A program made the position numbers and the translations under genes. The notes below the pieces were generated by a model that was given only the letters and a program-made list of their open reading frames with translations, did not search any database and was not told the origin of the DNA. From an uncultured Colwellia sp. (GTDB lineage: Bacteria; Pseudomonadota; Gammaproteobacteria; Enterobacterales; Alteromonadaceae): a stretch of DNA of 64,000 nucleotides. Location: the NCBI GenBank assembly GCA_913058395.1, contig CAJXQI010000012.1:1-64000 (forward strand). The letters run 5' to 3'. Each line of letters opens with the position of its first letter. Position 1 is the first letter of the stretch. Of the stretch, positions 1 through 64,000 are shown one piece after another.

Positions 1-23
1 TTGATGGCTTGGTGGAAAAATAA
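1..23 (+). CDS. ilvD: Dihydroxy-acid dehydratase, 3' end only
   Basis: Only the last codons of the gene are inside the window (reading LDGLVEK then a stop). The assignment rests on the next 230 bases, which repeat the same tail with more sequence to its left, including TSADKGAVRNRALLDG, the typical C-terminus of IlvD. IlvD converts dihydroxy acids to 2-keto acids in branched-chain amino acid synthesis, and the following gene is ilvA, matching the usual ilvD-ilvA order. The catalytic part lies outside the window. Confidence 0.7.
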
Positions 24-25
24 TA

Positions 26-136
26 ATGTCGCAGCATAAATTGAAAAATTACGCATTCAATCCAGTTAAAGCAACCAGTGCTGATAAAGGCGCAGTCCGC
101 AATAGAGCCTTGCTTGATGGCTTGGTGGAAAAATAA
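26..136 (+). pseudogene. Duplicated IlvD C-terminal fragment, copy 1 (36 codons)
   Basis: This short open frame starts at an ATG two bases after the ilvD stop and reads MSQHKLKNYAF...TSADKGAVRNRALLDGLVEK before its stop. It is a fragment of the IlvD C-terminus and lacks every catalytic element. The GGTGG just upstream could serve as a weak ribosome binding site, so re-initiation is possible, but the product would have no known function. Confidence 0.6.
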
Positions 137-138
137 TA

Positions 139-255
139 ATGTCGCAGCATAAATTGAAAAATTACGCACTCAATCCAGTTAAAGCAACCAGTGCAGATAA
201 AGGCGAAGTTCGCAATAGAGCCTTACTTGATGGCATCGTTGATACTGTTAAGTAA
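139..255 (+). pseudogene. Duplicated IlvD C-terminal fragment, copy 2 (38 codons)
   Basis: The second fragment again starts at an ATG two bases after the stop of the first. It reads the same C-terminal segment but ends LLDGIVDTVK instead of LLDGLVEK. The last codons run into the ilvA ribosome binding site (GGAGAA). The different ending suggests that this tail, and not the upstream ones, may be the original end of ilvD, with the extra copies arising upstream of it. It is non-catalytic by itself. Confidence 0.6.
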
Positions 256-267
256 TGGAGAACAATA

Positions 268-1848
268 ATGACAGAAGTTGAGCAGCAAGCCTTAGTGCTT
301 GCTAAAGCAACGCAAGAGCAAGCGTTAGACTACCTGCGAAGAATATTACTAGCACCCGTGTATGATGTTGCTATTGAGTCTGCTTTAACACCGTTGACTA
401 AATTGTCATCTCGTTTGGGCAATCAAATTTTTCTTAAGCGTGAAGACCAACAGCCTGTGCACTCTTTTAAATTACGTGGTGCTTATAATAAATTAGTTAA
501 CTTGTCTGAGCAGCAGTGTATACATGGTGTAATGGCGGCCTCTGCGGGGAACCATGCTCAAGGACTCGCATTAGCAGCACACAAGCTTGGTATTAAAGCG
601 ACAATTGTTATGCCGATCACAACGCCTGATATTAAAGTCGATAATGTTAGACGTTTTGGCGCAGAAGTGCGCTTAGTTGGTAAAAGCTTTAATGAGGCAC
701 AGCAAGCATCTGTTGAATATGCTAAAGCTGAAGATAAAACCTTGATTCACCCTTTTGATGATCCCGATGTTATTGCGGGTCAGGGAACTGTCGCTAAAGA
801 GTTATTGCAACAACAACCCAATACTGATGTGGTATTTGTACCGGTTGGTGGTGGCGGACTATTAGCTGGTATGGCGGTTTATTTGAAACAAGTACAACCC
901 AATATTAAAGTAATTGGCGTTGAAGCAGAAGATTCTGCTTGTTTAAAAGCAGCGTTAAATGCAGGTAAGCCTGTTGATTTAGAGCAAGTAGGACTATTCG
1001 CCGATGGCGTTGCAGTTAAACGTATTGGTGAACACACTTTTGATTTGATCAAACATTATTGTGATGGCGTTATTACTGTTTCTACGGACGAAATTTGTGC
1101 TGCCATTAAAGATGTTTTTGAACAAACCCGCGTAATTGCTGAGCCCGCTGGCGCTTTATCATTAGCAGGGCTAAAAAAGTATAGTCAAAGTAACTCAGGA
1201 AATGAGTCGTTAGTCGCTATTCTTTCGGGTGCTAACATGAACTTTCATACCTTACGCTATATTTCAGAGCGTTGTGAATTAGGCGAACAAAAAGAAGCTG
1301 TTTTTTCGGTTAAAATTCCAGAAGAAAAAGGCAGTTTTAGAAAGTTTTGCCAAGCACTTGCTGGCAGAGTGATCACCGAATTCAATTATCGCTATGTTGA
1401 TAAGGCAAATGCATCTGAGCAAGCGCAACAAGCGAATATCTTCGTTGGAGCACGACTAGGCGGCGACGTTAATGATAGAGGACAGCTGATTGTAAACTTG
1501 CAAGAGCAAGGCTATGAGCTGACGGACTTTACCGATAATGAATTGGCAAAGTTACATGTTCGTTACATGATTGGCGGTCAAAATACCTTGTCGGCACAAG
1601 AACGAATTTTTCGCTTTCAATTTCCAGAGTACCCAGGAGCACTAGAGAAATTCTTAGATACATTAGGTGAACACTGGAATATCACTTTATTTCACTACCG
1701 AAATCATGGCGCTGCTTTTGGCCAAGTATTGGCAGGTTTTGAAGTTCAAAGTAGTCAAGAACATGAATTTTTTGCTCATCTGGAAGCACTTGGTTATGAA
1801 TGGCAGGAAGAAACTGATAATCAGGCTTATCAAGCATTTCTTACTTGA
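268..1848 (+). CDS. ilvA: Threonine ammonia-lyase, biosynthetic
   Basis: This pyridoxal-phosphate enzyme deaminates threonine to 2-oxobutanoate, the first committed step of isoleucine synthesis, in the cytoplasm. The 526 residues match the long biosynthetic form. The cofactor lysine is K68 in HSFKLRGAYN, and the phosphate-binding loop GGGGLLAG is at 194-201. The region after about residue 335 is the regulatory part with two ACT-like repeats that bind isoleucine or valine in this family. The start follows a good GGAGAA site 13 bases after the upstream stop. A terminator follows. The long form argues against the shorter catabolic TdcB type. Confidence 0.97.
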   Translation: MTEVEQQALVLAKATQEQALDYLRRILLAPVYDVAIESALTPLTKLSSRLGNQIFLKREDQQPVHSFKLRGAYNKLVNLSEQQCIHGVMAASAGNHAQGLALAAHKLGIKATIVMPITTPDIKVDNVRRFGAEVRLVGKSFNEAQQASVEYAKAEDKTLIHPFDDPDVIAGQGTVAKELLQQQPNTDVVFVPVGGGGLLAGMAVYLKQVQPNIKVIGVEAEDSACLKAALNAGKPVDLEQVGLFADGVAVKRIGEHTFDLIKHYCDGVITVSTDEICAAIKDVFEQTRVIAEPAGALSLAGLKKYSQSNSGNESLVAILSGANMNFHTLRYISERCELGEQKEAVFSVKIPEEKGSFRKFCQALAGRVITEFNYRYVDKANASEQAQQANIFVGARLGGDVNDRGQLIVNLQEQGYELTDFTDNELAKLHVRYMIGGQNTLSAQERIFRFQFPEYPGALEKFLDTLGEHWNITLFHYRNHGAAFGQVLAGFEVQSSQEHEFFAHLEALGYEWQEETDNQAYQAFLT

Positions 1849-1872
1849 TAATTGCAGGTGTAAATATATTGT

Positions 1873-1902
1873 AAAAAAGTAGCTTATAGCTGCTTTTTTT
1901 TT
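1873..1902 (+). terminator. Rho-independent terminator after ilvA
   Basis: AAAAAAGTAGCT pairs with AGCTGCTTTTTT (one U-G pair) around a TAT loop and runs into a long T tract, 25 bases after the ilvA stop. Confidence 0.85.
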
Positions 1903-1963
1903 GGCTAAATGATTTATATTAGTCAGTAGCAAATGAAATAAGAACAATAAATAAGGACGTTTT

Positions 1964-3511
1964 ATGTCAGGCGCTCAAGCTGATACAGCAGAACAGTTAA
2001 TTGAACACCAATCTGTACCTGAAAAGTTAGCACCTATTGCTATAAGCGAACGTATTGATGCGATGGATATTCTCAGGGGCTTAGCTTTAGTTGGTATTCT
2101 ATTAATGAATATTGAATGGTTTAACCGTGCTATTGCAGGTTTAGGGACGCAAGATACTAATTTAACTGGACTAGATCATGCAGTTGGTTGGTTAATTAGA
2201 TGTTTTGTTGAAGGGAAGTTCTATACGTTATTTTCGTTACTCTTTGGTATGGGCTTTGCCGTTATGTTGCTCAGGGCTAAAGCCGCAGATCGTCCCTTTG
2301 GTGCTTGGTTCTTACGTCGGATGCTTATTTTAATTGTATTTGGCATATTGCATATGGTTTTTCTATGGGGTGGCGATATTCTCCATAGTTATGGTTTTGC
2401 AGGCTTATTACTTCTTGGTTGGGTAACATTACTTAAAAAAGAACGTTTTAAAAAATATGACAACCCTCAATCATTTTTCAAATTGGCCGTTGTTTGGTTG
2501 TCAGTGCCTATTGTTATCTCAGTAATGTCTGGTATTGGCTTTGGCGTGCTGCAAGATACTAATGAACTAACCACTCAGTGGCATGAAGAAATTTTGGTTG
2601 CTGAGCGTGTAAAGTCAATTCAGTTAGAAAATAAAGCTGATATGTTGAGCACGGAATCGGACACACCAGAAATCACCAAACTTGAAGATAATGCTGTTAC
2701 CGAACAATTGATGCCGCTTTCAGAGCAAATAACAACCGATAGTGTGAAAGAAAATGTCGAGTTACATGAGTTTTCTGCTAAAACGTTAATTGAACAGCAA
2801 GCCCAAGATATTATTACTCAACAACAAGAAATGGCCGCTGATAAAGCTGAAGAAGTAACTGCATTCACCCAAGATAACTATTGGCAGGCAACAGAGTTTC
2901 GTTTCGATTTTTCTTTATTAATGTTGATGTTTAGTGTGCCTTTTGCTTTTACCATGTTGTTACCAATATTTATTTTAGGCTATTGGTTAATATCGAGTGG
3001 TATGATGAAAAATTATCGACAGCATAGCCGTGCATTCAAAATTACGGCTTGGGTTGGGATTTCTACGGGCACTGTGATGGAGGTTGGCGGACTTTTAGTT
3101 GCACAGCATCCGGTTGCTAGCCAAGTGATGTTATTACAAGCCGTGGGTGAAACGTTATTTTTTATCGGACAGTATGTTATGACGGCTGGTTATTTTGGTT
3201 TAATAATGTGCTTATTAACTCATGATAAATGGCATAAGCGATTATCTGTGTTTTCGCCAATGGGCAGGATGGCATTAACTAACTACATTAGCCATTCTGT
3301 AATATTAACAAGTATATTTTATGGTTATGCAGGCGGTTATTTTGGTGAAATATCTCGAGCACCACAAATGTTAATAGTATTTGCGATTATTGCCTTTCAA
3401 TTAGTGTTTTCACGTTGGTGGTTAAACAATTATGCTTTTGGTCCGCTAGAATGGTTATGGCGTTGTTTGTCTTATAAAAAATTTCAGCCGATGCGTTTAC
3501 AAAATAGTTAA
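1964..3511 (+). CDS. DUF418 (YeiB-like) multi-pass membrane protein
   Basis: The 515-residue protein has the DUF418/YeiB pattern: an N-terminal RIDAMDILRGLALVGILLMNI segment, several membrane helices to about residue 195, and a second block of helices from about 315 whose C-terminal part (GRMALTNYISHS) is typical of DUF418. The molecular function of the family is not established; acyltransferase-like membrane folds are a proposed relationship. Residues about 200-310 form a hydrophilic, Glu/Gln-rich stretch that makes this protein about 100 residues longer than typical YeiB. A ribosome site (AAGGA) precedes the ATG. It stands alone between two terminators. Confidence 0.85.
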   Translation: MSGAQADTAEQLIEHQSVPEKLAPIAISERIDAMDILRGLALVGILLMNIEWFNRAIAGLGTQDTNLTGLDHAVGWLIRCFVEGKFYTLFSLLFGMGFAVMLLRAKAADRPFGAWFLRRMLILIVFGILHMVFLWGGDILHSYGFAGLLLLGWVTLLKKERFKKYDNPQSFFKLAVVWLSVPIVISVMSGIGFGVLQDTNELTTQWHEEILVAERVKSIQLENKADMLSTESDTPEITKLEDNAVTEQLMPLSEQITTDSVKENVELHEFSAKTLIEQQAQDIITQQQEMAADKAEEVTAFTQDNYWQATEFRFDFSLLMLMFSVPFAFTMLLPIFILGYWLISSGMMKNYRQHSRAFKITAWVGISTGTVMEVGGLLVAQHPVASQVMLLQAVGETLFFIGQYVMTAGYFGLIMCLLTHDKWHKRLSVFSPMGRMALTNYISHSVILTSIFYGYAGGYFGEISRAPQMLIVFAIIAFQLVFSRWWLNNYAFGPLEWLWRCLSYKKFQPMRLQNS

Positions 3512-3523
3512 TACCTTGAAATG

Positions 3524-3558
3524 AAGAGCCTTAGTTGTGTTGTATAGCTAAGGCTTTT
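3524..3558 (+). terminator. Terminator between DUF418 gene and ubiK
   Basis: AGCCTTAG (3527-3534) pairs with CTAAGGCT (3548-3555) and the stem extends with A-T pairs into TTTT. It lies between convergent genes, so it can stop readthrough of the DUF418 gene. Confidence 0.65.
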
Positions 3559-3563
3559 AAAAT

Positions 3564-3815
3564 CTATTCAGCGCTAAATTTTTCTTCTAACGCTGCCACT
3601 TTAGCTTCAAGTTCGGTTAATTTAGCACGTGTTTTGATTAATACTTGCGTTTGCACGTCAAATTCTTCACGAGTTACTACGTCAAGTTGAGATAGTTTAC
3701 GTTGTAAAACAACCTTAGTTTTATCTTCCATCTCATTAGCAAAATCTTTTAAGCCAGCAGGAATTGAATCAGTTACTTGCTTGGCAATATCTTCTATTTT
3801 CTTGGCGTTAATCAT
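3564..3815 (-). CDS. ubiK: Ubiquinone biosynthesis accessory factor UbiK
   Basis: The 83-residue protein belongs to the BMFP/YqiC family. It begins MINAKKIEDIAKQV, has the conserved TREEFDVQTQVLIKTR core at about 47-63, and ends in a leucine-heptad coiled coil. In E. coli UbiK is a trimeric accessory protein that works with UbiJ in the cytosolic ubiquinone-synthesis assembly and binds lipid. Here ubiJ, ubiE and ubiB lie 6.4-8 kb away on the same strand but in a separate operon. The start has GAAGA upstream. Confidence 0.92.
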   Translation of the reverse strand: MINAKKIEDIAKQVTDSIPAGLKDFANEMEDKTKVVLQRKLSQLDVVTREEFDVQTQVLIKTRAKLTELEAKVAALEEKFSAE

Positions 3816-4001
3816 TACAATCTTCTTAATTGATAAGCTATGGCGTTATTGTAACCAATATATCGGGACTTGATAATAAGATCGCGAATAAAGAATGTAA
3901 GAAATTAACCAACTTGCAGAAAGTTGATGTTGTCTTGCCTTAAAAGCAGGTAAAATTGGCGGCCGATCATCTTATTCACGAAATTGAGTTACAACGTAGC
4001 A

Positions 4002-6020
4002 ATGAAATTAAACCCAGGTCAAAACGAAGCAAAAAAATATGTTAGCGGTCCATGTTTAGTATTAGCAGGCGCTGGTAGCGGTAAAACTGGGGTTATCTGT
4101 CAGAAAATTGCCTACTTAATTCAAAATTGTGGTTATAAAGCTAAGAATATTGCTGCGGTAACTTTTACCAATAAAGCAGCACGTGAAATGAAAGAGCGTG
4201 TGATTAAAATGATGGATAAGTCGCAAACGCGTGGCTTAACTGTTTGTACTTTTCACTCTTTAGGCTTAGATATTATTCGTCGAGAGTTGAAAACTTTAGG
4301 TTATAAGCCTGGTTTTACATTGTTTGATGATCAAGACACCTTAGCGCTATTGAAAGAGCTGACTCAAGAACAACTTGATGGCGACAAAGACTTACTAAAT
4401 AAATTGCAGACAATGATTTCGAATTGGAAGAATGAATTGTTATTACCTGAAGCCGCAATTAAACAAGCTAGTGATGCCGATACTATTCTCTATGCCGAAT
4501 TTTATGCTATGTATCAAAAGCATATGAAAGCATATAACGCGCTAGATTTTGATGATTTAATTCTCATTCCGACTTTACTATTACGCAACTTTCCTGAAGT
4601 ACGCACACGTTGGCAGCAAAAAATTCAGTATATGCTGGTGGATGAATATCAAGATACCAACGCTAGTCAGTATGAACTTGTTAAGTTGATCACGGGTGAG
4701 AAAGGCTTGTTGACTGTGGTAGGTGATGATGATCAGTCGATATACTCTTGGCGTGGTGCAAAACCACAAAACTTAGTGTTATTAGGGCAAGATTATCCAA
4801 ATCTTAAGCTGATAAAGCTTGAACAAAACTATCGCTCTAGTGGTCGTATTCTAAAATGTGCCAATATCCTCATTGCCAACAACCCACATGTTTATGATAA
4901 AGCCTTGTTTAGTGAACTAAATTACGGTGTTGAACTGCGGGTACTGCAAACTAAAAATGAAGAACATGAAGTTGAGCGTGTGGTAGGTGAATTAATCGGC
5001 CATCGTTTTTTAAATAAAAGTAAATTTAAAGATTACGCGATTTTATATCGGGGAAATCACCAATCACGTTTACTTGAAAAAGCCTTAATGACCAACCGTA
5101 TTCCCTATAAGATTAATGGCGGTACATCATTTTTCTCCCGTTCTGAAATCAAAGACATGATGGCGTTTTTACGGGTATTAGTGAACCCAGATGATGATAA
5201 TGGCTTTCTTCGTATTGTTAACGTACCACGACGAGAAATAGGGCCTACAACTTTAGAAAAACTAGGTAGCTATGCCAATATGCGACAAATTAGTATGTTT
5301 GCTGCTAGTTTTGAATTAGGTTTAGAACAGCATCTTAGTGGCCGTGGTTTGGCAAGTGTACAACGCTTTACCCGTTGGTTAGTTGAAACAGCTGATCATG
5401 CTGAACGTGGTGAAACTGCAACGGTGCTACGCTCTATGGTGCGTGAAATCAACTATGAAGATTGGTTGTATGATACCTCTCCTAGTGCAAAAGCGGCTGA
5501 AATGCGCATGAAAAATGTCACCCAACTGTTTAGTTGGATCACGCAAATGCTCGAAGGTGATGATGACGAAGAGCCGATGACTTTGCCACAGGTTGTTACC
5601 CGATTAACCTTACGCGATATGATGGAGCGTAATGAAGACGAAGAAGATACCGATCAAGTGCAATTGATGACCTTGCATGCATCCAAAGGTTTGGAGTTTC
5701 CCTATGTATTCTTAATTGGTATGGAAGAAGGTTTATTGCCGCATCAAACTAGTATGGATGAAGGTAATGTTGAAGAAGAGCGCCGTCTAGCTTATGTGGG
5801 CATTACCCGTGCACAAAAAGAGTTAATATTTACTTACGCTAGAGAGCGCCGTCAATTTGGTGAAGTTTCTCGAACTGAAGCGAGTCGATTCTTGCATGAA
5901 TTGCCGCAAGATGACTTAAGCTGGGAGTTAACACAAACCAAACAAAGTATTGAAAAGAAACAAGCAACTGCGAAAATGGGTGTAGCAAACTTACGAGAAA
6001 TGCTGAAGAAAAAGTCATAA
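4002..6020 (+). CDS. rep: ATP-dependent DNA helicase Rep
   Basis: This is a superfamily 1A 3'-5' helicase that helps replication forks pass bound proteins. From the ATG at 4002 the protein is 672 residues, essentially the size of E. coli Rep (673), and starts [10 protein letters not shown] like the family. Walker A GAGSGKT is at 23-29, Walker B/motif II DEYQDTN near 215, and motif V-VI ([20 protein letters not shown] and [10 protein letters not shown]) lie near 550-600. A TTG at 3984 would add six residues, but family alignment favours 4002. Neither start has a strong ribosome site. Sequence similarity to UvrD is expected; the N-terminus fits Rep better. Confidence 0.95.
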
Positions 6021-6141
6021 AGCTAAAATTAAAATGTTTAAATATTAAGCGTTTTGTTTCATTAGTTATCGCTTTCAGTGTTGACGGTTATTCGTTAGAT
6101 AGGTATTTTAAACAACTGTTTAATAATGTAATGGGAATAAG

Positions 6142-7119
6142 GTGATAACAAAACGCACGACATCTGAAATTATGCTGTTAGTTTTAAGTGCCTTATCAGC
6201 GCTATTGATTTCGCCGTTCGTCTACCTTCGTTACTCGGCAGGTGATTTTCTTGTTGCCATTATTGATGCGCTAATTATATTGGTTTTATTAGCTTTTTTT
6301 ATTTTTGTTTATATTACAAGGCAGGTTGATAAAGCAAAATTTCTTCTCGCCACTTTCCTTGCATTTGCTATTACCGCCGTGGTTATTATTCGAGGCGAAG
6401 GGCATTTGTATTGGCTATATCCTGCCATTATTGCTTTTTATTACATATTACCTGAGCGTCTAGCTGGCATTATTTGTCTAATTGCCATTAGCACTATTTC
6501 CATTCAAGTATATCCTGACGTTAACCTTGTCGACTTTGCGACCATCGTGATGTCGTTAGTATTAACTTCACTTTTCTCGTTTATGATATTTAGTAACTAT
6601 CGTAAAACGCATGAGCAATTGACGTTGTTAGCAACCATTGATCCGTTAACACTAAGTGGTAATCGTCGCGCGTTAGACCGAAAGCTTTCGGACGTTATTG
6701 CTGACCAAACACGACAACCGTCAACGGTGTCGTTGTTGTTACTAGATTTAGATCTATTTAAAAAAATTAATGATGAATATGGCCATGCGATTGGCGATCA
6801 AACGTTAGTCGAGGTAGCGTCCTTAATCACTGAAAATACTCGCTCGTTAGACGCCCTGTACCGTTATGGCGGTGAGGAATTTATCATTATGCCACTTAAA
6901 ATTAATTTGGCTGAAGCGATGGCTCTGGCAGAAAATTTGCGAATATTAGTCGAAAATCATAAATTTTCTAGTCATATAAAGTTAACTGTTTCGGTTGGTG
7001 TGGCAGAGTATCGTGCTGGTGAAACCGCAGAATCATGGATTCATCGTGCAGACTCTGCTTTGTATACGGCTAAAGATTTAGGTCGTAATCGAGTCGTTGC
7101 AGAAACAGAGGTTGAGTGA
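6142..7119 (+). CDS. Membrane-anchored diguanylate cyclase (GGDEF)
   Basis: The protein has about six membrane helices in residues 8-150 and a GGDEF domain from about 165 to the end. It should make cyclic di-GMP from GTP. The active-site loop is GGEEF at 243-247, preceded five residues earlier by RSLD (234-237), a standard RxxD product-inhibition site. The usual DPLTGLPNRR segment is altered to DPLTLSGNRR at 167-176. The start is a GTG with GGGAATAAG just upstream; no in-frame ATG is better placed. The membrane part does not match a sensor family I can name, so the signal is unknown. Confidence 0.9.
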   Translation: MITKRTTSEIMLLVLSALSALLISPFVYLRYSAGDFLVAIIDALIILVLLAFFIFVYITRQVDKAKFLLATFLAFAITAVVIIRGEGHLYWLYPAIIAFYYILPERLAGIICLIAISTISIQVYPDVNLVDFATIVMSLVLTSLFSFMIFSNYRKTHEQLTLLATIDPLTLSGNRRALDRKLSDVIADQTRQPSTVSLLLLDLDLFKKINDEYGHAIGDQTLVEVASLITENTRSLDALYRYGGEEFIIMPLKINLAEAMALAENLRILVENHKFSSHIKLTVSVGVAEYRAGETAESWIHRADSALYTAKDLGRNRVVAETEVE

Positions 7120-7152
7120 TTTATTCAAAATGTATGAGCTTTAAATTAAAGC

Positions 7153-7917
7153 TTATAAATCATATTTAGTTAATATTTTTTGGTAAGTACCCGATTTTTT
7201 TATTGCTGCTAATGCTTGTGATAATTGCTTAACCATATCATCAGAGGTTGATAACCCTGTTGCGATATTTAGCTCGTTAGGAAAATCCTTTATAGATAGG
7301 TAGGGAGTAACACCTTGCTCGTCAAAGCCAGCATCTTTTATATCCCTATCTAAAGCCATATAATTCGTTAGCACTAAATCTATTCTGTTGTTAAAGAGCA
7401 TTGCCCACATATGCTTACTGGTCACGCTTAATGATAAATTTTCATGTTCATGAAAACCATTATTAACTAAAAAATGTGCTGAATGATAACCTCGTATTGT
7501 ACCTACTATCAGTGGTTTTGCGTCATCTAATGATGATAACTTGATATCGTTTCGATCTTTAAGTCCTAAAAGTACCGCATAGCTTCGATAAGTCTCACCT
7601 ACCCATTTAAATTGTTTATCACGACTTGGTGTTTTCAATAATGAGAATAAGAAGGTATTTTGTTGTGTTTTTGCCGCTGCGTAACCACGCGCAAAAGGTT
7701 GTATTGCTATTATTCCAGGTAACTTTGCTTGCTCGAGTACTGCTTGAACAATTTCGACTAATGCGCCATCGGCTTGTCCATTGCTATTAATAAAATGGTA
7801 TGGAGGTAACTCCTCAGCGGTAAATATCAAAGGTTTTTGTACAGCAGAGCAGGTTTGTGCAAACATGCAACACAACAAGATAAATAGCTTTGGAATTAAT
7901 ATATTAAAAGCGTACAT
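7153..7917 (-). CDS. Periplasmic solute-binding protein, family 3, orphan
   Basis: The 254-residue protein has a signal peptide (LFILLCCMFAQTCSA, cleavage near residue 25) and the fold signature of amino-acid-type binding proteins: an N-terminal ELPPYHFIN, then VEIVQAVLEQA and PFARGYAAAK. No permease or ATPase gene is next to it, so it may be a sensor component or non-transport protein, as many such single proteins are in marine Alteromonadales. It converges with the diguanylate cyclase gene. No clear ribosome site precedes the ATG. Another protein of exactly the same length and family lies at 11767-12531. Confidence 0.8.
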   Translation of the reverse strand: MYAFNILIPKLFILLCCMFAQTCSAVQKPLIFTAEELPPYHFINSNGQADGALVEIVQAVLEQAKLPGIIAIQPFARGYAAAKTQQNTFLFSLLKTPSRDKQFKWVGETYRSYAVLLGLKDRNDIKLSSLDDAKPLIVGTIRGYHSAHFLVNNGFHEHENLSLSVTSKHMWAMLFNNRIDLVLTNYMALDRDIKDAGFDEQGVTPYLSIKDFPNELNIATGLSTSDDMVKQLSQALAAIKKSGTYQKILTKYDL

Positions 7918-8025
7918 AGGATAACTACAACAAACTGTTATTGTCGATAATATAACCTAGTCAATGGAACAGGTAAATCAGTATTAATGCTGGTGTAATG
8001 TAACTCTTTAATAAAAGAGAAAACA

Positions 8026-8049
8026 GCTAGGCTTGAGCATAAGCCTAGC
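8026..8049 (-). terminator. Terminator after the DUF1456 gene
   Basis: GCTAGGCTT and AAGCCTAGC form a perfect 9-bp stem with a 6-base loop. On the minus strand it is followed by a T-rich run (TGTTTTCTCTTTT), 10 bases past the DUF1456 stop. Confidence 0.75.
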
Positions 8050-8059
8050 GATGTATCAT

Positions 8060-8539
8060 CTATTCTTTAATTTCTTTTACCACTTCTCGGTATTGTAAGT
8101 GTAAGCCATTAAAGAATTTTATTAAGGTTTCATCATGACATGGACGAAAGTGCTTATGTTCTGGCTTTCTAAAAAAAGCACTAAGTTCATGCTTACTCAA
8201 CGTAAGTTCACCAGCAGCTAGTAAAGCAATGATGTCATCGGCTTTTAACGCTAAAGCTATTTTAATTTTATTAAAAATTATATTGTTATTAACTTCTTGA
8301 TTTAGCTGCGCTTGTGCGCCTTCTTTTTTACCTCGAAGCTCGATGATTAAACCATCAAGAAAGCTCGCAAGCGTATTATCTTGTACGCGAGAAAACTCAC
8401 TCTCACCATTTTTACGTAGGTAGTTTTCAATTTGCTCTGCTGTTTGTGCACATTCTGCATGTTGAAATATGGTCGATATTTTTTCGCTATTTAAAGCAAA
8501 AATATAACGAATGTGCTGTAAAGCTTCGTTGTTAGTCAT
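8060..8539 (-). CDS. DUF1456 (YehS-like) protein
   Basis: The 159-residue soluble protein shows the internal duplication of the DUF1456 family. The first half has NEALQHIRYIFALNSEKI...LASFLDGLIIELRG and the second half has NKIKIALALKADDIIALL...LIKFFNGLHLQYR. Members are widespread in gammaproteobacteria (YehS in E. coli) and have no established function. The start has a good AGGA site. It follows ubiB by 79 bases on the same strand and has its own terminator. Confidence 0.88.
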   Translation of the reverse strand: MTNNEALQHIRYIFALNSEKISTIFQHAECAQTAEQIENYLRKNGESEFSRVQDNTLASFLDGLIIELRGKKEGAQAQLNQEVNNNIIFNKIKIALALKADDIIALLAAGELTLSKHELSAFFRKPEHKHFRPCHDETLIKFFNGLHLQYREVVKEIKE

Positions 8540-8618
8540 GTATATTCCTGTTGAAAATACTCACTTAATACCTCAGTTTTTTTTCACTAGGCATTAGTAA
8601 ATATTTACTATGTATGAG

Positions 8619-10184
8619 TTAAGTAAAGGCAATGGTAAGGCAAATAGCTAATGTTGCTATCAGCGTTAACGTCACTACTTGCTTACTATGTTGATTTTGT
8701 TGCTGCTCTAGCTTTTTCAGCATCAGCAATTGTTGACGTTGAGCTTCCCGATTAGTTTTTAAGTAGTCATAAACTAAGTCAGGGATCTCAGGTAATTTTT
8801 CATTCCAAAAAGGTAGGTTATCTTTTACTTTTTTGTACACGGCTTTAACGCCCATTTGTTCTTTTACCCAGTTTTCTAAAAATGGCTTTGCGGTTTGCCA
8901 TAAATCGAGCTGCGGGTATAACTGACGCCCTAAGCCCTCAATATAAAGTAATGTTTTTTGTAGTAATACCAGTTGTGGCTGCACTTCCATATTGAAGCGA
9001 CGTGCAGTATTAAATAGGTTTACTAACACTTGCCCGAAGGATATTTCAGATAAAGGTTTGTTAAATATTGGTTCGCAAACGGTGCGAATGGCAAATTCAA
9101 ATTCATCAACACTGGTATCACTTGGCACCCAACCTGAATCAACGTGCAATTGTGCAACTTTACGGTAATCTCGATTGAAAAAGGCGACGAAATTTTCTGC
9201 CAAATAACGTTTATCTTCTCGATTCAATGTGCCGACAATACCGCAGTCGATGGCAATCCAAGTGGGATCATCTGGGTTAGTCGCATTAACAAAAACATTG
9301 CCAGGATGCATGTCAGCATGGAAAAAGCTGTCGCGAAATACTTGGGTAAAAAATACTTCAACCCCGCGCTCAGCGAGCAATTTCATATTAACGTTTTGGG
9401 CAACTAGGCTTTCAATTTCACCAACACCAACACCGTAAATACGTTCCATAACCATGACGTTTCTTGAACAATATTCACTATAAACCTCAGGTACATAAAG
9501 AACTTTGTCGCTTTCTCTACCTTGGGTAAAGTTACGCTTTAGTTGAATAGCATTTGCTGCTTCGCGATTTAAATCCAGTTCTTCTAAAATGGTTTTTTTG
9601 TATTCACCGACGACTTCAACTGGACGTAACCGCTTTCCGTCAGGTAGCCAACGAGCGACAATACCGGCAAATAGCGACATGACTTTAATATCAGCCAAGA
9701 TGGTTTTTTCAATGTTTGGACGCAGTACTTTTAATACCACTTCATGTTCTTCATCATTATGAAGCATTGTTGCGGTATGAACTTGCGCAATAGACGCTGA
9801 TGCTAAAGGGTTTAAGTCAAAGTCTTTAAAGTGTTGGTCAAAAACTTCTTGGCCCATGGCCGCAATAATAATTTGTTCTGCGCTTTCACCAGAAAATGCC
9901 GGCACTTTGTCTTGCAGTAACGCTAGTTCAATCGCAAAATCATCGGGTAATAAGTCACGACGTGTTGACAGCATTTGACCGAATTTAACAAATACAGGCC
10001 CCAGTGATTCAATGGCGATACGAAAACGTTCGGCTTTGTTTTTATCTTGATGTTTATTTCGCAACCAAAATAATGATGATCGGGCAATTTTTACATACCA
10101 TGGTAGGTATTTTTTCGGCACGAGTTCATCAAGGCCAAACTGCAAAAATGTTTTTACTATTTTGTATAAACGTTTGCTACTCAC
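8619..10184 (-). CDS. ubiB: Ubiquinone biosynthesis protein UbiB (atypical kinase)
   Basis: UbiB is an ABC1/ADCK-type kinase-like ATPase needed for ubiquinone synthesis, thought to act on lipid-like precursors at the inner membrane. The family's KxGQ motif is KFGQ at 67-70 ([19 protein letters not shown]), an alanine-rich nucleotide loop follows ([12 protein letters not shown]), and the catalytic region has HADMHPGN and a DCG-type metal motif (AIDCGIVG). A C-terminal hydrophobic helix at about 499-520 would anchor it. Its start overlaps the end of ubiJ by 8 bases, so translation is probably coupled. Length (521) is close to the usual 546. Confidence 0.97.
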
Positions 10185-10827
10185 GGTTTGCCTTATTATT
10201 TTGTTGGGTAATTAACTTATCAATTCGTTGGCTAACTTCATTAACTTGCTCAGTAACTTGTTCAACCTGTTGAGCAAAGCTAGATAGTTCACCACTAGCG
10301 ACAACCATATTTTTCTCATGAACTAGCCATTCTGTGGTGTCAGCTTGAATTTGCTCTGAAGCAAAAGATAATTTTTTAGCTAAGCTTTTGCCTAGTTGCC
10401 CTATTTTATAGGTAGGAATATCACCAATGCGTTTTGCTAACTCGCTGCGCCAATCAATATCTAGTGTTTCGGCAATTGCAGCAAAGCGTTGAGCAATTTT
10501 AATATCACCGTCAATATCTAGCTTATCTTGCTTAATCAACTCAGTCAGTTTTTGCTGATTTTTCAACTCAATCAGTGTTTTAATACTGGTTGTTAATGTG
10601 CAGTCGCTTTTCACAATACCTGTGGTGAGGTGAATTTTTTCAGCATTAATCGAAAAATTCAACGGAAAACCCAGTTCAGCCAATTTTACTGTTAAGGTTT
10701 TTTCATTTAAGGCAATTAACGCGCGAGTACCGTGCAAGTTATACACTAACGCTTGGTTAATTAATGCTTCAACAACAGCGCTAAGTGCTTGTGCAAACAT
10801 AAGTTGCTGACTAAGAGGTGATTGCAT
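10177..10827 (-). CDS. ubiJ: Ubiquinone biosynthesis accessory protein UbiJ
   Basis: The 216-residue protein has an N-terminal SCP2-like lipid-binding domain (about 10-115) and a C-terminal helical coiled-coil part (about 165-212, [20 protein letters not shown]). UbiJ scaffolds the soluble ubiquinone-synthesis complex together with UbiK and is thought to bind the hydrophobic intermediates. It lies 4 bases after ubiE and overlaps ubiB, the conserved gammaproteobacterial order ubiE-ubiJ-ubiB. Confidence 0.93.
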
Positions 10828-10831
10828 ATTG

Positions 10832-11623
10832 CTAGAACTTATAGCCTTTATGCAGCGCTACAACGCCGCCAGTTAAGTCTTTGTAGCTTGTTTGCTCGAA
10901 GCCAGCATCGTCCATCATGCTTTTTAAGGTTTCTTGATCAGGATGCATGCGAATTGATTCCGCTAAATATTGATAGCTGTCGCCGTCATTTGCTACCAGT
11001 TCACCCATTTTCGGTAAGATATTGAATGAATAGAAGTCGTAGGCTTTATTAACTATGTCATGTTCTGGTTTAGAAAACTCTAATACCAATAAACGGCCGC
11101 CAGGTTTAAGTACACGATACATTGAGCGTAACGCCATATCTTTATCAGTAACGTTTCTTAAACCAAAGGCAATGGTGATTACGTCAAAAGTATTGTCTTC
11201 AAAAGGTAAGTACTGAGCATTTGCTTGCACGTATTCAATATTTTGCACTAAACCACGGTCACGCAACTTATCGCGACCGACATTAAGCATAGAGCTATTA
11301 ATATCAGCTAGAATGACTTTGCCTTCACGACCAACTAATTGGGAGAACTTTGCCGTTAAATCGCCAGTACCACCGGCTAAATCTAATACTTTATTACCTG
11401 GACGTACGCCACTGGCATCAATAGTGAAGCGTTTCCATAAACGGTGAACTCCAAAAGACATCAAATCATTCATTACATCATATTGTTGCGCTACGGAATG
11501 AAATACACCGGCGACTTTTGATTCTTTTTCATTTTTATCGACGGTTTGAAAACCAAAATGTGTGGTGTTTTCATCGCTATTAGCGTTATTGCTGTGATGG
11601 TTTTGATCGTGTGCTGACATCAT
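10832..11623 (-). CDS. ubiE: Ubiquinone/menaquinone C-methyltransferase UbiE
   Basis: UbiE methylates the quinone ring with S-adenosylmethionine in ubiquinone and menaquinone synthesis. The protein (263 residues, E. coli 251) has [23 protein letters not shown], typical of the family, the SAM loop [11 protein letters not shown], and [30 protein letters not shown]. The first 30 residues are an Asn/His-rich extension. The start is one of two consecutive ATG codons. First gene of the ubiE-ubiJ-ubiB operon. Confidence 0.97.
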
Positions 11624-11766
11624 GAGTTCACTATTAACTAAAATTAGCGATAGTTTACCGTATTTTCTTTGATTAATTAACCATTGAGATCAAGGTGGTA
11701 ATTATTAAGTGCGGTGATGTTTTAAATTATCGGTATTAGTGGCAAAAACTATGTTTTTCTATGTGA

Positions 11767-12531
11767 TTAGGGCTTAAACCATTTATCAGCGATGGTTTTT
11801 ATTTCACCATTAACTTGCAGTTTTGCGTACGCTTTTTTTATCTTGTTACGAATTCGTGGCGATGTTTCTAGACTTGCGGCTATGTATATTTCGTTTTCAA
11901 CTTGTGGAAATTCAAATATTTTAACTATATCAGTTCGCTCTAGTTGCGCTAATTTTAAACGCCAATTTAAAATAAGCTCATTACCTAGAAAGTACTGAGC
12001 TCGATGCTTTGTGACCAAGGCGATAGCTTGCTCTTTTGAGCGGGTGTAGATGAAATTTTTTTCGGTTAAATTTGTATATTTTTTTAACATAAGCTGGTGA
12101 TGATCATTGCGTGATACAGCAATTATTTCATCAGTAATCTCGTTAAGGGAGGTTAATGGTTGCTGATCGCTTTGATAACCCCATAAACTTGATTTAGTTT
12201 TACTTAATTTTATTAGCCAGTGGAACATCTTTTCACGTTCAGGCTTCCGCACCATTGAAAGAATGATAGTGTTAGGTTTTTTTTGCCCTAAGCTATACGC
12301 ACGCTCCCATGTCATCGGCATAATAGAATAGTCGATATGTGCCTGTTTTAGAGTTGTGCGCAGAATATCAACACTATAACCTTCAATGGGGCGCTTTGGG
12401 TTGTCATCAATAATTTGAAATGGTGGCATGTGTTCAGTAACCACCATTAAGCTCTCATTGCGTGCGGAAACGTTTTCTGAGAATAGTAAATAGAGTGATA
12501 TCGAAATGAAAAGGACTAAAAGACGAAGCAT
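11767..12531 (-). CDS. Periplasmic solute-binding protein, family 3, orphan
   Basis: The 254-residue protein has a signal peptide (LLVLFISISLYLLFSENVSA, cleavage near 23), then TEHMPPFQIIDDNP and GYSVDILRTTLKQA, the usual start of family 3 amino-acid binding proteins, and MTWERAYSLGQKKPNTIILSMVRKPERE. No transporter gene is adjacent. It is of the same length and general family as the protein encoded at 7153-7917, the two flanking the ubi operon, so they may be old paralogues. Ligand unknown. No strong ribosome site is visible. Confidence 0.78.
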   Translation of the reverse strand: MLRLLVLFISISLYLLFSENVSARNESLMVVTEHMPPFQIIDDNPKRPIEGYSVDILRTTLKQAHIDYSIMPMTWERAYSLGQKKPNTIILSMVRKPEREKMFHWLIKLSKTKSSLWGYQSDQQPLTSLNEITDEIIAVSRNDHHQLMLKKYTNLTEKNFIYTRSKEQAIALVTKHRAQYFLGNELILNWRLKLAQLERTDIVKIFEFPQVENEIYIAASLETSPRIRNKIKKAYAKLQVNGEIKTIADKWFKP

Positions 12532-12649
12532 GTAATTTTGATGTAAGAAGTTTTAGATAGCATAAATTATAACCGATTTGGTATTGGTGTTTTTTATATA
12601 ATTGTTACTACTTTGTAAAAAGTGGTACCAGCGTTACATGGGAGTTACA

Positions 12650-14749
12650 TTAGGCATTAGAGTATTTTTCACGGTTGGCTAACCATCGATTAATTAGGGC
12701 TTCAGCAACATCAGGATATTTTTTCCATATTAAATGAGCACTTTTTTGTACTTCAGGGATTAAGTGAGCATCGCGTTGTAAATCGGCTATCTTTAAATCA
12801 GCTAATCCAGTTTGCTTGGTACCCAGTAATTCACCAGGGCCTCTAATTTCTAAATCTTTTTGTGCAATAACAAAACCGTCGTTACTTTCTCGTAAAACTT
12901 TTAATCGTTTAGTTGCTGTTTTTGTTAAAGGTGCTTTATACATTAAAACACAATGAGAGGCGATTGAACCTCGCCCGACTCGGCCGCGTAATTGATGTAA
13001 CTGAGCAAGGCCAAGTCGTTCTGGATTTTCGATTACCATCAGGCTAGAGTTTGGCACATCAACCCCAACCTCAATAACGGTTGTAGCGACCAGTAAATCT
13101 AATTCAGCACGTTTAAACTCTTCCATTACCGCTTGTTTTTCTTCTGCTTTCATTCGGCCATGCACAAGACCAATTTTCAGCTCGGGTAATTGTGCTTGCA
13201 AATAAACGGCGGTATCTTCTGCCGCTTGGCATTGAAGTACTTCTGATTCTTCAATTAATGTACAAACCCAATAAGCTTGGCGATTGTCATTAATACAACC
13301 TTGGCGAATGCGTTCTACGACATTATCTCTTCGACTATCTGGTAAAGCGATAGTTTTTATTGGTGTACGACCTGGCGGTAATTCATCAATGACTGAGGTA
13401 TCAAGATCAGCATAGGCCGTCATTGCTAATGTGCGCGGAATCGGTGTTGCTGTCATGATTAATTGGTGAGGATAATTCCCTTGCCATGCACCCTTTTCAC
13501 GTAGAGAAAGCCGTTGGTGAACACCAAATTTATGTTGCTCATCAATGATGATTAATGCCAATTTATTAAAGACTACTTGCTCCTGAAACAGAGCATGGGT
13601 GCCGATAACCATTTGCATATTACCGCTGGCGATATGCTCTAGTGCCTGTCGACGAGCCTTCGCTTTAGTTTTACCAGCCAACCAGCCGACGGTAATTGAT
13701 AATGGCTCAAACCATTTGCCAAAGTTTATCGCATGTTGTTCGGCTAGAATTTCAGTCGGTGCCATTAATGCCACCTGAAAGCCTTGACCTATAGCCGTTA
13801 TCGCAGCCAGTGCAGCCACTAAGGTTTTACCTGAGCCGACATCACCTTGTACTAGGCGCATCATCGGCATATTTTTTTGCAAATCTTGCTGAATTTCTTT
13901 TGTTACTCTTGTTTGAGCACCAGTGGGCGAAAACGGCAGGGCATCAAGAAACTTATCATTGAGCGCTTTATCTGGTTGCAACGCCACCGCAGGATGTTGA
14001 TCGCTAGAGGCACGTAGTTTAAGCATACTTAGATTGTGCGCTAATAATTCTTCTTTAATTAGCCTAAGTTGGGCAGGGTGCTTACCTTCTTCTATCAAAG
14101 TAACTGAGGTATCAGGTGGCGGGCGATGTATTAACGCTAGTGCGTCTGATAAACCATATTGTTCAAGGCAAATTTCTTGCGGGAGTAATTCTTCCACATG
14201 ACCACGTTGTAAGCGTATCAGGGCTTGTTCGGTTAAATTGCGTAATGAAATTTGCCGTAAGCCATCGGTTGTTGAATAAACCGGTGTTAAGGTTTCTTCA
14301 ACCGCTGTTAGTGCCTGGTCTTGCTCTAAAGGTTTATATTCAGGATGAACAATTTCAAAGCCGCGCATACCGCGGTTAATTTCGCCGTAACAACGGATGC
14401 TTAAACCAACAGTTAAGCTATTTTTTTGGCTAGCAGAAAAATGAAAAAACCTAAGGTTAATGCTGCCAGTACCATCATTGATGGTGACTAACATCATTCT
14501 TCGCTTCCCCTGTATTATTTGGTTTTCGGTGACTTCGCCAATAATATTGGTGAATATGCCGGGCATAAGGTCACGAATAGAGGTTATTCGGGTGCGATCT
14601 TCATAACGCAACGGAAGATGAAAGAGTAAATCTTGTAGGCTGTTCAAACCTACTTTTTCTAGCTTAGCCGCCATGCCGGGCCCAACGCCTTTTAATGTAG
14701 TAACAGGAATTTGGGCTAAATTGGTAAGAGCTTCCATTTGACGAGGCAC
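12650..14749 (-). CDS. recG: ATP-dependent DNA helicase RecG
   Basis: RecG remodels stalled replication forks and branched DNA. The protein (699 residues, E. coli 693) has the N-terminal wedge region beginning TTLKGVGPGMAAKLEKVG, Walker A GDVGSGKT near 300, the DEQH box (IIDEQHKFG) near 400, and QLRGRVGRG near 600. The start is a GTG with AAGGA upstream; an ATG four codons later is an alternative. It is the last gene of the spoT-ridA-trmH-recG cluster, 25 bases after trmH. Confidence 0.97.
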   Translation of the reverse strand: MPRQMEALTNLAQIPVTTLKGVGPGMAAKLEKVGLNSLQDLLFHLPLRYEDRTRITSIRDLMPGIFTNIIGEVTENQIIQGKRRMMLVTINDGTGSINLRFFHFSASQKNSLTVGLSIRCYGEINRGMRGFEIVHPEYKPLEQDQALTAVEETLTPVYSTTDGLRQISLRNLTEQALIRLQRGHVEELLPQEICLEQYGLSDALALIHRPPPDTSVTLIEEGKHPAQLRLIKEELLAHNLSMLKLRASSDQHPAVALQPDKALNDKFLDALPFSPTGAQTRVTKEIQQDLQKNMPMMRLVQGDVGSGKTLVAALAAITAIGQGFQVALMAPTEILAEQHAINFGKWFEPLSITVGWLAGKTKAKARRQALEHIASGNMQMVIGTHALFQEQVVFNKLALIIIDEQHKFGVHQRLSLREKGAWQGNYPHQLIMTATPIPRTLAMTAYADLDTSVIDELPPGRTPIKTIALPDSRRDNVVERIRQGCINDNRQAYWVCTLIEESEVLQCQAAEDTAVYLQAQLPELKIGLVHGRMKAEEKQAVMEEFKRAELDLLVATTVIEVGVDVPNSSLMVIENPERLGLAQLHQLRGRVGRGSIASHCVLMYKAPLTKTATKRLKVLRESNDGFVIAQKDLEIRGPGELLGTKQTGLADLKIADLQRDAHLIPEVQKSAHLIWKKYPDVAEALINRWLANREKYSNA

Positions 14750-14774
14750 GGCGAGACTTCCTTGTTAATTTAGA

Positions 14775-15485
14775 CTATTCGTCGTCGATATTTTGCCAAG
14801 CATCTTGGGTCATTTGCATTTGCTGCCACCATTGCTCAGAGGCAACTATTTGTCCATCTTCATCAATCTCAGGGTAAGGTAAGCCTTTACGTTGACAAGC
14901 TTTCGCAAAAATAGGGTGACCACCTTCAAATAAAGTACGTTGGCGACGTTCATGACTAATGGTTGGCTTGTTATATAAACCTGCCGCTTGACGTTGACGT
15001 TGTGCTTCGTAAAGTACCACTGAGCAGGCAACAGATACATTCAGTGATTGCACCATGCCAACCATAGGAATAATAATATCTTGATCAGCTAATGCTAGGG
15101 CTTTTTCTGAGGCGCCAAATTTTTCCTGGCCAAGAATAATCGCTGTAGGTTTAGTGTAATCAATTTCTCGAAAATCAACAGCGCTGTCAGACAAATTAGT
15201 TACTAGTACTTGCATGCCTTGCTTTTTCAATTCAGCAATTGCATCTTCTGTGGCGCTGTAATTATGAACATCAATCCAGTTTTGACTACCAGCAGCACTG
15301 CCACCTGATACGCGCATTTTTTCGTTTTTCCATACGGCATGAACATCGCTAACGCCAATGGCGTCTGCGGTGCGAACTACTGCGGCTAGGTTATGGCTTT
15401 TATGCACGCCTTCCATACATACGGTTAAATCTGGTTGGCGTTGGTCTAACATGCTGTTAATTCGTTGTAGTCTATCCGGGCTCAT
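14775..15485 (-). CDS. trmH: tRNA (guanosine(18)-2'-O)-methyltransferase TrmH
   Basis: TrmH (SpoU) methylates the ribose of G18 in tRNAs. It is a SPOUT-fold enzyme: the N-terminus RQPDLTVCMEGVHKSHNLAAVVRTADAIGV carries the conserved Asn and Arg, and the knot region IILGQEKFG...IIPMVGMVQSLNVSVACSVVLYE lies at about 127-180. Length (236) is close to E. coli TrmH (229). It sits between ridA and recG in the conserved spoT-trmH-recG order. Confidence 0.96.
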   Translation of the reverse strand: MSPDRLQRINSMLDQRQPDLTVCMEGVHKSHNLAAVVRTADAIGVSDVHAVWKNEKMRVSGGSAAGSQNWIDVHNYSATEDAIAELKKQGMQVLVTNLSDSAVDFREIDYTKPTAIILGQEKFGASEKALALADQDIIIPMVGMVQSLNVSVACSVVLYEAQRQRQAAGLYNKPTISHERRQRTLFEGGHPIFAKACQRKGLPYPEIDEDGQIVASEQWWQQMQMTQDAWQNIDDE

Positions 15486-15581
15486 AGTTTTGTTCTAAAG
15501 TTGAGTTAAATAATGGCAAGCTATGTTTTACAAAAACTTGCCGATATAAATGGTTTACAATTTACCATTGGTTACTACAAA

Positions 15582-15971
15582 TTAGCTGTAGTTTGGTAGT
15601 TCCATCACGCCATCAATTTCAATTGCAACATCTTTCGGTAAGCGTGCTACTTGTACGGCAGCACGAGCAGGGTAAGGTTGGGTAAAGTATTGGCTCATAA
15701 TTTCATTAACGATGGCGAAATTGCTTAAATCCTGTAAGAAGATATTTACCTTCACCATGTCGTTAATATTACCACCGGCGGCTTCACAAACGGCGACTAA
15801 ATTTTTAAATACTTGTTGTGCTTGCTCGGTAAAGTCTTCAGAGATAACTTCCATAGTTGCTGGAACCAACGGAATTTGTCCCGATAAATAAACTGTGTTG
15901 TTTACTTTAACCGCTTGGCTGTATGTGCCAATTGCACTTGGCGCTTTGTCTGTATTGATGATAGTTTTCAT
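15582..15971 (-). CDS. ridA: RidA family reactive intermediate deaminase
   Basis: RidA hydrolyses reactive enamine/imine intermediates released by PLP enzymes such as threonine dehydratase. The 129-residue protein has [21 protein letters not shown], the conserved arginine in [14 protein letters not shown], and the terminal IDGVMELP. It lies 18 bases after spoT and is probably cotranscribed with it. An ilvA gene, the classical source of RidA substrate, is in the same window but not linked by operon. Confidence 0.93.
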
Positions 15972-15989
15972 TATTTTTCCTAATATAGT

Positions 15990-18098
15990 CTATTTGTTAC
16001 GAACAACGCGTTGAACGTCAACCATAACTTTAATTCGTCTAATAATATCGGCAAGATGTATTCGGTCACGACAGGTAATTTCCATATCGATTAAGTACAA
16101 GCCAGAATCTTTTTCGCCAGAGTTTAATGTATGAACGTTAGCTCCTGCACGTGCGACGACATTGGTTAATGCCGCAAGTGCACCTTTATGATTCATTATT
16201 TCAATGCGTAGTTTTGCAATAAAATCACGATCAATATCGGTGTCCCACTTAACAGGGAATAAGCTACCTTGTTCATGGCCTTTATGATTACGACAACCTT
16301 GTTGATGCACCATTAAGCCTTTACCAGGACTTAAGTAGGCAACAATAGTATCACCGGGAATAGGACGACAACATTTGCCATAGCTAACCATCATGCCTTC
16401 AGTGCCTTTTATCGGCATTTTGGCTTTGGATGATGGTTGTTGCAAGTCAGACTCTTCAGAAAATTCATCTTTCAAGCGTTTGGCAATACCAATACTGAGT
16501 GCGTTACCTAAACCAATATTAATTAATAAGTCTTCAACACTGTCGTTGCCTGAATCGTTAACCACTTGTGTTAATTTATCTTCGGCAATATCCTCAAGCT
16601 TTGTTGCTCCTAAGGCATGGCTAAGTAAACGTCGTCCAAGTGCCAGTGATTCGGTTTGTTCTTGCGAACGTAAATAGGTGCGAATTTGTAAGCGTGCTTT
16701 CGAGCTAACAACAAAATTAAGCCATGTGGCGTTAGGTCTTGCTGCTGTAGAGGTAATGACTTCGATAGTCTGACCAGAATCTAGTGCTTGGCTCAATGGG
16801 TAAGGTTTACGATCGACTTTTACGCCAACACAAGAATTACCAACATCGGTATGCACCGCGTAGGCAAAATCAACGGCTGTTGCGCCCATCGGTAATTCAA
16901 TAATACGTCCGTCCGGGGTAAAAACGTAAATTTCTTCTGGGAATAAATCAGATTTTACATTTTCAATAAATTCGAATGAACTGCCGGCACTTTGTTGTAA
17001 TTCCAATAAGCTTTGCATCCAACGGCGAGCTTTCATTTGTGCCGTGGTGCCTGTGTCTTCGCCATCTTGTTTGTATAGCCAATGTGCCGCTACACCTTTA
17101 TCTGCCATTTGGTCCATATCATGGGTTCGAATTTGAATTTCAACGGGAATACCATGAGGGCCAATAAGAGAAGTGTGTAACGACTGATAACCGTTAGTTT
17201 TTGGAATTGCGATGTAATCTTTAAAGCGTGATTCAATTGGTTTAAATAAATTGTGCGCGGCGCCTAAGGCACGATAACAGTCGTCAATATTATCACCAAC
17301 AATAATTCTAAAAGCGTAAATATCCATTACTTCATTGAACATCAGCTCTTTGTTCAACATTTTACGATAAATAGAATACAGGTGTTTTTCACGGCCAATA
17401 ACCTGCGCTTTAATGCCACTTTCAGCTAAGCGATTAGCGACTGCATCTTGAATGTTATTGATGATTTCTTTGCGGTTACCACGTGCTTGTTTTACTGCTG
17501 ACTTTAACGCTCGAGAACGCATGGGATAAAGTGCTTCAAAGCCGAGCACTTCGAGTTCATTTTTTACATCATGAATACCAAGGCGATTGGCAATTGGCGC
17601 ATAAATATCGAGCGTTTCTCTGGCAATTCGGCGACGTTTATCTGGACGCAATGACTCCAAAGTACGCATGTTGTGTGTGCGATCGGCAAGTTTAATTAAA
17701 ATAACACGAATATCTTGCACCATGGCCAAGACCATTTTACGGAAGTTCTCCGCCTGCATTTCTTCTTTGTTATCAAATTTCAGTTTGTCGAGCTTACTGA
17801 CACCTTCAACAAGCTCAGCAACGGTATGACCAAATAACTCAGCTAATTCATCTTTAGTTACTGGCGTATCTTCAATAACGTCATGTAAAAGTGCCGCCAT
17901 TAACGTTTCGTGATCTAAGTTCATTTTGGCAAGATTAAGCGCAACGGCAACTGGATGAGTGATATAAGGTTCGCCACTCGAGCGCATTTGACCATCGTGT
18001 GCTTCACGCGCAACAATGTAAGCTTGCTTTAATAGATCAATCTGTACTTTAGACAGATAGCTCGATACATGTTCTTTTAGTGGTTCAAAAAGGTACAT
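15990..18098 (-). CDS. spoT: Bifunctional (p)ppGpp synthetase/hydrolase SpoT
   Basis: SpoT makes and degrades the stringent-response alarmone. The 702 residues equal E. coli SpoT. The hydrolase HD pair is at H72-D73 (LLHDVIED), a second conserved box reads LADRTHNMRT, the synthetase region has EKHLYSIYRKM and GYQSLHTSL, followed by the TGS domain (VFTPDGRIIELPMGATAVDFAYAVH) and a C-terminal ACT domain. The ATG has AAGGA seven bases upstream. A perfect hairpin separates it from rpoZ, so it likely has its own promoter at about 18100-18235. Confidence 0.97.
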   Translation of the reverse strand: MYLFEPLKEHVSSYLSKVQIDLLKQAYIVAREAHDGQMRSSGEPYITHPVAVALNLAKMNLDHETLMAALLHDVIEDTPVTKDELAELFGHTVAELVEGVSKLDKLKFDNKEEMQAENFRKMVLAMVQDIRVILIKLADRTHNMRTLESLRPDKRRRIARETLDIYAPIANRLGIHDVKNELEVLGFEALYPMRSRALKSAVKQARGNRKEIINNIQDAVANRLAESGIKAQVIGREKHLYSIYRKMLNKELMFNEVMDIYAFRIIVGDNIDDCYRALGAAHNLFKPIESRFKDYIAIPKTNGYQSLHTSLIGPHGIPVEIQIRTHDMDQMADKGVAAHWLYKQDGEDTGTTAQMKARRWMQSLLELQQSAGSSFEFIENVKSDLFPEEIYVFTPDGRIIELPMGATAVDFAYAVHTDVGNSCVGVKVDRKPYPLSQALDSGQTIEVITSTAARPNATWLNFVVSSKARLQIRTYLRSQEQTESLALGRRLLSHALGATKLEDIAEDKLTQVVNDSGNDSVEDLLINIGLGNALSIGIAKRLKDEFSEESDLQQPSSKAKMPIKGTEGMMVSYGKCCRPIPGDTIVAYLSPGKGLMVHQQGCRNHKGHEQGSLFPVKWDTDIDRDFIAKLRIEIMNHKGALAALTNVVARAGANVHTLNSGEKDSGLYLIDMEITCRDRIHLADIIRRIKVMVDVQRVVRNK

Positions 18099-18236
18099 CT
18101 AGTCATTCCTTAATGATAATAGTGACTCTGTCTAGTTGATAAAGTTAGAATACGACTATTTTGCCGCGATGCCAATGTTTTAGCATGCTAGCACAGGTTT
18201 TTGTTGTGAATATGTTAAAAAAACGTACAGATAATA

Positions 18237-18276
18237 AAAAACGCGTAAATTATCAAAGGATAATTTACGCGTTTTT
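18237..18276 (-). terminator. Perfect 18-bp hairpin between rpoZ and spoT
   Basis: Bases 18237-18254 are the exact reverse complement of 18259-18276, with a 4-base loop. On the minus strand the stem ends in a T tract (GCGTTTTTTATTAT), so it is a strong intrinsic terminator for gmk-rpoZ. On the other strand it also ends in TTTTT. Confidence 0.9.
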
Positions 18277-18308
18277 GTATTGCGTCTAACGTTAAACGTT
18301 AGTATTAA

Positions 18309-18584
18309 CTATTGGTTGCCACCAACAATTGCTGCAACAGCTGCTAATTCAGCAGAATCTTGCTGTATTTGCTCGTGACGCTCTGAATTGTCCATTACTT
18401 CAGTAGTAATAAGACCTGCTTCAATTTCACGTAAAGCCAATACTGTTGGTTTGTCATTTTCAACTTCAACCAATGGATCTTTTCCGCCCGTAGCAATTTG
18501 ACGAGCACGACGAGATGCAATTAACACCAAGTCAAAACGGTTACCGACTTTTTCTACGGCACCTTCAACAGTTACGCGAGCCAT
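18309..18584 (-). CDS. rpoZ: RNA polymerase omega subunit
   Basis: The 91-residue protein equals E. coli omega in length and starts [30 protein letters not shown] with the conserved ARQ segment that clamps the beta-prime C-terminus. It assists RNA polymerase assembly and ppGpp binding. A GGAG site precedes the ATG. It follows gmk by 78 bases, the standard order. Confidence 0.98.
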
Positions 18585-18662
18585 TTGGTCACTCCAACAA
18601 TTAAATTTAAATACAAAATAGTGGCGTAGTTTACTTGATCCTTACCTAGGTAAGCAAGCACT

Positions 18663-19286
18663 CTACGCTAATAATTCTTCAAACAAGCTTTGATGTTGCT
18701 GGGCTTGTTGGCTGCGCTTAAGGCGCTGGTTATTAACAATGGTGGTTAAATCGATTTGTGCTTGCTCGAAATCATCGTTAATAATGATGTAATCAAACTC
18801 TTGATAGTGAGAGCATTCAGCTTGTGCCTGTGCCATACGGCTTTGAATGACTTCTTCACTGTCTTGGCCACGGCTACGTAATCTATTTTCTAATTCTTGC
18901 TTTGACGGCGGGCTAATGAAGATAGTCGTCACGTCAGGTTTCTTCATTCTAACCTGTTGTGCGCCTTGCCAGTCGATATCTAAAAATACATCAATACCTT
19001 GTTCTAACTGCTGATCAATGGCAATTTCGCTGGTGCCGTAATAATTACCAAAAACTTCTGCATGTTCATAGAAGGTATTTTCAGCGATGGCTTGTTGAAA
19101 CACCTCTTTACTAACAAAGTGATAATGCTGACCATTAGTTTCGCCCGGACGAGGATCGCGAGTGGTGTGAGAAACTGAAACTTGCATCGGCCTAACTGAA
19201 GTTTGTTTAAGTAAAGCTGAGATTAAGCTCGACTTACCTGCGCCACTTGGCGCCGATAAAATAAATAGATTGCCTTTGGTCGTCAA
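18663..19286 (-). CDS. gmk: Guanylate kinase
   Basis: Guanylate kinase phosphorylates GMP to GDP. It is 207 residues long, as in E. coli, with the P-loop [11 protein letters not shown] at about 11-21, the GMP-binding [21 protein letters not shown], and the lid region [17 protein letters not shown]. The start codon is TTG, supported by GAGGA upstream. First gene of the gmk-rpoZ unit. Confidence 0.97.
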
Positions 19287-19434
19287 AATTTATCCTCGGT
19301 CGTTGTTGAATTACAACTGGTGGTACTGAAAAATAATTGCGCGCACTATACCCAAATTTCGACTCAAATTCGATAGTTTGAGCGATTAATTTGTGGGCTG
19401 AAAACTTGATATATTTTCTCAGTTTAGAAAATGG

Positions 19435-20421
19435 CTAGGAAATATCGAGTGAAATTTGTTGTTCATCAACATTAAGGTTGAGATAACTGACCGCATTACG
19501 AGTGCTGTTTTTAACGATATAAAGTCTCTCGTCGGCTTGTTGCATTACCTGTTCGACAGAGTTTTTTTCGTTAGGAATGACTTGTATTGCACCAATACTG
19601 ATCGATACATGGCTACTGGCACTAATGGCACTAATGGCATGATGCGGGATCGCTAACTGTTCAACACTTTTTAAACATGTTGCTAACTTGCTTTCGGCAT
19701 CACATTGTTGGCTAGCTGGGAAGTAGAAATAAAATTCTTCTCCACCGCAGCGGAAAATTGCGCCACCGAATTCAAATAAGGTTCTTCTGACAATGTTGGC
19801 TATTTTTCGCAGTACAACATCGCCTTGTTGATGGCCATAGTGATCGTTATATTTTTTAAAATGGTCAACATCAATAATGCCATACACCATAGGGCTTTGA
19901 GCATTTTTAGATGACAGCCAGTAGTCGACACTATCTTGCTGCCATTTACGTCGATTTGGCAATTCGGTTAAGCTATCAAATAAGGCAAATTTTTGTAATA
20001 GATTACGTTGACGAACAATTTCTAAATGGGTGTTTACGCGAGCACGGACAATGCCGTGATTAAAAGGTTTTTGAATATAGTCGCAGGCACCCATCATTAA
20101 CCCTTTTTCTTCATCTTCAGCGTCTTGTAAACCGGTGATGAAAATAACAGGAATATCGGTAAGTTTAGGGTGTTGCTTAAGCTTTTCCATCAGCTCAAAA
20201 CCATTTTCTTCAGGCATAAGTACATCAAGTAAAATAATGTCAGGACTTTCATGCAATGCTAATTGAAAACCTTGCTTGGCACTTTTGCACACGACAATGT
20301 TGTAGTGATCTTTAAAGATCGATGCGAGCACTTTTAAATTGACGCTTTCATCGTCAATACACAAAATCGTGTAATTTTGTTCGCCAGCTCGGCGTTGCTC
20401 TTCCTTGGTGAACGAATGCAT
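19435..20421 (-). CDS. Response regulator with diguanylate cyclase output (REC-GGDEF)
   Basis: The 328-residue protein has a receiver domain with phospho-acceptor D66 (DIILLDVLMPEENG) and a GGDEF domain with active loop GGEEF at 226-230. No RxxD inhibition site sits at the usual place before it. It should make cyclic di-GMP on phosphorylation. Its ATG has GAGGT upstream and lies 11 bases after the giant hybrid kinase gene, so the two are very probably one operon and partners: kinase output as cyclic di-GMP. Confidence 0.93.
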   Translation of the reverse strand: MHSFTKEEQRRAGEQNYTILCIDDESVNLKVLASIFKDHYNIVVCKSAKQGFQLALHESPDIILLDVLMPEENGFELMEKLKQHPKLTDIPVIFITGLQDAEDEEKGLMMGACDYIQKPFNHGIVRARVNTHLEIVRQRNLLQKFALFDSLTELPNRRKWQQDSVDYWLSSKNAQSPMVYGIIDVDHFKKYNDHYGHQQGDVVLRKIANIVRRTLFEFGGAIFRCGGEEFYFYFPASQQCDAESKLATCLKSVEQLAIPHHAISAISASSHVSISIGAIQVIPNEKNSVEQVMQQADERLYIVKNSTRNAVSYLNLNVDEQQISLDIS

Positions 20422-20432
20422 TTTTACTACCT

Positions 20433-23400
20433 CTATAGCGACGACGCTAACGATGATTTTGCGTCAACTATTTCTTGCTCTAGCGCCAATAATGCCGTTA
20501 AAGCATCATCAAAGTCAAAGTCGTTAACCAGTTTCTGAATAGTATCTATTTGCTGATGGTAGAGAGTTTCATATCCAATCTTCATTAAATTTTTAGTGAT
20601 ATCTTCAGCTTGAATATTAGCAGACATTAAGCAAGGCTTTAATTCTGCTATAATTTTTTCAGCATCGGCAAGGTTAAAGTGTTGATCATTTTTCGCAATA
20701 TCGGTGTGGCTATAAATACGGTTTAGCTGCGCCAAAATAAAATCTAAATGTGTGGTGACTTCAGTCAGTCTTAACTTCACATACTGACCATTACGATGCA
20801 ATTCGTTTTCTAATGAACTTGCTGAGGACGCTAGTTCATAAGCACCAATATATTGCGCGGTTGATTTTAACGAATGAGCTGCCCGATAGAGTTCTTCATT
20901 TTTTTCAGCTTTATGCAAATCTAACATTTCTTGCGCAAGTAATTGATATTTTGACCAGAAATCATGAATCAGTTCAGTGTAAAGTGTTTCTTTACCTTGA
21001 ATTTTCTTAATAGCTTCATCGACCGATAAAATGGTTTGCTGACGCAGTTTTACGAGTACAGCTTTAATCTCACTTGTTTGAGGAGATTGCGTCACTTTGC
21101 TATCAATACTGCCAGCCTGTTTACCTAAATATTGATTTAAAGTTTCATACAATAATTCTGGTTCTATTGGTTTAGTTAAGTGCTGATTCATGCCAGCGAT
21201 AACACTTTTCTCAATATCTCCTTCCATGGCGTGAGCTGTCATGGCGATAATAGGTAAGTCGTGTAATTGTAGAGTTTGACGAACTTCTTTTGCGGCGGTA
21301 AGCCCGTCCATTTCTGGCATTTGAATATCCATTAGGACTAAATCAAATGTTTGCGTGGCAATTTTTTCCAGTGCGATAAGGCCATTTTCGGCGCACTCAA
21401 CGGTAATCTTGGTATCGGCAAGAAACTCTTTCGCTACCTGCTGATTGATCATGTTATCTTCAACCAATAGTACTTTATAGGCGCTTAAATTTGGCGGTTC
21501 AATATGTGGTTGATGGTTGTCCACTGTTATTCTTTTACTCTCTTTACTTAATAATTCGACAATAGCGTCAACAAGCACGGATTGATTGATTGGCTTTTCA
21601 AGAAATTCGTCGATGCCGGAAAATTTAGCTAGCTCTTTTGCTTCATCTTTATCATAGGCTGAAACCATTAAAATATGAGGATGTTTACCTTGAGCCTGCA
21701 CTTGAATTTGTTTTGCCGCTTCAATGCCATCCATTTCAGGCATTTTCCAATCCATTAAAACTAAATCATAAGGAGCACCATTTCTTTCGGCGGATAATAC
21801 GGCTTCCAGTGCTTGTTCACCGTTTTCTACGCCATCAGCCAAAATGTCAATATGGGCTAATGCTTCGATCAGAACTTTTCTAGCGATTTCAATATCGTCT
21901 GCCACTAAAACTTTCAAATTAGTTAGCATTTGGCGATTAACCGTTTGAACAATTTCCGCTTCTTGCTCTGTCTGTTCAAAGATAGCCGTGAAGCTAAATG
22001 TAGAACCTACATTTAATTTACTGGTTGCTGAAATTTCACCACCCATGAGCTCGGTTAATTGCTTACTAATGGCAAGACCAAGCCCCGTGCCTCCATATTT
22101 ACGGGTGACTGACGCATCTGCCTGTGTAAACGATTGAAATAACCCTTGTTGCTGCTCTTCGCTCATACCAATTCCCGTATCATGCACAGAGAATTTTAGC
22201 GTAGTTGTTTGGTTATTCTGCGTTGCAATAGCAATGCTGATATGAATTGCGCCAGATTGGGTAAACTTGACCGCGTTATTGGCTAAGTTAATGATAACTT
22301 GCTGTAAACGTAGCGGATCGCCTAATAAATATTTAGGCACATCTGGGGCGACATCTATAACAAACTCTAAGCCTTTTTCGTGCACTTTAAAGGTGCAAAC
22401 ATTGACGATGCGTTGCAGGATCTCTTGTAATGAAAAGCGAATGTTTTCCAAGGTTAATTTTTGCGCTTCTATTTTGGAGAAGTCCAAAATGTCATTAATT
22501 AGCCCAAGTAATGATTTGGAAGAATCTTGTATTTTTTCCAAATAATCTTGTTGATTGGTCGACAAGTTTGTACGTAAGGCTAATTGACTCAAGCCAATTA
22601 CCGCATTCATTGGTGTTCTAATTTCATGGCTCATATTAGCCAAAAAGTTTGATTTCGCCTGACTTGCTTGTTCGGCTTTTATTTTTTCAGCGGCTAATTC
22701 TTTGGTGCGTTCATGGATTTGGTTTTCTAAGTTTCGGTTATAACTTAATACTTGCTGGTATAACTTAGCATTATCAAAAGAAATTGCCGTTTGATCAGCC
22801 AATAATTGCAAAACGTTGATCCGGTCATCACTAAATGCACCTTCAACATCATAGTGTTCAAGGTACACAATACCTTGTAAATTTCCTTTGACGATACTAG
22901 GAATACAAATGATGGATTTTGGCTGATGAGCGTCAAAATAAGGGTCAGATAAAAATTGTGCTTGATCGCTAACTTTACCTAATACTTGTGCTTTTAAAGT
23001 ACGAGAAACTAAGTTGATAATTGCATAAGGTAATTGCTGGCTTTGGTTTGCAATACCATCACTAGCCAGTGCTATTTCTACATTTAAAATACCATTACTT
23101 TGTAATAATAGTGCACCACTTTGTGCACCAGCGTTTTCAATGATAATCACCATCATACGGTGTAAAAATGCCGTTAAATCAGCTTCACCGCTTAGGGTTT
23201 CTGATGCTTTTAGCACCGAAGCTAGATCAAGTACTTGGGCATTATTATCGTGCTGGTAGCTAGGTAAATTGTCGCTGTTATACTGTTTGGTATTTAGTAG
23301 TGTCGCATGCAATTCATTTAATTGTGCTGCTTTGTGTGTTGCGCCCCACATTTGGTAATGGCTATAAGCACTTTGGAAGTATTCTGTCGCCATGGTTTTT

Positions 23401-26400
23401 TTATTAGCCGTTAGCCAATAATTACCTGTAAGTTCATTGGCGATTGCTAGTATGTTATTAATTCGATATTTTTTTGCTAACACTATGGCTTGATCATAGC
23501 TTTGCCATGCTGAATTATCTTGTAATAGTGACTGTAGCTCAGCCTTGATTAAATAAGCTTTGTGAGCATAGTTTTCTGGTGCAGTTGTTGCCCATTGTTC
23601 AAGCAATGCTAGATTTGCTTGTAATTTTTCTATCTGTACTTGAAAAGCATCATCGTCTTGTTTTAGTGCAAGGTTACGTAGGTGCTGTGCACTAATTAAA
23701 CTAGCGTAAAATTGAAATTCGCCAAAATGATATAAAGAAACTACAGAACTTTGATATTGCTGAGCTAATTGCATTTGCTCGTACGCTTGAACGTCATCAT
23801 TAAACAAGTATGCTTGAATCATACGAGCAAGGTGATAAGTAAATAGTGTCGTTATATTATTGGTTTCATTTAGAATACTAAGTTGTGTTTTTTCATCAAA
23901 ATACTTACCTTGTAAATTTTCTATATTAGAATTATCTTGTTGTAAATTAACAATGAATTGTTGCCAAGCTTGCATCATAATTAATTGATAATCTTGCTTT
24001 TTACTTTTCATTATTGCCATGTAACGTGAAAAGCTAGCATGGCAGCTGATTAAATTTTCGCCGCTAAATAAGCTATACAAACTTTTAAATAATGCTGAAT
24101 GAAAGGCGTATTCAATACTGCCGCATTCAATACCATGATAGAAATTTTGCTCTAGTGGTTTTAAAGTATCTTTAAGTGATGATGTCCAATGAATTATGGA
24201 AGCATTACGAGTAAATTCAATTTCAACGTGAATAGATTCTGAAGGATATTGCTGATTAACAACTTTTGCCAGTGTCGCAAAAGCTACTCCTTCTTCAAAG
24301 CGATTAAATGCACCACATAGTAATAAACCATGGGTGATGAAAACTTTAGCGCTTAACGGAGAAAGGCCCGCGGTTAAGCATAATTCAAGTGAAGTATAAA
24401 CAATGCGCATAAATGCTATTGGGCTTAACAAGTAGGCAGGTGTATAAATAGCATTAAGAATTTCCAATGCTAATAATTGGCTTTCGTTTTCCATGGCAGA
24501 CAATTTCGACAAATCAGTGATTTTTTCGATATCATAATGTTGCTCTATAGCTAAATAATTTAAGGTGTTCGAAGCCTCGGGTAGCGGGATACCTATAGTT
24601 TCAATGATGGAAATACCTAAATCGAACGCAGATTGCATTTGGTTTTGCGCAGTGAGCGAGAGTATTTGGATCTTTGCAAATTTTGCCTGTTCAATAACTT
24701 CAGTTAGTAATGGCTTACAGCGTTGGAAATGTAAATTTCCTTGGCGATAATCTTGAGTAAAATACAGCACTTTTGCCTTGCCTAGTGCAAGTTCAAAACA
24801 TAATTGATATTCATCTTGCCAATGTTGCTTGATTAAATAATTTTCAGCCTGTTCAAAATAATATAATGCGCTGTTATAGTCATTTACTTCTAATGCTTTT
24901 TGGCCAGCAATATTATTGCAATTAGCTAATAATGTTTGTTTGTCTTGTTCAAGATATAGTGAGGAGGCCAAATTTAAGTGTTCAATATAATCAAATATTC
25001 TTTCATCAGAACTTTGTAAATCTGCGTTATTGAAATTATTTGATGTTAAGTAATATTGCGCGACTTTATAGTGGATCAGTGTTTTTGGTGTCGGGCTTGT
25101 TAATAAATAGGCTGCTTGTTGGATTTTGTCATGTGAAAATTTAATTTTTTCTAAGGTATCAATTTTTTGATTGTGCGAATAGGCAGTCAATAATCCATCT
25201 GCTATCAATGGTCGCAATTCACGCTCAATATCTTTGCTACCAATGTCGAGCACCTGAGATAATAAATCAATAGGAATAAGGCTACCAATACAGGCTGCGT
25301 GATGCAGAATACTTTGGCCTGCTTTTGATACATGTGTTAAGCGCAGTGCCATCAGCTCGATTACATTGTCAGTAGCTGCGATAGAGTGCGATAATTGTTT
25401 ATCCCATTGCCATTGGTTTTTATTGTTTTTAGTCAAAATCCCTTGTTCTGCTAAGGACTTTATAAATTCTTTAACAAAAAATGGATTACCTGCTGTTTTA
25501 GCAATGATGACATCAACCAAAGATTGAATTTTATTGAGATCTAATGCTAGCGAGGTCGCAATAAACTGACTAATCGCCATAGCATCTAAAGGCAATAAAT
25601 TTATATGACTGTGAAATGCTTGAGAATGCTTTATATCTATTAATAGCTGATTTAATGGGTGTGCTTTACTCACCTCATTGTCGCGATAAGCAAGAATGAG
25701 TAATAAGTTCTGACTTTTATTGTTTTCTACTATATGTTCCAACAACTGCACGGTTGCTATGTCTGCCCATTGCATATCATCAATGAAAATAGAGGTAACT
25801 TTGTTTTGTTGCCCTAATGCTTCAATAAATTGGCTAATGGTGTTGTGGAAACGATTACGCGTCTCTTCAGGTGGCAATTCTGCTAAGGCAGGTTGCAAGC
25901 CGATAATCAACGCAAACTCAGGCACCAATTCTATTAATAATTGCCCGTTGTCCTGCAATGCCTTTTGAAAAATATGTCGCCATTGCTCAAGACTTTCAGC
26001 ACTTTCACCTAGCAGTTGTTCAATAAGTTCAGTAAAGGCTTGAGCTAGAGAAAAGTAAGCGCTTGGCTTTTTGTATTGCTCATATTTACCGGAAACACAA
26101 TAACCGTGTTTTTCGATAATCGGTCGTTGAATTTCCTTTACTAATCGTGATTTACCAACGCCAGAATAGCCGCTAATAATGCTAACCTGTGTGTTTTTTT
26201 GACTAATAACTTTGCTATAGGCATTGAGTAATGTTTGTTGTTCGTTGGCACGGCCATATAAGGCAGATGAAAAAACCAATTTATTACTAAAATCTTTCTC
26301 CCCTAATGGGAAATAATTAATATGTTTTTGCTGAGTATATTCATCTATACAACGATTAAAGTCTTCTTTGATACCCAATGCCGTTTGGTAACGTTGGTTG

Positions 26401-27149
26401 GGATCTTTTGCCAATAGTTTAGCTAATATTGCCGCTATTTGATCAGGCAGGTCAGCATTATATTCAGTTGCTAGTTTAGGTTTTTTTGCGATATGTGCAT
26501 GCACAAGTTCCATATCATCTTGATATAAAAATGGTAAGCGACCAGAAAATAGCTGGTATAAGCATGCGCCAATTGAATAAAAGTCAGAATAAACTTCAAC
26601 AGCATGACTCATTCGGCCAGAGGCTTCCGGTGACAGTGTTGATAAATATTGACGATCGACACCGATATTTGATGCTCGCTTATGCAACGCTGATATTTTA
26701 GTCGCAAAGCTTAAATCATATATTAACGCCTGAAAATTTTCGTCAATGTAAATATTGTCAGGAGAAATATTATTGACGATAAACCCAAGTTGATGCAGCT
26801 CAGAAAATAATTGGCAAATACTGACTGATATTTGCAACTTTCTCGCTAAGGTTAGCGGCTGTTGAGTAAGTTCAGCAAGTGATTGGCTTTGCGGGGAAAA
26901 TGGAAACAGGGCGTAACAATGCTGTTGCTCATCAAAAATTTCAATAGGAGCAATGAGTTGGTTAATAGGTAATTTCGATTGTAACTCTGTAATTTTTTTG
27001 AAACGGCTAGTTACTTGATTATTAGAATCTTTATTAATTCTTTTTATTAAGTAAGTTTGCTTTTTTTCATCTTCAACAAGAAATAACTGTGTCGAATTTG
27101 AAATTTTTTGTTGTTCCTTAATTAACGTATATCCGTGAAAATGTACCAT
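20433..27149 (-). CDS. Giant kinase-like/AAA/GAF hybrid histidine kinase with two receivers and HPt
   Basis: From the ATG at 27149 the protein has 2238 residues. Order: serine/threonine-kinase-like domain (about 1-270), AAA-type ATPase with Walker A GYSGVGKS (327-334), a long TPR-like helical region, GAF (about 1316-1465), HisKA with H1508 ([14 protein letters not shown]), HATPase, receiver 1 (D1800), receiver 2 (D1941), and HPt (H2092 in [14 protein letters not shown]). This is the trifunctional kinase/ATPase/histidine kinase architecture. The kinase-like domain has NN where HRD is expected (VNNISPDN, 125-132) and DLS for DFG, so it may be a pseudokinase. The open frame reaches 27374, but the family starts at the GYTL strand, favouring 27149. 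No signal peptide or clear membrane helix follows that start. Confidence 0.9.
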
Positions 27150-27576
27150 TTCTATAACATCAACCTTGCTGAATTTAAGCCCCGTAAATTGCTGATGGAC
27201 TTCACAATAAACTAATCGAGAGTATCTGCCATTGTATTTGATTTTTAACCAAATATTAAGCTGATATTTATCTGAACAGCTTAGCAGTACTAGAGACAAT
27301 GTACAGATGAAATAACATCGATTTAACAAAGTTGCCACACTTGGCTTTTTGTTGTTTAGCCAAAAAGTGTCCAAATTGTTACAATAGTTGCTATTGGTAC
27401 ATTTTATTTAGATAATGCCATCATAACTTAGCTTTTTCGCTAACAAATCGGATTTGAACATTTCTTAAAGGAAGCTATAGCGATAGCTACGCTGCGTCTT
27501 ATAAAGCTCAGCAGTAATAAAATATATTTAAGCCATGGTAACAATGGGTAAAAATAAAATTCTTGAAGGGAAATAA
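27150..27576. promoter_or_regulatory. Divergent intergenic region, giant kinase / TonB receptor
   Basis: This 427-base stretch separates two divergent genes and should hold both promoters. The kinase frame stays open to 27374 but reads without family resemblance. I see small inverted repeats: AGCTAT/ATAGCT at 27473-27488 and TTGGCT/AGCCAA at 27341-27363. I cannot assign a specific regulator or -35/-10 pair. Confidence 0.4.
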
Positions 27577-29832
27577 ATGTTCAGGCCAAACTATCTTTCT
27601 GCAGTCATAAGCTCTGCATGTTTTACCTTGCTACCGTTTTCTGTCTTGGCAGAAACACTTGCTGTCAATAATCAGCAACTTAAGCAGTCAGCGAACGAAG
27701 AAAATATTGAGGTTATTGAAGTTTACGCGCAAAAACGTAAGCAAAAAATCAATGATGTCACACTGGCTGTTTCTGTTCTTGACGGGGAAGAGGTTGCTCG
27801 TCAGCAACTCAAAGATACCACGCAACTATCATCACTTATACCTAATTTAAAAATTACAAATAATGCGGGTGAAGGTACGCCGCCTGCGTTTAATATTCGC
27901 GGTGTTGGTATGATTGACTACAATACATCAACCATTTCGCCAATTGCGGTCTATTCAGATGATATTGTTAGCGGTAGTGCCAATAACCTATCAATAAATT
28001 TATTCGATTTAGAGCAAATAGAAGTTTTACGTGGTCCGCAAGGAACGTTATTTGGGCGAAACACGACCGGTGGTGCAATTCTATTACGTTCTAAAATGCC
28101 TGAACATGAGTTCGGTGGCTATATTAATGCCGGCATTGCTGAGTATGATACTTTGTCGCTTGAAGGGGCAGTGAATATTCCTGTGTCTGAGAGCACAGCA
28201 ATGCGCTTTGCATTAAGTCATCAAGACTATAATTTTTCCACCGAAAATCAAATGTCTGGTCAACCTAATGGCGGTTTGAAGCAAACTAATCTGCGTTTAA
28301 TTGTATTATCAGAATTTGACACGCTAACAATTACTAGCAAATTTCATATGGAAGATTGGTCTGGCAAACCAAAACCAATTGCAAGTTTAGGTGTTAATCG
28401 TGTTGATGGCAGCGGCTTATGTGGGCCATCGCAAGCAGGCTCAAGTTTATGTATGGATAATTTTGGTAATCAAGTAGGCGGTAATGATTTTTGGGATGTT
28501 AATGCCGATACTGCCGATCGTAAACATGACACAGATAGTTGGGGCGCCAGCGTTAAAGTTGAATGGCAATATAACGACGATATTTTATTAACCTCAATTA
28601 GCGGATACCATTCATTAGAGCGTTTTCATTCTTGGGATTCTGATGGACCGGGCAACCTTGTTGAAGGCTCGATGGGCACAGACAACACCTTGTTTAGTCA
28701 GGAGCTTAATTTAGCGGTAGATTTAGGTGAAACTTTCTGGACCACCGGGTTATTTTTTGTTGATGAAGATATTAAACAAAAAAATGATTTTGATTTATTT
28801 CGTGATTTTCGAGCGATTCCAGCATTAGCGGCGATACCTGCACAATTTTTTTATGATAATGAATTAAACAACCGCTCATTTGCTATTTACTCACAAATTG
28901 AACATCAGCTTGATGATGTATTCACGGTAACAGCAGGCATGCGCTATACCGATGAAAAAACTGATTATCACGCCAATGCTGATCTTGATACCGTTGCTGG
29001 CCTTGTTCCTGATCTTTGGAATATAACTGGTGCAGTGGAAGATGATGAGGTTTCTGGAAAATTAGCTTTAAACCAGAAGCTTAATGAAGACTCTTCGCTT
29101 TACTATAGTTATTCGCGTGGCTATAAAAGTGGTGGTTATAACGCTGGCTATTCTACTAACCCTACACAAGCGGCAGAGTCAGAATATGCACCAGAAAAGC
29201 TTGATGCTTATGAAATTGGTGGCTACTTTCAATTTTGGCAACAAGATGTCCGCTTACATTTAGCTGCTTTTTATTACGACTATAAAGATCAACAAGTTTT
29301 TGTTAACCAAACGCAAGGTGTAGCGGTTGATCACGTTTTAAAAAATGCCGGAAACTCGACCATTTATGGCTTTGAGTCTGAGCTTGTAGTAACGCCTGAC
29401 GTTGACTGGGAACTAAGGTTAAATATTGGCTATTTGCCAGAAGCAAATATGGGGAAGTTTAACCAACATGGTGTGGTGGTTGAAGATAATCGTTTACCGT
29501 TTTCTTCAAAATGGAATATTAGTGGTGCCATTATTCATGAAGCCGTTGTTATGGGCCGTGATTTAACCGCTCAACTAAGCTTCGATTACCAGTCTGATTT
29601 CTACTTTGATCAAGAAGAAAATGCTTACACTGAGCAAACTGATTTTATTGTTTTTAATGGTCATATCAGCTACGAAATTAACCGTGCGCTTACCATGACA
29701 TTATGGGGTAAAAACTTAACCAATACCGAACATAGTGAGCTAAGATTTAACTCGACTGCAGCGCTAGGCGCAGTGACTGAATTGAAAGCGGCAGCACGAC
29801 AAATTGGTATCGAAGCCAGCTATAAGTTTTAG
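27577..29832 (+). CDS. TonB-dependent outer-membrane receptor
   Basis: The 751-residue protein has a signal peptide (cleavage after VLAE/VLA near residue 25), a TonB-box-like EVIEVYAQKRKQ, a plug domain (LIPNLKITNNAG...FDLEQIEVLRGPQGTLFGRNTTGGAI), and a beta barrel ending in ASYKF with terminal phenylalanine. It imports an unidentified ligand across the outer membrane with TonB energy. The plug motif SIN...QGTLFGRNTTGGAI is common to receptors of the type found in Sphingomonas and Alteromonadales, and the substrate cannot be deduced. A ribosome site (GAAGGGAAA) precedes the ATG. Divergent from the giant kinase gene. Confidence 0.95.
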   Translation: MFRPNYLSAVISSACFTLLPFSVLAETLAVNNQQLKQSANEENIEVIEVYAQKRKQKINDVTLAVSVLDGEEVARQQLKDTTQLSSLIPNLKITNNAGEGTPPAFNIRGVGMIDYNTSTISPIAVYSDDIVSGSANNLSINLFDLEQIEVLRGPQGTLFGRNTTGGAILLRSKMPEHEFGGYINAGIAEYDTLSLEGAVNIPVSESTAMRFALSHQDYNFSTENQMSGQPNGGLKQTNLRLIVLSEFDTLTITSKFHMEDWSGKPKPIASLGVNRVDGSGLCGPSQAGSSLCMDNFGNQVGGNDFWDVNADTADRKHDTDSWGASVKVEWQYNDDILLTSISGYHSLERFHSWDSDGPGNLVEGSMGTDNTLFSQELNLAVDLGETFWTTGLFFVDEDIKQKNDFDLFRDFRAIPALAAIPAQFFYDNELNNRSFAIYSQIEHQLDDVFTVTAGMRYTDEKTDYHANADLDTVAGLVPDLWNITGAVEDDEVSGKLALNQKLNEDSSLYYSYSRGYKSGGYNAGYSTNPTQAAESEYAPEKLDAYEIGGYFQFWQQDVRLHLAAFYYDYKDQQVFVNQTQGVAVDHVLKNAGNSTIYGFESELVVTPDVDWELRLNIGYLPEANMGKFNQHGVVVEDNRLPFSSKWNISGAIIHEAVVMGRDLTAQLSFDYQSDFYFDQEENAYTEQTDFIVFNGHISYEINRALTMTLWGKNLTNTEHSELRFNSTAALGAVTELKAAARQIGIEASYKF

Positions 29833-29860
29833 TCACGAAATTGATATAGATTTAGTCGTT

Positions 29861-29890
29861 AAAAAAGCTGAGTTGAACTCAGCTTTTTTT
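29861..29890 (+). terminator. Terminator after the TonB receptor gene
   Basis: AAAAAAGCTGAG pairs with CTCAGCTTTTTT around loop TTGAA, followed by T, 29 bases past the stop. Confidence 0.9.
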
Positions 29891-30066
29891 ATACCTCGCT
29901 TTTAATGGTCAACCAGGCTGACTAAGAATAAATACTATTATTGAACTAATGTAATATTTCGCTAAATTATTCTATTACTTAATTTTTTTAACAATTTCTA
30001 TAAAGCATGATTGTAGGTTTACATTGGTCTAAACGCTTGATATTTTATTCCTATTAGCGGCACTCC

Positions 30067-30099
30067 TAACAATAACAATAACAATAACAATAACAATAA
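30067..30099 (+). repeat. Hexanucleotide repeat (TAACAA)5.5 in a gene leader
   Basis: Five and a half exact copies of TAACAA occupy 33 bases and end just before the GAGGGA ribosome site of the gene at 30113. Being a perfect short repeat it can change copy number by slippage, which would alter promoter-to-start spacing without affecting the reading frame of the protein. Confidence 0.9.
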
Positions 30100-30112
30100 G
30101 AGGGAACTCATT

Positions 30113-31297
30113 ATGAAATGGAAATTACTCTGGCCAGTGTTACTGACCATACTTATTCCACTTGTCGTTGCTTGGTTCATTTATCCAAGTCACTTACCAC
30201 CAAAGTTTGGTGAATTTCCACCGCAATTCGTTGCTAATGCCCCCGGCTTTAGCTTGCCATATTTTTTGGTCATGCTTGCAGGCGTGCTGTATATAGGTGG
30301 TTTGATCTTAATGCCAAAATACTTTGGCTTTAAAGGCGCACCAGTAGAACCTAGACCCAAGTCGACCAAGTCTCTGCCTTGGTGGTTCTGGGTTGGTGGG
30401 ATTGTGACGGGGTTTTCTTGGTGGCTAATGTGGACCCGAATTACCCCCTTTGGCAATTTAGTGCACTGGGCTTTTACACCGTTGTGGTGGGGATTTATTT
30501 TTTTCTTAGATGGTATTGTTTATCAGCGAAATAATGGTGCGTCTTTGTTTTCGAAGAAACCGTTGACATTATTCCTTAGTGCCATTGTTTCTATTGTAGG
30601 CTGGGTGTATTTTGAGTATTACGACTACTTTGTATTGAGTAATTGGTACTACCCTAATGCAGATAAAATGCCCTGGTCAAAAACAGTGCTTACCATTGAG
30701 TTTTTAATTACTTACTCAGTAATAACGCCGGTATTCTTTCAATGGTTTAACTTATTACAAACTTTTCCCAAATTGAATGCCAGATATCAAAACGGCCCTA
30801 AAATGATGCTTAATGGCAATTATACGCTTATCATTGGTTCAATTTTGATTGCGGCAATGGTTTATTGGCCTTATGAACTATTTTGGGCTGTGTGGATAGG
30901 CCCATTTGCTGTTATAAGTGGTATTTTAATACGGTTGAATATTTGGAATCCGTTTACCGATATCGCAAAAGGTAACTGGACTGCAGGTGTACTGATTGGT
31001 GTTTCTTCAGTTATCACCGGTATATTCTGGGAAATGTGGAATTATGGTAGTAATGTGAATGCCGCGTTGCCAGCTACCAATCCGAATTATTGGGTTTATG
31101 ATATTCCATACGTCAATGTTATTCATATTTTTTCTGAAATGCCGCTGTTAGGTTATTTTGGTTATATTCCATTTGGTGTCCTCGTTTGGCAGGTGTTTAT
31201 TTGGAGTGGTAAGTTTGCGGGCTTTGATTCAGATATTTTTATTAAGCCAGTACCGCTAGAAGCCTCAGAGCAAGACGCTAGCACCACTTCGACTTAA
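30113..31297 (+). CDS. Multi-pass membrane protein of unknown function
   Basis: I do not recognise this 394-residue protein. It has about nine or ten hydrophobic helices (for example 6-26, 49-68, 90-108, 150-170, 195-215, 243-262) and is very rich in Trp and Phe, with WWFWVGG and FSWWLMW. No catalytic motif is evident. The ribosome site GAGGGA is 8 bases before the ATG. It is the first gene of a tight three-gene operon: a HAD hydrolase starts 4 bases after it and a DUF1361 protein overlaps that. A role in the envelope is likely but not shown. Confidence 0.85.
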   Translation: MKWKLLWPVLLTILIPLVVAWFIYPSHLPPKFGEFPPQFVANAPGFSLPYFLVMLAGVLYIGGLILMPKYFGFKGAPVEPRPKSTKSLPWWFWVGGIVTGFSWWLMWTRITPFGNLVHWAFTPLWWGFIFFLDGIVYQRNNGASLFSKKPLTLFLSAIVSIVGWVYFEYYDYFVLSNWYYPNADKMPWSKTVLTIEFLITYSVITPVFFQWFNLLQTFPKLNARYQNGPKMMLNGNYTLIIGSILIAAMVYWPYELFWAVWIGPFAVISGILIRLNIWNPFTDIAKGNWTAGVLIGVSSVITGIFWEMWNYGSNVNAALPATNPNYWVYDIPYVNVIHIFSEMPLLGYFGYIPFGVLVWQVFIWSGKFAGFDSDIFIKPVPLEASEQDASTTST

Positions 31298-31301
31298 CAA
31301 T

Positions 31302-32246
31302 ATGGCTGATATGAACCACGATCCCTTACCTTCATGGCATGAAGGTAAGGTCAAGCAGCGTATTCTTGATTTTATCGAGCAAGTAACCACACCTGATTCC
31401 GCGCATTATGTTGCAGAAGATGAGCGTATCGCTACCTTTGATAATGACGGCACCTTATGGGTGGAGAAACCGTTATTAGCGCAAATGGCGTTCTATAAAC
31501 GTGAGTTGCTTGATGCTGATGTTCTCGAAAACGGTTCGAAGTTAAAGCGGGTAGCCAATTGGAGCATGAAAAGTGTGCGAGACGTAGGTGGACTGACGAA
31601 ACTGTTAGTTGGCTATTTTCGCTCAGGTCTTACTACTGATGAATATCGCGCAAAAGTTTCACAATGGATAGCACGAGCTAAGCACCCAAGATACCAACGA
31701 AAATATACTGATTTAGTCTATCAACCAATGCAGGAAGTTATGCAGCTATTTGCTCAGCATGGTTTCACTAATTATATTGTTTCTGGTGGTAGCGCTAACT
31801 TTATTCGACCTTGGGCCCAAGACATTTATGATATCCCCGAAAGTCGTATTATTGGCAGTAGCACTAGAACACGCTTGTCTCAGCGCGGAGATGAACTAGC
31901 CGTTAAGCTCGAACCCATTCCTTTTTCATTTGAGTATCGTTCAGGCAAAGTCTTAGGTATTGAACGCCGCCTTGCGAAAAGGCCTATTGCAGCTTTTGGT
32001 AATAGCTTAGGTGATGTTGATATGTTGCGCTGGGCACGAACCACACAGCAGTCGCTATGTGTATTGATTCACCATACTGATGATGTCCGTGAATATAAAT
32101 ATGGTCCTGATCCTCGCCTTTACTTTGGTAAAAGCACATTAAAGTTTGCTAAAGAGCAGAATTGGCAGGTAGTGGATATGAAAAATGATTGGCGAACTAT
32201 ATTTAGTTTTGAACACGATGAGAATTTTTCAAAGGAAAATAAATGA
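31302..32246 (+). CDS. HAD-superfamily hydrolase, phosphoserine-phosphatase-like
   Basis: The 314-residue soluble protein has the HAD nucleophile motif FDNDGTLW near 47-54 (DxDGT), motif II in IVSGGSANFIRPW near 160, and motif III/IV AFGNSLGDVDML near 231-242. It should be a Mg-dependent phosphatase; the substrate is unknown. The cap region between the first two motifs is helical, as in phosphoserine-phosphatase relatives. It lies 4 bases after the membrane protein gene and overlaps the next gene by ATGA, so translation is coupled. Confidence 0.88.
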   Translation: MADMNHDPLPSWHEGKVKQRILDFIEQVTTPDSAHYVAEDERIATFDNDGTLWVEKPLLAQMAFYKRELLDADVLENGSKLKRVANWSMKSVRDVGGLTKLLVGYFRSGLTTDEYRAKVSQWIARAKHPRYQRKYTDLVYQPMQEVMQLFAQHGFTNYIVSGGSANFIRPWAQDIYDIPESRIIGSSTRTRLSQRGDELAVKLEPIPFSFEYRSGKVLGIERRLAKRPIAAFGNSLGDVDMLRWARTTQQSLCVLIHHTDDVREYKYGPDPRLYFGKSTLKFAKEQNWQVVDMKNDWRTIFSFEHDENFSKENK

Positions 32247-32863
32247 ATTCAGTACCTGTACATTTCACGGTAGTCATCAATTTTATATTGGCGTTTATAC
32301 CCTTTATTTTGGCATTTTACTTATTCAAAGTTAGTCATCATCGCAGTGTGCTTTGGTGGTTATTATCTTTGGTTTTTATAGCGTTTTTACCTAATAGTGC
32401 TTACGTGTTGACTGACATTATTCACTTTATTGCCGCGGTGAAATCACCTAACATTTCAACAGCATATTTGCTGCTAGTGCTGGTACCGTTTTACATAATA
32501 TTTTTATTGGTCAATTTTGAGTTTTATGCCATTTCAATTCAATGGGCTGATCAATATTTAAAACATCTTAATCAAGGGTTTCTAAGTAAAGCATTTGTGC
32601 CTATTATTCATCTACTAGCAGCTATTGGTGTGTATTTAGGACGTTTCCAACGCTTAGAAAGTAGCGATATAATTCATCACCCTATCATTGTTTTTCGAGA
32701 TGTTTTAGTCGATATCAGTGGGGGTAAAAGTATGTTGATTATTATTGCTTTGTTTTTACTATTTTATAGTTTTTATGAGGTATTTAGTCAGGTAAACAAT
32801 GTCATAAAAGCTAAGGTAAAAGCACGTATGGCGACCCACCCGATGAAAGCAGTAACCATTTAG
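32243..32863 (+). CDS. DUF1361 membrane protein
   Basis: The 206-residue protein has about six membrane helices and the DUF1361 hallmark FLPNSAYVLTDIIHF near 48-62, followed by a conserved YLGRFQRLESSDIIHHP stretch. The family is of unknown function. It overlaps the HAD hydrolase gene by four bases (ATGA) and is the last gene of the operon. Confidence 0.88.
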   Translation: MNSVPVHFTVVINFILAFIPFILAFYLFKVSHHRSVLWWLLSLVFIAFLPNSAYVLTDIIHFIAAVKSPNISTAYLLLVLVPFYIIFLLVNFEFYAISIQWADQYLKHLNQGFLSKAFVPIIHLLAAIGVYLGRFQRLESSDIIHHPIIVFRDVLVDISGGKSMLIIIALFLLFYSFYEVFSQVNNVIKAKVKARMATHPMKAVTI

Positions 32864-32883
32864 GTTTTCTAATTTTTGAGTAT

Positions 32884-32909
32884 AAAAAAGCCGCTATTAA
32901 TAGCGGCTT
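32884..32909 (-). terminator. Terminator between DUF1361 gene and aminotransferase gene
   Basis: Bases 32888-32909 are a perfect palindrome (AAGCCGCTATT and its complement). On the minus strand it is followed by TTTTT, so it terminates the aminotransferase gene best; on the plus strand the T run is weak. Confidence 0.8.
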
Positions 32910-32980
32910 ATATTTAGGCTTTTTCCAGACATCCTGTCTTTTAAAGCATTTGTACATCCATGCACGTCAAGAGCTAGTAA

Positions 32981-34168
32981 CTATAGTACTTTAGCTATCG
33001 ATTGCGCTAAGTAATCAACATTGCGGTTAGCAATACCAGCAATACTCATGCGGCTTGAACCTACCATGTAAATACTGTATTCGTCTTGCAACTGCTGTAC
33101 TTGCTCTGGCGTTATGCCTAAGAATGAGAACATACCTTTTTGACGAGGAATAAAGCTAAAGTCACGAGTAACACCGTTTTCGATAAGTTTATCAACTAAC
33201 AACTGACGGTTACCATTAATGCGATCACGCATTTCTTTAAGTTCTGCATGCCATTGAGTACGTAGCTCATCAGAATGTAAAATTGTTTCAACAATCGCGG
33301 CACCGTGTGCTGGTGGCATTGAGTAGATACAACGAATAACCGTTAGTAATACCGAGTTTGCCACATCAACACTATGCGAACTTTCACCTATGATGGTACA
33401 GGCGCCAATACGCTCACGATATAAGCCAAAGTTTTTCGAACAAGAGCTACATACAATCATTTCTTTAACGCTGTCAGCCATTAAGCGTAAGCCGTATGCG
33501 TCGTCGTCTAAGCCTTCACCAAAACCTTGGTAAGCCATATCAACAAGTGGTAAGAAGCCAATGTCTTTTGCAACTTCAGCAACTTGTTGCCATTGCTCTT
33601 TACTTAAATCCATGCCGCTTGGGTTATGACAACATGCGTGTAGTAGCACAGCATCGTCAGCCTTAACTTCTTTTAAAGCGGCTAACATGCCATCAAAATT
33701 AAGGTTTTTGTTTTCGTGATCGTAGTACGGATAAGTTTTAACGACTAAGCCAGCAGCTTGAAATAAACCAGTGTGGTTTGCCCATGTTGGATCACTTACC
33801 CAAATAGTTGCGCCTGCTTTGCATGAATTAATAAATTCAGCAGCAACGCGTAATGCACCTGTGCCACCAGGAGTAGAAACGGTACGTGCACGATTTTCAA
33901 TCAACACTTTATGATGACCGAAAACTAATTTGCTCATTTCTTCGTTAAAAAGTGGTGAACCCGTAGGGCCAATATAAACTTTGGTATCTTCGGTATCGAG
34001 TCGGTATTTTTCTGCGGCTTTTACACAATCTAAAACAGCGGTATGGCCTGCTTCATTTTTATAAACACCAACACCTAAGTCGATTTTTTGAGAATTTGAA
34101 TCTTCACGATATTTAGCCAACAAGCCTAAAATAGGATCGGCAGGCAACGCCGTTAAGCTACCAAACAT
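32981..34168 (-). CDS. Aspartate/aromatic aminotransferase
   Basis: This PLP-dependent class I aminotransferase (395 residues, as AspC/TyrB) interconverts aspartate or aromatic amino acids and their 2-oxo acids. It has DLGVGVYKNEAGHT, the cofactor-binding HACCHNPSGMDLS, and the PLP lysine in SCSKNFGLYRERIGA. It ends SIAGIANRNVDYLAQSIAKVL. I cannot separate AspC from TyrB by sequence alone, so I give no symbol. It stands alone with its own terminator. Confidence 0.93.
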   Translation of the reverse strand: MFGSLTALPADPILGLLAKYREDSNSQKIDLGVGVYKNEAGHTAVLDCVKAAEKYRLDTEDTKVYIGPTGSPLFNEEMSKLVFGHHKVLIENRARTVSTPGGTGALRVAAEFINSCKAGATIWVSDPTWANHTGLFQAAGLVVKTYPYYDHENKNLNFDGMLAALKEVKADDAVLLHACCHNPSGMDLSKEQWQQVAEVAKDIGFLPLVDMAYQGFGEGLDDDAYGLRLMADSVKEMIVCSSCSKNFGLYRERIGACTIIGESSHSVDVANSVLLTVIRCIYSMPPAHGAAIVETILHSDELRTQWHAELKEMRDRINGNRQLLVDKLIENGVTRDFSFIPRQKGMFSFLGITPEQVQQLQDEYSIYMVGSSRMSIAGIANRNVDYLAQSIAKVL

Positions 34169-34467
34169 TTCTGGGTTTACCTTGTACGAAGAGAGGGAGT
34201 TAAGCGATTTAACACCGATGTTGAATACGCTGTATTAATCCCTGTTATTAAAGGGCAAGCATAACGGCAATAAGGCTAAAATTAAAGCATTAAGGTTAAA
34301 AAAAGCGTTAGAAAATAGTCTAAAAAAATATAGCTGATAATTGTCAGTTATTTGTCTTTTACTTTAAACAAACTATTTTTTAATTTTAACGCTAACTCTA
34401 ATTAACTAAAATGTTTTAAAAGCACCGAAAAGTGTCTTTTTATCTACATTTTTGGCGAAGAACAGCG
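34169..34467. other. Intergenic region, aminotransferase promoter side
   Basis: This 299-base AT-rich stretch lies upstream of the aminotransferase gene and downstream of the methyltransferase gene, both on the minus strand. A weak hairpin with AAAAG/CTTTT and CAC/GTG pairs at about 34421-34442 could terminate the methyltransferase gene. I see no open frame of note. Confidence 0.4.
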
Positions 34468-35211
34468 CTACTTTGTTCGTTCAAATAGCAAAACAAAGCG
34501 GTCCGTTTTACGACGTAATTCGGGGGAGAAAACAGATGTGTTGCGCGTGTCATTTTTATTTTCCAAAAACGTGGCTTGTTTAACTAAGGTAAAACCATAT
34601 TTTTTTAAGTCATTAATGACAAACTTAGCTTCAATCCTGTGTAAGGTTTTCGTGTCCTGTGCACCGCGCTTGCTTGCAGCACTGTGATCGACAACTAACA
34701 ATTTACCACCAACTTTCAATGACGCTAGTACTTGTGGCATCACCACGTCAGCTGGAAAATCCCAACCTTGGTCTTTGAAAAACATATCATGGTAGCCCAA
34801 AACTAAAAAAGCACTGTCAAAATGATTGTTTTGTAGTTGTAAATCTGGCGCTTCACTTAGCAGATAATTAACATTTTTAAGTCGGTCATTAGCTAGGCGC
34901 TGTTCTAATTCTTTCCCAACAAACCCTAAATACGCTTTAGGTATTTGCAAAACAACTTCGCCTTCATTGCCAACTACGCGTGACAGTAGCTCCGAGTAAT
35001 AACCGCCACCAGCCAACAAGTCGAGCACTTTATCACCATGCTTTACACCGACAAAATTCATTATTTCTGCCGGTTTACGAGAAGAGTCGAGTTGGATATC
35101 ACTTTTTGTTCTATTGGCTAAATCAAGATCAAGTGCTAAGGCCGTCGTAGAATTTATTGCGATAGCAATTACGGCAGTAAATTGAATTAAACGAAGCGTA
35201 AAGTTAGTCAT
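34468..35211 (-). CDS. Exported class I SAM-methyltransferase-like protein
   Basis: The 247-residue protein has a Rossmann methyltransferase signature: KHGDKVLDLLAGGGYYSELLSRVVG near 54-78 (motif I) and LKVGGKLLVVDHSAA near 165-180. The N-terminus RLIQFTAVIAIAINSTTALALDLDL is a convincing signal peptide, with cleavage near residue 26. SAM is not expected in the periplasm, so the protein may use the fold for another purpose or bring its ligand with it. Similar secreted methyltransferase-like proteins occur in other marine bacteria, with no function known to me. AGGA lies upstream of the ATG. Confidence 0.8.
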   Translation of the reverse strand: MTNFTLRLIQFTAVIAIAINSTTALALDLDLANRTKSDIQLDSSRKPAEIMNFVGVKHGDKVLDLLAGGGYYSELLSRVVGNEGEVVLQIPKAYLGFVGKELEQRLANDRLKNVNYLLSEAPDLQLQNNHFDSAFLVLGYHDMFFKDQGWDFPADVVMPQVLASLKVGGKLLVVDHSAASKRGAQDTKTLHRIEAKFVINDLKKYGFTLVKQATFLENKNDTRNTSVFSPELRRKTDRFVLLFERTK

Positions 35212-35336
35212 TGGTAAGCATTCCTAGCGTATTATTATTTTTACTAAAACTGAGTTTAAGCTAATCGTTTAAAATATAAACTATTTTACTGTTTCAATTT
35301 ATGTACCTAGAGGGAAGCAATAGAAAGCAGAAAGAA

Positions 35337-35368
35337 AAAGTCAGTAGTTAGGGCTTAACTACTGGCTT
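35337..35368 (-). terminator. Terminator after the DUF445 gene
   Basis: CAGTAGTTA and TAACTACTG form a 9-bp stem with loop GGGCT, extended by AAAG/CTTT through one G-T pair. On the minus strand it runs into TTTTTCTTTC. Confidence 0.8.
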
Positions 35369-35413
35369 TAGATTTAGGTTTGAATAGTTGAAATTAATTG
35401 CGTGACAAGAAAG

Positions 35414-36124
35414 TTAGAAGTTTCCTGAAATAGCGGCAACTAAGCCAATGATACCGCCAAAAACACCACCCCAAACGACTAACCAGCCTAAGTGCTCGTG
35501 AATCATTTTTTGCACTATTTCTTTAACGAGTTGTGGTGTTAGTTCATTTAAGCGTTTTTCAATAATGTCGCTGACTTTATCGCGCATACCTGCCATTACA
35601 CTTGGCTGCTCTAACTCTTCACGTAAAATGGTATTGAATTCTTCACTTTGGCTGATCTCAACAACAGATGTGCGCATTTTTTCAATAAAAGGTTCGCGCA
35701 TTGGCTGCAACGCTTCGGTGCCGCCGACCATTGCCAACATGCCGCCAAATGATGATTGCTCTACAACACTAACTAAATTGTCAAATGCTGGTGATAAATC
35801 CACTTTGTTGATCACAGGTGCTAAATCGATAGTGGTCGCTGGATTATCATTACCAGCTAAAAATCGATCGATGTTTTCTTCGGTAAAAAATTGTTCCATC
35901 ATTAAACTACGAATAGCGAGCTTAAAGTCTTCAAAACGTGCCGGAATAACGCCTGAGCCATATAAAAAAGGTACACGTTCAAACAGCATATGTATTGCCA
36001 GCCAATTGGTTATTGCGCCCGATAAGGCAAATAAACCTATGGTGAAAATAATATTATTTGCAAATGCATAGCCAAGAATAACAGCGATGAATGCTAAGAA
36101 ATTAGTGATAAAACTTTTATTCAC
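35414..36124 (-). CDS. DUF445 family membrane protein
   Basis: The 236-residue protein has hydrophobic helices at the N-terminus (about 9-47, with GAITNWLAIHMLFERV typical of DUF445) and at the C-terminus (about 213-233), with a helical soluble part between. Family members are inner-membrane proteins without an assigned function. The start codon is GTG, with GGAG six bases upstream. Single gene; divergent from the cyclophilin gene. Confidence 0.85.
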   Translation of the reverse strand: MNKSFITNFLAFIAVILGYAFANNIIFTIGLFALSGAITNWLAIHMLFERVPFLYGSGVIPARFEDFKLAIRSLMMEQFFTEENIDRFLAGNDNPATTIDLAPVINKVDLSPAFDNLVSVVEQSSFGGMLAMVGGTEALQPMREPFIEKMRTSVVEISQSEEFNTILREELEQPSVMAGMRDKVSDIIEKRLNELTPQLVKEIVQKMIHEHLGWLVVWGGVFGGIIGLVAAISGNF

Positions 36125-36313
36125 GAAAGCTCCGCAATGTCTTATAGCTCGCAGCTATAAGTGTAGGTATTTGGATTTATGGCGACTATGTTATCAATTG
36201 CCCGCAGTTGCGCCAATAATTCATTTATTTTCGGCGTTTTTTTCGCAAAAACTAGCACCAAAAAGCATGTTCTGATTTACTACGTAATATAAAAATTATA
36301 ATAAAGGGTGCTC

Positions 36314-37240
36314 ATGAAATTTAATAAATTGTTTTCAGGTTTAGTGATGGTTTTTGGTGCGTTGAGTTTATCGCTAAGTTCAGTGGCGAATGCAGAGCAA
36401 AGTGTTCAGGAACAAATAATGGCACGTGTTGCTGCTGAAAATGCCTTAAAAAATAAAGATGAATGGCGAGCAGTAGCCATTGAAAATATGGTGATGATGA
36501 CCTTGCCACACGGTAAAGTAGTGATTGAGTTAGCACCACAATTTTCACCGAAGCATGTTGAACAATTTATGCGTTTAACAAAAGAAGCCCACTATGATGG
36601 TAATAAATTTTACCGTGTTATTGATGGTTTTGTCGCGCAAGCAGGGCCAGAAGACGGCAGTAGCTCTGATCGCTCAGTTGCAGAGTTAGATCTTGAAGGA
36701 GAATGGCAAACAGACAAAAATTGGTCATTTACCTTAGTGCAAAACAAAGACTTATTTGCCGAACAAACGGGTTTTAAAGACGGTTTTGCTTTGGCAACCA
36801 ATGCCAGTGAAAAACGTGCATGGTTAACACATTGTCCTGGCGTTATTGCAATGGCACGTGGCAATGACGCAAACTCAGCATCTAGCCATTTTTATATAAC
36901 TAACGGCCAAGCACCAAGATACTTAGACCGTATTATGACTATATTTGGCCGCGTTATTTACGGTATGAACCATGTGCAAGCAATCACTCGAACAGCAACA
37001 ATAGACGGTGATACTGAAGTGCCTAAAAGCGCTTATACACCGATAATTTCTATGAAAATGATGGCCGATGTACCAGAAGCAGAGCAAATTCAATTAGAAA
37101 TTAAAAATACCGAAAGTGCCTTATTTGCTACAAAATTAGTTGAGCGCATTAAACGTGACAATGCTTTTTTCTTTAAGAAGCCACCACCTGTACTTGATGT
37201 TTGTCAAACACCGGTACTGACTCGTTTAGTAAAAAAGTAA
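36314..37240 (+). CDS. Exported cyclophilin-type peptidyl-prolyl isomerase
   Basis: It should catalyse prolyl cis-trans isomerisation in the periplasm. The signal peptide ends near SSVANA (about residue 27). The cyclophilin core has FYRVIDGFVAQAG (catalytic Arg kept) and GVIAMARGNDANSASSHFYI, where the usual Gln of SQFFI is His. About 50 residues are inserted between these two motifs relative to PpiA, and about 50 follow the core. The GTG at 36308 would lie inside the AAAGGG ribosome site, so the ATG at 36314 is chosen (308 residues). Confidence 0.88.
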   Translation: MKFNKLFSGLVMVFGALSLSLSSVANAEQSVQEQIMARVAAENALKNKDEWRAVAIENMVMMTLPHGKVVIELAPQFSPKHVEQFMRLTKEAHYDGNKFYRVIDGFVAQAGPEDGSSSDRSVAELDLEGEWQTDKNWSFTLVQNKDLFAEQTGFKDGFALATNASEKRAWLTHCPGVIAMARGNDANSASSHFYITNGQAPRYLDRIMTIFGRVIYGMNHVQAITRTATIDGDTEVPKSAYTPIISMKMMADVPEAEQIQLEIKNTESALFATKLVERIKRDNAFFFKKPPPVLDVCQTPVLTRLVKK

Positions 37241-37276
37241 TTTCTACGTAAGCTAAATACTATTTACTGAGGGTGA

Positions 37277-38101
37277 CTAGCTAGCATTACGCTGCTTGTA
37301 TTGTTCTTTCGCTTTACGGCCTTTGCGATAAAGTGCCGGTCGTAATGCCTTTCTCAAACTCGGAAATAAATAGGAAACAGTCGTTAACCAACCACTGGCA
37401 CGTGGTAGTGATATTTCTACTGCTTCGCCACGAGCACAACTAACAATAGCATCAGCAACTTGTTGTGCGCTGCTCATCGGCTGCGAGAAAACAATATCTT
37501 CTACTTCATCGATTTCCGACATAATAAAGCCAGTATCAATTGGTCCTGGTGAAACAACACCAACATTAATGTTATCGCCTTTTAATTCATCAGATAGTGA
37601 GTAAGTAAACGCTCGCAAACCTGCTTTTGTCGCGGCATAAGTTGCAGCGCCCTGTAATGGTGTTCTTCCGGCCAACGAACCAACATTGACGATAGCACCG
37701 CCACCTGCTTTTTGCAGATAAGGCAGCATTAAAGCAGATAATTGAATTGGCGCACGTAAATTTACATCAACCATTTGCGCCAAGTCTGTAGCCTGATTGC
37801 GCATCACATCGCCACGTTGATGAAAACCTGCATTATTAACGAGCACATCAACCGAGCCGAATGCTTGTGCTGCTGTTTCTAATAACGCTTCATTTGCCTC
37901 GGGATTATTAATATCCATTGCAACATTGATAACAGAGGTTATTTTCGCTAATTCATCGGTAATAACATCCAGTGCAGTTTGTCCACGAGCCACTAAAACT
38001 AAATTGGCACCTAAGTTTGCAAAAGTTCTTGCCGTTGCTGCACCCACACCAGCAGATGCGCCAGTAATGATGACCGTTTTTCCTTTGAAATCGCTGCTCA
38101 T
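37277..38101 (-). CDS. SDR family NAD(P)-dependent oxidoreductase
   Basis: The 274-residue protein is a short-chain dehydrogenase with the cofactor loop TGASAGVGAATA near 13-24, NNAG near 90, the catalytic Ser in VNVGSLAGR and the YAATK catalytic Tyr-Lys pair near 155-159. The C-terminal 40 residues are basic and may contact membrane. Substrate unknown. A GAGAAA site precedes the ATG. Divergent from the M16 peptidase gene. Confidence 0.9.
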   Translation of the reverse strand: MSSDFKGKTVIITGASAGVGAATARTFANLGANLVLVARGQTALDVITDELAKITSVINVAMDINNPEANEALLETAAQAFGSVDVLVNNAGFHQRGDVMRNQATDLAQMVDVNLRAPIQLSALMLPYLQKAGGGAIVNVGSLAGRTPLQGAATYAATKAGLRAFTYSLSDELKGDNINVGVVSPGPIDTGFIMSEIDEVEDIVFSQPMSSAQQVADAIVSCARGEAVEISLPRASGWLTTVSYLFPSLRKALRPALYRKGRKAKEQYKQRNAS

Positions 38102-38243
38102 AAGTCAGTTTCTCTATCTCGTCAGTGTGAAAGCTAATGTTGTATGTATTCTGTTACAGAAAACTGGGTAGATTAATCGATAAAATGGTGAAAAATTATC
38201 GTCAGTTTCATAAGATATCAGCATAACAATAAAGGGATCGACA

Positions 38244-41132
38244 ATGAAAATTAAATATTTAGCGGCGGCCATTGTAGCCAGCTTAACCCTCTCGGCATGT
38301 GTAGCAACACAAACTAATCAAAATTCAACACCACAAAGTGCAGCAGTTGAAACTAATAGCAATAAAGTTTTTAGCCAAAACTACGTATTTAAAGAACTAG
38401 AAAATGGCTTACGGGTATTGATTGTAAAAACTGATTACCCAGATCTTGTTTCTGTACAAATTCCAGTATCGGTAGGCTCTCGTGATGAAAGCGAAGCCGG
38501 TAGAACAGGTTTTGCTCACTTCTTTGAACATATGATGTTTAAAGGCTCAGAAAAGTTTCCACAAGATGTTTACTCTGACTTATTTAAAAATGCTGGTGTC
38601 GATAACGGTGCTTACACCACCAATGATTACACTAACTATCATTTAGATTTTTCTAAAGACCATTTAGATAAAGTGCTAGAGATTCAAGCTGATCACTTTA
38701 AAAACCTTAAATACACTGATGCACAGTTTAAAACTGAAGCGCTAACGGTAAAGGGTGAATACTTAAAGAACAACGCTAGTCCAACACGTAAATTACTTGC
38801 TGCTGTGCGTAAAGAAGCCTTTGATACTCATACTTACAAACATACCACGATGGGCTTTTTTGAAGACGTAGAAGCAATGCCAGAACAAATTGCTTACGGC
38901 GAAAAGTTCTTTAAACAGTTTTATAAGCCAGAATATGTTTCGTTAGTGATTGTTGGTGATGTTGAACCTGAAAAAACTATGGCAATGGTAGAGAAGCATT
39001 GGGGTAGTTGGCAAAAAGGTGACTTTGTTAATGAAATCGCGCAAGAGCCAAAACAGCAAAGCGCTAAATATGTTCATGAAAAATTTGATGGCTTACCAGG
39101 TCACTGGTTATTAGTTTCGTATAAAGGTGCCAACTGGCAGCCGAAGCAAAAAGATCGTGCGGCATTGGATTTGATTTCAGAATTATACTTTTCAAATAAT
39201 TCAGCGTTATATCAAGAACTAGTGGTAGATAAACAGCTTGCTAGCCAAATGTTTAACTACAATCCAGAAACAAAAGATGCGGGCTTACGTCACGTATTTA
39301 TTAAAGTTAACGAAGAAAAAGACTTAGCGACCGTACGTGATGCAATCAACCGTACATACGCTCAAGCGCGTACTGAGTTAGTGTCTACAGAAAAACTTGA
39401 TAACTTAAAATCAAACTTAAAATATAGCTTTGTTAACAGCTTAGATTCTTCAGAATCAATCGCGGCAACGCTTGCCAGCTACATGCATTTTGATCGTGAC
39501 CCTGAAACGATTAACCACCTTTACAATAGCTTTGATAATATTTCTGCCGAAGATATTCAGCGCATCGCTAATAAATATTTTATTGATGAAAATCGCACAA
39601 CAGTGACCATGTCAGCACTCGATAAAGTGTCTAATTTTGAGCAGGAAGTGAGCTTAAACTCTGCAGTAGCAAAATTAAATATGCAGTCGAATGAGCCGCG
39701 CAAAGCACAATTTACGGTATTAGATAAAACTAATGATTCGCCACTAATTGACGTTAACTTTTTATTCTACACTGGTGCTGCAGCAGATCCTGCCGGTAAA
39801 AAAGGCGTAGCGGCATTAATGGCGCGTATGTTAACCCAAGGTGGCTCACAAACTCGCAGTTATAAAGAAATTCAACAAGGCTTATACCCACTAGCTGGAC
39901 AATTTTCTTCTCAACTTGATAAAGAGATGATGTCGTTTACTGGCCGTGTTCATAAAGACAATGCAGAACAGTGGTACGAATTGATCAGCGACCAATTGTT
40001 GAATCCTGGCTGGCGTGAAGATGACTTTAAGCGCTTGAAGAAAGAGCTTATTGACGGCATTAAAGCTGGGCTTAAATCTTCTAATGATGAAGAACTAGGT
40101 AAAGAAGTACTTTATAGCGAACTTTATCAAGGCCATGCTTATGAAAGCTTCAATAGCGGTGATTTGTCTGACTTAGCAGCGCTTACCATTGAAGATGTTA
40201 AAGCCTTTTATGCAGCACAGTTGACTCAGGCTAAGTTGCATTTAGGTATAACTGGCGCTATGTCAAGTGACCTAAAAGCACAGTTAATGACAGATTTAAC
40301 TGTTTTACCTGTCGGTGATGAAAAACGCTTAACCGTTGCTAAAGCGCCAGTGCTAAAAGGCCATCATGCGACTATTGTTGAGAAGAACGCTCAATCAACG
40401 GCAGTTTCATTTGGCTTCCCAATCGATACTATTCGTAATGATAAAGATTGGGCTGCACTTTGGTTAGTACGTTCGTACTTTGGTGAGCACAGAAGTTCAA
40501 ACAGCTACTTGTACCAACAAATACGCCAAGCACGTGGCATGAACTACGGTGATTATTCATATATTGAATACTTCCCACGTGGCATGTTCCAAACCAAGCC
40601 AGACGCTAACTTAGGTCGTTCTAGCCAAATTTTCCAAGTGTGGTTACGTCCATTACGTTCAAACAATGATGCTCATTTCGCTACACGTGCAGCCTTGTAT
40701 GAATTAGACAAGCTGATTGCAAATGGCATGAGCGAAAAAGACTTCCAAGCAACGCGTAATTACCTAACCAACTACGCACCGCAATTGGTTGCTAGCCAAG
40801 ACCAGCAATTAGGCTATGCACTTGACAGCGAGTTCTACCAAACTGATGAGTTTGTTAAATACGTACGTGAACAGTTTGCTAAATTAACGTTGGCTGATGT
40901 TAATCGTGTGATTAAAGAAAACTTACAAACTGATGATATTCACTATGTGTTTATTTCAGGTGACGGCGAAGATATGAAAAAACGTTTGTTGTCTGAACAA
41001 ACTTCATCATTGAAATATAACTCTGAGAAACCCGCTGAATTATTAGCGACCGATAAAATTATCGAAAGCTATAAACTTACATTACCAACTAAAAACGTTG
41101 AAGTGATTGCGGTTGATTCAGTATTTGAATAG
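38244..41132 (+). CDS. M16 family zinc metallopeptidase lipoprotein
   Basis: The 962-residue protein has a lipobox (LTLSAC, Cys19), so it is probably membrane anchored facing the periplasm. The inverted zinc motif HFFEH is at 92-96, with a downstream Glu in ALTVKGEYLKN. It contains two halves of the pitrilysin fold (about 45-480 and 490-940), the second lacking the zinc motif, as in processing peptidases. It should degrade small proteins or peptides in the envelope. AAAGGGA precedes the ATG. Confidence 0.93.
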   Translation: MKIKYLAAAIVASLTLSACVATQTNQNSTPQSAAVETNSNKVFSQNYVFKELENGLRVLIVKTDYPDLVSVQIPVSVGSRDESEAGRTGFAHFFEHMMFKGSEKFPQDVYSDLFKNAGVDNGAYTTNDYTNYHLDFSKDHLDKVLEIQADHFKNLKYTDAQFKTEALTVKGEYLKNNASPTRKLLAAVRKEAFDTHTYKHTTMGFFEDVEAMPEQIAYGEKFFKQFYKPEYVSLVIVGDVEPEKTMAMVEKHWGSWQKGDFVNEIAQEPKQQSAKYVHEKFDGLPGHWLLVSYKGANWQPKQKDRAALDLISELYFSNNSALYQELVVDKQLASQMFNYNPETKDAGLRHVFIKVNEEKDLATVRDAINRTYAQARTELVSTEKLDNLKSNLKYSFVNSLDSSESIAATLASYMHFDRDPETINHLYNSFDNISAEDIQRIANKYFIDENRTTVTMSALDKVSNFEQEVSLNSAVAKLNMQSNEPRKAQFTVLDKTNDSPLIDVNFLFYTGAAADPAGKKGVAALMARMLTQGGSQTRSYKEIQQGLYPLAGQFSSQLDKEMMSFTGRVHKDNAEQWYELISDQLLNPGWREDDFKRLKKELIDGIKAGLKSSNDEELGKEVLYSELYQGHAYESFNSGDLSDLAALTIEDVKAFYAAQLTQAKLHLGITGAMSSDLKAQLMTDLTVLPVGDEKRLTVAKAPVLKGHHATIVEKNAQSTAVSFGFPIDTIRNDKDWAALWLVRSYFGEHRSSNSYLYQQIRQARGMNYGDYSYIEYFPRGMFQTKPDANLGRSSQIFQVWLRPLRSNNDAHFATRAALYELDKLIANGMSEKDFQATRNYLTNYAPQLVASQDQQLGYALDSEFYQTDEFVKYVREQFAKLTLADVNRVIKENLQTDDIHYVFISGDGEDMKKRLLSEQTSSLKYNSEKPAELLATDKIIESYKLTLPTKNVEVIAVDSVFE

Positions 41133-41150
41133 TTAATTTAAAAAATGTAT

Positions 41151-41177
41151 AAACACCACGCTAGTCGTGGTGTTTTT
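41151..41177 (+). terminator. Terminator after the M16 peptidase gene
   Basis: AAACACCACG pairs with CGTGGTGTTT around loop CTAGT and continues in T. Confidence 0.9.
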
Positions 41178-41302
41178 ATATCTAAAGTACTAAAATAACC
41201 GTTAATTTCGATCACTTGATGTCATCTATAATTCCCGTTCATCAACTATTCAGTTTGAGTTGGTAAGATGACAACAAAGCTACTCTCTTTAGGATATTTA
41301 TC

Positions 41303-41956
41303 ATGCAGTTAAACAAATCCACGTTATCACTTAAAAAGCCATTTATGGTGTCACTAATTACGCTTTCATTGGCACTTACCGGTTGTGCTAGTACTAACCA
41401 AGAAAAAGGCGCTGCGATTGGCGCTATTACTGGTGCGGTGTTAGGTAAGTCGACTAGTAATCATAAAAATAAACGTGCCGTTTGGGGCGCAGCCATTGGT
41501 GCTATTGCTGGCGCAGCAATTGGTGGTTATATGGATAAGCAAGAACAAGAGTTTCGTGATGAATTAGCCGGCTCAGGCATTGAAATTGTGCGTGAAGGCG
41601 ATAACTTACGCTTGATCATGCCAGCTAACATTACCTTTGCAACTGGCCAAGCTTATATTACGTCAGGCTTTTACAATACTTTAGATGATATCGCTCGAGT
41701 GCTAAATAAGTATGAAAAAACCTTGTTGAGCATTGAAGGCCACACTGATAGCCAAGGTGCTGAACAGTTTAACCAAAATTTGTCTGAACAACGTGCTGGT
41801 AGCGTGAAGCAATATTTAACCAATAAAGATATTATTGCTAGCCGCCTTAAAACAATTGGTTACGGGGAGTCACGCTCGGTTGCAGATAATATGACTGCTA
41901 ATGGCCGAGCACTTAACCGTCGTGTAGAAATTCAAATTATTCCTAATCAAGCATAA
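41303..41956 (+). CDS. OmpA-family lipoprotein (YiaD-like)
   Basis: The 217-residue protein has a lipobox (LALTGC, Cys28), a glycine-zipper membrane segment (GAAIGAITGAVLG and GAAIGAIAGAAIGGYMD), and a C-terminal OmpA peptidoglycan-binding domain (about 105-213, with LLSIEGHTDSQGAEQFNQNLSEQRA and NRRVEIQI). It should tether the outer membrane to peptidoglycan. The domain order matches E. coli YiaD. An AGGA site precedes the ATG, and a terminator follows. Confidence 0.92.
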   Translation: MQLNKSTLSLKKPFMVSLITLSLALTGCASTNQEKGAAIGAITGAVLGKSTSNHKNKRAVWGAAIGAIAGAAIGGYMDKQEQEFRDELAGSGIEIVREGDNLRLIMPANITFATGQAYITSGFYNTLDDIARVLNKYEKTLLSIEGHTDSQGAEQFNQNLSEQRAGSVKQYLTNKDIIASRLKTIGYGESRSVADNMTANGRALNRRVEIQIIPNQA

Positions 41957-41984
41957 TTCCTTCGTTAGCTACTTAATAGCAATG

Positions 41985-42013
41985 AAATACCGCGCACTGT
42001 CGCGGTATTTTTA
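41985..42013 (+). terminator. Terminator after the OmpA-family lipoprotein gene
   Basis: AAATACCGCG pairs with CGCGGTATTT around loop CACTGT, then TTATTTT. Confidence 0.9.
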
Positions 42014-42060
42014 TTTTAACAATAACTTTTCATTATACTTTTAAGCTATTCAAAACTTAC

Positions 42061-42100
42061 TGTTCGCACACCCCGCTTTGCGAACACATGTCTGTTCGCA
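42061..42100 (+). promoter_or_regulatory. Three alternating TGTTCGCA half-sites: probable activator binding region
   Basis: TGTTCGCA (42061-42068), its exact complement TGCGAACA (42079-42086) and a third TGTTCGCA (42093-42100) alternate in orientation with 10- and 6-base spacers. They lie 48-87 bases upstream of the -24 element of a sigma-54 promoter, which is where NtrC-type activators bind. The likely binder is the activator encoded at 48396-49742 in the same cluster, an inference from context. Confidence 0.8.
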
Positions 42101-42145
42101 CAAAATAAAAAACAAACTTATATATAAATATCAATAGATTAAAGT

Positions 42146-42163
42146 TTGGCATCGTTTGTGCAA
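42146..42163 (+). promoter_or_regulatory. Sigma-54 (-24/-12) promoter of the ABC-transporter operon
   Basis: TTGGCAT-N6-TGCAA places GG at 42148-42149 and GC at 42160-42161, exactly ten bases between, matching the sigma-54 consensus TGGCAC-N5-TTGC closely. The start of transcription would be near 42173, giving a leader of about 42 bases before the ATG at 42215. An NtrC-type activator is encoded downstream. Confidence 0.8.
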
Positions 42164-42214
42164 TATCACCAGTACATCAATACCCATATGCTAAAAAGTT
42201 TCAGGGAAAAGAAA

Positions 42215-43489
42215 ATGTTAAAAGATACTTCTGGTCAAGATGTACAGATCAGCCAAACCGGCAAAAAAAAATCATTAATGATGAAAGTGACAGCAGTTGT
42301 TTTATTGATAGCGGCTATCGGCATTTTCGTTGTGCCGAAATTTAATAACATGTTTTCATCGGATATGGCGATTTCAAAAGAGCGCTTACGTTTTGCCGTG
42401 GTAGAAAAAGGTAACTTACAACGTGATATTGGCGTACAAGGGCGCATTGTTGCAGCTAATAGTCCGACACTCTATGCAACGGCGCCAGGTATTGTCAGTT
42501 TGTTTGTTAAAGCAGGTGATGCGGTAAGTGAAAACCAGAAGTTAGCTGAGGTTGATAGCCCACAATTAAAAAACCAATACGAACAAGAACTAGCAACGTT
42601 AGAGCAATTAGAACTAGCCGTTGGCCGTCAGCGCATTGAAATGAAAACAACCCAGTTAAACAATCAGCAAACGATAGAAATGTCAGGGGTTAATTTAGAA
42701 GCAGCAAAAGTAAATAAAGATCGTGCAGTCACCAGCATTAAAGACTCACTGATCAGTAAAAAAGAATACGAAGAGAAAGTTGCTGAATTTAAACGCGCGA
42801 GTCTATCGCATGAACATGCAAAACAAAGTTTTGACTTGCAAAAAGAAAGTATGGAATTTGAATTAAAAACCCGCCAGTCACAACTTAATCGCCAGCAGTT
42901 TGTTGTTAATGACCTACAACGACAAGTGAACGAGCTTACTTTGTTTGCGCCAACTGACGGCATAATTGGTAGCGTCAACATTCGTGAAAAAGACAGTGTC
43001 GCTAGTAATACCTCATTAATTACCGTTATCGATTTAAGCGCCTTTGAAGTGGAAGTGAATATTCCTGAAAGTTTTGCCGATGACCTTGGTGTTGGCTTAG
43101 CGTCAGAAATTAGTTTTAACGGTGAAAAGCATGATGGCCAATTAGTGGCTATTTCACCTGAAGTCACCAATGGGCAAGTGGTTGGACGTTTGCGCTTTAA
43201 TGCGGAAACTGTAGCAAGTTTGCGTCAAAACCAGCGTGTTAGCGCGCGCATCTTAATTGAATCAAAAGAAAATATTTTAAAAGTTCGCCGTGGCGCTTTC
43301 GTTGAAAGTGGTGGTGGGCGCATTATTTATCGAGTAAATGACAGCAATGCAACACGTCAAAAAGTTACCTTAGGTGCTCGTAGTATTGGCGAAATAGAAG
43401 TGGTTTCAGGCTTAAAAGCTGGTGATGAAATTGTTATCTCAAGTATTGATGTTTTCAATAATCGCGAACAAATCTATCTGACTAATTAG
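42215..43489 (+). CDS. MacA/HlyD-type periplasmic adaptor of an ABC transporter
   Basis: The adaptor has one N-terminal membrane anchor (about 22-42), then a biotinyl-lipoyl-like half (SPTLYATAPGIVSLFVKAGDAVSENQKLAEVDSP), a helical hairpin (about 110-220), the second lipoyl half (LFAPTDGIIGSVNIREKDSV) and a beta-barrel domain. It would link the inner-membrane transporter to an outer-membrane channel. The open frame extends left to a TTG at 42146, but that lies inside the sigma-54 promoter. The ATG at 42215 has AGGGAAAAG upstream and gives 424 residues. First gene of the operon. Confidence 0.92.
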   Translation: MLKDTSGQDVQISQTGKKKSLMMKVTAVVLLIAAIGIFVVPKFNNMFSSDMAISKERLRFAVVEKGNLQRDIGVQGRIVAANSPTLYATAPGIVSLFVKAGDAVSENQKLAEVDSPQLKNQYEQELATLEQLELAVGRQRIEMKTTQLNNQQTIEMSGVNLEAAKVNKDRAVTSIKDSLISKKEYEEKVAEFKRASLSHEHAKQSFDLQKESMEFELKTRQSQLNRQQFVVNDLQRQVNELTLFAPTDGIIGSVNIREKDSVASNTSLITVIDLSAFEVEVNIPESFADDLGVGLASEISFNGEKHDGQLVAISPEVTNGQVVGRLRFNAETVASLRQNQRVSARILIESKENILKVRRGAFVESGGGRIIYRVNDSNATRQKVTLGARSIGEIEVVSGLKAGDEIVISSIDVFNNREQIYLTN

Positions 43490-43500
43490 GAGAAAAGCAA

Positions 43501-44202
43501 ATGTTAAGAATGGAAAATGTCAGCAAAATATATCGTACAGATTTAGTAGAAACGCATGCCTTACGTAAGGTGGATTTACACATAAAGAGTGGTGAATTTG
43601 TATCAGTTACTGGCCCTTCGGGCTCAGGGAAAACTACATTTTTGAACTTGGCTGGTGCATTAGAAACCTTCGAAGAAGGTGATTACTTTCTAGATGGCCA
43701 TAACGTAAAAGGACTCAGTGATGACAAACTCTCAGAAATTCGAAATCAAAAAATCGGATTTATTTTTCAAAGCTTTAATCTTTTGCCTGATTTACCCCTC
43801 TTTGACAATGTTGATGTTCCACTACGTTACCGTGGGATGAGCGCAAAAGAACGCAAAGAACGTATTGAACATGCACTAGAAACTGTCGGTTTAGCATCAC
43901 GTATGCAGCATTTGCCGACCCAGCTTTCTGGTGGTCAACAACAACGTGTTGCTATTGCCCGTGCCATTGCGGGTGATCCGTTATTTTTATTAGCGGATGA
44001 ACCGACCGGTAATTTGGATTCATTAATGGCGCAGCAAGTAATGGAATTACTTGAAGATATTAATAGCAAGGGTACGACCATTATTATGGTGACGCATGAT
44101 GATCAATTAGCCCGCCGAGCTCATCGCAATATCCAAATTTTTGATGGCCAAGTCAGTGATATTGAAAAATCAGTCGCTGATGATGTTATTCGTAGCGCAT
44201 AG
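43501..44202 (+). CDS. ABC transporter ATPase, MacB/LolD type
   Basis: The 233-residue ATPase has Walker A GPSGSGKT near 39-46, Q-loop FQSFNLLPDL, signature LSGGQQQRVAIARAI and Walker B LLADEPTGN, all in the MacB/LolD subfamily pattern. It powers the two FtsX-type permeases that follow at 9- and 10-base spacings. Such transporters push substrate across or out of the envelope by mechanical transmission and not through a membrane channel. GGAGAAAAG precedes the ATG. Confidence 0.95.
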   Translation: MLRMENVSKIYRTDLVETHALRKVDLHIKSGEFVSVTGPSGSGKTTFLNLAGALETFEEGDYFLDGHNVKGLSDDKLSEIRNQKIGFIFQSFNLLPDLPLFDNVDVPLRYRGMSAKERKERIEHALETVGLASRMQHLPTQLSGGQQQRVAIARAIAGDPLFLLADEPTGNLDSLMAQQVMELLEDINSKGTTIIMVTHDDQLARRAHRNIQIFDGQVSDIEKSVADDVIRSA

Positions 44203-44211
44203 GAGTTAATT

Positions 44212-45570
44212 ATGTTCAGTTATAATTTTCAGTTGGCGCTGAAGAGTTTAAAAGAACGCCCTGCGCTAACCTTATTAACCATTCTTGCGATCGCGACAGG
44301 TTTAGGTTTATACACCACGGTAAAAACCATGAGCTACCAAAGTAGCCAAGTGCCGCTAGCCCATAAAAGTAAAAATATTTTTTTACTGCAAATGGATAAC
44401 CGTGAAATCACCGCAGATGCAGTAGAGCATCAAGCGCGTATGGTTGATACCACTTACAAAGATACCTTGAACCTAATGCAACTGGAAATGCCAGGGGTTA
44501 AGCAAAGCTTTAATTGGTCAACTTATGGTATTTTGAATGTTGAAGATGAAAACATTAATCCACTACAAACCACAGCAGCGGTTGTGAATAGCAGCTTTTT
44601 TACCATGTTTGAAACCCCGTTCCTTTATGGCAATGGTTGGGACAAAACGACGGAAGAAAGTGGTGAAGCGGTTATCATTATAAGTAAGTTAATGAATGAT
44701 AAGTTATTTGGTGGTCGTAATAGTGTTGGTGAAAGTGTGCGTATCAACACCCATGTGTTGAAAATTATTGGCGTATTAGATACTTGGTATTTAAGCAGTA
44801 AATTTTATAACCGTAGTTTTTGGCCGGGTTATCCTGATAACTTCTTTATTCCTTATACCTTTGCAATGGACAACAACCTACCGCGCAGTGCAGGCTTTGA
44901 CTGTTGGGCTGCTAATGCTGATATCTCACGTTCATTTCGTACTGAGAATAAAGATCGCTTAATTAACTCTGAATGTGCCTGGGTAACTTTTTGGGCGGAA
45001 GTGCCTGAAGCAAAAGTTGCTGACTATCGTCAACAAATAATGAGCTATATGGAAAGTGAGCAAACGCTAGGACGCTTTCCTCGTGAGTTAGCAATGTATT
45101 TAACGAACCTCAATGACCAATATAACTATGTTAATGGTCGTAATCAGTTTCTTAATACCTTTTCAGTACTAGCAACATTATTCTTTGCGGTATGTTTACT
45201 AAATGCAGTCGGTATTTTACTGGCCAAATTTATGCGTCGAAAAAAGGAAGTAAGTTTACGTCGAGCCTTAGGAGCTAAAAAGAAAACTATCATTATGCAG
45301 CACTTACTTGAAGTGGTTATTATTGGTTTATTAGGTGGTTTACTCGGTATTGTTATTTCTTATTTTGGCTTGCAAGGCATGATGAGTATTCGTCTTTATT
45401 CATCGGATTACACGGTACGCATTGAAGATATTCAGCCACTATTTCAATTGAATTGGGTGATGATAGCTAATGCATTTGTCACTGGCATTATTTGTACTAT
45501 CGTTGCCAGTATTTATCCGATTTGGCGTTTGTGTAACATTCCTCCCGCTAGCCAACTAAAATCACAATAA
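44212..45570 (+). CDS. FtsX/MacB-type ABC transporter permease 1
   Basis: The 452-residue protein has one N-terminal helix (about 17-36), a large periplasmic MacB_PCD domain (about 40-310) and three C-terminal helices (about 315-345, 370-395, 415-440) with the FtsX motif RRKKEVSLRRALGAKKKTI before the second. Together with the second permease it would form the membrane part of the transporter. The periplasmic domain contains four cysteines or fewer and no obvious catalytic motif. Ribosome site AGGAG. Confidence 0.93.
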   Translation: MFSYNFQLALKSLKERPALTLLTILAIATGLGLYTTVKTMSYQSSQVPLAHKSKNIFLLQMDNREITADAVEHQARMVDTTYKDTLNLMQLEMPGVKQSFNWSTYGILNVEDENINPLQTTAAVVNSSFFTMFETPFLYGNGWDKTTEESGEAVIIISKLMNDKLFGGRNSVGESVRINTHVLKIIGVLDTWYLSSKFYNRSFWPGYPDNFFIPYTFAMDNNLPRSAGFDCWAANADISRSFRTENKDRLINSECAWVTFWAEVPEAKVADYRQQIMSYMESEQTLGRFPRELAMYLTNLNDQYNYVNGRNQFLNTFSVLATLFFAVCLLNAVGILLAKFMRRKKEVSLRRALGAKKKTIIMQHLLEVVIIGLLGGLLGIVISYFGLQGMMSIRLYSSDYTVRIEDIQPLFQLNWVMIANAFVTGIICTIVASIYPIWRLCNIPPASQLKSQ

Positions 45571-45580
45571 GGAGAAAAAC

Positions 45581-46798
45581 ATGGATATTAAACCAATTTT
45601 TCTTGGCCTAAAGCAAAATAAATTTATGGCGATGCTGATGATTATTCAGATTGCATTTACCATGGGCGTGCTAAGCAGTTCAGTACTGGTTGCAACCACA
45701 ACATTACAAGAGTGGAATAAACTTTCAGGCATTCCGCATGAGGATATTGTGCGGATTTCACCGGAGTTTTTCGACGATAGCCAAGATGTTGGCCAAGCAA
45801 TGTTCAATGACCTTAAACGTGTTAAAGAGATTCCATCAGTTATTAATGCTGCGCCATCAAATGCCGTGCCTTTTACTGCGGAGAATATGATTGATGTCTA
45901 CTTGGCAACAGAGGAAGACGCACAGGGTTTTAAAACCGTTGTATTTGAATCAGATGAACAAATCATTGATGTTTTACAGCTGTCATTGGTTGATGGACGG
46001 TTAATCACTGCTAGCGATGTGGTTAAAGGCGATATTGAGTCGACGCCACAAAGTGCCGCTGAAGTAATGATCAGTCAAGATATGGCGCAGGTGTTATTTG
46101 GCGATGACTCTGCCATTGGCAAAACTATCTGGTTAGCAAAAAATGCTGATCCAGTAAAAGTCATTGGTGTTTATAGTAACTTTATGACTGGTGAGCGTTT
46201 GAATGGTCGCGGTAAGTCATATCAGTCGATTATTCGCCCTCAAGTTAAGTGGAGTCAAACTCAACAACCGCATTACTTAATGCGTGTGGAACAAGGTACA
46301 GCGGTTGCATTACTAGAAGATATTATCGACGTATTCTATTTAGAGCGTGGCCGTTATATCAATTCCAGTGAGTTGTTAAAGCGTACACAAAAGCGTATGT
46401 ATGATGGTCGTGGCAGCCGCGCCTTAACCTTTTTAGTGTTAAGTGTTGTTTTACTGATAATTACAGGTCTAGGTATTACCGGCTTAACCGCTTTTCAAGT
46501 AACACAAAAGCGTAAGCAAATAGGAACACGTCGCGCATTAGGTGCTAAGAAAAGTGACATTATGCGTTACTTTTTAACTGAAAATAGTATTTTAACCTTG
46601 ATTGGATTAGTGATTGGTGTCGCGGTAACTTTATCTATAACTTTTGAGTTATCCGAGCAAGCAGGTCAAAACTTTTTCAACCTCAGTGTCTTGCTAATGA
46701 CAGCACTTTTACTTTGGGTCGTGAATATTTTAGCTGTTTGGTTTCCGGCTAAGCGTGCCGCTAATATTGCTCCTGCTATTGTGACACGTAGTGCGTAG
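45581..46798 (+). CDS. FtsX/MacB-type ABC transporter permease 2
   Basis: The 405-residue protein repeats the plan of the first permease: an N-terminal helix (about 17-37), a periplasmic domain (about 45-275) and three C-terminal helices with KRKQIGTRRALGAKKSDIMRYF between the first two. It probably pairs with permease 1 as a heterodimer. AAGGAGAAA precedes the ATG by 5 bases. Confidence 0.93.
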   Translation: MDIKPIFLGLKQNKFMAMLMIIQIAFTMGVLSSSVLVATTTLQEWNKLSGIPHEDIVRISPEFFDDSQDVGQAMFNDLKRVKEIPSVINAAPSNAVPFTAENMIDVYLATEEDAQGFKTVVFESDEQIIDVLQLSLVDGRLITASDVVKGDIESTPQSAAEVMISQDMAQVLFGDDSAIGKTIWLAKNADPVKVIGVYSNFMTGERLNGRGKSYQSIIRPQVKWSQTQQPHYLMRVEQGTAVALLEDIIDVFYLERGRYINSSELLKRTQKRMYDGRGSRALTFLVLSVVLLIITGLGITGLTAFQVTQKRKQIGTRRALGAKKSDIMRYFLTENSILTLIGLVIGVAVTLSITFELSEQAGQNFFNLSVLLMTALLLWVVNILAVWFPAKRAANIAPAIVTRSA

Positions 46799-46811
46799 TT
46801 GACCGAAAAAC

Positions 46812-46847
46812 CAGCATAATATTATAAAAAATCATAATATTATGCTG
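46812..46847 (+). other. Perfect 14-bp inverted repeat after the permease genes
   Basis: CAGCATAATATTAT (46812-46825) and its exact complement (46834-46847) enclose an 8-base loop. No T tract follows, so it is not a typical terminator. It may be a weak terminator, a processing hairpin that separates levels of transporter and downstream genes, or a binding site. Confidence 0.7.
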
Positions 46848-46874
46848 ATTGAATTTATTTAGGAAAGGAAGCAA

Positions 46875-48332
46875 ATGAAAGTCTCAGGTATCGTACTATT
46901 GTCAGTAATGAGTTTTTTGAGCGTGGCAAAGCAAGGTTTACTTGTCAAAAATGTCACCTTAATATCGCCAGAGCTTGCAATGGCGCAGGAGAATCGCAAT
47001 GTACTCATTGTTGATGATCGTATTATCGATAATAATGTACGGATTGTGGAGGAAGAAAAATACCGCCATGTTATCGATGGTAGTGGCCAGTTTCTCGTGC
47101 CGGGCATCATGGACAGCCACGTTCATGTATCTTCTATACCTGGCATGGGATTTGGTGGAGAAAAGCATGTAGTTGAAAACACTGAACTGGCAATGCAGTA
47201 CTTTACCCAACAGCCAAAAAGTTTTTTGTACCATGGTGTGACGCATGTTGTTGATCCGAATCCTGGAAAGCACTGGTCAGAATTTGTTAGCGGCGAAATA
47301 CATCCAGACTATTTTCGTTGTGAAGTGGTCACTTCAAAAGAGACTTTTCCTTATATCGAAAAAACGTCAGATATTGCAGATAAAATTTTCTCGTATTTAG
47401 TGCAAGAAAATACTGCCATAGATGACAAAAACTCACCAGAAAATCTTATTATAAAAATAGCTGAATCAGGTGCAGTGTGCATTAAACTGTATTTTGAAAA
47501 TGGATATGGAGACAGTAACCAGTGGCCATTATTGAGTCGTGCAACACTCAAGCGAATTAAAGCCGCAGCAGTAAAGAATAACCTGATGATTTTAGCGCAC
47601 GCCAACGCCGTGGATATGTATCAAGCGGCGCTTGATGCTAAGGCTGATGTACTTGCTCATGGATTATGGAACTGGGGTAAATATAGTCGAAATCAGTACT
47701 TGCCCAATGAGATGCTGATGCTACTGAATGAAGTTAATAGTAAAGGCATTGGGTTTATGGCGACTCAGCGAGTTATTTCGGGACTGGGGGAGGTGATGTT
47801 ACCTGAAACTAAATACAATTCAGCGTTTTTAAAAACTACACCTAAAGCATTACTAAACTGGTATAAAACACCAGCGGCACAATGGTTTACTAAGGAATTG
47901 ATTACAGGATTTGATGGTTTATCGTCAGAAAAAATAGCAGAAATATTTCTTTATGGCCGTACGAGGAAAAATCAGCAGGTAATCACTTATCTTGATAGTG
48001 TCCATCATCCAATGCTTATAGCGTCTGATTTTCCAGGAAGCCCAAGCTATGCCAATCAACCTGGGTTAACCACATATCAGGAAATGCAAATGCTGGCGCA
48101 AGCTGGAATTAGTCTAAAAGGGGTATTGGCAGCGGCAACTATTAATAACGCGAAACAATTTAATTTAGCAGATGACTATGGCAGCGTAGAAAATGGTAAG
48201 GTAGCGAACTTATTGTTACTAAATGAAAACCCGTTGAAAACTATTGAGGCTTGGGACGCTATTGATAAAATTATATTACGTGGAAAAGTTCATGCACGTG
48301 ATGATTTGAGAGCAAATAAGCCTGTACATTAA
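46875..48332 (+). CDS. Exported metal-dependent amidohydrolase
   Basis: The 485-residue protein is an amidohydrolase-superfamily enzyme with a full set of metal ligands: H82 and H84 (MDSHVHV), a probable carboxylated lysine K204 (GAVCIKLYFE), H242 (LAHANAV), H262 (LAHGLWNW) and D385 (IASDFPG). The first 18 residues are a signal-peptide-like hydrophobic segment ending SVA, so it is probably periplasmic. It should hydrolyse a cyclic amide, ester or peptide; the substrate is unknown. A strong AGGAAAGGAAG site precedes the ATG. It lies between the transporter genes and their presumed regulators. Confidence 0.85.
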   Translation: MKVSGIVLLSVMSFLSVAKQGLLVKNVTLISPELAMAQENRNVLIVDDRIIDNNVRIVEEEKYRHVIDGSGQFLVPGIMDSHVHVSSIPGMGFGGEKHVVENTELAMQYFTQQPKSFLYHGVTHVVDPNPGKHWSEFVSGEIHPDYFRCEVVTSKETFPYIEKTSDIADKIFSYLVQENTAIDDKNSPENLIIKIAESGAVCIKLYFENGYGDSNQWPLLSRATLKRIKAAAVKNNLMILAHANAVDMYQAALDAKADVLAHGLWNWGKYSRNQYLPNEMLMLLNEVNSKGIGFMATQRVISGLGEVMLPETKYNSAFLKTTPKALLNWYKTPAAQWFTKELITGFDGLSSEKIAEIFLYGRTRKNQQVITYLDSVHHPMLIASDFPGSPSYANQPGLTTYQEMQMLAQAGISLKGVLAAATINNAKQFNLADDYGSVENGKVANLLLLNENPLKTIEAWDAIDKIILRGKVHARDDLRANKPVH

Positions 48333-48395
48333 ATGCAACTAACATATTACAAATACTCCTGAAAATATATGTCATGGATAAAGGTATAAAGATTA

Positions 48396-49742
48396 ATGAA
48401 AGCTCGAATACTCGTTATTGACGACAATCCAGATATTGCTCACGCACTAAAGGTATTATTTACCATTAATCAGCTGGATTGTGATCATTGCTTAACACCA
48501 GAAGCAGGGCTTTTAGCGCTTGATAACTCGCACTACGATCTAGTAATTCAAGACATGAATTTCACACAAGATACGACTTCTGGTGAGGAAGGTATTGCGT
48601 TATTTAACGAAATTCGTCGCCGATTTTCGGACTTACCAATAATTTTGATGACCGCATGGACGCATTTAGAAACCGCTGTTGATTTAGTAAAATCTGGTGC
48701 CAGTGACTATATTTCAAAACCTTGGGATGATGACAAACTTATCATCACGGTTAATAACCTGATCGAGCTTAGTGAGTTACAACAAGCGCATCGTAAGAGT
48801 GCCTTAAAGCATAATCGTCAACAACGAGAGCTGGCACAACAATATGATTTATGTGGCATTCGCTACCAAAGTGATGCCATGTTTAATTTATTGCAAATCA
48901 CCACACAAGTTGCACACGCCGATGTTTCGGTATTAATTACCGGCCCTAATGGGGCAGGTAAAGAAAAAATTGCTGAAATTGTACAAGCCAATTCAAGTTG
49001 TCACCAAGGCCCATTTATTAAAGTAAATGTTGGCGCACTTTCACCTGAGTTGATGGCGGCCGAGTTATTTGGTGCTGAAGCAGGCTCTTACACTGGCATT
49101 ACGAAACGTCGCATTGGTCGTTTTGAATTAGCTGATAACGGAACGCTATTTCTTGATGAAATTGGTAACTTGTCATTAGATGGACAAGCAAAACTACTAC
49201 GAGTGCTTGAGACGGGTGAATTTGAACGCATTGGCGGTAGTGAAACGATAAAAGTTAATGTACGTATTATTAGTGCCACCAATGCCGATATTAAAGGCGC
49301 AATAGCCAAAGGCGATTTTAGAGAAGATTTATATTATCGTTTAAATGTTATAGAACTCCCTTTGTTGCCATTAAATGAGCGAAAAGCCGATATTCTGCCT
49401 TTGGCAGAGCATTTTTTAGGTGAAGCTTTTCAATTGACAGAGCAAGCATGCTTGACGTTGAAACATTACGCTTGGCCTGGCAATATCCGAGAATTGAAAA
49501 ATGTCATGCAAAGAGCGTCATTACTCGCTCGTGATAAAATTATTGATGAAAAAATACTGGCCTTAAATGTGCAGTTGCCTGAGTCAACTTCTTCATCGGC
49601 TAATACTGAAGAGCTCACCGCAGAAGATATTCAGCAGGCGATTAGCGATGCCAGTGGTGTTATTTCTGAAGCGGCAAAATTATTAGGCCTTAGTCGTTCT
49701 GCGCTTTACCGCCGCATGAAAAAGTTTGAGATAGTAGGTTAA
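48396..49742 (+). CDS. NtrC-type sigma-54-dependent response regulator
   Basis: The 448-residue protein has a receiver domain (D53 in LVIQDMNF), a central AAA+ domain with Walker A GPNGAGKEK near 190 and Walker B GTLFLDEIGN, and a C-terminal Fis-type helix-turn-helix (ISEAAKLLGLSRSALYRRMKKF). It should activate sigma-54 promoters, most likely the one at 42146. The sigma-54-contacting GAFTGA loop is GSYTGI (230-235), an unusual variant. The last base of its stop is the first base of the kinase gene, so both are cotranslated. Confidence 0.93.
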   Translation: MKARILVIDDNPDIAHALKVLFTINQLDCDHCLTPEAGLLALDNSHYDLVIQDMNFTQDTTSGEEGIALFNEIRRRFSDLPIILMTAWTHLETAVDLVKSGASDYISKPWDDDKLIITVNNLIELSELQQAHRKSALKHNRQQRELAQQYDLCGIRYQSDAMFNLLQITTQVAHADVSVLITGPNGAGKEKIAEIVQANSSCHQGPFIKVNVGALSPELMAAELFGAEAGSYTGITKRRIGRFELADNGTLFLDEIGNLSLDGQAKLLRVLETGEFERIGGSETIKVNVRIISATNADIKGAIAKGDFREDLYYRLNVIELPLLPLNERKADILPLAEHFLGEAFQLTEQACLTLKHYAWPGNIRELKNVMQRASLLARDKIIDEKILALNVQLPESTSSSANTEELTAEDIQQAISDASGVISEAAKLLGLSRSALYRRMKKFEIVG

Positions 49743-51055
49743 TGCTAAAAAGGTCTTTATTCCTACGCTTATATGCAGCCACAGCCATAGTGTTGCTGTT
49801 TTATGGTGTTGTACTACTTGCTTTACCCAAAGAAGTTAGCTTTATCAGTATTGAAGTCATGCTGGTTAGTGCTGGCTTCTTGTTGGCGTTGTTACTGGTA
49901 TCTAAGTGGTGCTTAGCGCCATTAATGAAAACACTATCAGCAATTGATAACGGCATTGATGCGTTTAAAGATAACGATTTTAGTCTCACTATTCATAACC
50001 AAAATTACAGTGAAGTATCGAGCCTCGTAAAAATTTATAATGAGTTAGCAACTGTACTGCGTAATGAGCGTATGGATATTTTTCAACGTGAGCTGCTACT
50101 CGACACTGTTATTCAAAGTACCCCCGTGGCAATGGTATTGGTGAATAGTAATGATAAAGTGGTGTATAGCAATTTAGCTGCAAAAGAAATGTTTTGTCAG
50201 AGTAGAAAATTAGAGGGCGGAGACTTTACGGCACTTTTGACTAACCTGACACCAGTATTGCAAACTGCAACTCTGGCGCGCGATGAAGGTTTAGTTACTG
50301 ATTTACAAGACGAACAAGCTTTGGTTTATAACATTAATTGCCAACAGTTTATGCTCAATGGTCGAAAGCATTTATTATATTTATATAAAAATATGACCAG
50401 TGAAATATCTCGCAAAGAAACTGATATGTGGAAGCAAGTTATACGTTTAATTAGCCATGAATTAAACAACTCGTTAGCGCCTATTTCATCATTAACACGT
50501 TCAGCTCAAAAAATTATTACGCAACCTGAACATAGCCATATGCTTCATGATGTATTGGAAACCATTGGTAATCGCGCCAGTCATTTACATGGCTTTATTG
50601 AGCAATATGCTAGTTTTTCTCGCTTACCAAAACCCAATCTTAACGCTGTAACATTAAAAACTTTTTATCAACAAATTAAAACCTTAATTGGGGTAAGTTG
50701 CCGTTTTGACGTGGTGCGAGAGCAAGCAATATTCGATGCTGGCCAAATTGAACAAGTGATCATTAATTTAGTGAAAAATGCTAAAGAATCAGGCTCCGAA
50801 TTAACGGATGTTAGTTTTGAAATGAAACAGCAAAGCAGGCAATTAATTTTTAATGTTTTTGACCGTGGTACAGGGTTAAGCGCAAAACAGCAACAGCAAG
50901 CATTACTGCCATTTTTTACCACTAAGCCAACAGGCACTGGAGTTGGCTTAGCCTTATGTAATGAAATAGTTATTGGTCACCAAGGTAAACTTAGGCTCTA
51001 TAATCGTCAGCAAGGCGGCTTGTGTGTTAGCTTTAGTTTGGAGCTGACAGACTAG
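49742..51055 (+). CDS. Sensor histidine kinase with minimal periplasmic loop
   Basis: The 437-residue kinase has two membrane helices (about 9-27 and 37-56) joined by about nine residues, a HAMP-like linker, a PAS domain (about 125-225), the phospho-acceptor H239 (LISHELNNSLAPIS) and a C-terminal ATPase domain (NLVKNAKES, GTGVGLALC). With so little outside the membrane it cannot bind a ligand there itself, and may read the state of the FtsX-type transporter, as Bce-type kinases do in Firmicutes (inference). It overlaps the regulator gene by one base. Confidence 0.92.
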   Translation: MLKRSLFLRLYAATAIVLLFYGVVLLALPKEVSFISIEVMLVSAGFLLALLLVSKWCLAPLMKTLSAIDNGIDAFKDNDFSLTIHNQNYSEVSSLVKIYNELATVLRNERMDIFQRELLLDTVIQSTPVAMVLVNSNDKVVYSNLAAKEMFCQSRKLEGGDFTALLTNLTPVLQTATLARDEGLVTDLQDEQALVYNINCQQFMLNGRKHLLYLYKNMTSEISRKETDMWKQVIRLISHELNNSLAPISSLTRSAQKIITQPEHSHMLHDVLETIGNRASHLHGFIEQYASFSRLPKPNLNAVTLKTFYQQIKTLIGVSCRFDVVREQAIFDAGQIEQVIINLVKNAKESGSELTDVSFEMKQQSRQLIFNVFDRGTGLSAKQQQQALLPFFTTKPTGTGVGLALCNEIVIGHQGKLRLYNRQQGGLCVSFSLELTD

Positions 51056-51128
51056 CTTAGCATTACATTTCACTATATTATCAGCTTTATCATCCTACTA
51101 TTTTACTCATGTAAATTACTGTCCTACT

Positions 51129-51602
51129 ATGAAAACTAAATTAATTACCCGACCGGGTTATGTCTTACTTCAAGAAGAATTAAATAAGCTTTGGCGAGTG
51201 GATAGACCTGAAACTACTCGTAAAGTGTCGTGGGCGGCCAGTTTAGGTGATCGTAGTGAAAATGCCGATTATCAATACAACAAAAAACGTTTGCGTGAAA
51301 TTGACCGCCGTGTGCGTTATTTACGAAAAATACTCGAAGATCTTAAAATTGTTGATTACGGCCCGCAACAAGAAGGTAAAGTATTTTTCGGTGCTTGGGT
51401 TAGTTTAGAAAATGACGACGATGAAACCCTAAAATTTCGTATTGTTGGTCCCGAAGAAATATATGGCCGCAATGACTATTCATCAATTGATTCTCCTATT
51501 TCACGTGCCTGTTTGAAAAAAGAAGTTGATGATGAAGTTGTAGTAAAAACCCCCGCAGGTGAAAAAATTTGGTATGTTAGTAGTATCCACTATGAGAAAT
51601 AA
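51129..51602 (+). CDS. greB: Transcription elongation factor GreB
   Basis: GreB binds the RNA polymerase secondary channel and restarts backtracked complexes by transcript cleavage. The 157-residue protein (E. coli 158) has the N-terminal coiled coil with the acidic tip GDRSENADYQYNKKRLREIDRR at about 38-60 and the C-terminal FKBP-like domain. The KLWRVDRPETTRKVSWAA segment distinguishes GreB from GreA. Single gene. Confidence 0.96.
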   Translation: MKTKLITRPGYVLLQEELNKLWRVDRPETTRKVSWAASLGDRSENADYQYNKKRLREIDRRVRYLRKILEDLKIVDYGPQQEGKVFFGAWVSLENDDDETLKFRIVGPEEIYGRNDYSSIDSPISRACLKKEVDDEVVVKTPAGEKIWYVSSIHYEK

Positions 51603-51697
51603 TCAGTAAAATCAGAGTGCTTTGTCTTATTTGTCTAGTAAGTTCGCATAATATTGCACTCTCTACTTATGTTGATAGTTAATATCGGGAGAAGTAA

Positions 51698-52828
51698 TTG
51701 AAAACCTTTCAAAACGTATTTTCAGAAGGACAATGGAAGAAGCCCCTAGAAACAATGGCAAAGGCACAACTAGTTTTATTGTTTGGTAATAGAAACTACG
51801 CTAGAAATGAAGCAATTATCACTGAAATTCGTGAGCATTTTCCCTCCGCACAAATTGTTGGCTGCACCACGTCAGGTGAGCTTATCGACACTAAAATTTA
51901 CGATGATAGTTTATGCCTTACCGCTATTAGTTTAGAGCATTCAAGACTTGAGGTTGTTTCAGGCAATATTGAAAATAGCTCAACAGCTGAGGTTGCTCAG
52001 CAGTTAGCACTGCAACTAGATCATCAAGGTTTACGGTATGCCATTGTGCTTGCCGATGGGCATCAATTAAACGGTACTGAACTAGTGAATGGGCTACAAG
52101 CTCACTTACCTGATAATGTGCTTATTTCTGGTGGACTTGCCGGCGACGGTACTAATTTCTCAGAAACAGTTGTTTGGCACAACGACAATTCCAATACCGG
52201 TAATATTCTTGTCATTGGTTTTTATGGCGAGCAGCTTAAAATTAGCCATGGTTGCATTGGCGGTTGGAGTGCATTCGGTCCTGATAGAACAATTACCAAA
52301 TCAGCCAGTAATGTATTATATGAATTAGATAATCAGCCTGCTTTGGAGCTTTATAAAAAATATTTGGGCCCCTATGCAGAGCAAATGCCTTCATCAGCAC
52401 TTTTATTTCCATTAGTGCTAAAAAACGGTGATAAATATATTACCAGAACGATTCTGAATATTAATGAAGCAGACGGTTCAATGGTGTTTGCTGGTGACGT
52501 TCCCGAAGGCTCTGTTGTTCAGTTAATGCGAGCAAACACCAGTAATTTAATCGACGGCGCTGAAATAGCGGCTGAAACTGCATTGGAAAACCTTAATATA
52601 ACACCTGAATCTGGACTGGCACTGCTTATTAGCTGTGTTGGTAGGCGGCTGGTGTTAGATAAACATACCGAAGATGAATTAGAAGTTGTCAAAGATGTTA
52701 TTGGAGATAATTGGGCTTATACCGGTTTTTATTCTTACGGTGAACTTTCGCCGCTAAATGGTAGTAGTGAATGTGCACTCCATAATCAAACGATGACCAT
52801 TACTGCAATATGTGAACTTGATGATTAG
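51698..52828 (+). CDS. FIST-domain sensor protein (possible NosP-like gas sensor)
   Basis: The 376-residue soluble protein consists of FIST_N (about 20-215) and FIST_C (about 220-360). It has GCTTSGEL near 52-59 and the core CIGGWSAFGPDRTITKSASNVLYELDNQPALELYKKYLG. FIST proteins are sensors; one branch, NosP, binds haem and nitric oxide and is often encoded beside cyclic di-GMP enzymes or kinases. That context fits here but haem binding is not shown. The start is a TTG, supported by GGGAG six bases upstream. It overlaps the next gene. Confidence 0.88.
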   Translation: MKTFQNVFSEGQWKKPLETMAKAQLVLLFGNRNYARNEAIITEIREHFPSAQIVGCTTSGELIDTKIYDDSLCLTAISLEHSRLEVVSGNIENSSTAEVAQQLALQLDHQGLRYAIVLADGHQLNGTELVNGLQAHLPDNVLISGGLAGDGTNFSETVVWHNDNSNTGNILVIGFYGEQLKISHGCIGGWSAFGPDRTITKSASNVLYELDNQPALELYKKYLGPYAEQMPSSALLFPLVLKNGDKYITRTILNINEADGSMVFAGDVPEGSVVQLMRANTSNLIDGAEIAAETALENLNITPESGLALLISCVGRRLVLDKHTEDELEVVKDVIGDNWAYTGFYSYGELSPLNGSSECALHNQTMTITAICELDD

Positions 52829-54716
52829 AATTTTAAACCGTCTGATAAAAAAGCATCTATCGAAGTTAAGCGCCGATCAAGGTGTTAAGAACTTCATTAC
52901 GGATATTGAAGATGTTTTTAAACAGCAAAAAGAAGAAAAGGAGTTCATGGAAAGAACATTGACGCTTTCCTTTGAAGAGTTAAACCAAATCAATGCCAGC
53001 CTGAAAGAGAATCTTGCCGAAAACAGAGAAAATCATCGTAAGTTAGAGAAAATAGTCGCGAAACAAAATGCCTTATTTGATGCTAGTACTGAAGCTGTTT
53101 TTAGTTTTTCTAACGATAGTGTGATTGAAAAAATGAATCAGGCGGGAATAGAGTTTTTAAATATTTCACCTGATGAATATGACGAAAATGAAGTGCATAC
53201 CTGTGATTTATTTATGGCAAGAATAGCCAATGTTGATAAGTTTAATCATGATATTGACGAAATAAGACATAACAGTGATGCTCGTATTCATGGCTTTTTT
53301 GATACCGTTGATAGTAAGCATTATGAGTATTATTCAGTACCAGAGGTTGTTGATGGCGATTTTATTGGCAGGGTTTGGTGCTGTAGAGACATTACCAATA
53401 TTCGTGAAAATGAAGCTTTATTGAAACACCAAGCCAATCACGATGCACTTACCGACTTGCCCAATCGGGTGATGATTTTAGATGCCTTAAACCATGCTAT
53501 AAGCCTTTCAAATAGGCATAACACACTAGTTGGTGTTTTGTTTATTGATCTTGACGACTTTAAAAAAATTAATGATACAGCAGGGCACCATGAGGGCGAT
53601 CGATACCTGATTGAGTTTGCACAGCGAGTAAAATCTGCGCTTAAAAATGGTGATATTATTGGTCGACTTGGCGGCGATGAGTTTGTCGTGATAGTTGAAG
53701 GTATTAACGATGTTTTAGACATTATTCAAATCAACGAACGCATCCTCGCTTTATGCGAAAAACCTTTTTATATCAAAGATAAAAAATATTACATGTCTTG
53801 CAGTGTTGGTGTTGGTATTTCTCCTGATGACGCAGTTGATGCAGAAGAACTTATTCGTAAAGCTGATATGGCAATGTATCAAGCAAAAAAATCGGGCAAG
53901 AATACCTACCACTTCTTTGATGATAAGTTAGATAAAATAGCACTTGAAAGTGTGTTGCTTGAAAGCCAGCTGCGTGAAGCAATTAACAATGATGAATTTA
54001 TTCTCCATTTTCAACCTAAATTCGAGTTAGAAAACGGTAATATCTGTGGCGTGGAAGCGTTAATTCGATGGCAAAAAACGCCTGAACAGTTGATATGTCC
54101 TGATGATTTTATCCCGGCTGCGGAGAAAAATGGTTTAATCAGAGATATTACTTATTGGTTGGTAGAAAAAGCCTGTAAAACCATGGTGAGTTGGCAGAAT
54201 ACTTCCATGGCTAATATACCTATTTCACTCAATATATCTGCGCTCGACTTTTCTGATCTTAACTTTACTACTCAAGTAGCTAGTCTGATTGATCAATACC
54301 AAATTGATTCATCATTGCTCGAATTTGAACTGACAGAATCTATTTTCTTTGATGATATTGTTCAAGTGCAACAAACCATCGCTACACTGAAGTCACGAAA
54401 AATTAAGATATCAATTGATGACTTTGGCACTGGATTCTCATCGTTTGCTTATTTACGAGATATTGATATTGATTATCTGAAAATCGATAGAAGTTTTGTA
54501 CAAAATGTTCACCAAGACCGAAAGTCGCACGCGATAGTGAAAAGCATTATTGATGTCGGGATTAATTTAGGTGTTGAGGTTGTAGCAGAAGGTGTTGAAA
54601 GTGAATTAGAGATGAATTTATTAGCGGCTGAAGGTTGTCATATTGGTCAAGGATACTTTATGAGTAAGCCGGTAAATGAAAAGGCATTATGTACGTTTAT
54701 AGAACAAAGGTTGTAG
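52821..54716 (+). CDS. PAS-GGDEF-EAL cyclic di-GMP enzyme
   Basis: The 631-residue protein has an N-terminal coiled coil (about 30-80), a PAS domain (about 85-200), GGDEF (loop GGDEF near 283-287) and EAL (EAL near 410, with ELTESIFF and DDFGTGFSS). Both catalytic signatures look intact, so it may make and degrade cyclic di-GMP. No membrane helix is seen. The ATG at 52821 overlaps the FIST gene by 8 bases; a GTG three codons earlier is possible. Translational coupling suggests the FIST protein controls this enzyme. Confidence 0.93.
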   Translation: MIRILNRLIKKHLSKLSADQGVKNFITDIEDVFKQQKEEKEFMERTLTLSFEELNQINASLKENLAENRENHRKLEKIVAKQNALFDASTEAVFSFSNDSVIEKMNQAGIEFLNISPDEYDENEVHTCDLFMARIANVDKFNHDIDEIRHNSDARIHGFFDTVDSKHYEYYSVPEVVDGDFIGRVWCCRDITNIRENEALLKHQANHDALTDLPNRVMILDALNHAISLSNRHNTLVGVLFIDLDDFKKINDTAGHHEGDRYLIEFAQRVKSALKNGDIIGRLGGDEFVVIVEGINDVLDIIQINERILALCEKPFYIKDKKYYMSCSVGVGISPDDAVDAEELIRKADMAMYQAKKSGKNTYHFFDDKLDKIALESVLLESQLREAINNDEFILHFQPKFELENGNICGVEALIRWQKTPEQLICPDDFIPAAEKNGLIRDITYWLVEKACKTMVSWQNTSMANIPISLNISALDFSDLNFTTQVASLIDQYQIDSSLLEFELTESIFFDDIVQVQQTIATLKSRKIKISIDDFGTGFSSFAYLRDIDIDYLKIDRSFVQNVHQDRKSHAIVKSIIDVGINLGVEVVAEGVESELEMNLLAAEGCHIGQGYFMSKPVNEKALCTFIEQRL

Positions 54717-54772
54717 CGTTATCAATTTTGGCTGCTGCATGAGCTTGAACGTTGATTAATAACGTAACATTT

Positions 54773-54812
54773 AAAAAAAAGCCAACGCTTTTATGACGTT
54801 GGCTTTTTCTTT
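54773..54812. terminator. Bidirectional terminator between convergent genes
   Basis: AAAAAGCCAACG and CGTTGGCTTTTT form a 12-bp stem with a 9-base loop. It has T runs on both strands and serves both the GGDEF-EAL gene and the RNA-binding-protein gene. Confidence 0.88.
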
Positions 54813-54831
54813 TACAATAGTTTTAATAAAA

Positions 54832-55068
54832 TTACTGCGCTATTTTTACGCGAATTTTATTATTAGAAACTTTTGTTTCATGTAGTTTAGATAACGCTAA
54901 TTTTGCTTCTTTTTCATCCGGCATTTCAACGAATGCAAAGCCCTTTGATTTTCCCGTTTCTTGATCTAAAACTAAAGTACATTCCTTAACAGTGCCGTGC
55001 TCCGAAAATAAAGTACGGAGTTCTTGTTCAGTTGTTGAGCGTGAAAGGTTACGAGCTAAAAGTTTCAT
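54832..55068 (-). CDS. Small RNA-recognition-motif protein
   Basis: The 78-residue protein is a single RRM: RNP2 is KLLARNLS at the N-terminus and RNP1 is KSKGFAFVEM near 41-50. It should bind single-stranded RNA. Such bare RRM proteins are common in cyanobacteria and marine gammaproteobacteria and are often cold-induced there; that role is not shown here. Single gene, divergent from marC-like gene. Confidence 0.92.
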   Translation of the reverse strand: MKLLARNLSRSTTEQELRTLFSEHGTVKECTLVLDQETGKSKGFAFVEMPDEKEAKLALSKLHETKVSNNKIRVKIAQ

Positions 55069-55274
55069 GTTGGCGCCATTAATGTGTGATTGCAGATTGT
55101 AATTGTCTCATAGATTTACTGCAGACAAAGTAATTTTGTGCATTTAACTAAAATAACTTATGGTGGCTTTATCGCTATAACGTAGAAAATTAGCTGTATC
55201 GTAATTATTAAGTTGAGTTAACAACAGCTGGATTTCACGCTCTTTATCAACCTCATATTAGGAATTTTTATTTT

Positions 55275-55892
55275 ATGAATGACTTGTACACGCAAGCAAT
55301 GACGGTATTTTTAGGTTTTTTTGCCATTATGAACCCTATTGCTAACACTGCTGTTTTTGCAGGTTTAGTTGGTGATAAAACTAAAGCAGAACAAGTTAAA
55401 ATTGCTGCGAAAGCGTTGGTTATTACTTTTTGTGTGATTCTATGTTTTTCGGTGCTCGGTAAAGCTATTTTTCAATTGTTTGGTATTACGTTGTCAGCTT
55501 TAAGAATTACTGGCGGTATTTTAGTGTTCTTAGTTGGTTACCACATGCTTAACGGACAGGGTTCTAAGCTGCACTCGTCAGAAAGCCATGATGATTCTGA
55601 TGTTGCTGTTTCGCCATTGGCCGTACCTTTACTCGCAGGGCCAGGCACTATTGCAACGGCGATGAATTATTCTTCTTCAGGGGAAATGTCCGGTATATTA
55701 ATCACCATTTCTGTTTTTGCCTTGCTATGTTTTATCACTTTTTTTTGTTTTATTTTTAGCGCTAATATTTTAAACGTTATTGGTAAAGCAGGGCTAAGCA
55801 TTGTGACTCGTTTAATGGGGCTTATTCTTGCGGTTATAGGTACACAAATGATTATTATTGGTGTAACCGCAGTAGCTAATAGCCTGACTTAA
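55275..55892 (+). CDS. MarC family integral membrane protein
   Basis: The 205-residue protein has six membrane helices and the MarC/UPF0056 signatures FLGFFAIMNPIANTAVFAGL near 12-31, FRLFGITLSALRITGG-like segment near 70-86 (here FQLFGITLSALRITGG), and PLAVPLLAGPGTIATAM near 115-131. It resides in the inner membrane; the transport role is not settled (NAAT family). Single gene with promoter in 55069-55274. Confidence 0.92.
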   Translation: MNDLYTQAMTVFLGFFAIMNPIANTAVFAGLVGDKTKAEQVKIAAKALVITFCVILCFSVLGKAIFQLFGITLSALRITGGILVFLVGYHMLNGQGSKLHSSESHDDSDVAVSPLAVPLLAGPGTIATAMNYSSSGEMSGILITISVFALLCFITFFCFIFSANILNVIGKAGLSIVTRLMGLILAVIGTQMIIIGVTAVANSLT

Positions 55893-55932
55893 TTAGCCAA
55901 GCCTTTTTAATAGTTCAACTTGTGTTTGTTAT

Positions 55933-57024
55933 TTATAACAGTAATGCTTTGTCTTCTTTTAACTTGTTGGTAAGTATCATAAGTTCAGACAGCTTTTGGC
56001 TAAACGTTGTTTGATTTTCAAAGCTATCAGTTATCGCAGGGATACTGATGTTGCTTTTGTTTAAATAACGAGCAAGTTGCTTAGCTCTTTTTTTACTTTC
56101 TGCAGGATAATGTTCAAATTCGCCTTTTGGCGCTAACGTTGCTATTTCAATGTTTTGCCAGTTTTCATACCAAATAATATGTATGTCTTTCTTACTCAAG
56201 TTTTCCGCTAAAGAAATATTGGCGACTAGGTTTTGAAACGGAGCATATTGGTTATTTGCTTGTTGAAAAGCTTTACTCATAGACTCTTGTGCCAATTTAG
56301 GCCGAACGAGAGATAGTAACTTTTTGCTTTCAGCGCTAAGCGTTTGGTTTAATTTAGTCAACTCGTTAGCGCTGCGATAACGCGCTAAATTGGCAAAATA
56401 ATTTCGGGTTTGCACAACCATCATTAATTGGCTTTCTATGGTGCTTTGCCATAGTGAAATTTCAGGTATTTCAGCACTTGGTACCTCACCTGCAATCAAA
56501 ATAAGTGTCTTATCTAGCTCAGCAACCGCTTTACTTAGCTGTTCCACAGTATTGTTTACCTTGATTAAATCCCAATGAGTGATTGGTAACTGGCTATAGG
56601 TTTCAAATAATGTCGTTAGCTTCTTAGGGCGATACTGAAATGATTTATCGATGGCTAACTGAGTTTTTAGTATTGGTAATAACCTTTTACCAGAACTAAT
56701 GAGAATTTTTTGACTATCGCTACTAGAAACGCTCCGATAAGAATCATGACTAGCAAGGTAAGCCGCATAATTATTGCCTTGAGTTTGAGCGTTTTGTGCT
56801 TGCTCAAGTTGCTTTTTGGCCTTTGCCACTTTAGTAAATTCGGCTTGATATTCTTCAGGTGCTAATTTCGCTAGCGTACTTAATGCGCTAGTTAACTGAT
56901 GAATGTTTTTATTTGCTTTGGCTATTTCGTATAACCGCAGGGCTTCTTGATGTTCTGCCGATGAGCACGATGTTAGTAGTAATAGTGAAATGACCAGTAA
57001 AAAGCTTTTGTAACGAGTTAACAT
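55933..57024 (-). CDS. Lipoprotein of unknown function
   Basis: I do not recognise this 363-residue protein. From the ATG at 57024 it has a lipobox (LLLTSC, Cys20) and then a largely helical, Gln/Lys-rich chain with TPR-like spacing near 25-100. No catalytic motif is seen. A TTG at 57030 would add two residues; AAAGG lies upstream of both. Its 3' end faces the MarC gene, and it lies downstream of the exonuclease gene on the same strand, 139 bases away. Confidence 0.8.
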   Translation of the reverse strand: MLTRYKSFLLVISLLLLTSCSSAEHQEALRLYEIAKANKNIHQLTSALSTLAKLAPEEYQAEFTKVAKAKKQLEQAQNAQTQGNNYAAYLASHDSYRSVSSSDSQKILISSGKRLLPILKTQLAIDKSFQYRPKKLTTLFETYSQLPITHWDLIKVNNTVEQLSKAVAELDKTLILIAGEVPSAEIPEISLWQSTIESQLMMVVQTRNYFANLARYRSANELTKLNQTLSAESKKLLSLVRPKLAQESMSKAFQQANNQYAPFQNLVANISLAENLSKKDIHIIWYENWQNIEIATLAPKGEFEHYPAESKKRAKQLARYLNKSNISIPAITDSFENQTTFSQKLSELMILTNKLKEDKALLL

Positions 57025-57163
57025 GGCCAATATACCTTTACTTTAATTGCTTGATATAACATTAAAAAATTTAATTTCAAGGTAACTTAAGTGTTTAAAG
57101 CGGCAAAAGCAAATGAATGTTCTTGATTTTTTCTCTGTATTTATAATGTGTTAAAGGGTTAAT

Positions 57164-57862
57164 TTATAAAATTAGTTGTCGTAATGTCATGCTTTCGCCA
57201 CGTTCATTTACTTGTGCTAGTAATAACTCAGCGGTTGCAATGGCGTCGTTAAGTGCATTGTGAGCATAGTGATCAGGAAAGCCGTAGTTGGCTCTTAATG
57301 CTGATAGCCTTAATTCGGAAGGATCATAAGCGACATCTCTTTTATCGAGCCTTTTTTTCGCCACAACTAGCGTATCGATTATCGGTAATGGTGGTGCCAT
57401 GCCATAAAGCTCTAGGCAAGCTTGTCGTAAAAACTGTCGTTCGATACGAGAAAAATGCACTAACATCACTTTGCCAGCTAAGCGGTTAAGTAACTGCTCT
57501 ACCACTTCAGCTAAAGGTTTGCCTTGGTCTTTTTGATCATCAGTGATTTGATGAATGGTGACGTTATCTGCTTTTAACCGACCTTTTGAATTAATAATTT
57601 CATGGTAACTACTGCCAAGCTTTATTTGATGATGAAAAAGATCGACACAGCCAACGCTGAGTAATTTATCGGCGACTGCATCTAACCCTGTGGTTTCAAA
57701 ATCTACGGCTAAAATAGGTATTTGCTCAAATGGTGTATTGAGTGCAGGAAAAGGCACAGCAAGAAAATCACGTAAAGGGCCGTGCGGTGCCTTTTTTAAC
57801 ATGCGTTTGCGTTGTGCTTCGTAGCCGAGTATCCAGCGAGTTAGGGGATGATGATTAAGCAT
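57164..57862 (-). CDS. DnaQ-like 3'-5' exonuclease
   Basis: The 232-residue protein is a DEDDh exonuclease: D54 and E56 in AVDFETTGLD, a second acidic residue in the central part, and HNALNDAIATAELL near the end giving the His and last Asp. It belongs to the class encoded beside cNMP/CBS/DUF294 proteins and acetate symporters in many gammaproteobacteria. It starts 15 bases after the DUF294 gene and is probably cotranscribed with it. The nucleic acid target is unknown. Confidence 0.88.
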   Translation of the reverse strand: MLNHHPLTRWILGYEAQRKRMLKKAPHGPLRDFLAVPFPALNTPFEQIPILAVDFETTGLDAVADKLLSVGCVDLFHHQIKLGSSYHEIINSKGRLKADNVTIHQITDDQKDQGKPLAEVVEQLLNRLAGKVMLVHFSRIERQFLRQACLELYGMAPPLPIIDTLVVAKKRLDKRDVAYDPSELRLSALRANYGFPDHYAHNALNDAIATAELLLAQVNERGESMTLRQLIL

Positions 57863-57877
57863 AATTATGGTCTATTG

Positions 57878-59719
57878 CTACAAAGTTGACTGACGGCTAT
57901 CTTGCATGGTTTTTATCACTTTAAAGGCGTCTTTTAGGTGTTCACGTTCAAGCTTAGAGATTTCTTTCGGCGGTAAGTAGTTATTCGGTTGCTCTCCTTG
58001 CTGCAGTTTTTTTGCTTGATGTTCCATGCGCAGCATACTTAAAAATTCATAAGCGTCGATAAGGTTTGCCGCTGATGCCTTAGTTAAAGATGGTGTGCCT
58101 GCTGCTTGTTGCAAACGCTCAATGGTATTTACTGATGCTATGCCTTCTGACAGTGCATAAATTCTTGCTAAATCGACAATTGGGGCAATGCCGTTGTGTT
58201 TTAAATCTAAAGTGGCTTTGTTTTCGCCGTCTTGAATTAGCACGAAATCACGGAAAAACCCCAAAGGTGGTCTTAAATTTAGTGCGTTACGGGATAAGTG
58301 AGCAATAAATAGTGTGCTTCGTTGTGTTGTTTTTAGCATTTTCATTCGCACTTCATCAAGTAAGCAACTATCTCCATGAACCGTGGTTAAATCGAAGAAA
58401 ACACTGCAGTGCATTAACGCTTTTGGGTCGGGAGTGTCGATCCATTTGGCAAAATATTTTGACCATTGTGCTTGGGTTTGACACCACTTTGCATTAGTTG
58501 CCATAACTTCACCAGGACAATAAATAAAGCCGCAAGCGGCTAAACCATCAGAAACAAACGTTGCTAAGTCTTTAAACCAATAGCTGTGTTGTGGCTGCAT
58601 GTCATTAGAAATGATCAATGCATTGTCTTGGTCGGAGTGAGCAAATTGTTCCTGTCTTGCTTGTGAGCCTGCCGCTAACCATGCATAGGGAACAGGTGCT
58701 GGCCCTAGCAGGTTTTCTGCCATTTCAATTAGTCGAATGGTAAAAGCCATCGTGATAGCGCTAATGCTTTTGCCGACGTGGTCGGCAGTAGTACCTAATT
58801 TAGCCATACGAATTTGCAATTTAGGTATCATTTTACTGATTTCTGTAAGCTCGCTAACCGATTTTGCTTTATGAATGACACTGGTAATATTAACGGCATT
58901 TTGTCCTTCGTTATTCATTAAGTCAGTTACGGTTACCATGCCTTTAAGTTGGTTGTTTGCGGTAACGGGTAAATGATGAATATGTTTTTGAGTCATCATC
59001 ATTAGGGCGTCATAGGCGGTATTTTTAATGTCGATAGTCGTCATGTTATCGGTCATGATTGCACTGACGGGTTGCAGAATATCAAGTCCTTGTGCAACGC
59101 AACGACGACGAATGTCTTTATCAGTCACAATGCCAAGCGGATTGGTATCTTGGGCAATCACTAAGCAAGAAAACCCTCGTTCGGTCATCAAAATTGCTGC
59201 TTGTTGAATGCTAGTGTTAGGCCCAACAGTCACCACTGGGCTATGATAAAAATTGGCGATAGAGCTGTTTAACAGTGAAGAATTTAGAATGGCATCTTCA
59301 TTAACTTGCAACATTTTTTTATTGAGACGCTGCTCAGATGTTTGATGAAAAAAAGCAATCACATCAGGGTATTCGCTTACTAGCTGTTCAAAGGTTTTAT
59401 AGCAAATGCTGTACAGCAAGGTATCTTCATCAGTCGAAACATTAATTTTCTCATCATTATCGAGACAAAAAACCGTGCATATATCGCCTTCGCCATATTT
59501 ACCTAATAATTCATTGTCTTGGGTGACATAGCTTAAAGCACCCTTGCGTAGAATATAAATGTTCTTATCGCTGATACCTTGTGGTGGTAACTGTTTTCCT
59601 CTTCGTACGTAACAAATGCTGATCTCTTTGACGATTTGTTCAATGAGTTTACTTGGCAATAAATCCAATGGCGGTATCGCTTGTACAAATTCGCTAATTT
59701 CGGTGAGTGCTGAGTCCAT
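57878..59719 (-). CDS. cNMP-binding/CBS/DUF294 nucleotidyltransferase-like protein
   Basis: The 613-residue soluble protein has a cyclic-nucleotide-binding-like domain (about 15-140), a CBS pair (about 155-280, with GIVTDKDIRRRCVAQGLD and HHLPVTANNQLKGMVTVTDLM), a DUF294 nucleotidyltransferase-like domain (AAGSQARQEQFAHSDQDNALI near 350-370) and a C-terminal DUF294_C domain. It looks like a regulator that senses nucleotides. The family is usually encoded next to acetate/solute symporters, as here (divergent). Confidence 0.93.
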   Translation of the reverse strand: MDSALTEISEFVQAIPPLDLLPSKLIEQIVKEISICYVRRGKQLPPQGISDKNIYILRKGALSYVTQDNELLGKYGEGDICTVFCLDNDEKINVSTDEDTLLYSICYKTFEQLVSEYPDVIAFFHQTSEQRLNKKMLQVNEDAILNSSLLNSSIANFYHSPVVTVGPNTSIQQAAILMTERGFSCLVIAQDTNPLGIVTDKDIRRRCVAQGLDILQPVSAIMTDNMTTIDIKNTAYDALMMMTQKHIHHLPVTANNQLKGMVTVTDLMNNEGQNAVNITSVIHKAKSVSELTEISKMIPKLQIRMAKLGTTADHVGKSISAITMAFTIRLIEMAENLLGPAPVPYAWLAAGSQARQEQFAHSDQDNALIISNDMQPQHSYWFKDLATFVSDGLAACGFIYCPGEVMATNAKWCQTQAQWSKYFAKWIDTPDPKALMHCSVFFDLTTVHGDSCLLDEVRMKMLKTTQRSTLFIAHLSRNALNLRPPLGFFRDFVLIQDGENKATLDLKHNGIAPIVDLARIYALSEGIASVNTIERLQQAAGTPSLTKASAANLIDAYEFLSMLRMEHQAKKLQQGEQPNNYLPPKEISKLEREHLKDAFKVIKTMQDSRQSTL

Positions 59720-60028
59720 TGCAATATCTCAGGTAAATTCATTGGTTAAAATGATAGAGGCTTGTTGATTGTATTTAGGGCAATTGTCGCGCTTAAGTCA
59801 ACTGTTTCACCTAAGTCCTAGACTAAAGTTCAATAGGAGCACCGAAAAAAGGTTGCTAGTGTGGTAACTAGAGTAGGTTAAGTATTCGTTTATTCGAAGT
59901 TGGTTTTACTGGCTGGTCGAATTAATAGTCAACCTCTCTTTAAACAACAGGTGAAAGCGTATAAAAATCATAAAACGCTATGCCTACTAAGCAAAAAGCT
60001 TATTAGGAACAATTGCTAGGAGAGAATG
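59720..60028. promoter_or_regulatory. Divergent control region, DUF294 operon / acetate-type symporter
   Basis: This 309-base gap should hold both promoters. Visible elements are TCCTA-N13-TAGGA (59816-59838) and CTAGT-N6-ACTAG (59856-59871), two short inverted repeats 17 bases apart. Symporter genes of this class in related bacteria are controlled by a two-component system of the CrbSR type; I cannot show that these repeats are its sites. Confidence 0.45.
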
Positions 60029-60280
60029 ATGGAAGGTAATACAACATATTGGTCAGAAAATCTGCGCCTAATATTATTATGTCTTGCTATCTGGTTCGTG
60101 GTTTCATTTGGATTTGGTTTACTGCTTGTAGAACCATTAAATGCGATACGTCTCGGTGGCTACAAACTAGGTTTCTGGTTTGCACAACAAGGCTCAATTT
60201 ATACATTCGTTGGTTTAGTTTTTTGGTATACCAAAAAGATGAACGAACTTGATCAAAAATACGACGTGGAGGAATCATAA
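60029..60280 (+). CDS. DUF4212 small subunit of a sodium/solute symporter
   Basis: The 83-residue protein has two membrane helices (about 10-35 and 45-70) and ends in a charged tail. It is the DUF4212 partner found upstream of VC_2705-type symporters. Two ATGs are possible; the second (60029) has AGGAG six bases upstream and is preferred over 60026. Its stop overlaps the symporter start by one base, so the two are translationally coupled. Confidence 0.92.
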   Translation: MEGNTTYWSENLRLILLCLAIWFVVSFGFGLLLVEPLNAIRLGGYKLGFWFAQQGSIYTFVGLVFWYTKKMNELDQKYDVEES

Positions 60281-62016
60281 TGGATGAGTTAAAACTCTAT
60301 ACATACATTGCGGTATTTGGTTCTTTTGCCGTTTACTTCGGTATTGCCTGGTGGGCAAGAGCTGGTTCTACAAGTGACTTCTACGTTGCGGGTGGCGGCG
60401 TTACGCCAATGCAAAATGGTATGGCGATTGGTGCCGATTGGATGAGTGCTGCGTCATTTATTTCAATGGCCGGAATGATTTCCTTCTTAGGTTACGGTGG
60501 CTCAGTATTCTTAATGGGTTGGACAGGTGGTTATGTCCTACTTGCCATGCTGCTAGCACCTTACATGCGTAAACACGGTAAGTTTACCGTACCAGAATTC
60601 ATTTTTGACCGTTATTATTCAAAAACCGCCCGTATTGTTGCTGTTGTATGTTTAATTATCGCGTCATTAACTTATATCATTGGTCAAATGAAAGGTGTAG
60701 GTGTTGCCTTCTCTCGCTTCTTGGAAGTTGATTATGATTTAGGCCTTTATATCGGTATGTTCGTGGTATGGGTATATGCGGTATTGGGCGGTATGAAAGG
60801 TATTACTTACACGCAAATTGCTCAGTATTGTGTATTGATTTTTGCTTACACAATTCCAGCGGTGTTTATCTCGCTACAATTAACGGGTAACCCAATTCCA
60901 CAACTAGGCTTAGGCTCTACATTAGCCGATGGTAGCGGTGTTTACTTGCTTGATAAGCTAGACATGGTAGTAACAGATCTTGGCTTTAAAGAGTACACCA
61001 CTGACAACATGGGCGGCACAGTAAATATGTTTGCTTATACCATGTCTCTGATGATTGGTACTGCAGGTTTACCACACGTTATTATGCGCTTCTTCACTGT
61101 ACCTTCAGTAAAAGCGGCACGTCAGTCAGCAGGTTACGCGTTAGTTTTCATCGCATTGTTATACACAGTTGCTCCAGCAGTTGGTGCAATGGCACGTCTT
61201 AACTTAATGAATACGATTGAACCGGCAGCGGGTCAAAATATGGATTATGCTGAACGTCCACAATGGTTTAAAGACTGGGAAAAAACCGGTTTATTGAAAT
61301 ATGAAGAAAAGAATGGTGATGGCAAAGTTCAATACACTGCAGACAAAGCTACCAATGAAATGGTTAAAGTTGACCGCGACATTATGGTACTAGCTAACCC
61401 TGCGATTGCGAACCTACCTAACTGGGTAATTGCACTTGTTGCCGCGGGTGGTTTAGCTGCTGCGTTGTCAACGGCAGCCGGTTTACTATTAGCAATCTCG
61501 TCCTCTATTTCTCATGATTTGATGAAAGGTATATTAACGCCAGATATGTCAGAGAAAAATGAATTGCTAGCAGGACGAGTCGTGATGACATTATCTATCA
61601 TAGTTGCAGGTTGGCTTGGTTTAAATCCGCCTGGCTTTGCCGCAGGGACGGTGGCGCTAGCCTTTGGTTTAGCTGCTTCATCAATATTCCCAGCACTAAT
61701 GATGGGTATATTCTCTAAGAAAATGAGTGGTAAAGCTGCAGTTGCAGGTATGATCTCAGGTATCGGTGTAACTATGCTGTATGTGTTCCAACACAAAGGT
61801 ATTATGTTTATTCCTGGTACTTCATTCCTAGGTGATATGGGTCCTAACTGGTTCTTCGGTATTTCACCAAATGCCTTTGGTTCAGTTGGTGCTTTGGTTA
61901 ACTTTGCAGTAGCGTTTACTGTATTGAAATCAACAGGTCCAGCGCCAGCTCATATTCAGCAAATGGTTGATAACATGCGTATTCCTCACGGCGCAGGTGC
62001 AGCACACGATCACTAG
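60280..62016 (+). CDS. Sodium:solute symporter, acetate-type (VC_2705 subfamily)
   Basis: The 578-residue protein has about 13 membrane helices and belongs to the SSS family, ActP-like. Characteristic pieces are FYVAGGGVTPMQNGMAIGADWMSAASFISMAG near 35-66 and WVIALVAAGGLAAALSTAAGLLLAISSSISHDL near 390-422. A soluble loop of about 80 residues lies near 310-390. It should import acetate or a similar small carboxylate with sodium. It pairs with the DUF4212 protein; acetyl-CoA synthetase is often nearby but is not in the window. Confidence 0.92.
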   Translation: MDELKLYTYIAVFGSFAVYFGIAWWARAGSTSDFYVAGGGVTPMQNGMAIGADWMSAASFISMAGMISFLGYGGSVFLMGWTGGYVLLAMLLAPYMRKHGKFTVPEFIFDRYYSKTARIVAVVCLIIASLTYIIGQMKGVGVAFSRFLEVDYDLGLYIGMFVVWVYAVLGGMKGITYTQIAQYCVLIFAYTIPAVFISLQLTGNPIPQLGLGSTLADGSGVYLLDKLDMVVTDLGFKEYTTDNMGGTVNMFAYTMSLMIGTAGLPHVIMRFFTVPSVKAARQSAGYALVFIALLYTVAPAVGAMARLNLMNTIEPAAGQNMDYAERPQWFKDWEKTGLLKYEEKNGDGKVQYTADKATNEMVKVDRDIMVLANPAIANLPNWVIALVAAGGLAAALSTAAGLLLAISSSISHDLMKGILTPDMSEKNELLAGRVVMTLSIIVAGWLGLNPPGFAAGTVALAFGLAASSIFPALMMGIFSKKMSGKAAVAGMISGIGVTMLYVFQHKGIMFIPGTSFLGDMGPNWFFGISPNAFGSVGALVNFAVAFTVLKSTGPAPAHIQQMVDNMRIPHGAGAAHDH

Positions 62017-62047
62017 TATACTGTGACAATGTTGTACCACATGGAAG

Positions 62048-62078
62048 AAAGGCTCCCTTTGTGGAGCCTTTAGTTTTT
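62048..62078 (+). terminator. Terminator after the symporter gene
   Basis: AAAGGCTCC pairs with GGAGCCTTT around loop CTTTGT, followed by AGTTTTT. Confidence 0.85.
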
Positions 62079-62193
62079 CATCTTGATGAAGAGTAAGGCA
62101 AGCTAAAAGTTGCCAATTTAGTTGGTAGTAGCAGTCGTTGTTGGATGCAATGCTGTGCAGTAAAATGAAAACAACAGAAAACTAAGGATGATT

Positions 62194-62634
62194 ATGAACC
62201 GTCATACAAAAATGGCCTTAATGGTGGCACCGTTTCTTATCTTGGGTGGCTACATAGCGTCAGATTTTTATCTTGAGCATGAAGCAGAGCAACAACGTGT
62301 TTTTAATATGGTTCCGTTTGGACACTGTGATGTCATTAATCAAAAGTGCATTTTGAAATCGGGCGATTTTGAGATCAATATTTATGACAATGATGGCAGT
62401 ACAACCGTCAATTCAACTTTTCCACTTGATAGTGCCACGCTTTTTTTAGTTGATGGTGCAAATCAAGCCAATGCTTATCCTTTAGGTATGAGTGATAGCC
62501 CATACTATTGGCAAAGCCCGACGCCTTTGCGAAATGAAATTAGCACGAAAGGTGATAAATATAAATTACGGGTGATTGCTAATATTAAAGGCGGGCAATA
62601 TATCGCTGAATTTTATACTCAAACGACTAAGTAA
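62194..62634 (+). CDS. Small membrane-anchored or exported protein of unknown function
   Basis: The 146-residue protein has one N-terminal hydrophobic segment (about 6-26) that is a signal anchor or uncleaved signal peptide, then a beta-rich domain with two cysteines (GHCDVINQKC near 44-53) that could form a disulfide. I do not recognise the family. The ATG at 62194 is chosen because AAGGA lies five bases upstream; an ATG at 62188 is part of that site. Monocistronic. Confidence 0.8.
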   Translation: MNRHTKMALMVAPFLILGGYIASDFYLEHEAEQQRVFNMVPFGHCDVINQKCILKSGDFEINIYDNDGSTTVNSTFPLDSATLFLVDGANQANAYPLGMSDSPYYWQSPTPLRNEISTKGDKYKLRVIANIKGGQYIAEFYTQTTK

Positions 62635-62815
62635 TATCCGTAGCCTTAATCAGTTTCCATTTTGTCAGTATGAGCTTTGTTATTAAACATTTTGCTCTAC
62701 TGACACTTATAAATTGATAGAACTGCGTCATTTCTCCGCTAGAAAATACATTTAATACTCCATCCAAAATTTTTAAAATAGCATGCCAATAAGCGATATT
62801 TAGCTGCATAAAGCT

Positions 62816-62840
62816 ATGTTAATTAACTTTTAATTAACAT
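62816..62840. promoter_or_regulatory. 11-bp AT-rich inverted repeat upstream of the chemotaxis receptor gene
   Basis: ATGTTAATTAA (62816-62826) and its exact complement (62830-62840) are separated by CTT. It lies 65 bases before the ATG of the receptor gene and resembles an operator, or is chance in AT-rich DNA. Confidence 0.5.
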
Positions 62841-62904
62841 TTGTGGCTTACCTTCTCTATCTATCACTGAATATTTTATTTAAAATAACAAGTTCTATCC
62901 TTTT

Positions 62905-64000
62905 ATGTTTTTACGTGACATGCCAAATTTATCTATTAAACAGAAAGTTACACTCGCATTAATCCTCTTTGTTTTATTAACGGCTACTTTAGTTGGTGCG
63001 CTGAGCCAATGGAGTGCAAGAAGCATTATTGAAGACAGAATGCTTAACCACGAACTGCCAAACACCATTAAACAAATTAATGGTGAGATAGATAAAGAAA
63101 TTTCGATGATGCGAGTGATTGCCGAACAAATAGCCACAGATCCCTTTATTCAAAATTGGTTTGCTGACGGCCGTTCTAAGCTTGGTGAAGAATATTTACT
63201 AAAAAAATTATCGGCTATTGCCAGTAGTCATAATTTGAGTAAAACATCTTTTGCAGATCGCGAATCTGGACACTATTGGAATCAAAATGGTTACCTTCGT
63301 CAATTAAAAAATGATAATGTTGATGGTTGGTTTTATGCCTACCGTGACAGTGGTAAAGATAGCTCAGTAAGCATTTACGCTTACCCTGATTCAGACCAAA
63401 TAGATCTGTTTGTAAATTATCAAGAAGTGAATGGCAAGGGCTTAGCCGGTATTGCCAAGTCTTTTGAAGATATTGTTAATCTATTAAGTAGCTTTACATT
63501 AGAACAAACAGGCTTTGTTTATTTAGTTGATGAGCAGGGGGTTATTCAACTTCATAAAGACAAATCTCTTGTTGGTCGTTCTATTGATAGCATTTATTCA
63601 CAAAATATTGCGGATACTATGCTTAATAAATCAGCATTTAGTCTTAGTGAAGCACAAGAAAATAAAGAAGATATATTTGTTGCGGCAAGCTTTATTCCTA
63701 GCGCGCAATGGTATGTTGTTGTGCAAGTGCCAAAAGCAGAAGTGTTTGCCTCACTTAACGAGACCAATGCGCAAATGATTACTTGGTCATTAGTGGTGAC
63801 AAGCATTGCCATTTTTGTAGCACTGTTAATTGCTAAATCAATCACTAGACCAATTAATTTATTAGCTGAATTATTCTTACAACTTGGACAAGGTAAGGCT
63901 GATATATCGTACCGCATTCCCGAAAGTGGCCAACAAGAATTAGTGAATGTTGCACTCGGTTACAACCAATTTATTACCAAACTAGAAGGTGTGTTTTCTC
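62905..64000 (+). CDS. Methyl-accepting chemotaxis protein, 5' part (runs off the window)
   Basis: An open frame from the ATG at 62905 continues to the window end (365 codons). It has an N-terminal membrane helix (about 15-37), a periplasmic dCache-type sensor (about 40-290, with GWFYAYRDSG, VNYQEVNGKGLAGIAKSFEDI and GFVYLVDEQGVIQLHKD), a second helix (about 291-313) and the start of a HAMP domain (ITRPINLLAELF). The signalling part lies beyond the window. The receptor should steer chemotaxis by sensing a small molecule; the ligand is unknown. Confidence 0.9.
   Translation, partial: MFLRDMPNLSIKQKVTLALILFVLLTATLVGALSQWSARSIIEDRMLNHELPNTIKQINGEIDKEISMMRVIAEQIATDPFIQNWFADGRSKLGEEYLLKKLSAIASSHNLSKTSFADRESGHYWNQNGYLRQLKNDNVDGWFYAYRDSGKDSSVSIYAYPDSDQIDLFVNYQEVNGKGLAGIAKSFEDIVNLLSSFTLEQTGFVYLVDEQGVIQLHKDKSLVGRSIDSIYSQNIADTMLNKSAFSLSEAQENKEDIFVAASFIPSAQWYVVVQVPKAEVFASLNETNAQMITWSLVVTSIAIFVALLIAKSITRPINLLAELFLQLGQGKADISYRIPESGQQELVNVALGYNQFITKLEGVFS

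Follow-up and report, generated by a model that had tools for sequence, protein, structure and literature searches.

NtrC-family proteins activate sigma-54 promoters such as nifH and Pu from an upstream enhancer, with IHF placed between enhancer and promoter. Bce modules, in turn, combine an OmpR-type regulator and a single ten-helix permease with a kinase that has no extracytoplasmic sensor domain. In the BceRS-BceAB systems of Firmicutes, the two-component system controls the ABC transporter genes and senses through the transporter (PMC6978683). The sigma-54 activators of Desulfovibrio vulgaris are described with genes lying beside their target promoters and with regulons that mostly comprise one to four operons, and a gel shift is reported for DVU2956 on a motif with three half-sites (PMC4641369). 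The strings TGTCCG, TGTTCG, ABC transporter and IHF are absent from the main text of that source. Duplicated EnvZ/OmpR paralogues of alpha-proteobacteria are described as pathways insulated by a few residues (PMC9208753).

The locus analyzed here lies in a 64-kb window of a marine bacterium's genome; by window we mean the whole stretch of DNA that was examined. It resembles nifH and Pu in its upstream half-sites, its IHF consensus match, its -24/-12 element and its activator of receiver, AAA+ and Fis-type domains, and it departs from them in that TGTTCG-type half-sites are set on an 11-bp grid and vary in orientation, where the former have one fixed palindrome. As in few-target activators of the DVU2956 kind, the regulator gene adjoins its probable target and three half-sites are present; since an adjoining activator, few targets and three half-sites are all known from D. 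vulgaris, the promoter is a fresh case of a known mechanism. The variation lies in the module itself, in the half-site change that matches the regulator's, and in the pairs of modules found side by side. The EnvZ/OmpR work concerns kinase-regulator specificity; here the regulator-DNA contact differs, and by eye the kinase-regulator residues seemingly do too. Among the papers listed by literature searches, none describes the exporter module as judged by title and abstract opening, and in a literature text search TGTCCGCGGACA, the palindrome discussed below, occurs in one unrelated paper.

We hold it highly probable that this locus holds the enhancer and the sigma-54 promoter through which a self-contained exporter module is controlled by its own regulator, helped by IHF, and that this regulator has a single target operon (Table 1). 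In this scheme the kinase would phosphorylate the NtrC-type regulator, whose Fis-type helix would bind the TGTTCGCA half-sites 73-112 bases before the start. The bound regulator would assemble into an AAA+ ring, IHF would bend the DNA at its site, and contact with the sigma-54 polymerase at the -24/-12 element would lead to rpoN-dependent opening at about 42173. The transcript would cover the adaptor, the ATPase and the two permeases, and probably the regulator and kinase as well, which would create a positive loop around a regulator with one target operon only.

Table 1. Features of the exporter locus (positions in the window)
Feature	Position	Strand	Remark
Terminator-like hairpin of preceding OmpA-type gene (gene name by eye)	41984..42011	+	11-pair stem, then T-rich tail
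Half-site 1 TGTTCGCA	42061..42068	+	exact match; TGTTCG invariant in 6-sequence alignment
Half-site 2 TGTTCGCA, inverted	42079..42086	-	exact match; 6-sequence alignment
Half-site 3 TGTTCGCA	42093..42100	+	exact match; 6-sequence alignment
IHF consensus match TATCAATAGATTA, predicted DNA-bending site	42129..42141	+	exact match, between half-sites and promoter
Sigma-54 -24/-12 element TTGGCATCGTTTGTGCA	42146..42162	+	GG/GC spacing; kept in relatives
Shine-Dalgarno-like AGGGA	42203..42207	+	before ATG 42215
Periplasmic adaptor (MacA/HlyD-like membrane fusion protein)	42215..43489	+	
ABC ATPase (MacB/LolD/FtsE type)	43501..44202	+	best model DarD, below cut-off
Permease 1, MacB_PCD + FtsX	44212..45570	+	
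Permease 2, MacB_PCD + FtsX	45581..46798	+	
Amidohydrolase	46875..48332	+	
NtrC-family response regulator	48396..49742	+	receiver, AAA+ sigma-54 activator, Fis-type HTH
Ser435 codon, recognition helix of regulator	49698..49700	+	
Lys442 codon of regulator	49719..49721	+	
Sensor histidine kinase	49742..51055	+	two adjacent membrane helices, almost no periplasmic loop (hydropathy)

Inspection of the region before the adaptor gene bears out what an initial annotation had described, namely three half-sites in alternating orientation, a -24/-12 element with a 10-base GG-GC spacing and an expected start near 42173. The half-sites are found in plus, minus and plus orientation, and the recount again places GG at 42148-42149 and GC at 42160-42161 with exactly 10 bases between them, in an element of the TGGC-N8-TGC type; the start at 42173 is a prediction counted from this element. 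The distance from the last half-site (ending at 42100) to GG is 47 bases, close to the 48 given before. The three copies of TGTTCGCA are the only ones in the window and all belong to this cluster; their total is at the chance level for the 8-mer (mean 2.88), so that the clustering, not the frequency, is the point. The triplet occurs once in the genome's 4.39 Mb, and the inverted pair with its 10-bp spacer has no second match in the window at up to 3 mismatches or in the genome at up to 2. One candidate second target, an everted pair with 2 mismatches at C20:32048, was rejected as terminator-like; it follows an RND-pump-like gene (name by eye). Upstream of the half-sites, the hairpin of the preceding gene sets the operon apart from it.

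Matches in the window to the -24/-12 element with up to 2 mismatches number 21 against 27 expected, so the match alone is no better than chance and the case rests on conservation. The IHF consensus used, WATCAANNNNTTR, is matched 18 times against 7.3 expected; it is common in AT-rich DNA of this window, and only a conserved place lends weight to the site before the promoter, which the earlier description did not include. One rpoN gene is present in the genome (C8; 507 bits, the cut-off being 277), as is an IHF alpha gene. The longer open frame from 42146 had been set aside as the adaptor start, rightly by our analysis: its TTG sits in the -24 element, the frame is not kept, and AGGGA precedes the ATG at 42215. 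The sequence GGGAAAAGAAAATG around this Shine-Dalgarno-like element is common to the window and its two nearest relatives (L002, L003), where the promoter-to-ATG distance is 69 (window), 68 and 70 bases, respectively, so that the reading frame between promoter and ATG is not conserved.

Conservation of the half-sites before orthologous operons, a check that had been proposed with the original description, was then assessed in relatives collected by a scan with the regulator. The best 80 of 115 loci were used; 63 of them and the window provided 64 scored adaptor upstream regions, and the other 17 had no adaptor with usable upstream sequence (L004, L010, L018, L040, L044, L061, L070, L071 and L073-L081). 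The expected conservation was found in 63 of the 64 regions, which have at least 3 half-sites TGT[TC]CG within 150 bp before the -24. Together the 64 regions hold 277 half-sites, against an average of 9.55 over 200 shuffles, none of which exceeds 22. As controls, 8600 further 150-bp stretches from these loci, mostly coding DNA, were counted, and 3 of them contain at least 3 half-sites. The exception, L020, has no half-site within 150 bp and two TGTCCG copies at a better promoter match about 390 bases before its adaptor; its half-site state was assigned by hand. When six relatives are aligned, columns average 66% identity, and the invariant ones cluster in the three half-sites, in TTGGCA and TGC of the -24/-12 element and in the CAAT within the IHF site; others are scattered outside these.

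Positions and letters of the promoter are less uniform across the wider set. The IHF and -12 statistics draw on 104 regions, with L020 left out. An IHF match with up to 1 mismatch stands 17 bases before the -24 T in 8 of 13 regions of the TGTTCG type and anywhere in 48 bases in 11 of 13 (21% in shuffles); for the TGTCCG type the latter count is 56 of 91, in varying places (14% in shuffles). The -12 GC of sigma-54 promoters is usually near-invariant. Among TGTCCG-type promoters, 52 of 91 keep GC; GT stands there in 32, of which 26 are from Shewanella, and 7 have something else. Each promoter here is the best-scoring match near the adaptor, and some match was therefore bound to turn up. Such imperfect -12 elements mean that the variant is tolerated, or else that not all of these promoters are strong or correctly located. 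Examples of a -12 GT promoter before the adaptor are found in Shewanella, for instance at L028, L029 and L041.

The half-site comes in two types: the window and its group have TGTTCG, the remaining relatives TGTCCG. We compared the type with the recognition helix of the adjoining regulator. To the 63 loci and the window, 47 regions were added from 54 further operon regions (L094-L100, L130-L176) after 7 had been dropped for the same lack of an adaptor with usable upstream sequence (L097, L137, L138, L140, L141, L172, L175). The resulting 111 became 110 on exclusion of L069, with its cut regulator, and 105 once identical regulators were merged. Across these 105 distinct regulators, Gln goes with TGTCCG in 92 and Ser with TGTTCG in 13, without exception. 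The TGTTCG-type helix reads SRSALYRRMK (GRSALYRRMK in L008, L133 and L134), and the TGTCCG type has RQ where the former has RS. Residue 442 is Lys in 13 of 13 TGTTCG-type regulators and E, D, Q, T, A, N or S in the 92 of the TGTCCG type. In eight TGTCCG-type regions there is, in addition, one TGTTCG copy. On a regulator tree built from the first 385 residues, which excludes the HTH, the half-site switch is one change (FastTree, SH-like support 96). A repeated origin of the switch, which would have amounted to statistical proof, was not found, and the agreement between helix and site is one matched event rather than repeated evidence; other regulator residues changed on the same branch. Regulators L070 and L071, more distant and likewise with Ser in the helix, stand in different surroundings and lack a TGT[TC]CG array; they were left aside.

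The distribution of the palindrome TGTCCGCGGACA follows that of the regulator. It is present in 27 of 98 family genomes. A regulator match at E of at most 1e-120 divides the 98 into 38 with and 60 without the regulator, and the palindrome is in 27 of the former and 0 of the latter; a reversed control pattern is found in 13 of 98 (3 of 38 and 10 of 60, respectively). Of the palindrome's 28 places, 27 stand ahead of operons of this family: 25 precede the adaptor within a fetched operon region, and the other 2, in fragmented genomes, are on a separate contig and again precede an adaptor gene. The remaining place (G419 C19) is within a coding region. The 11 regulator genomes lacking TGTCCGCGGACA consist of two in which only a TGTTCG-type regulator was matched (G000, G457), eight with spaced or altered arrays, and G446, which was not scored. 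In the six genomes that hold modules of both types, TGTCCGCGGACA occurs once each. An alternating TGTTCG triplet, with some spacing allowed, appears once in 5 of 8 genomes (these six with G000 and G457), always at the TGTTCG-type operon; it is absent from G399, G462 and G406, where the arrays are laid out otherwise. A palindrome confined to genomes with the regulator, and standing before such operons at all but one of its places, indicates that the own regulator very probably binds these half-sites and serves this operon alone. Binding by the activator, which the initial annotation had put forward as inference, thus gains support from this distribution and from the helix-site agreement in 105 of 105.

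Genomes with two modules provide a further view of this pairing. At least 2 regulator matches occur in 10 of the 98 family genomes, and six of these (G414, G445, G399, G441, G462 and G406, in that order below) each provide one TGTTCG-type and one TGTCCG-type module that could be scored. Counted over the 150 bp preceding the promoter, the TGTTCG operons carry 3, 3, 3, 4, 3 and 5 TGTTCG and 0 TGTCCG, and the partner operons carry 4, 3, 4, 4, 4 and 4 TGTCCG and 0 TGTTCG. The paired regulators are 49-60% identical and the paired kinases 37-41%. By eye, the residues after the phosphorylated His and in the first receiver helix differ between types alike in all six pairs, and these are positions that we take to be kinase-regulator contacts. 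The other genomes are G413, with two TGTCCG-type modules; G395 and G439, with two Gln-type regulators each and no scored upstream region; and G446, whose fetched copies were not scorable (its L107 lacks fetched upstream sequence).

That each operon of a pair carries its own half-site suggests that half-site and regulator changed together, letting sister systems share a cell without crosstalk. A broader account is tentative, and we regard it as somewhat more likely to fail than to hold in full. By this account a single paired change in helix and half-site (Gln to Ser, accompanied by Lys seven positions later, and TGTCCG to TGTTCG) would have insulated a duplicated exporter module, with kinase-regulator contacts and transporter also diverged and both modules working in one cell; the TGTTCG-type regulator would read single half-sites, one per helical turn, in either orientation; and a sensor-less kinase would be driven by its own exporter, as a sigma-54 counterpart of Bce modules. 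The exporter module gains a likely dedicated regulator, with a single target and the DNA letters that it probably reads. The paired difference of base and residue, with six genomes holding both versions, forms a small natural system on the avoidance of crosstalk by duplicated sigma-54 regulators, and the promoter is a possible reporter for finding the inducing signal.

The same observations bear on who reads the half-sites. Another sigma-54 activator of the genome could bind them while the own regulator acts elsewhere, and a loose first look does yield 77 candidates for the regulator protein in the genome, which fits several activators of the family. We judge this very unlikely, given that the palindrome keeps to regulator genomes, that gene order ties regulator to operon in relatives, that half-site letter and helix residue agree throughout, and that each operon of the six dual-type genomes has only its own half-site. 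Still less plausible is an operon read mainly from a sigma-70 promoter, with the sigma-54 element minor or decayed. The chance expectation of -24/-12 matches of such quality and the imperfect -12 of several relatives would fit that reading, but a sigma-70 scan found no plus-strand site between 41296 and 42635, and TTGGCA and TGC are kept in the six relatives amid changed surroundings.

Regarding the repeats as a hairpin, terminator or mobile repeat instead of protein-binding sites strikes us as barely credible. Folding is conceivable for the everted pair TGCGAACA-6-TGTTCGCA, and the sole similar place in the genome (up to 2 mismatches), at C20:32048, has the look of a terminator. Here, however, the repeats precede the predicted start with no T run after them, and relatives keep their sequence and position, not their pairing, with orientation varying as far as direct repeats in L136 and L012.

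That variation also qualifies the array geometry. Nine of 13 TGTTCG-type regions (including L008 and L134) begin forward-reverse-forward, and four carry direct repeats instead, mostly at 11-bp steps; the alternating orientation noted originally thus stands for the window and falls as an essential feature. Upstream of its adaptor L136 has five direct TGTTCG repeats at exactly 11-bp steps, about one per helical turn, and L012 has three. Forward TGTTCG half-sites lie near -53, -64, -75, -86, -97 and -108 from the -24 T, with 33 of 33 within 2 bases, on a grid that was picked after seeing the data and in regions that are related. The TGTCCG type favours the abutting palindrome, which accounts for 61 of 109 neighbouring inverted pairs.

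The order of genes likewise agrees with the first description, which had placed an NtrC-type activator and its kinase downstream of the transporter genes in the same direction; both follow the amidohydrolase. The regulator has the receiver, sigma-54 activator AAA+ and Fis-type HTH domains of the NtrC family; among solved HTH sequences even the closest, such as FleQ, match it weakly. Further instances of the order adaptor-ATPase-permease-permease-regulator-kinase are found in Gamma- and Betaproteobacteria, among others in Colwellia, Paraglaciecola, Bowmanella, Pseudoalteromonas, Shewanella, Parashewanella, Pseudoxanthomonas and Undibacterium. At E of at most 1e-120 the regulator is found in the 38 family genomes noted above and in 8 of 369 genomes drawn from the class. 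Adaptor, ATPase and MacB-type permeases are shared with MacAB and DarBCD, and DarD is the best-scoring ATPase model (NCBIfam); unlike MacAB/DarBCD, the window's module has two separate permeases, and unlike DarBCD it scores below the NCBIfam cut-offs (DarD 270 against 375, DarC 73 against 450, DarB 20 against 700). The cargo is perhaps peptide-like compounds, judging by family only.

Among the best 80 of 115 loci, the amidohydrolase insert is found only in the window and L002 (at least 80 bits). Between permease 2 and this gene, at 46812-46847, lies a perfect inverted repeat, 14 bp long and AT-rich, that lacks a clear T tail and may uncouple or attenuate the downstream genes. With amidohydrolase and hairpin standing between permease and regulator, the regulator and kinase may have their own promoter in this genome. 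L020 (Burkholderiales) has a 1115-aa frame between permease 2 and regulator at 6499-9846, the start of which resembles an amino-acid-binding protein by eye; this locus stops about 320 bases past the regulator. In L014 (4007-14804) the module lies, by eye, between flhB-like and flhA-like genes of a flagellar cluster.

The kinases of the module resemble those of Bce systems in having no extracytoplasmic sensor domain, in a setting unlike Bce of NtrC-type regulator, sigma-54, adaptor and two MacB/FtsX permeases. Hydropathy gives two adjacent membrane helices with nearly no outside loop, the second helix being uncalled in a few. The best kinase model is AtoS, far below its cut-off. By analogy with BceAB-BceS, sensing through the FtsX-type exporter next door is a fair guess. 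Of 58 kinases measured, 57 have the first motif after the membrane beginning no later than residue 106 (3 of 61 were unmatched by the motif). In L068 it begins at 155, and this kinase (11564-13150) is the sole measured one with a long proline/serine-rich stretch between two predicted membrane helices.
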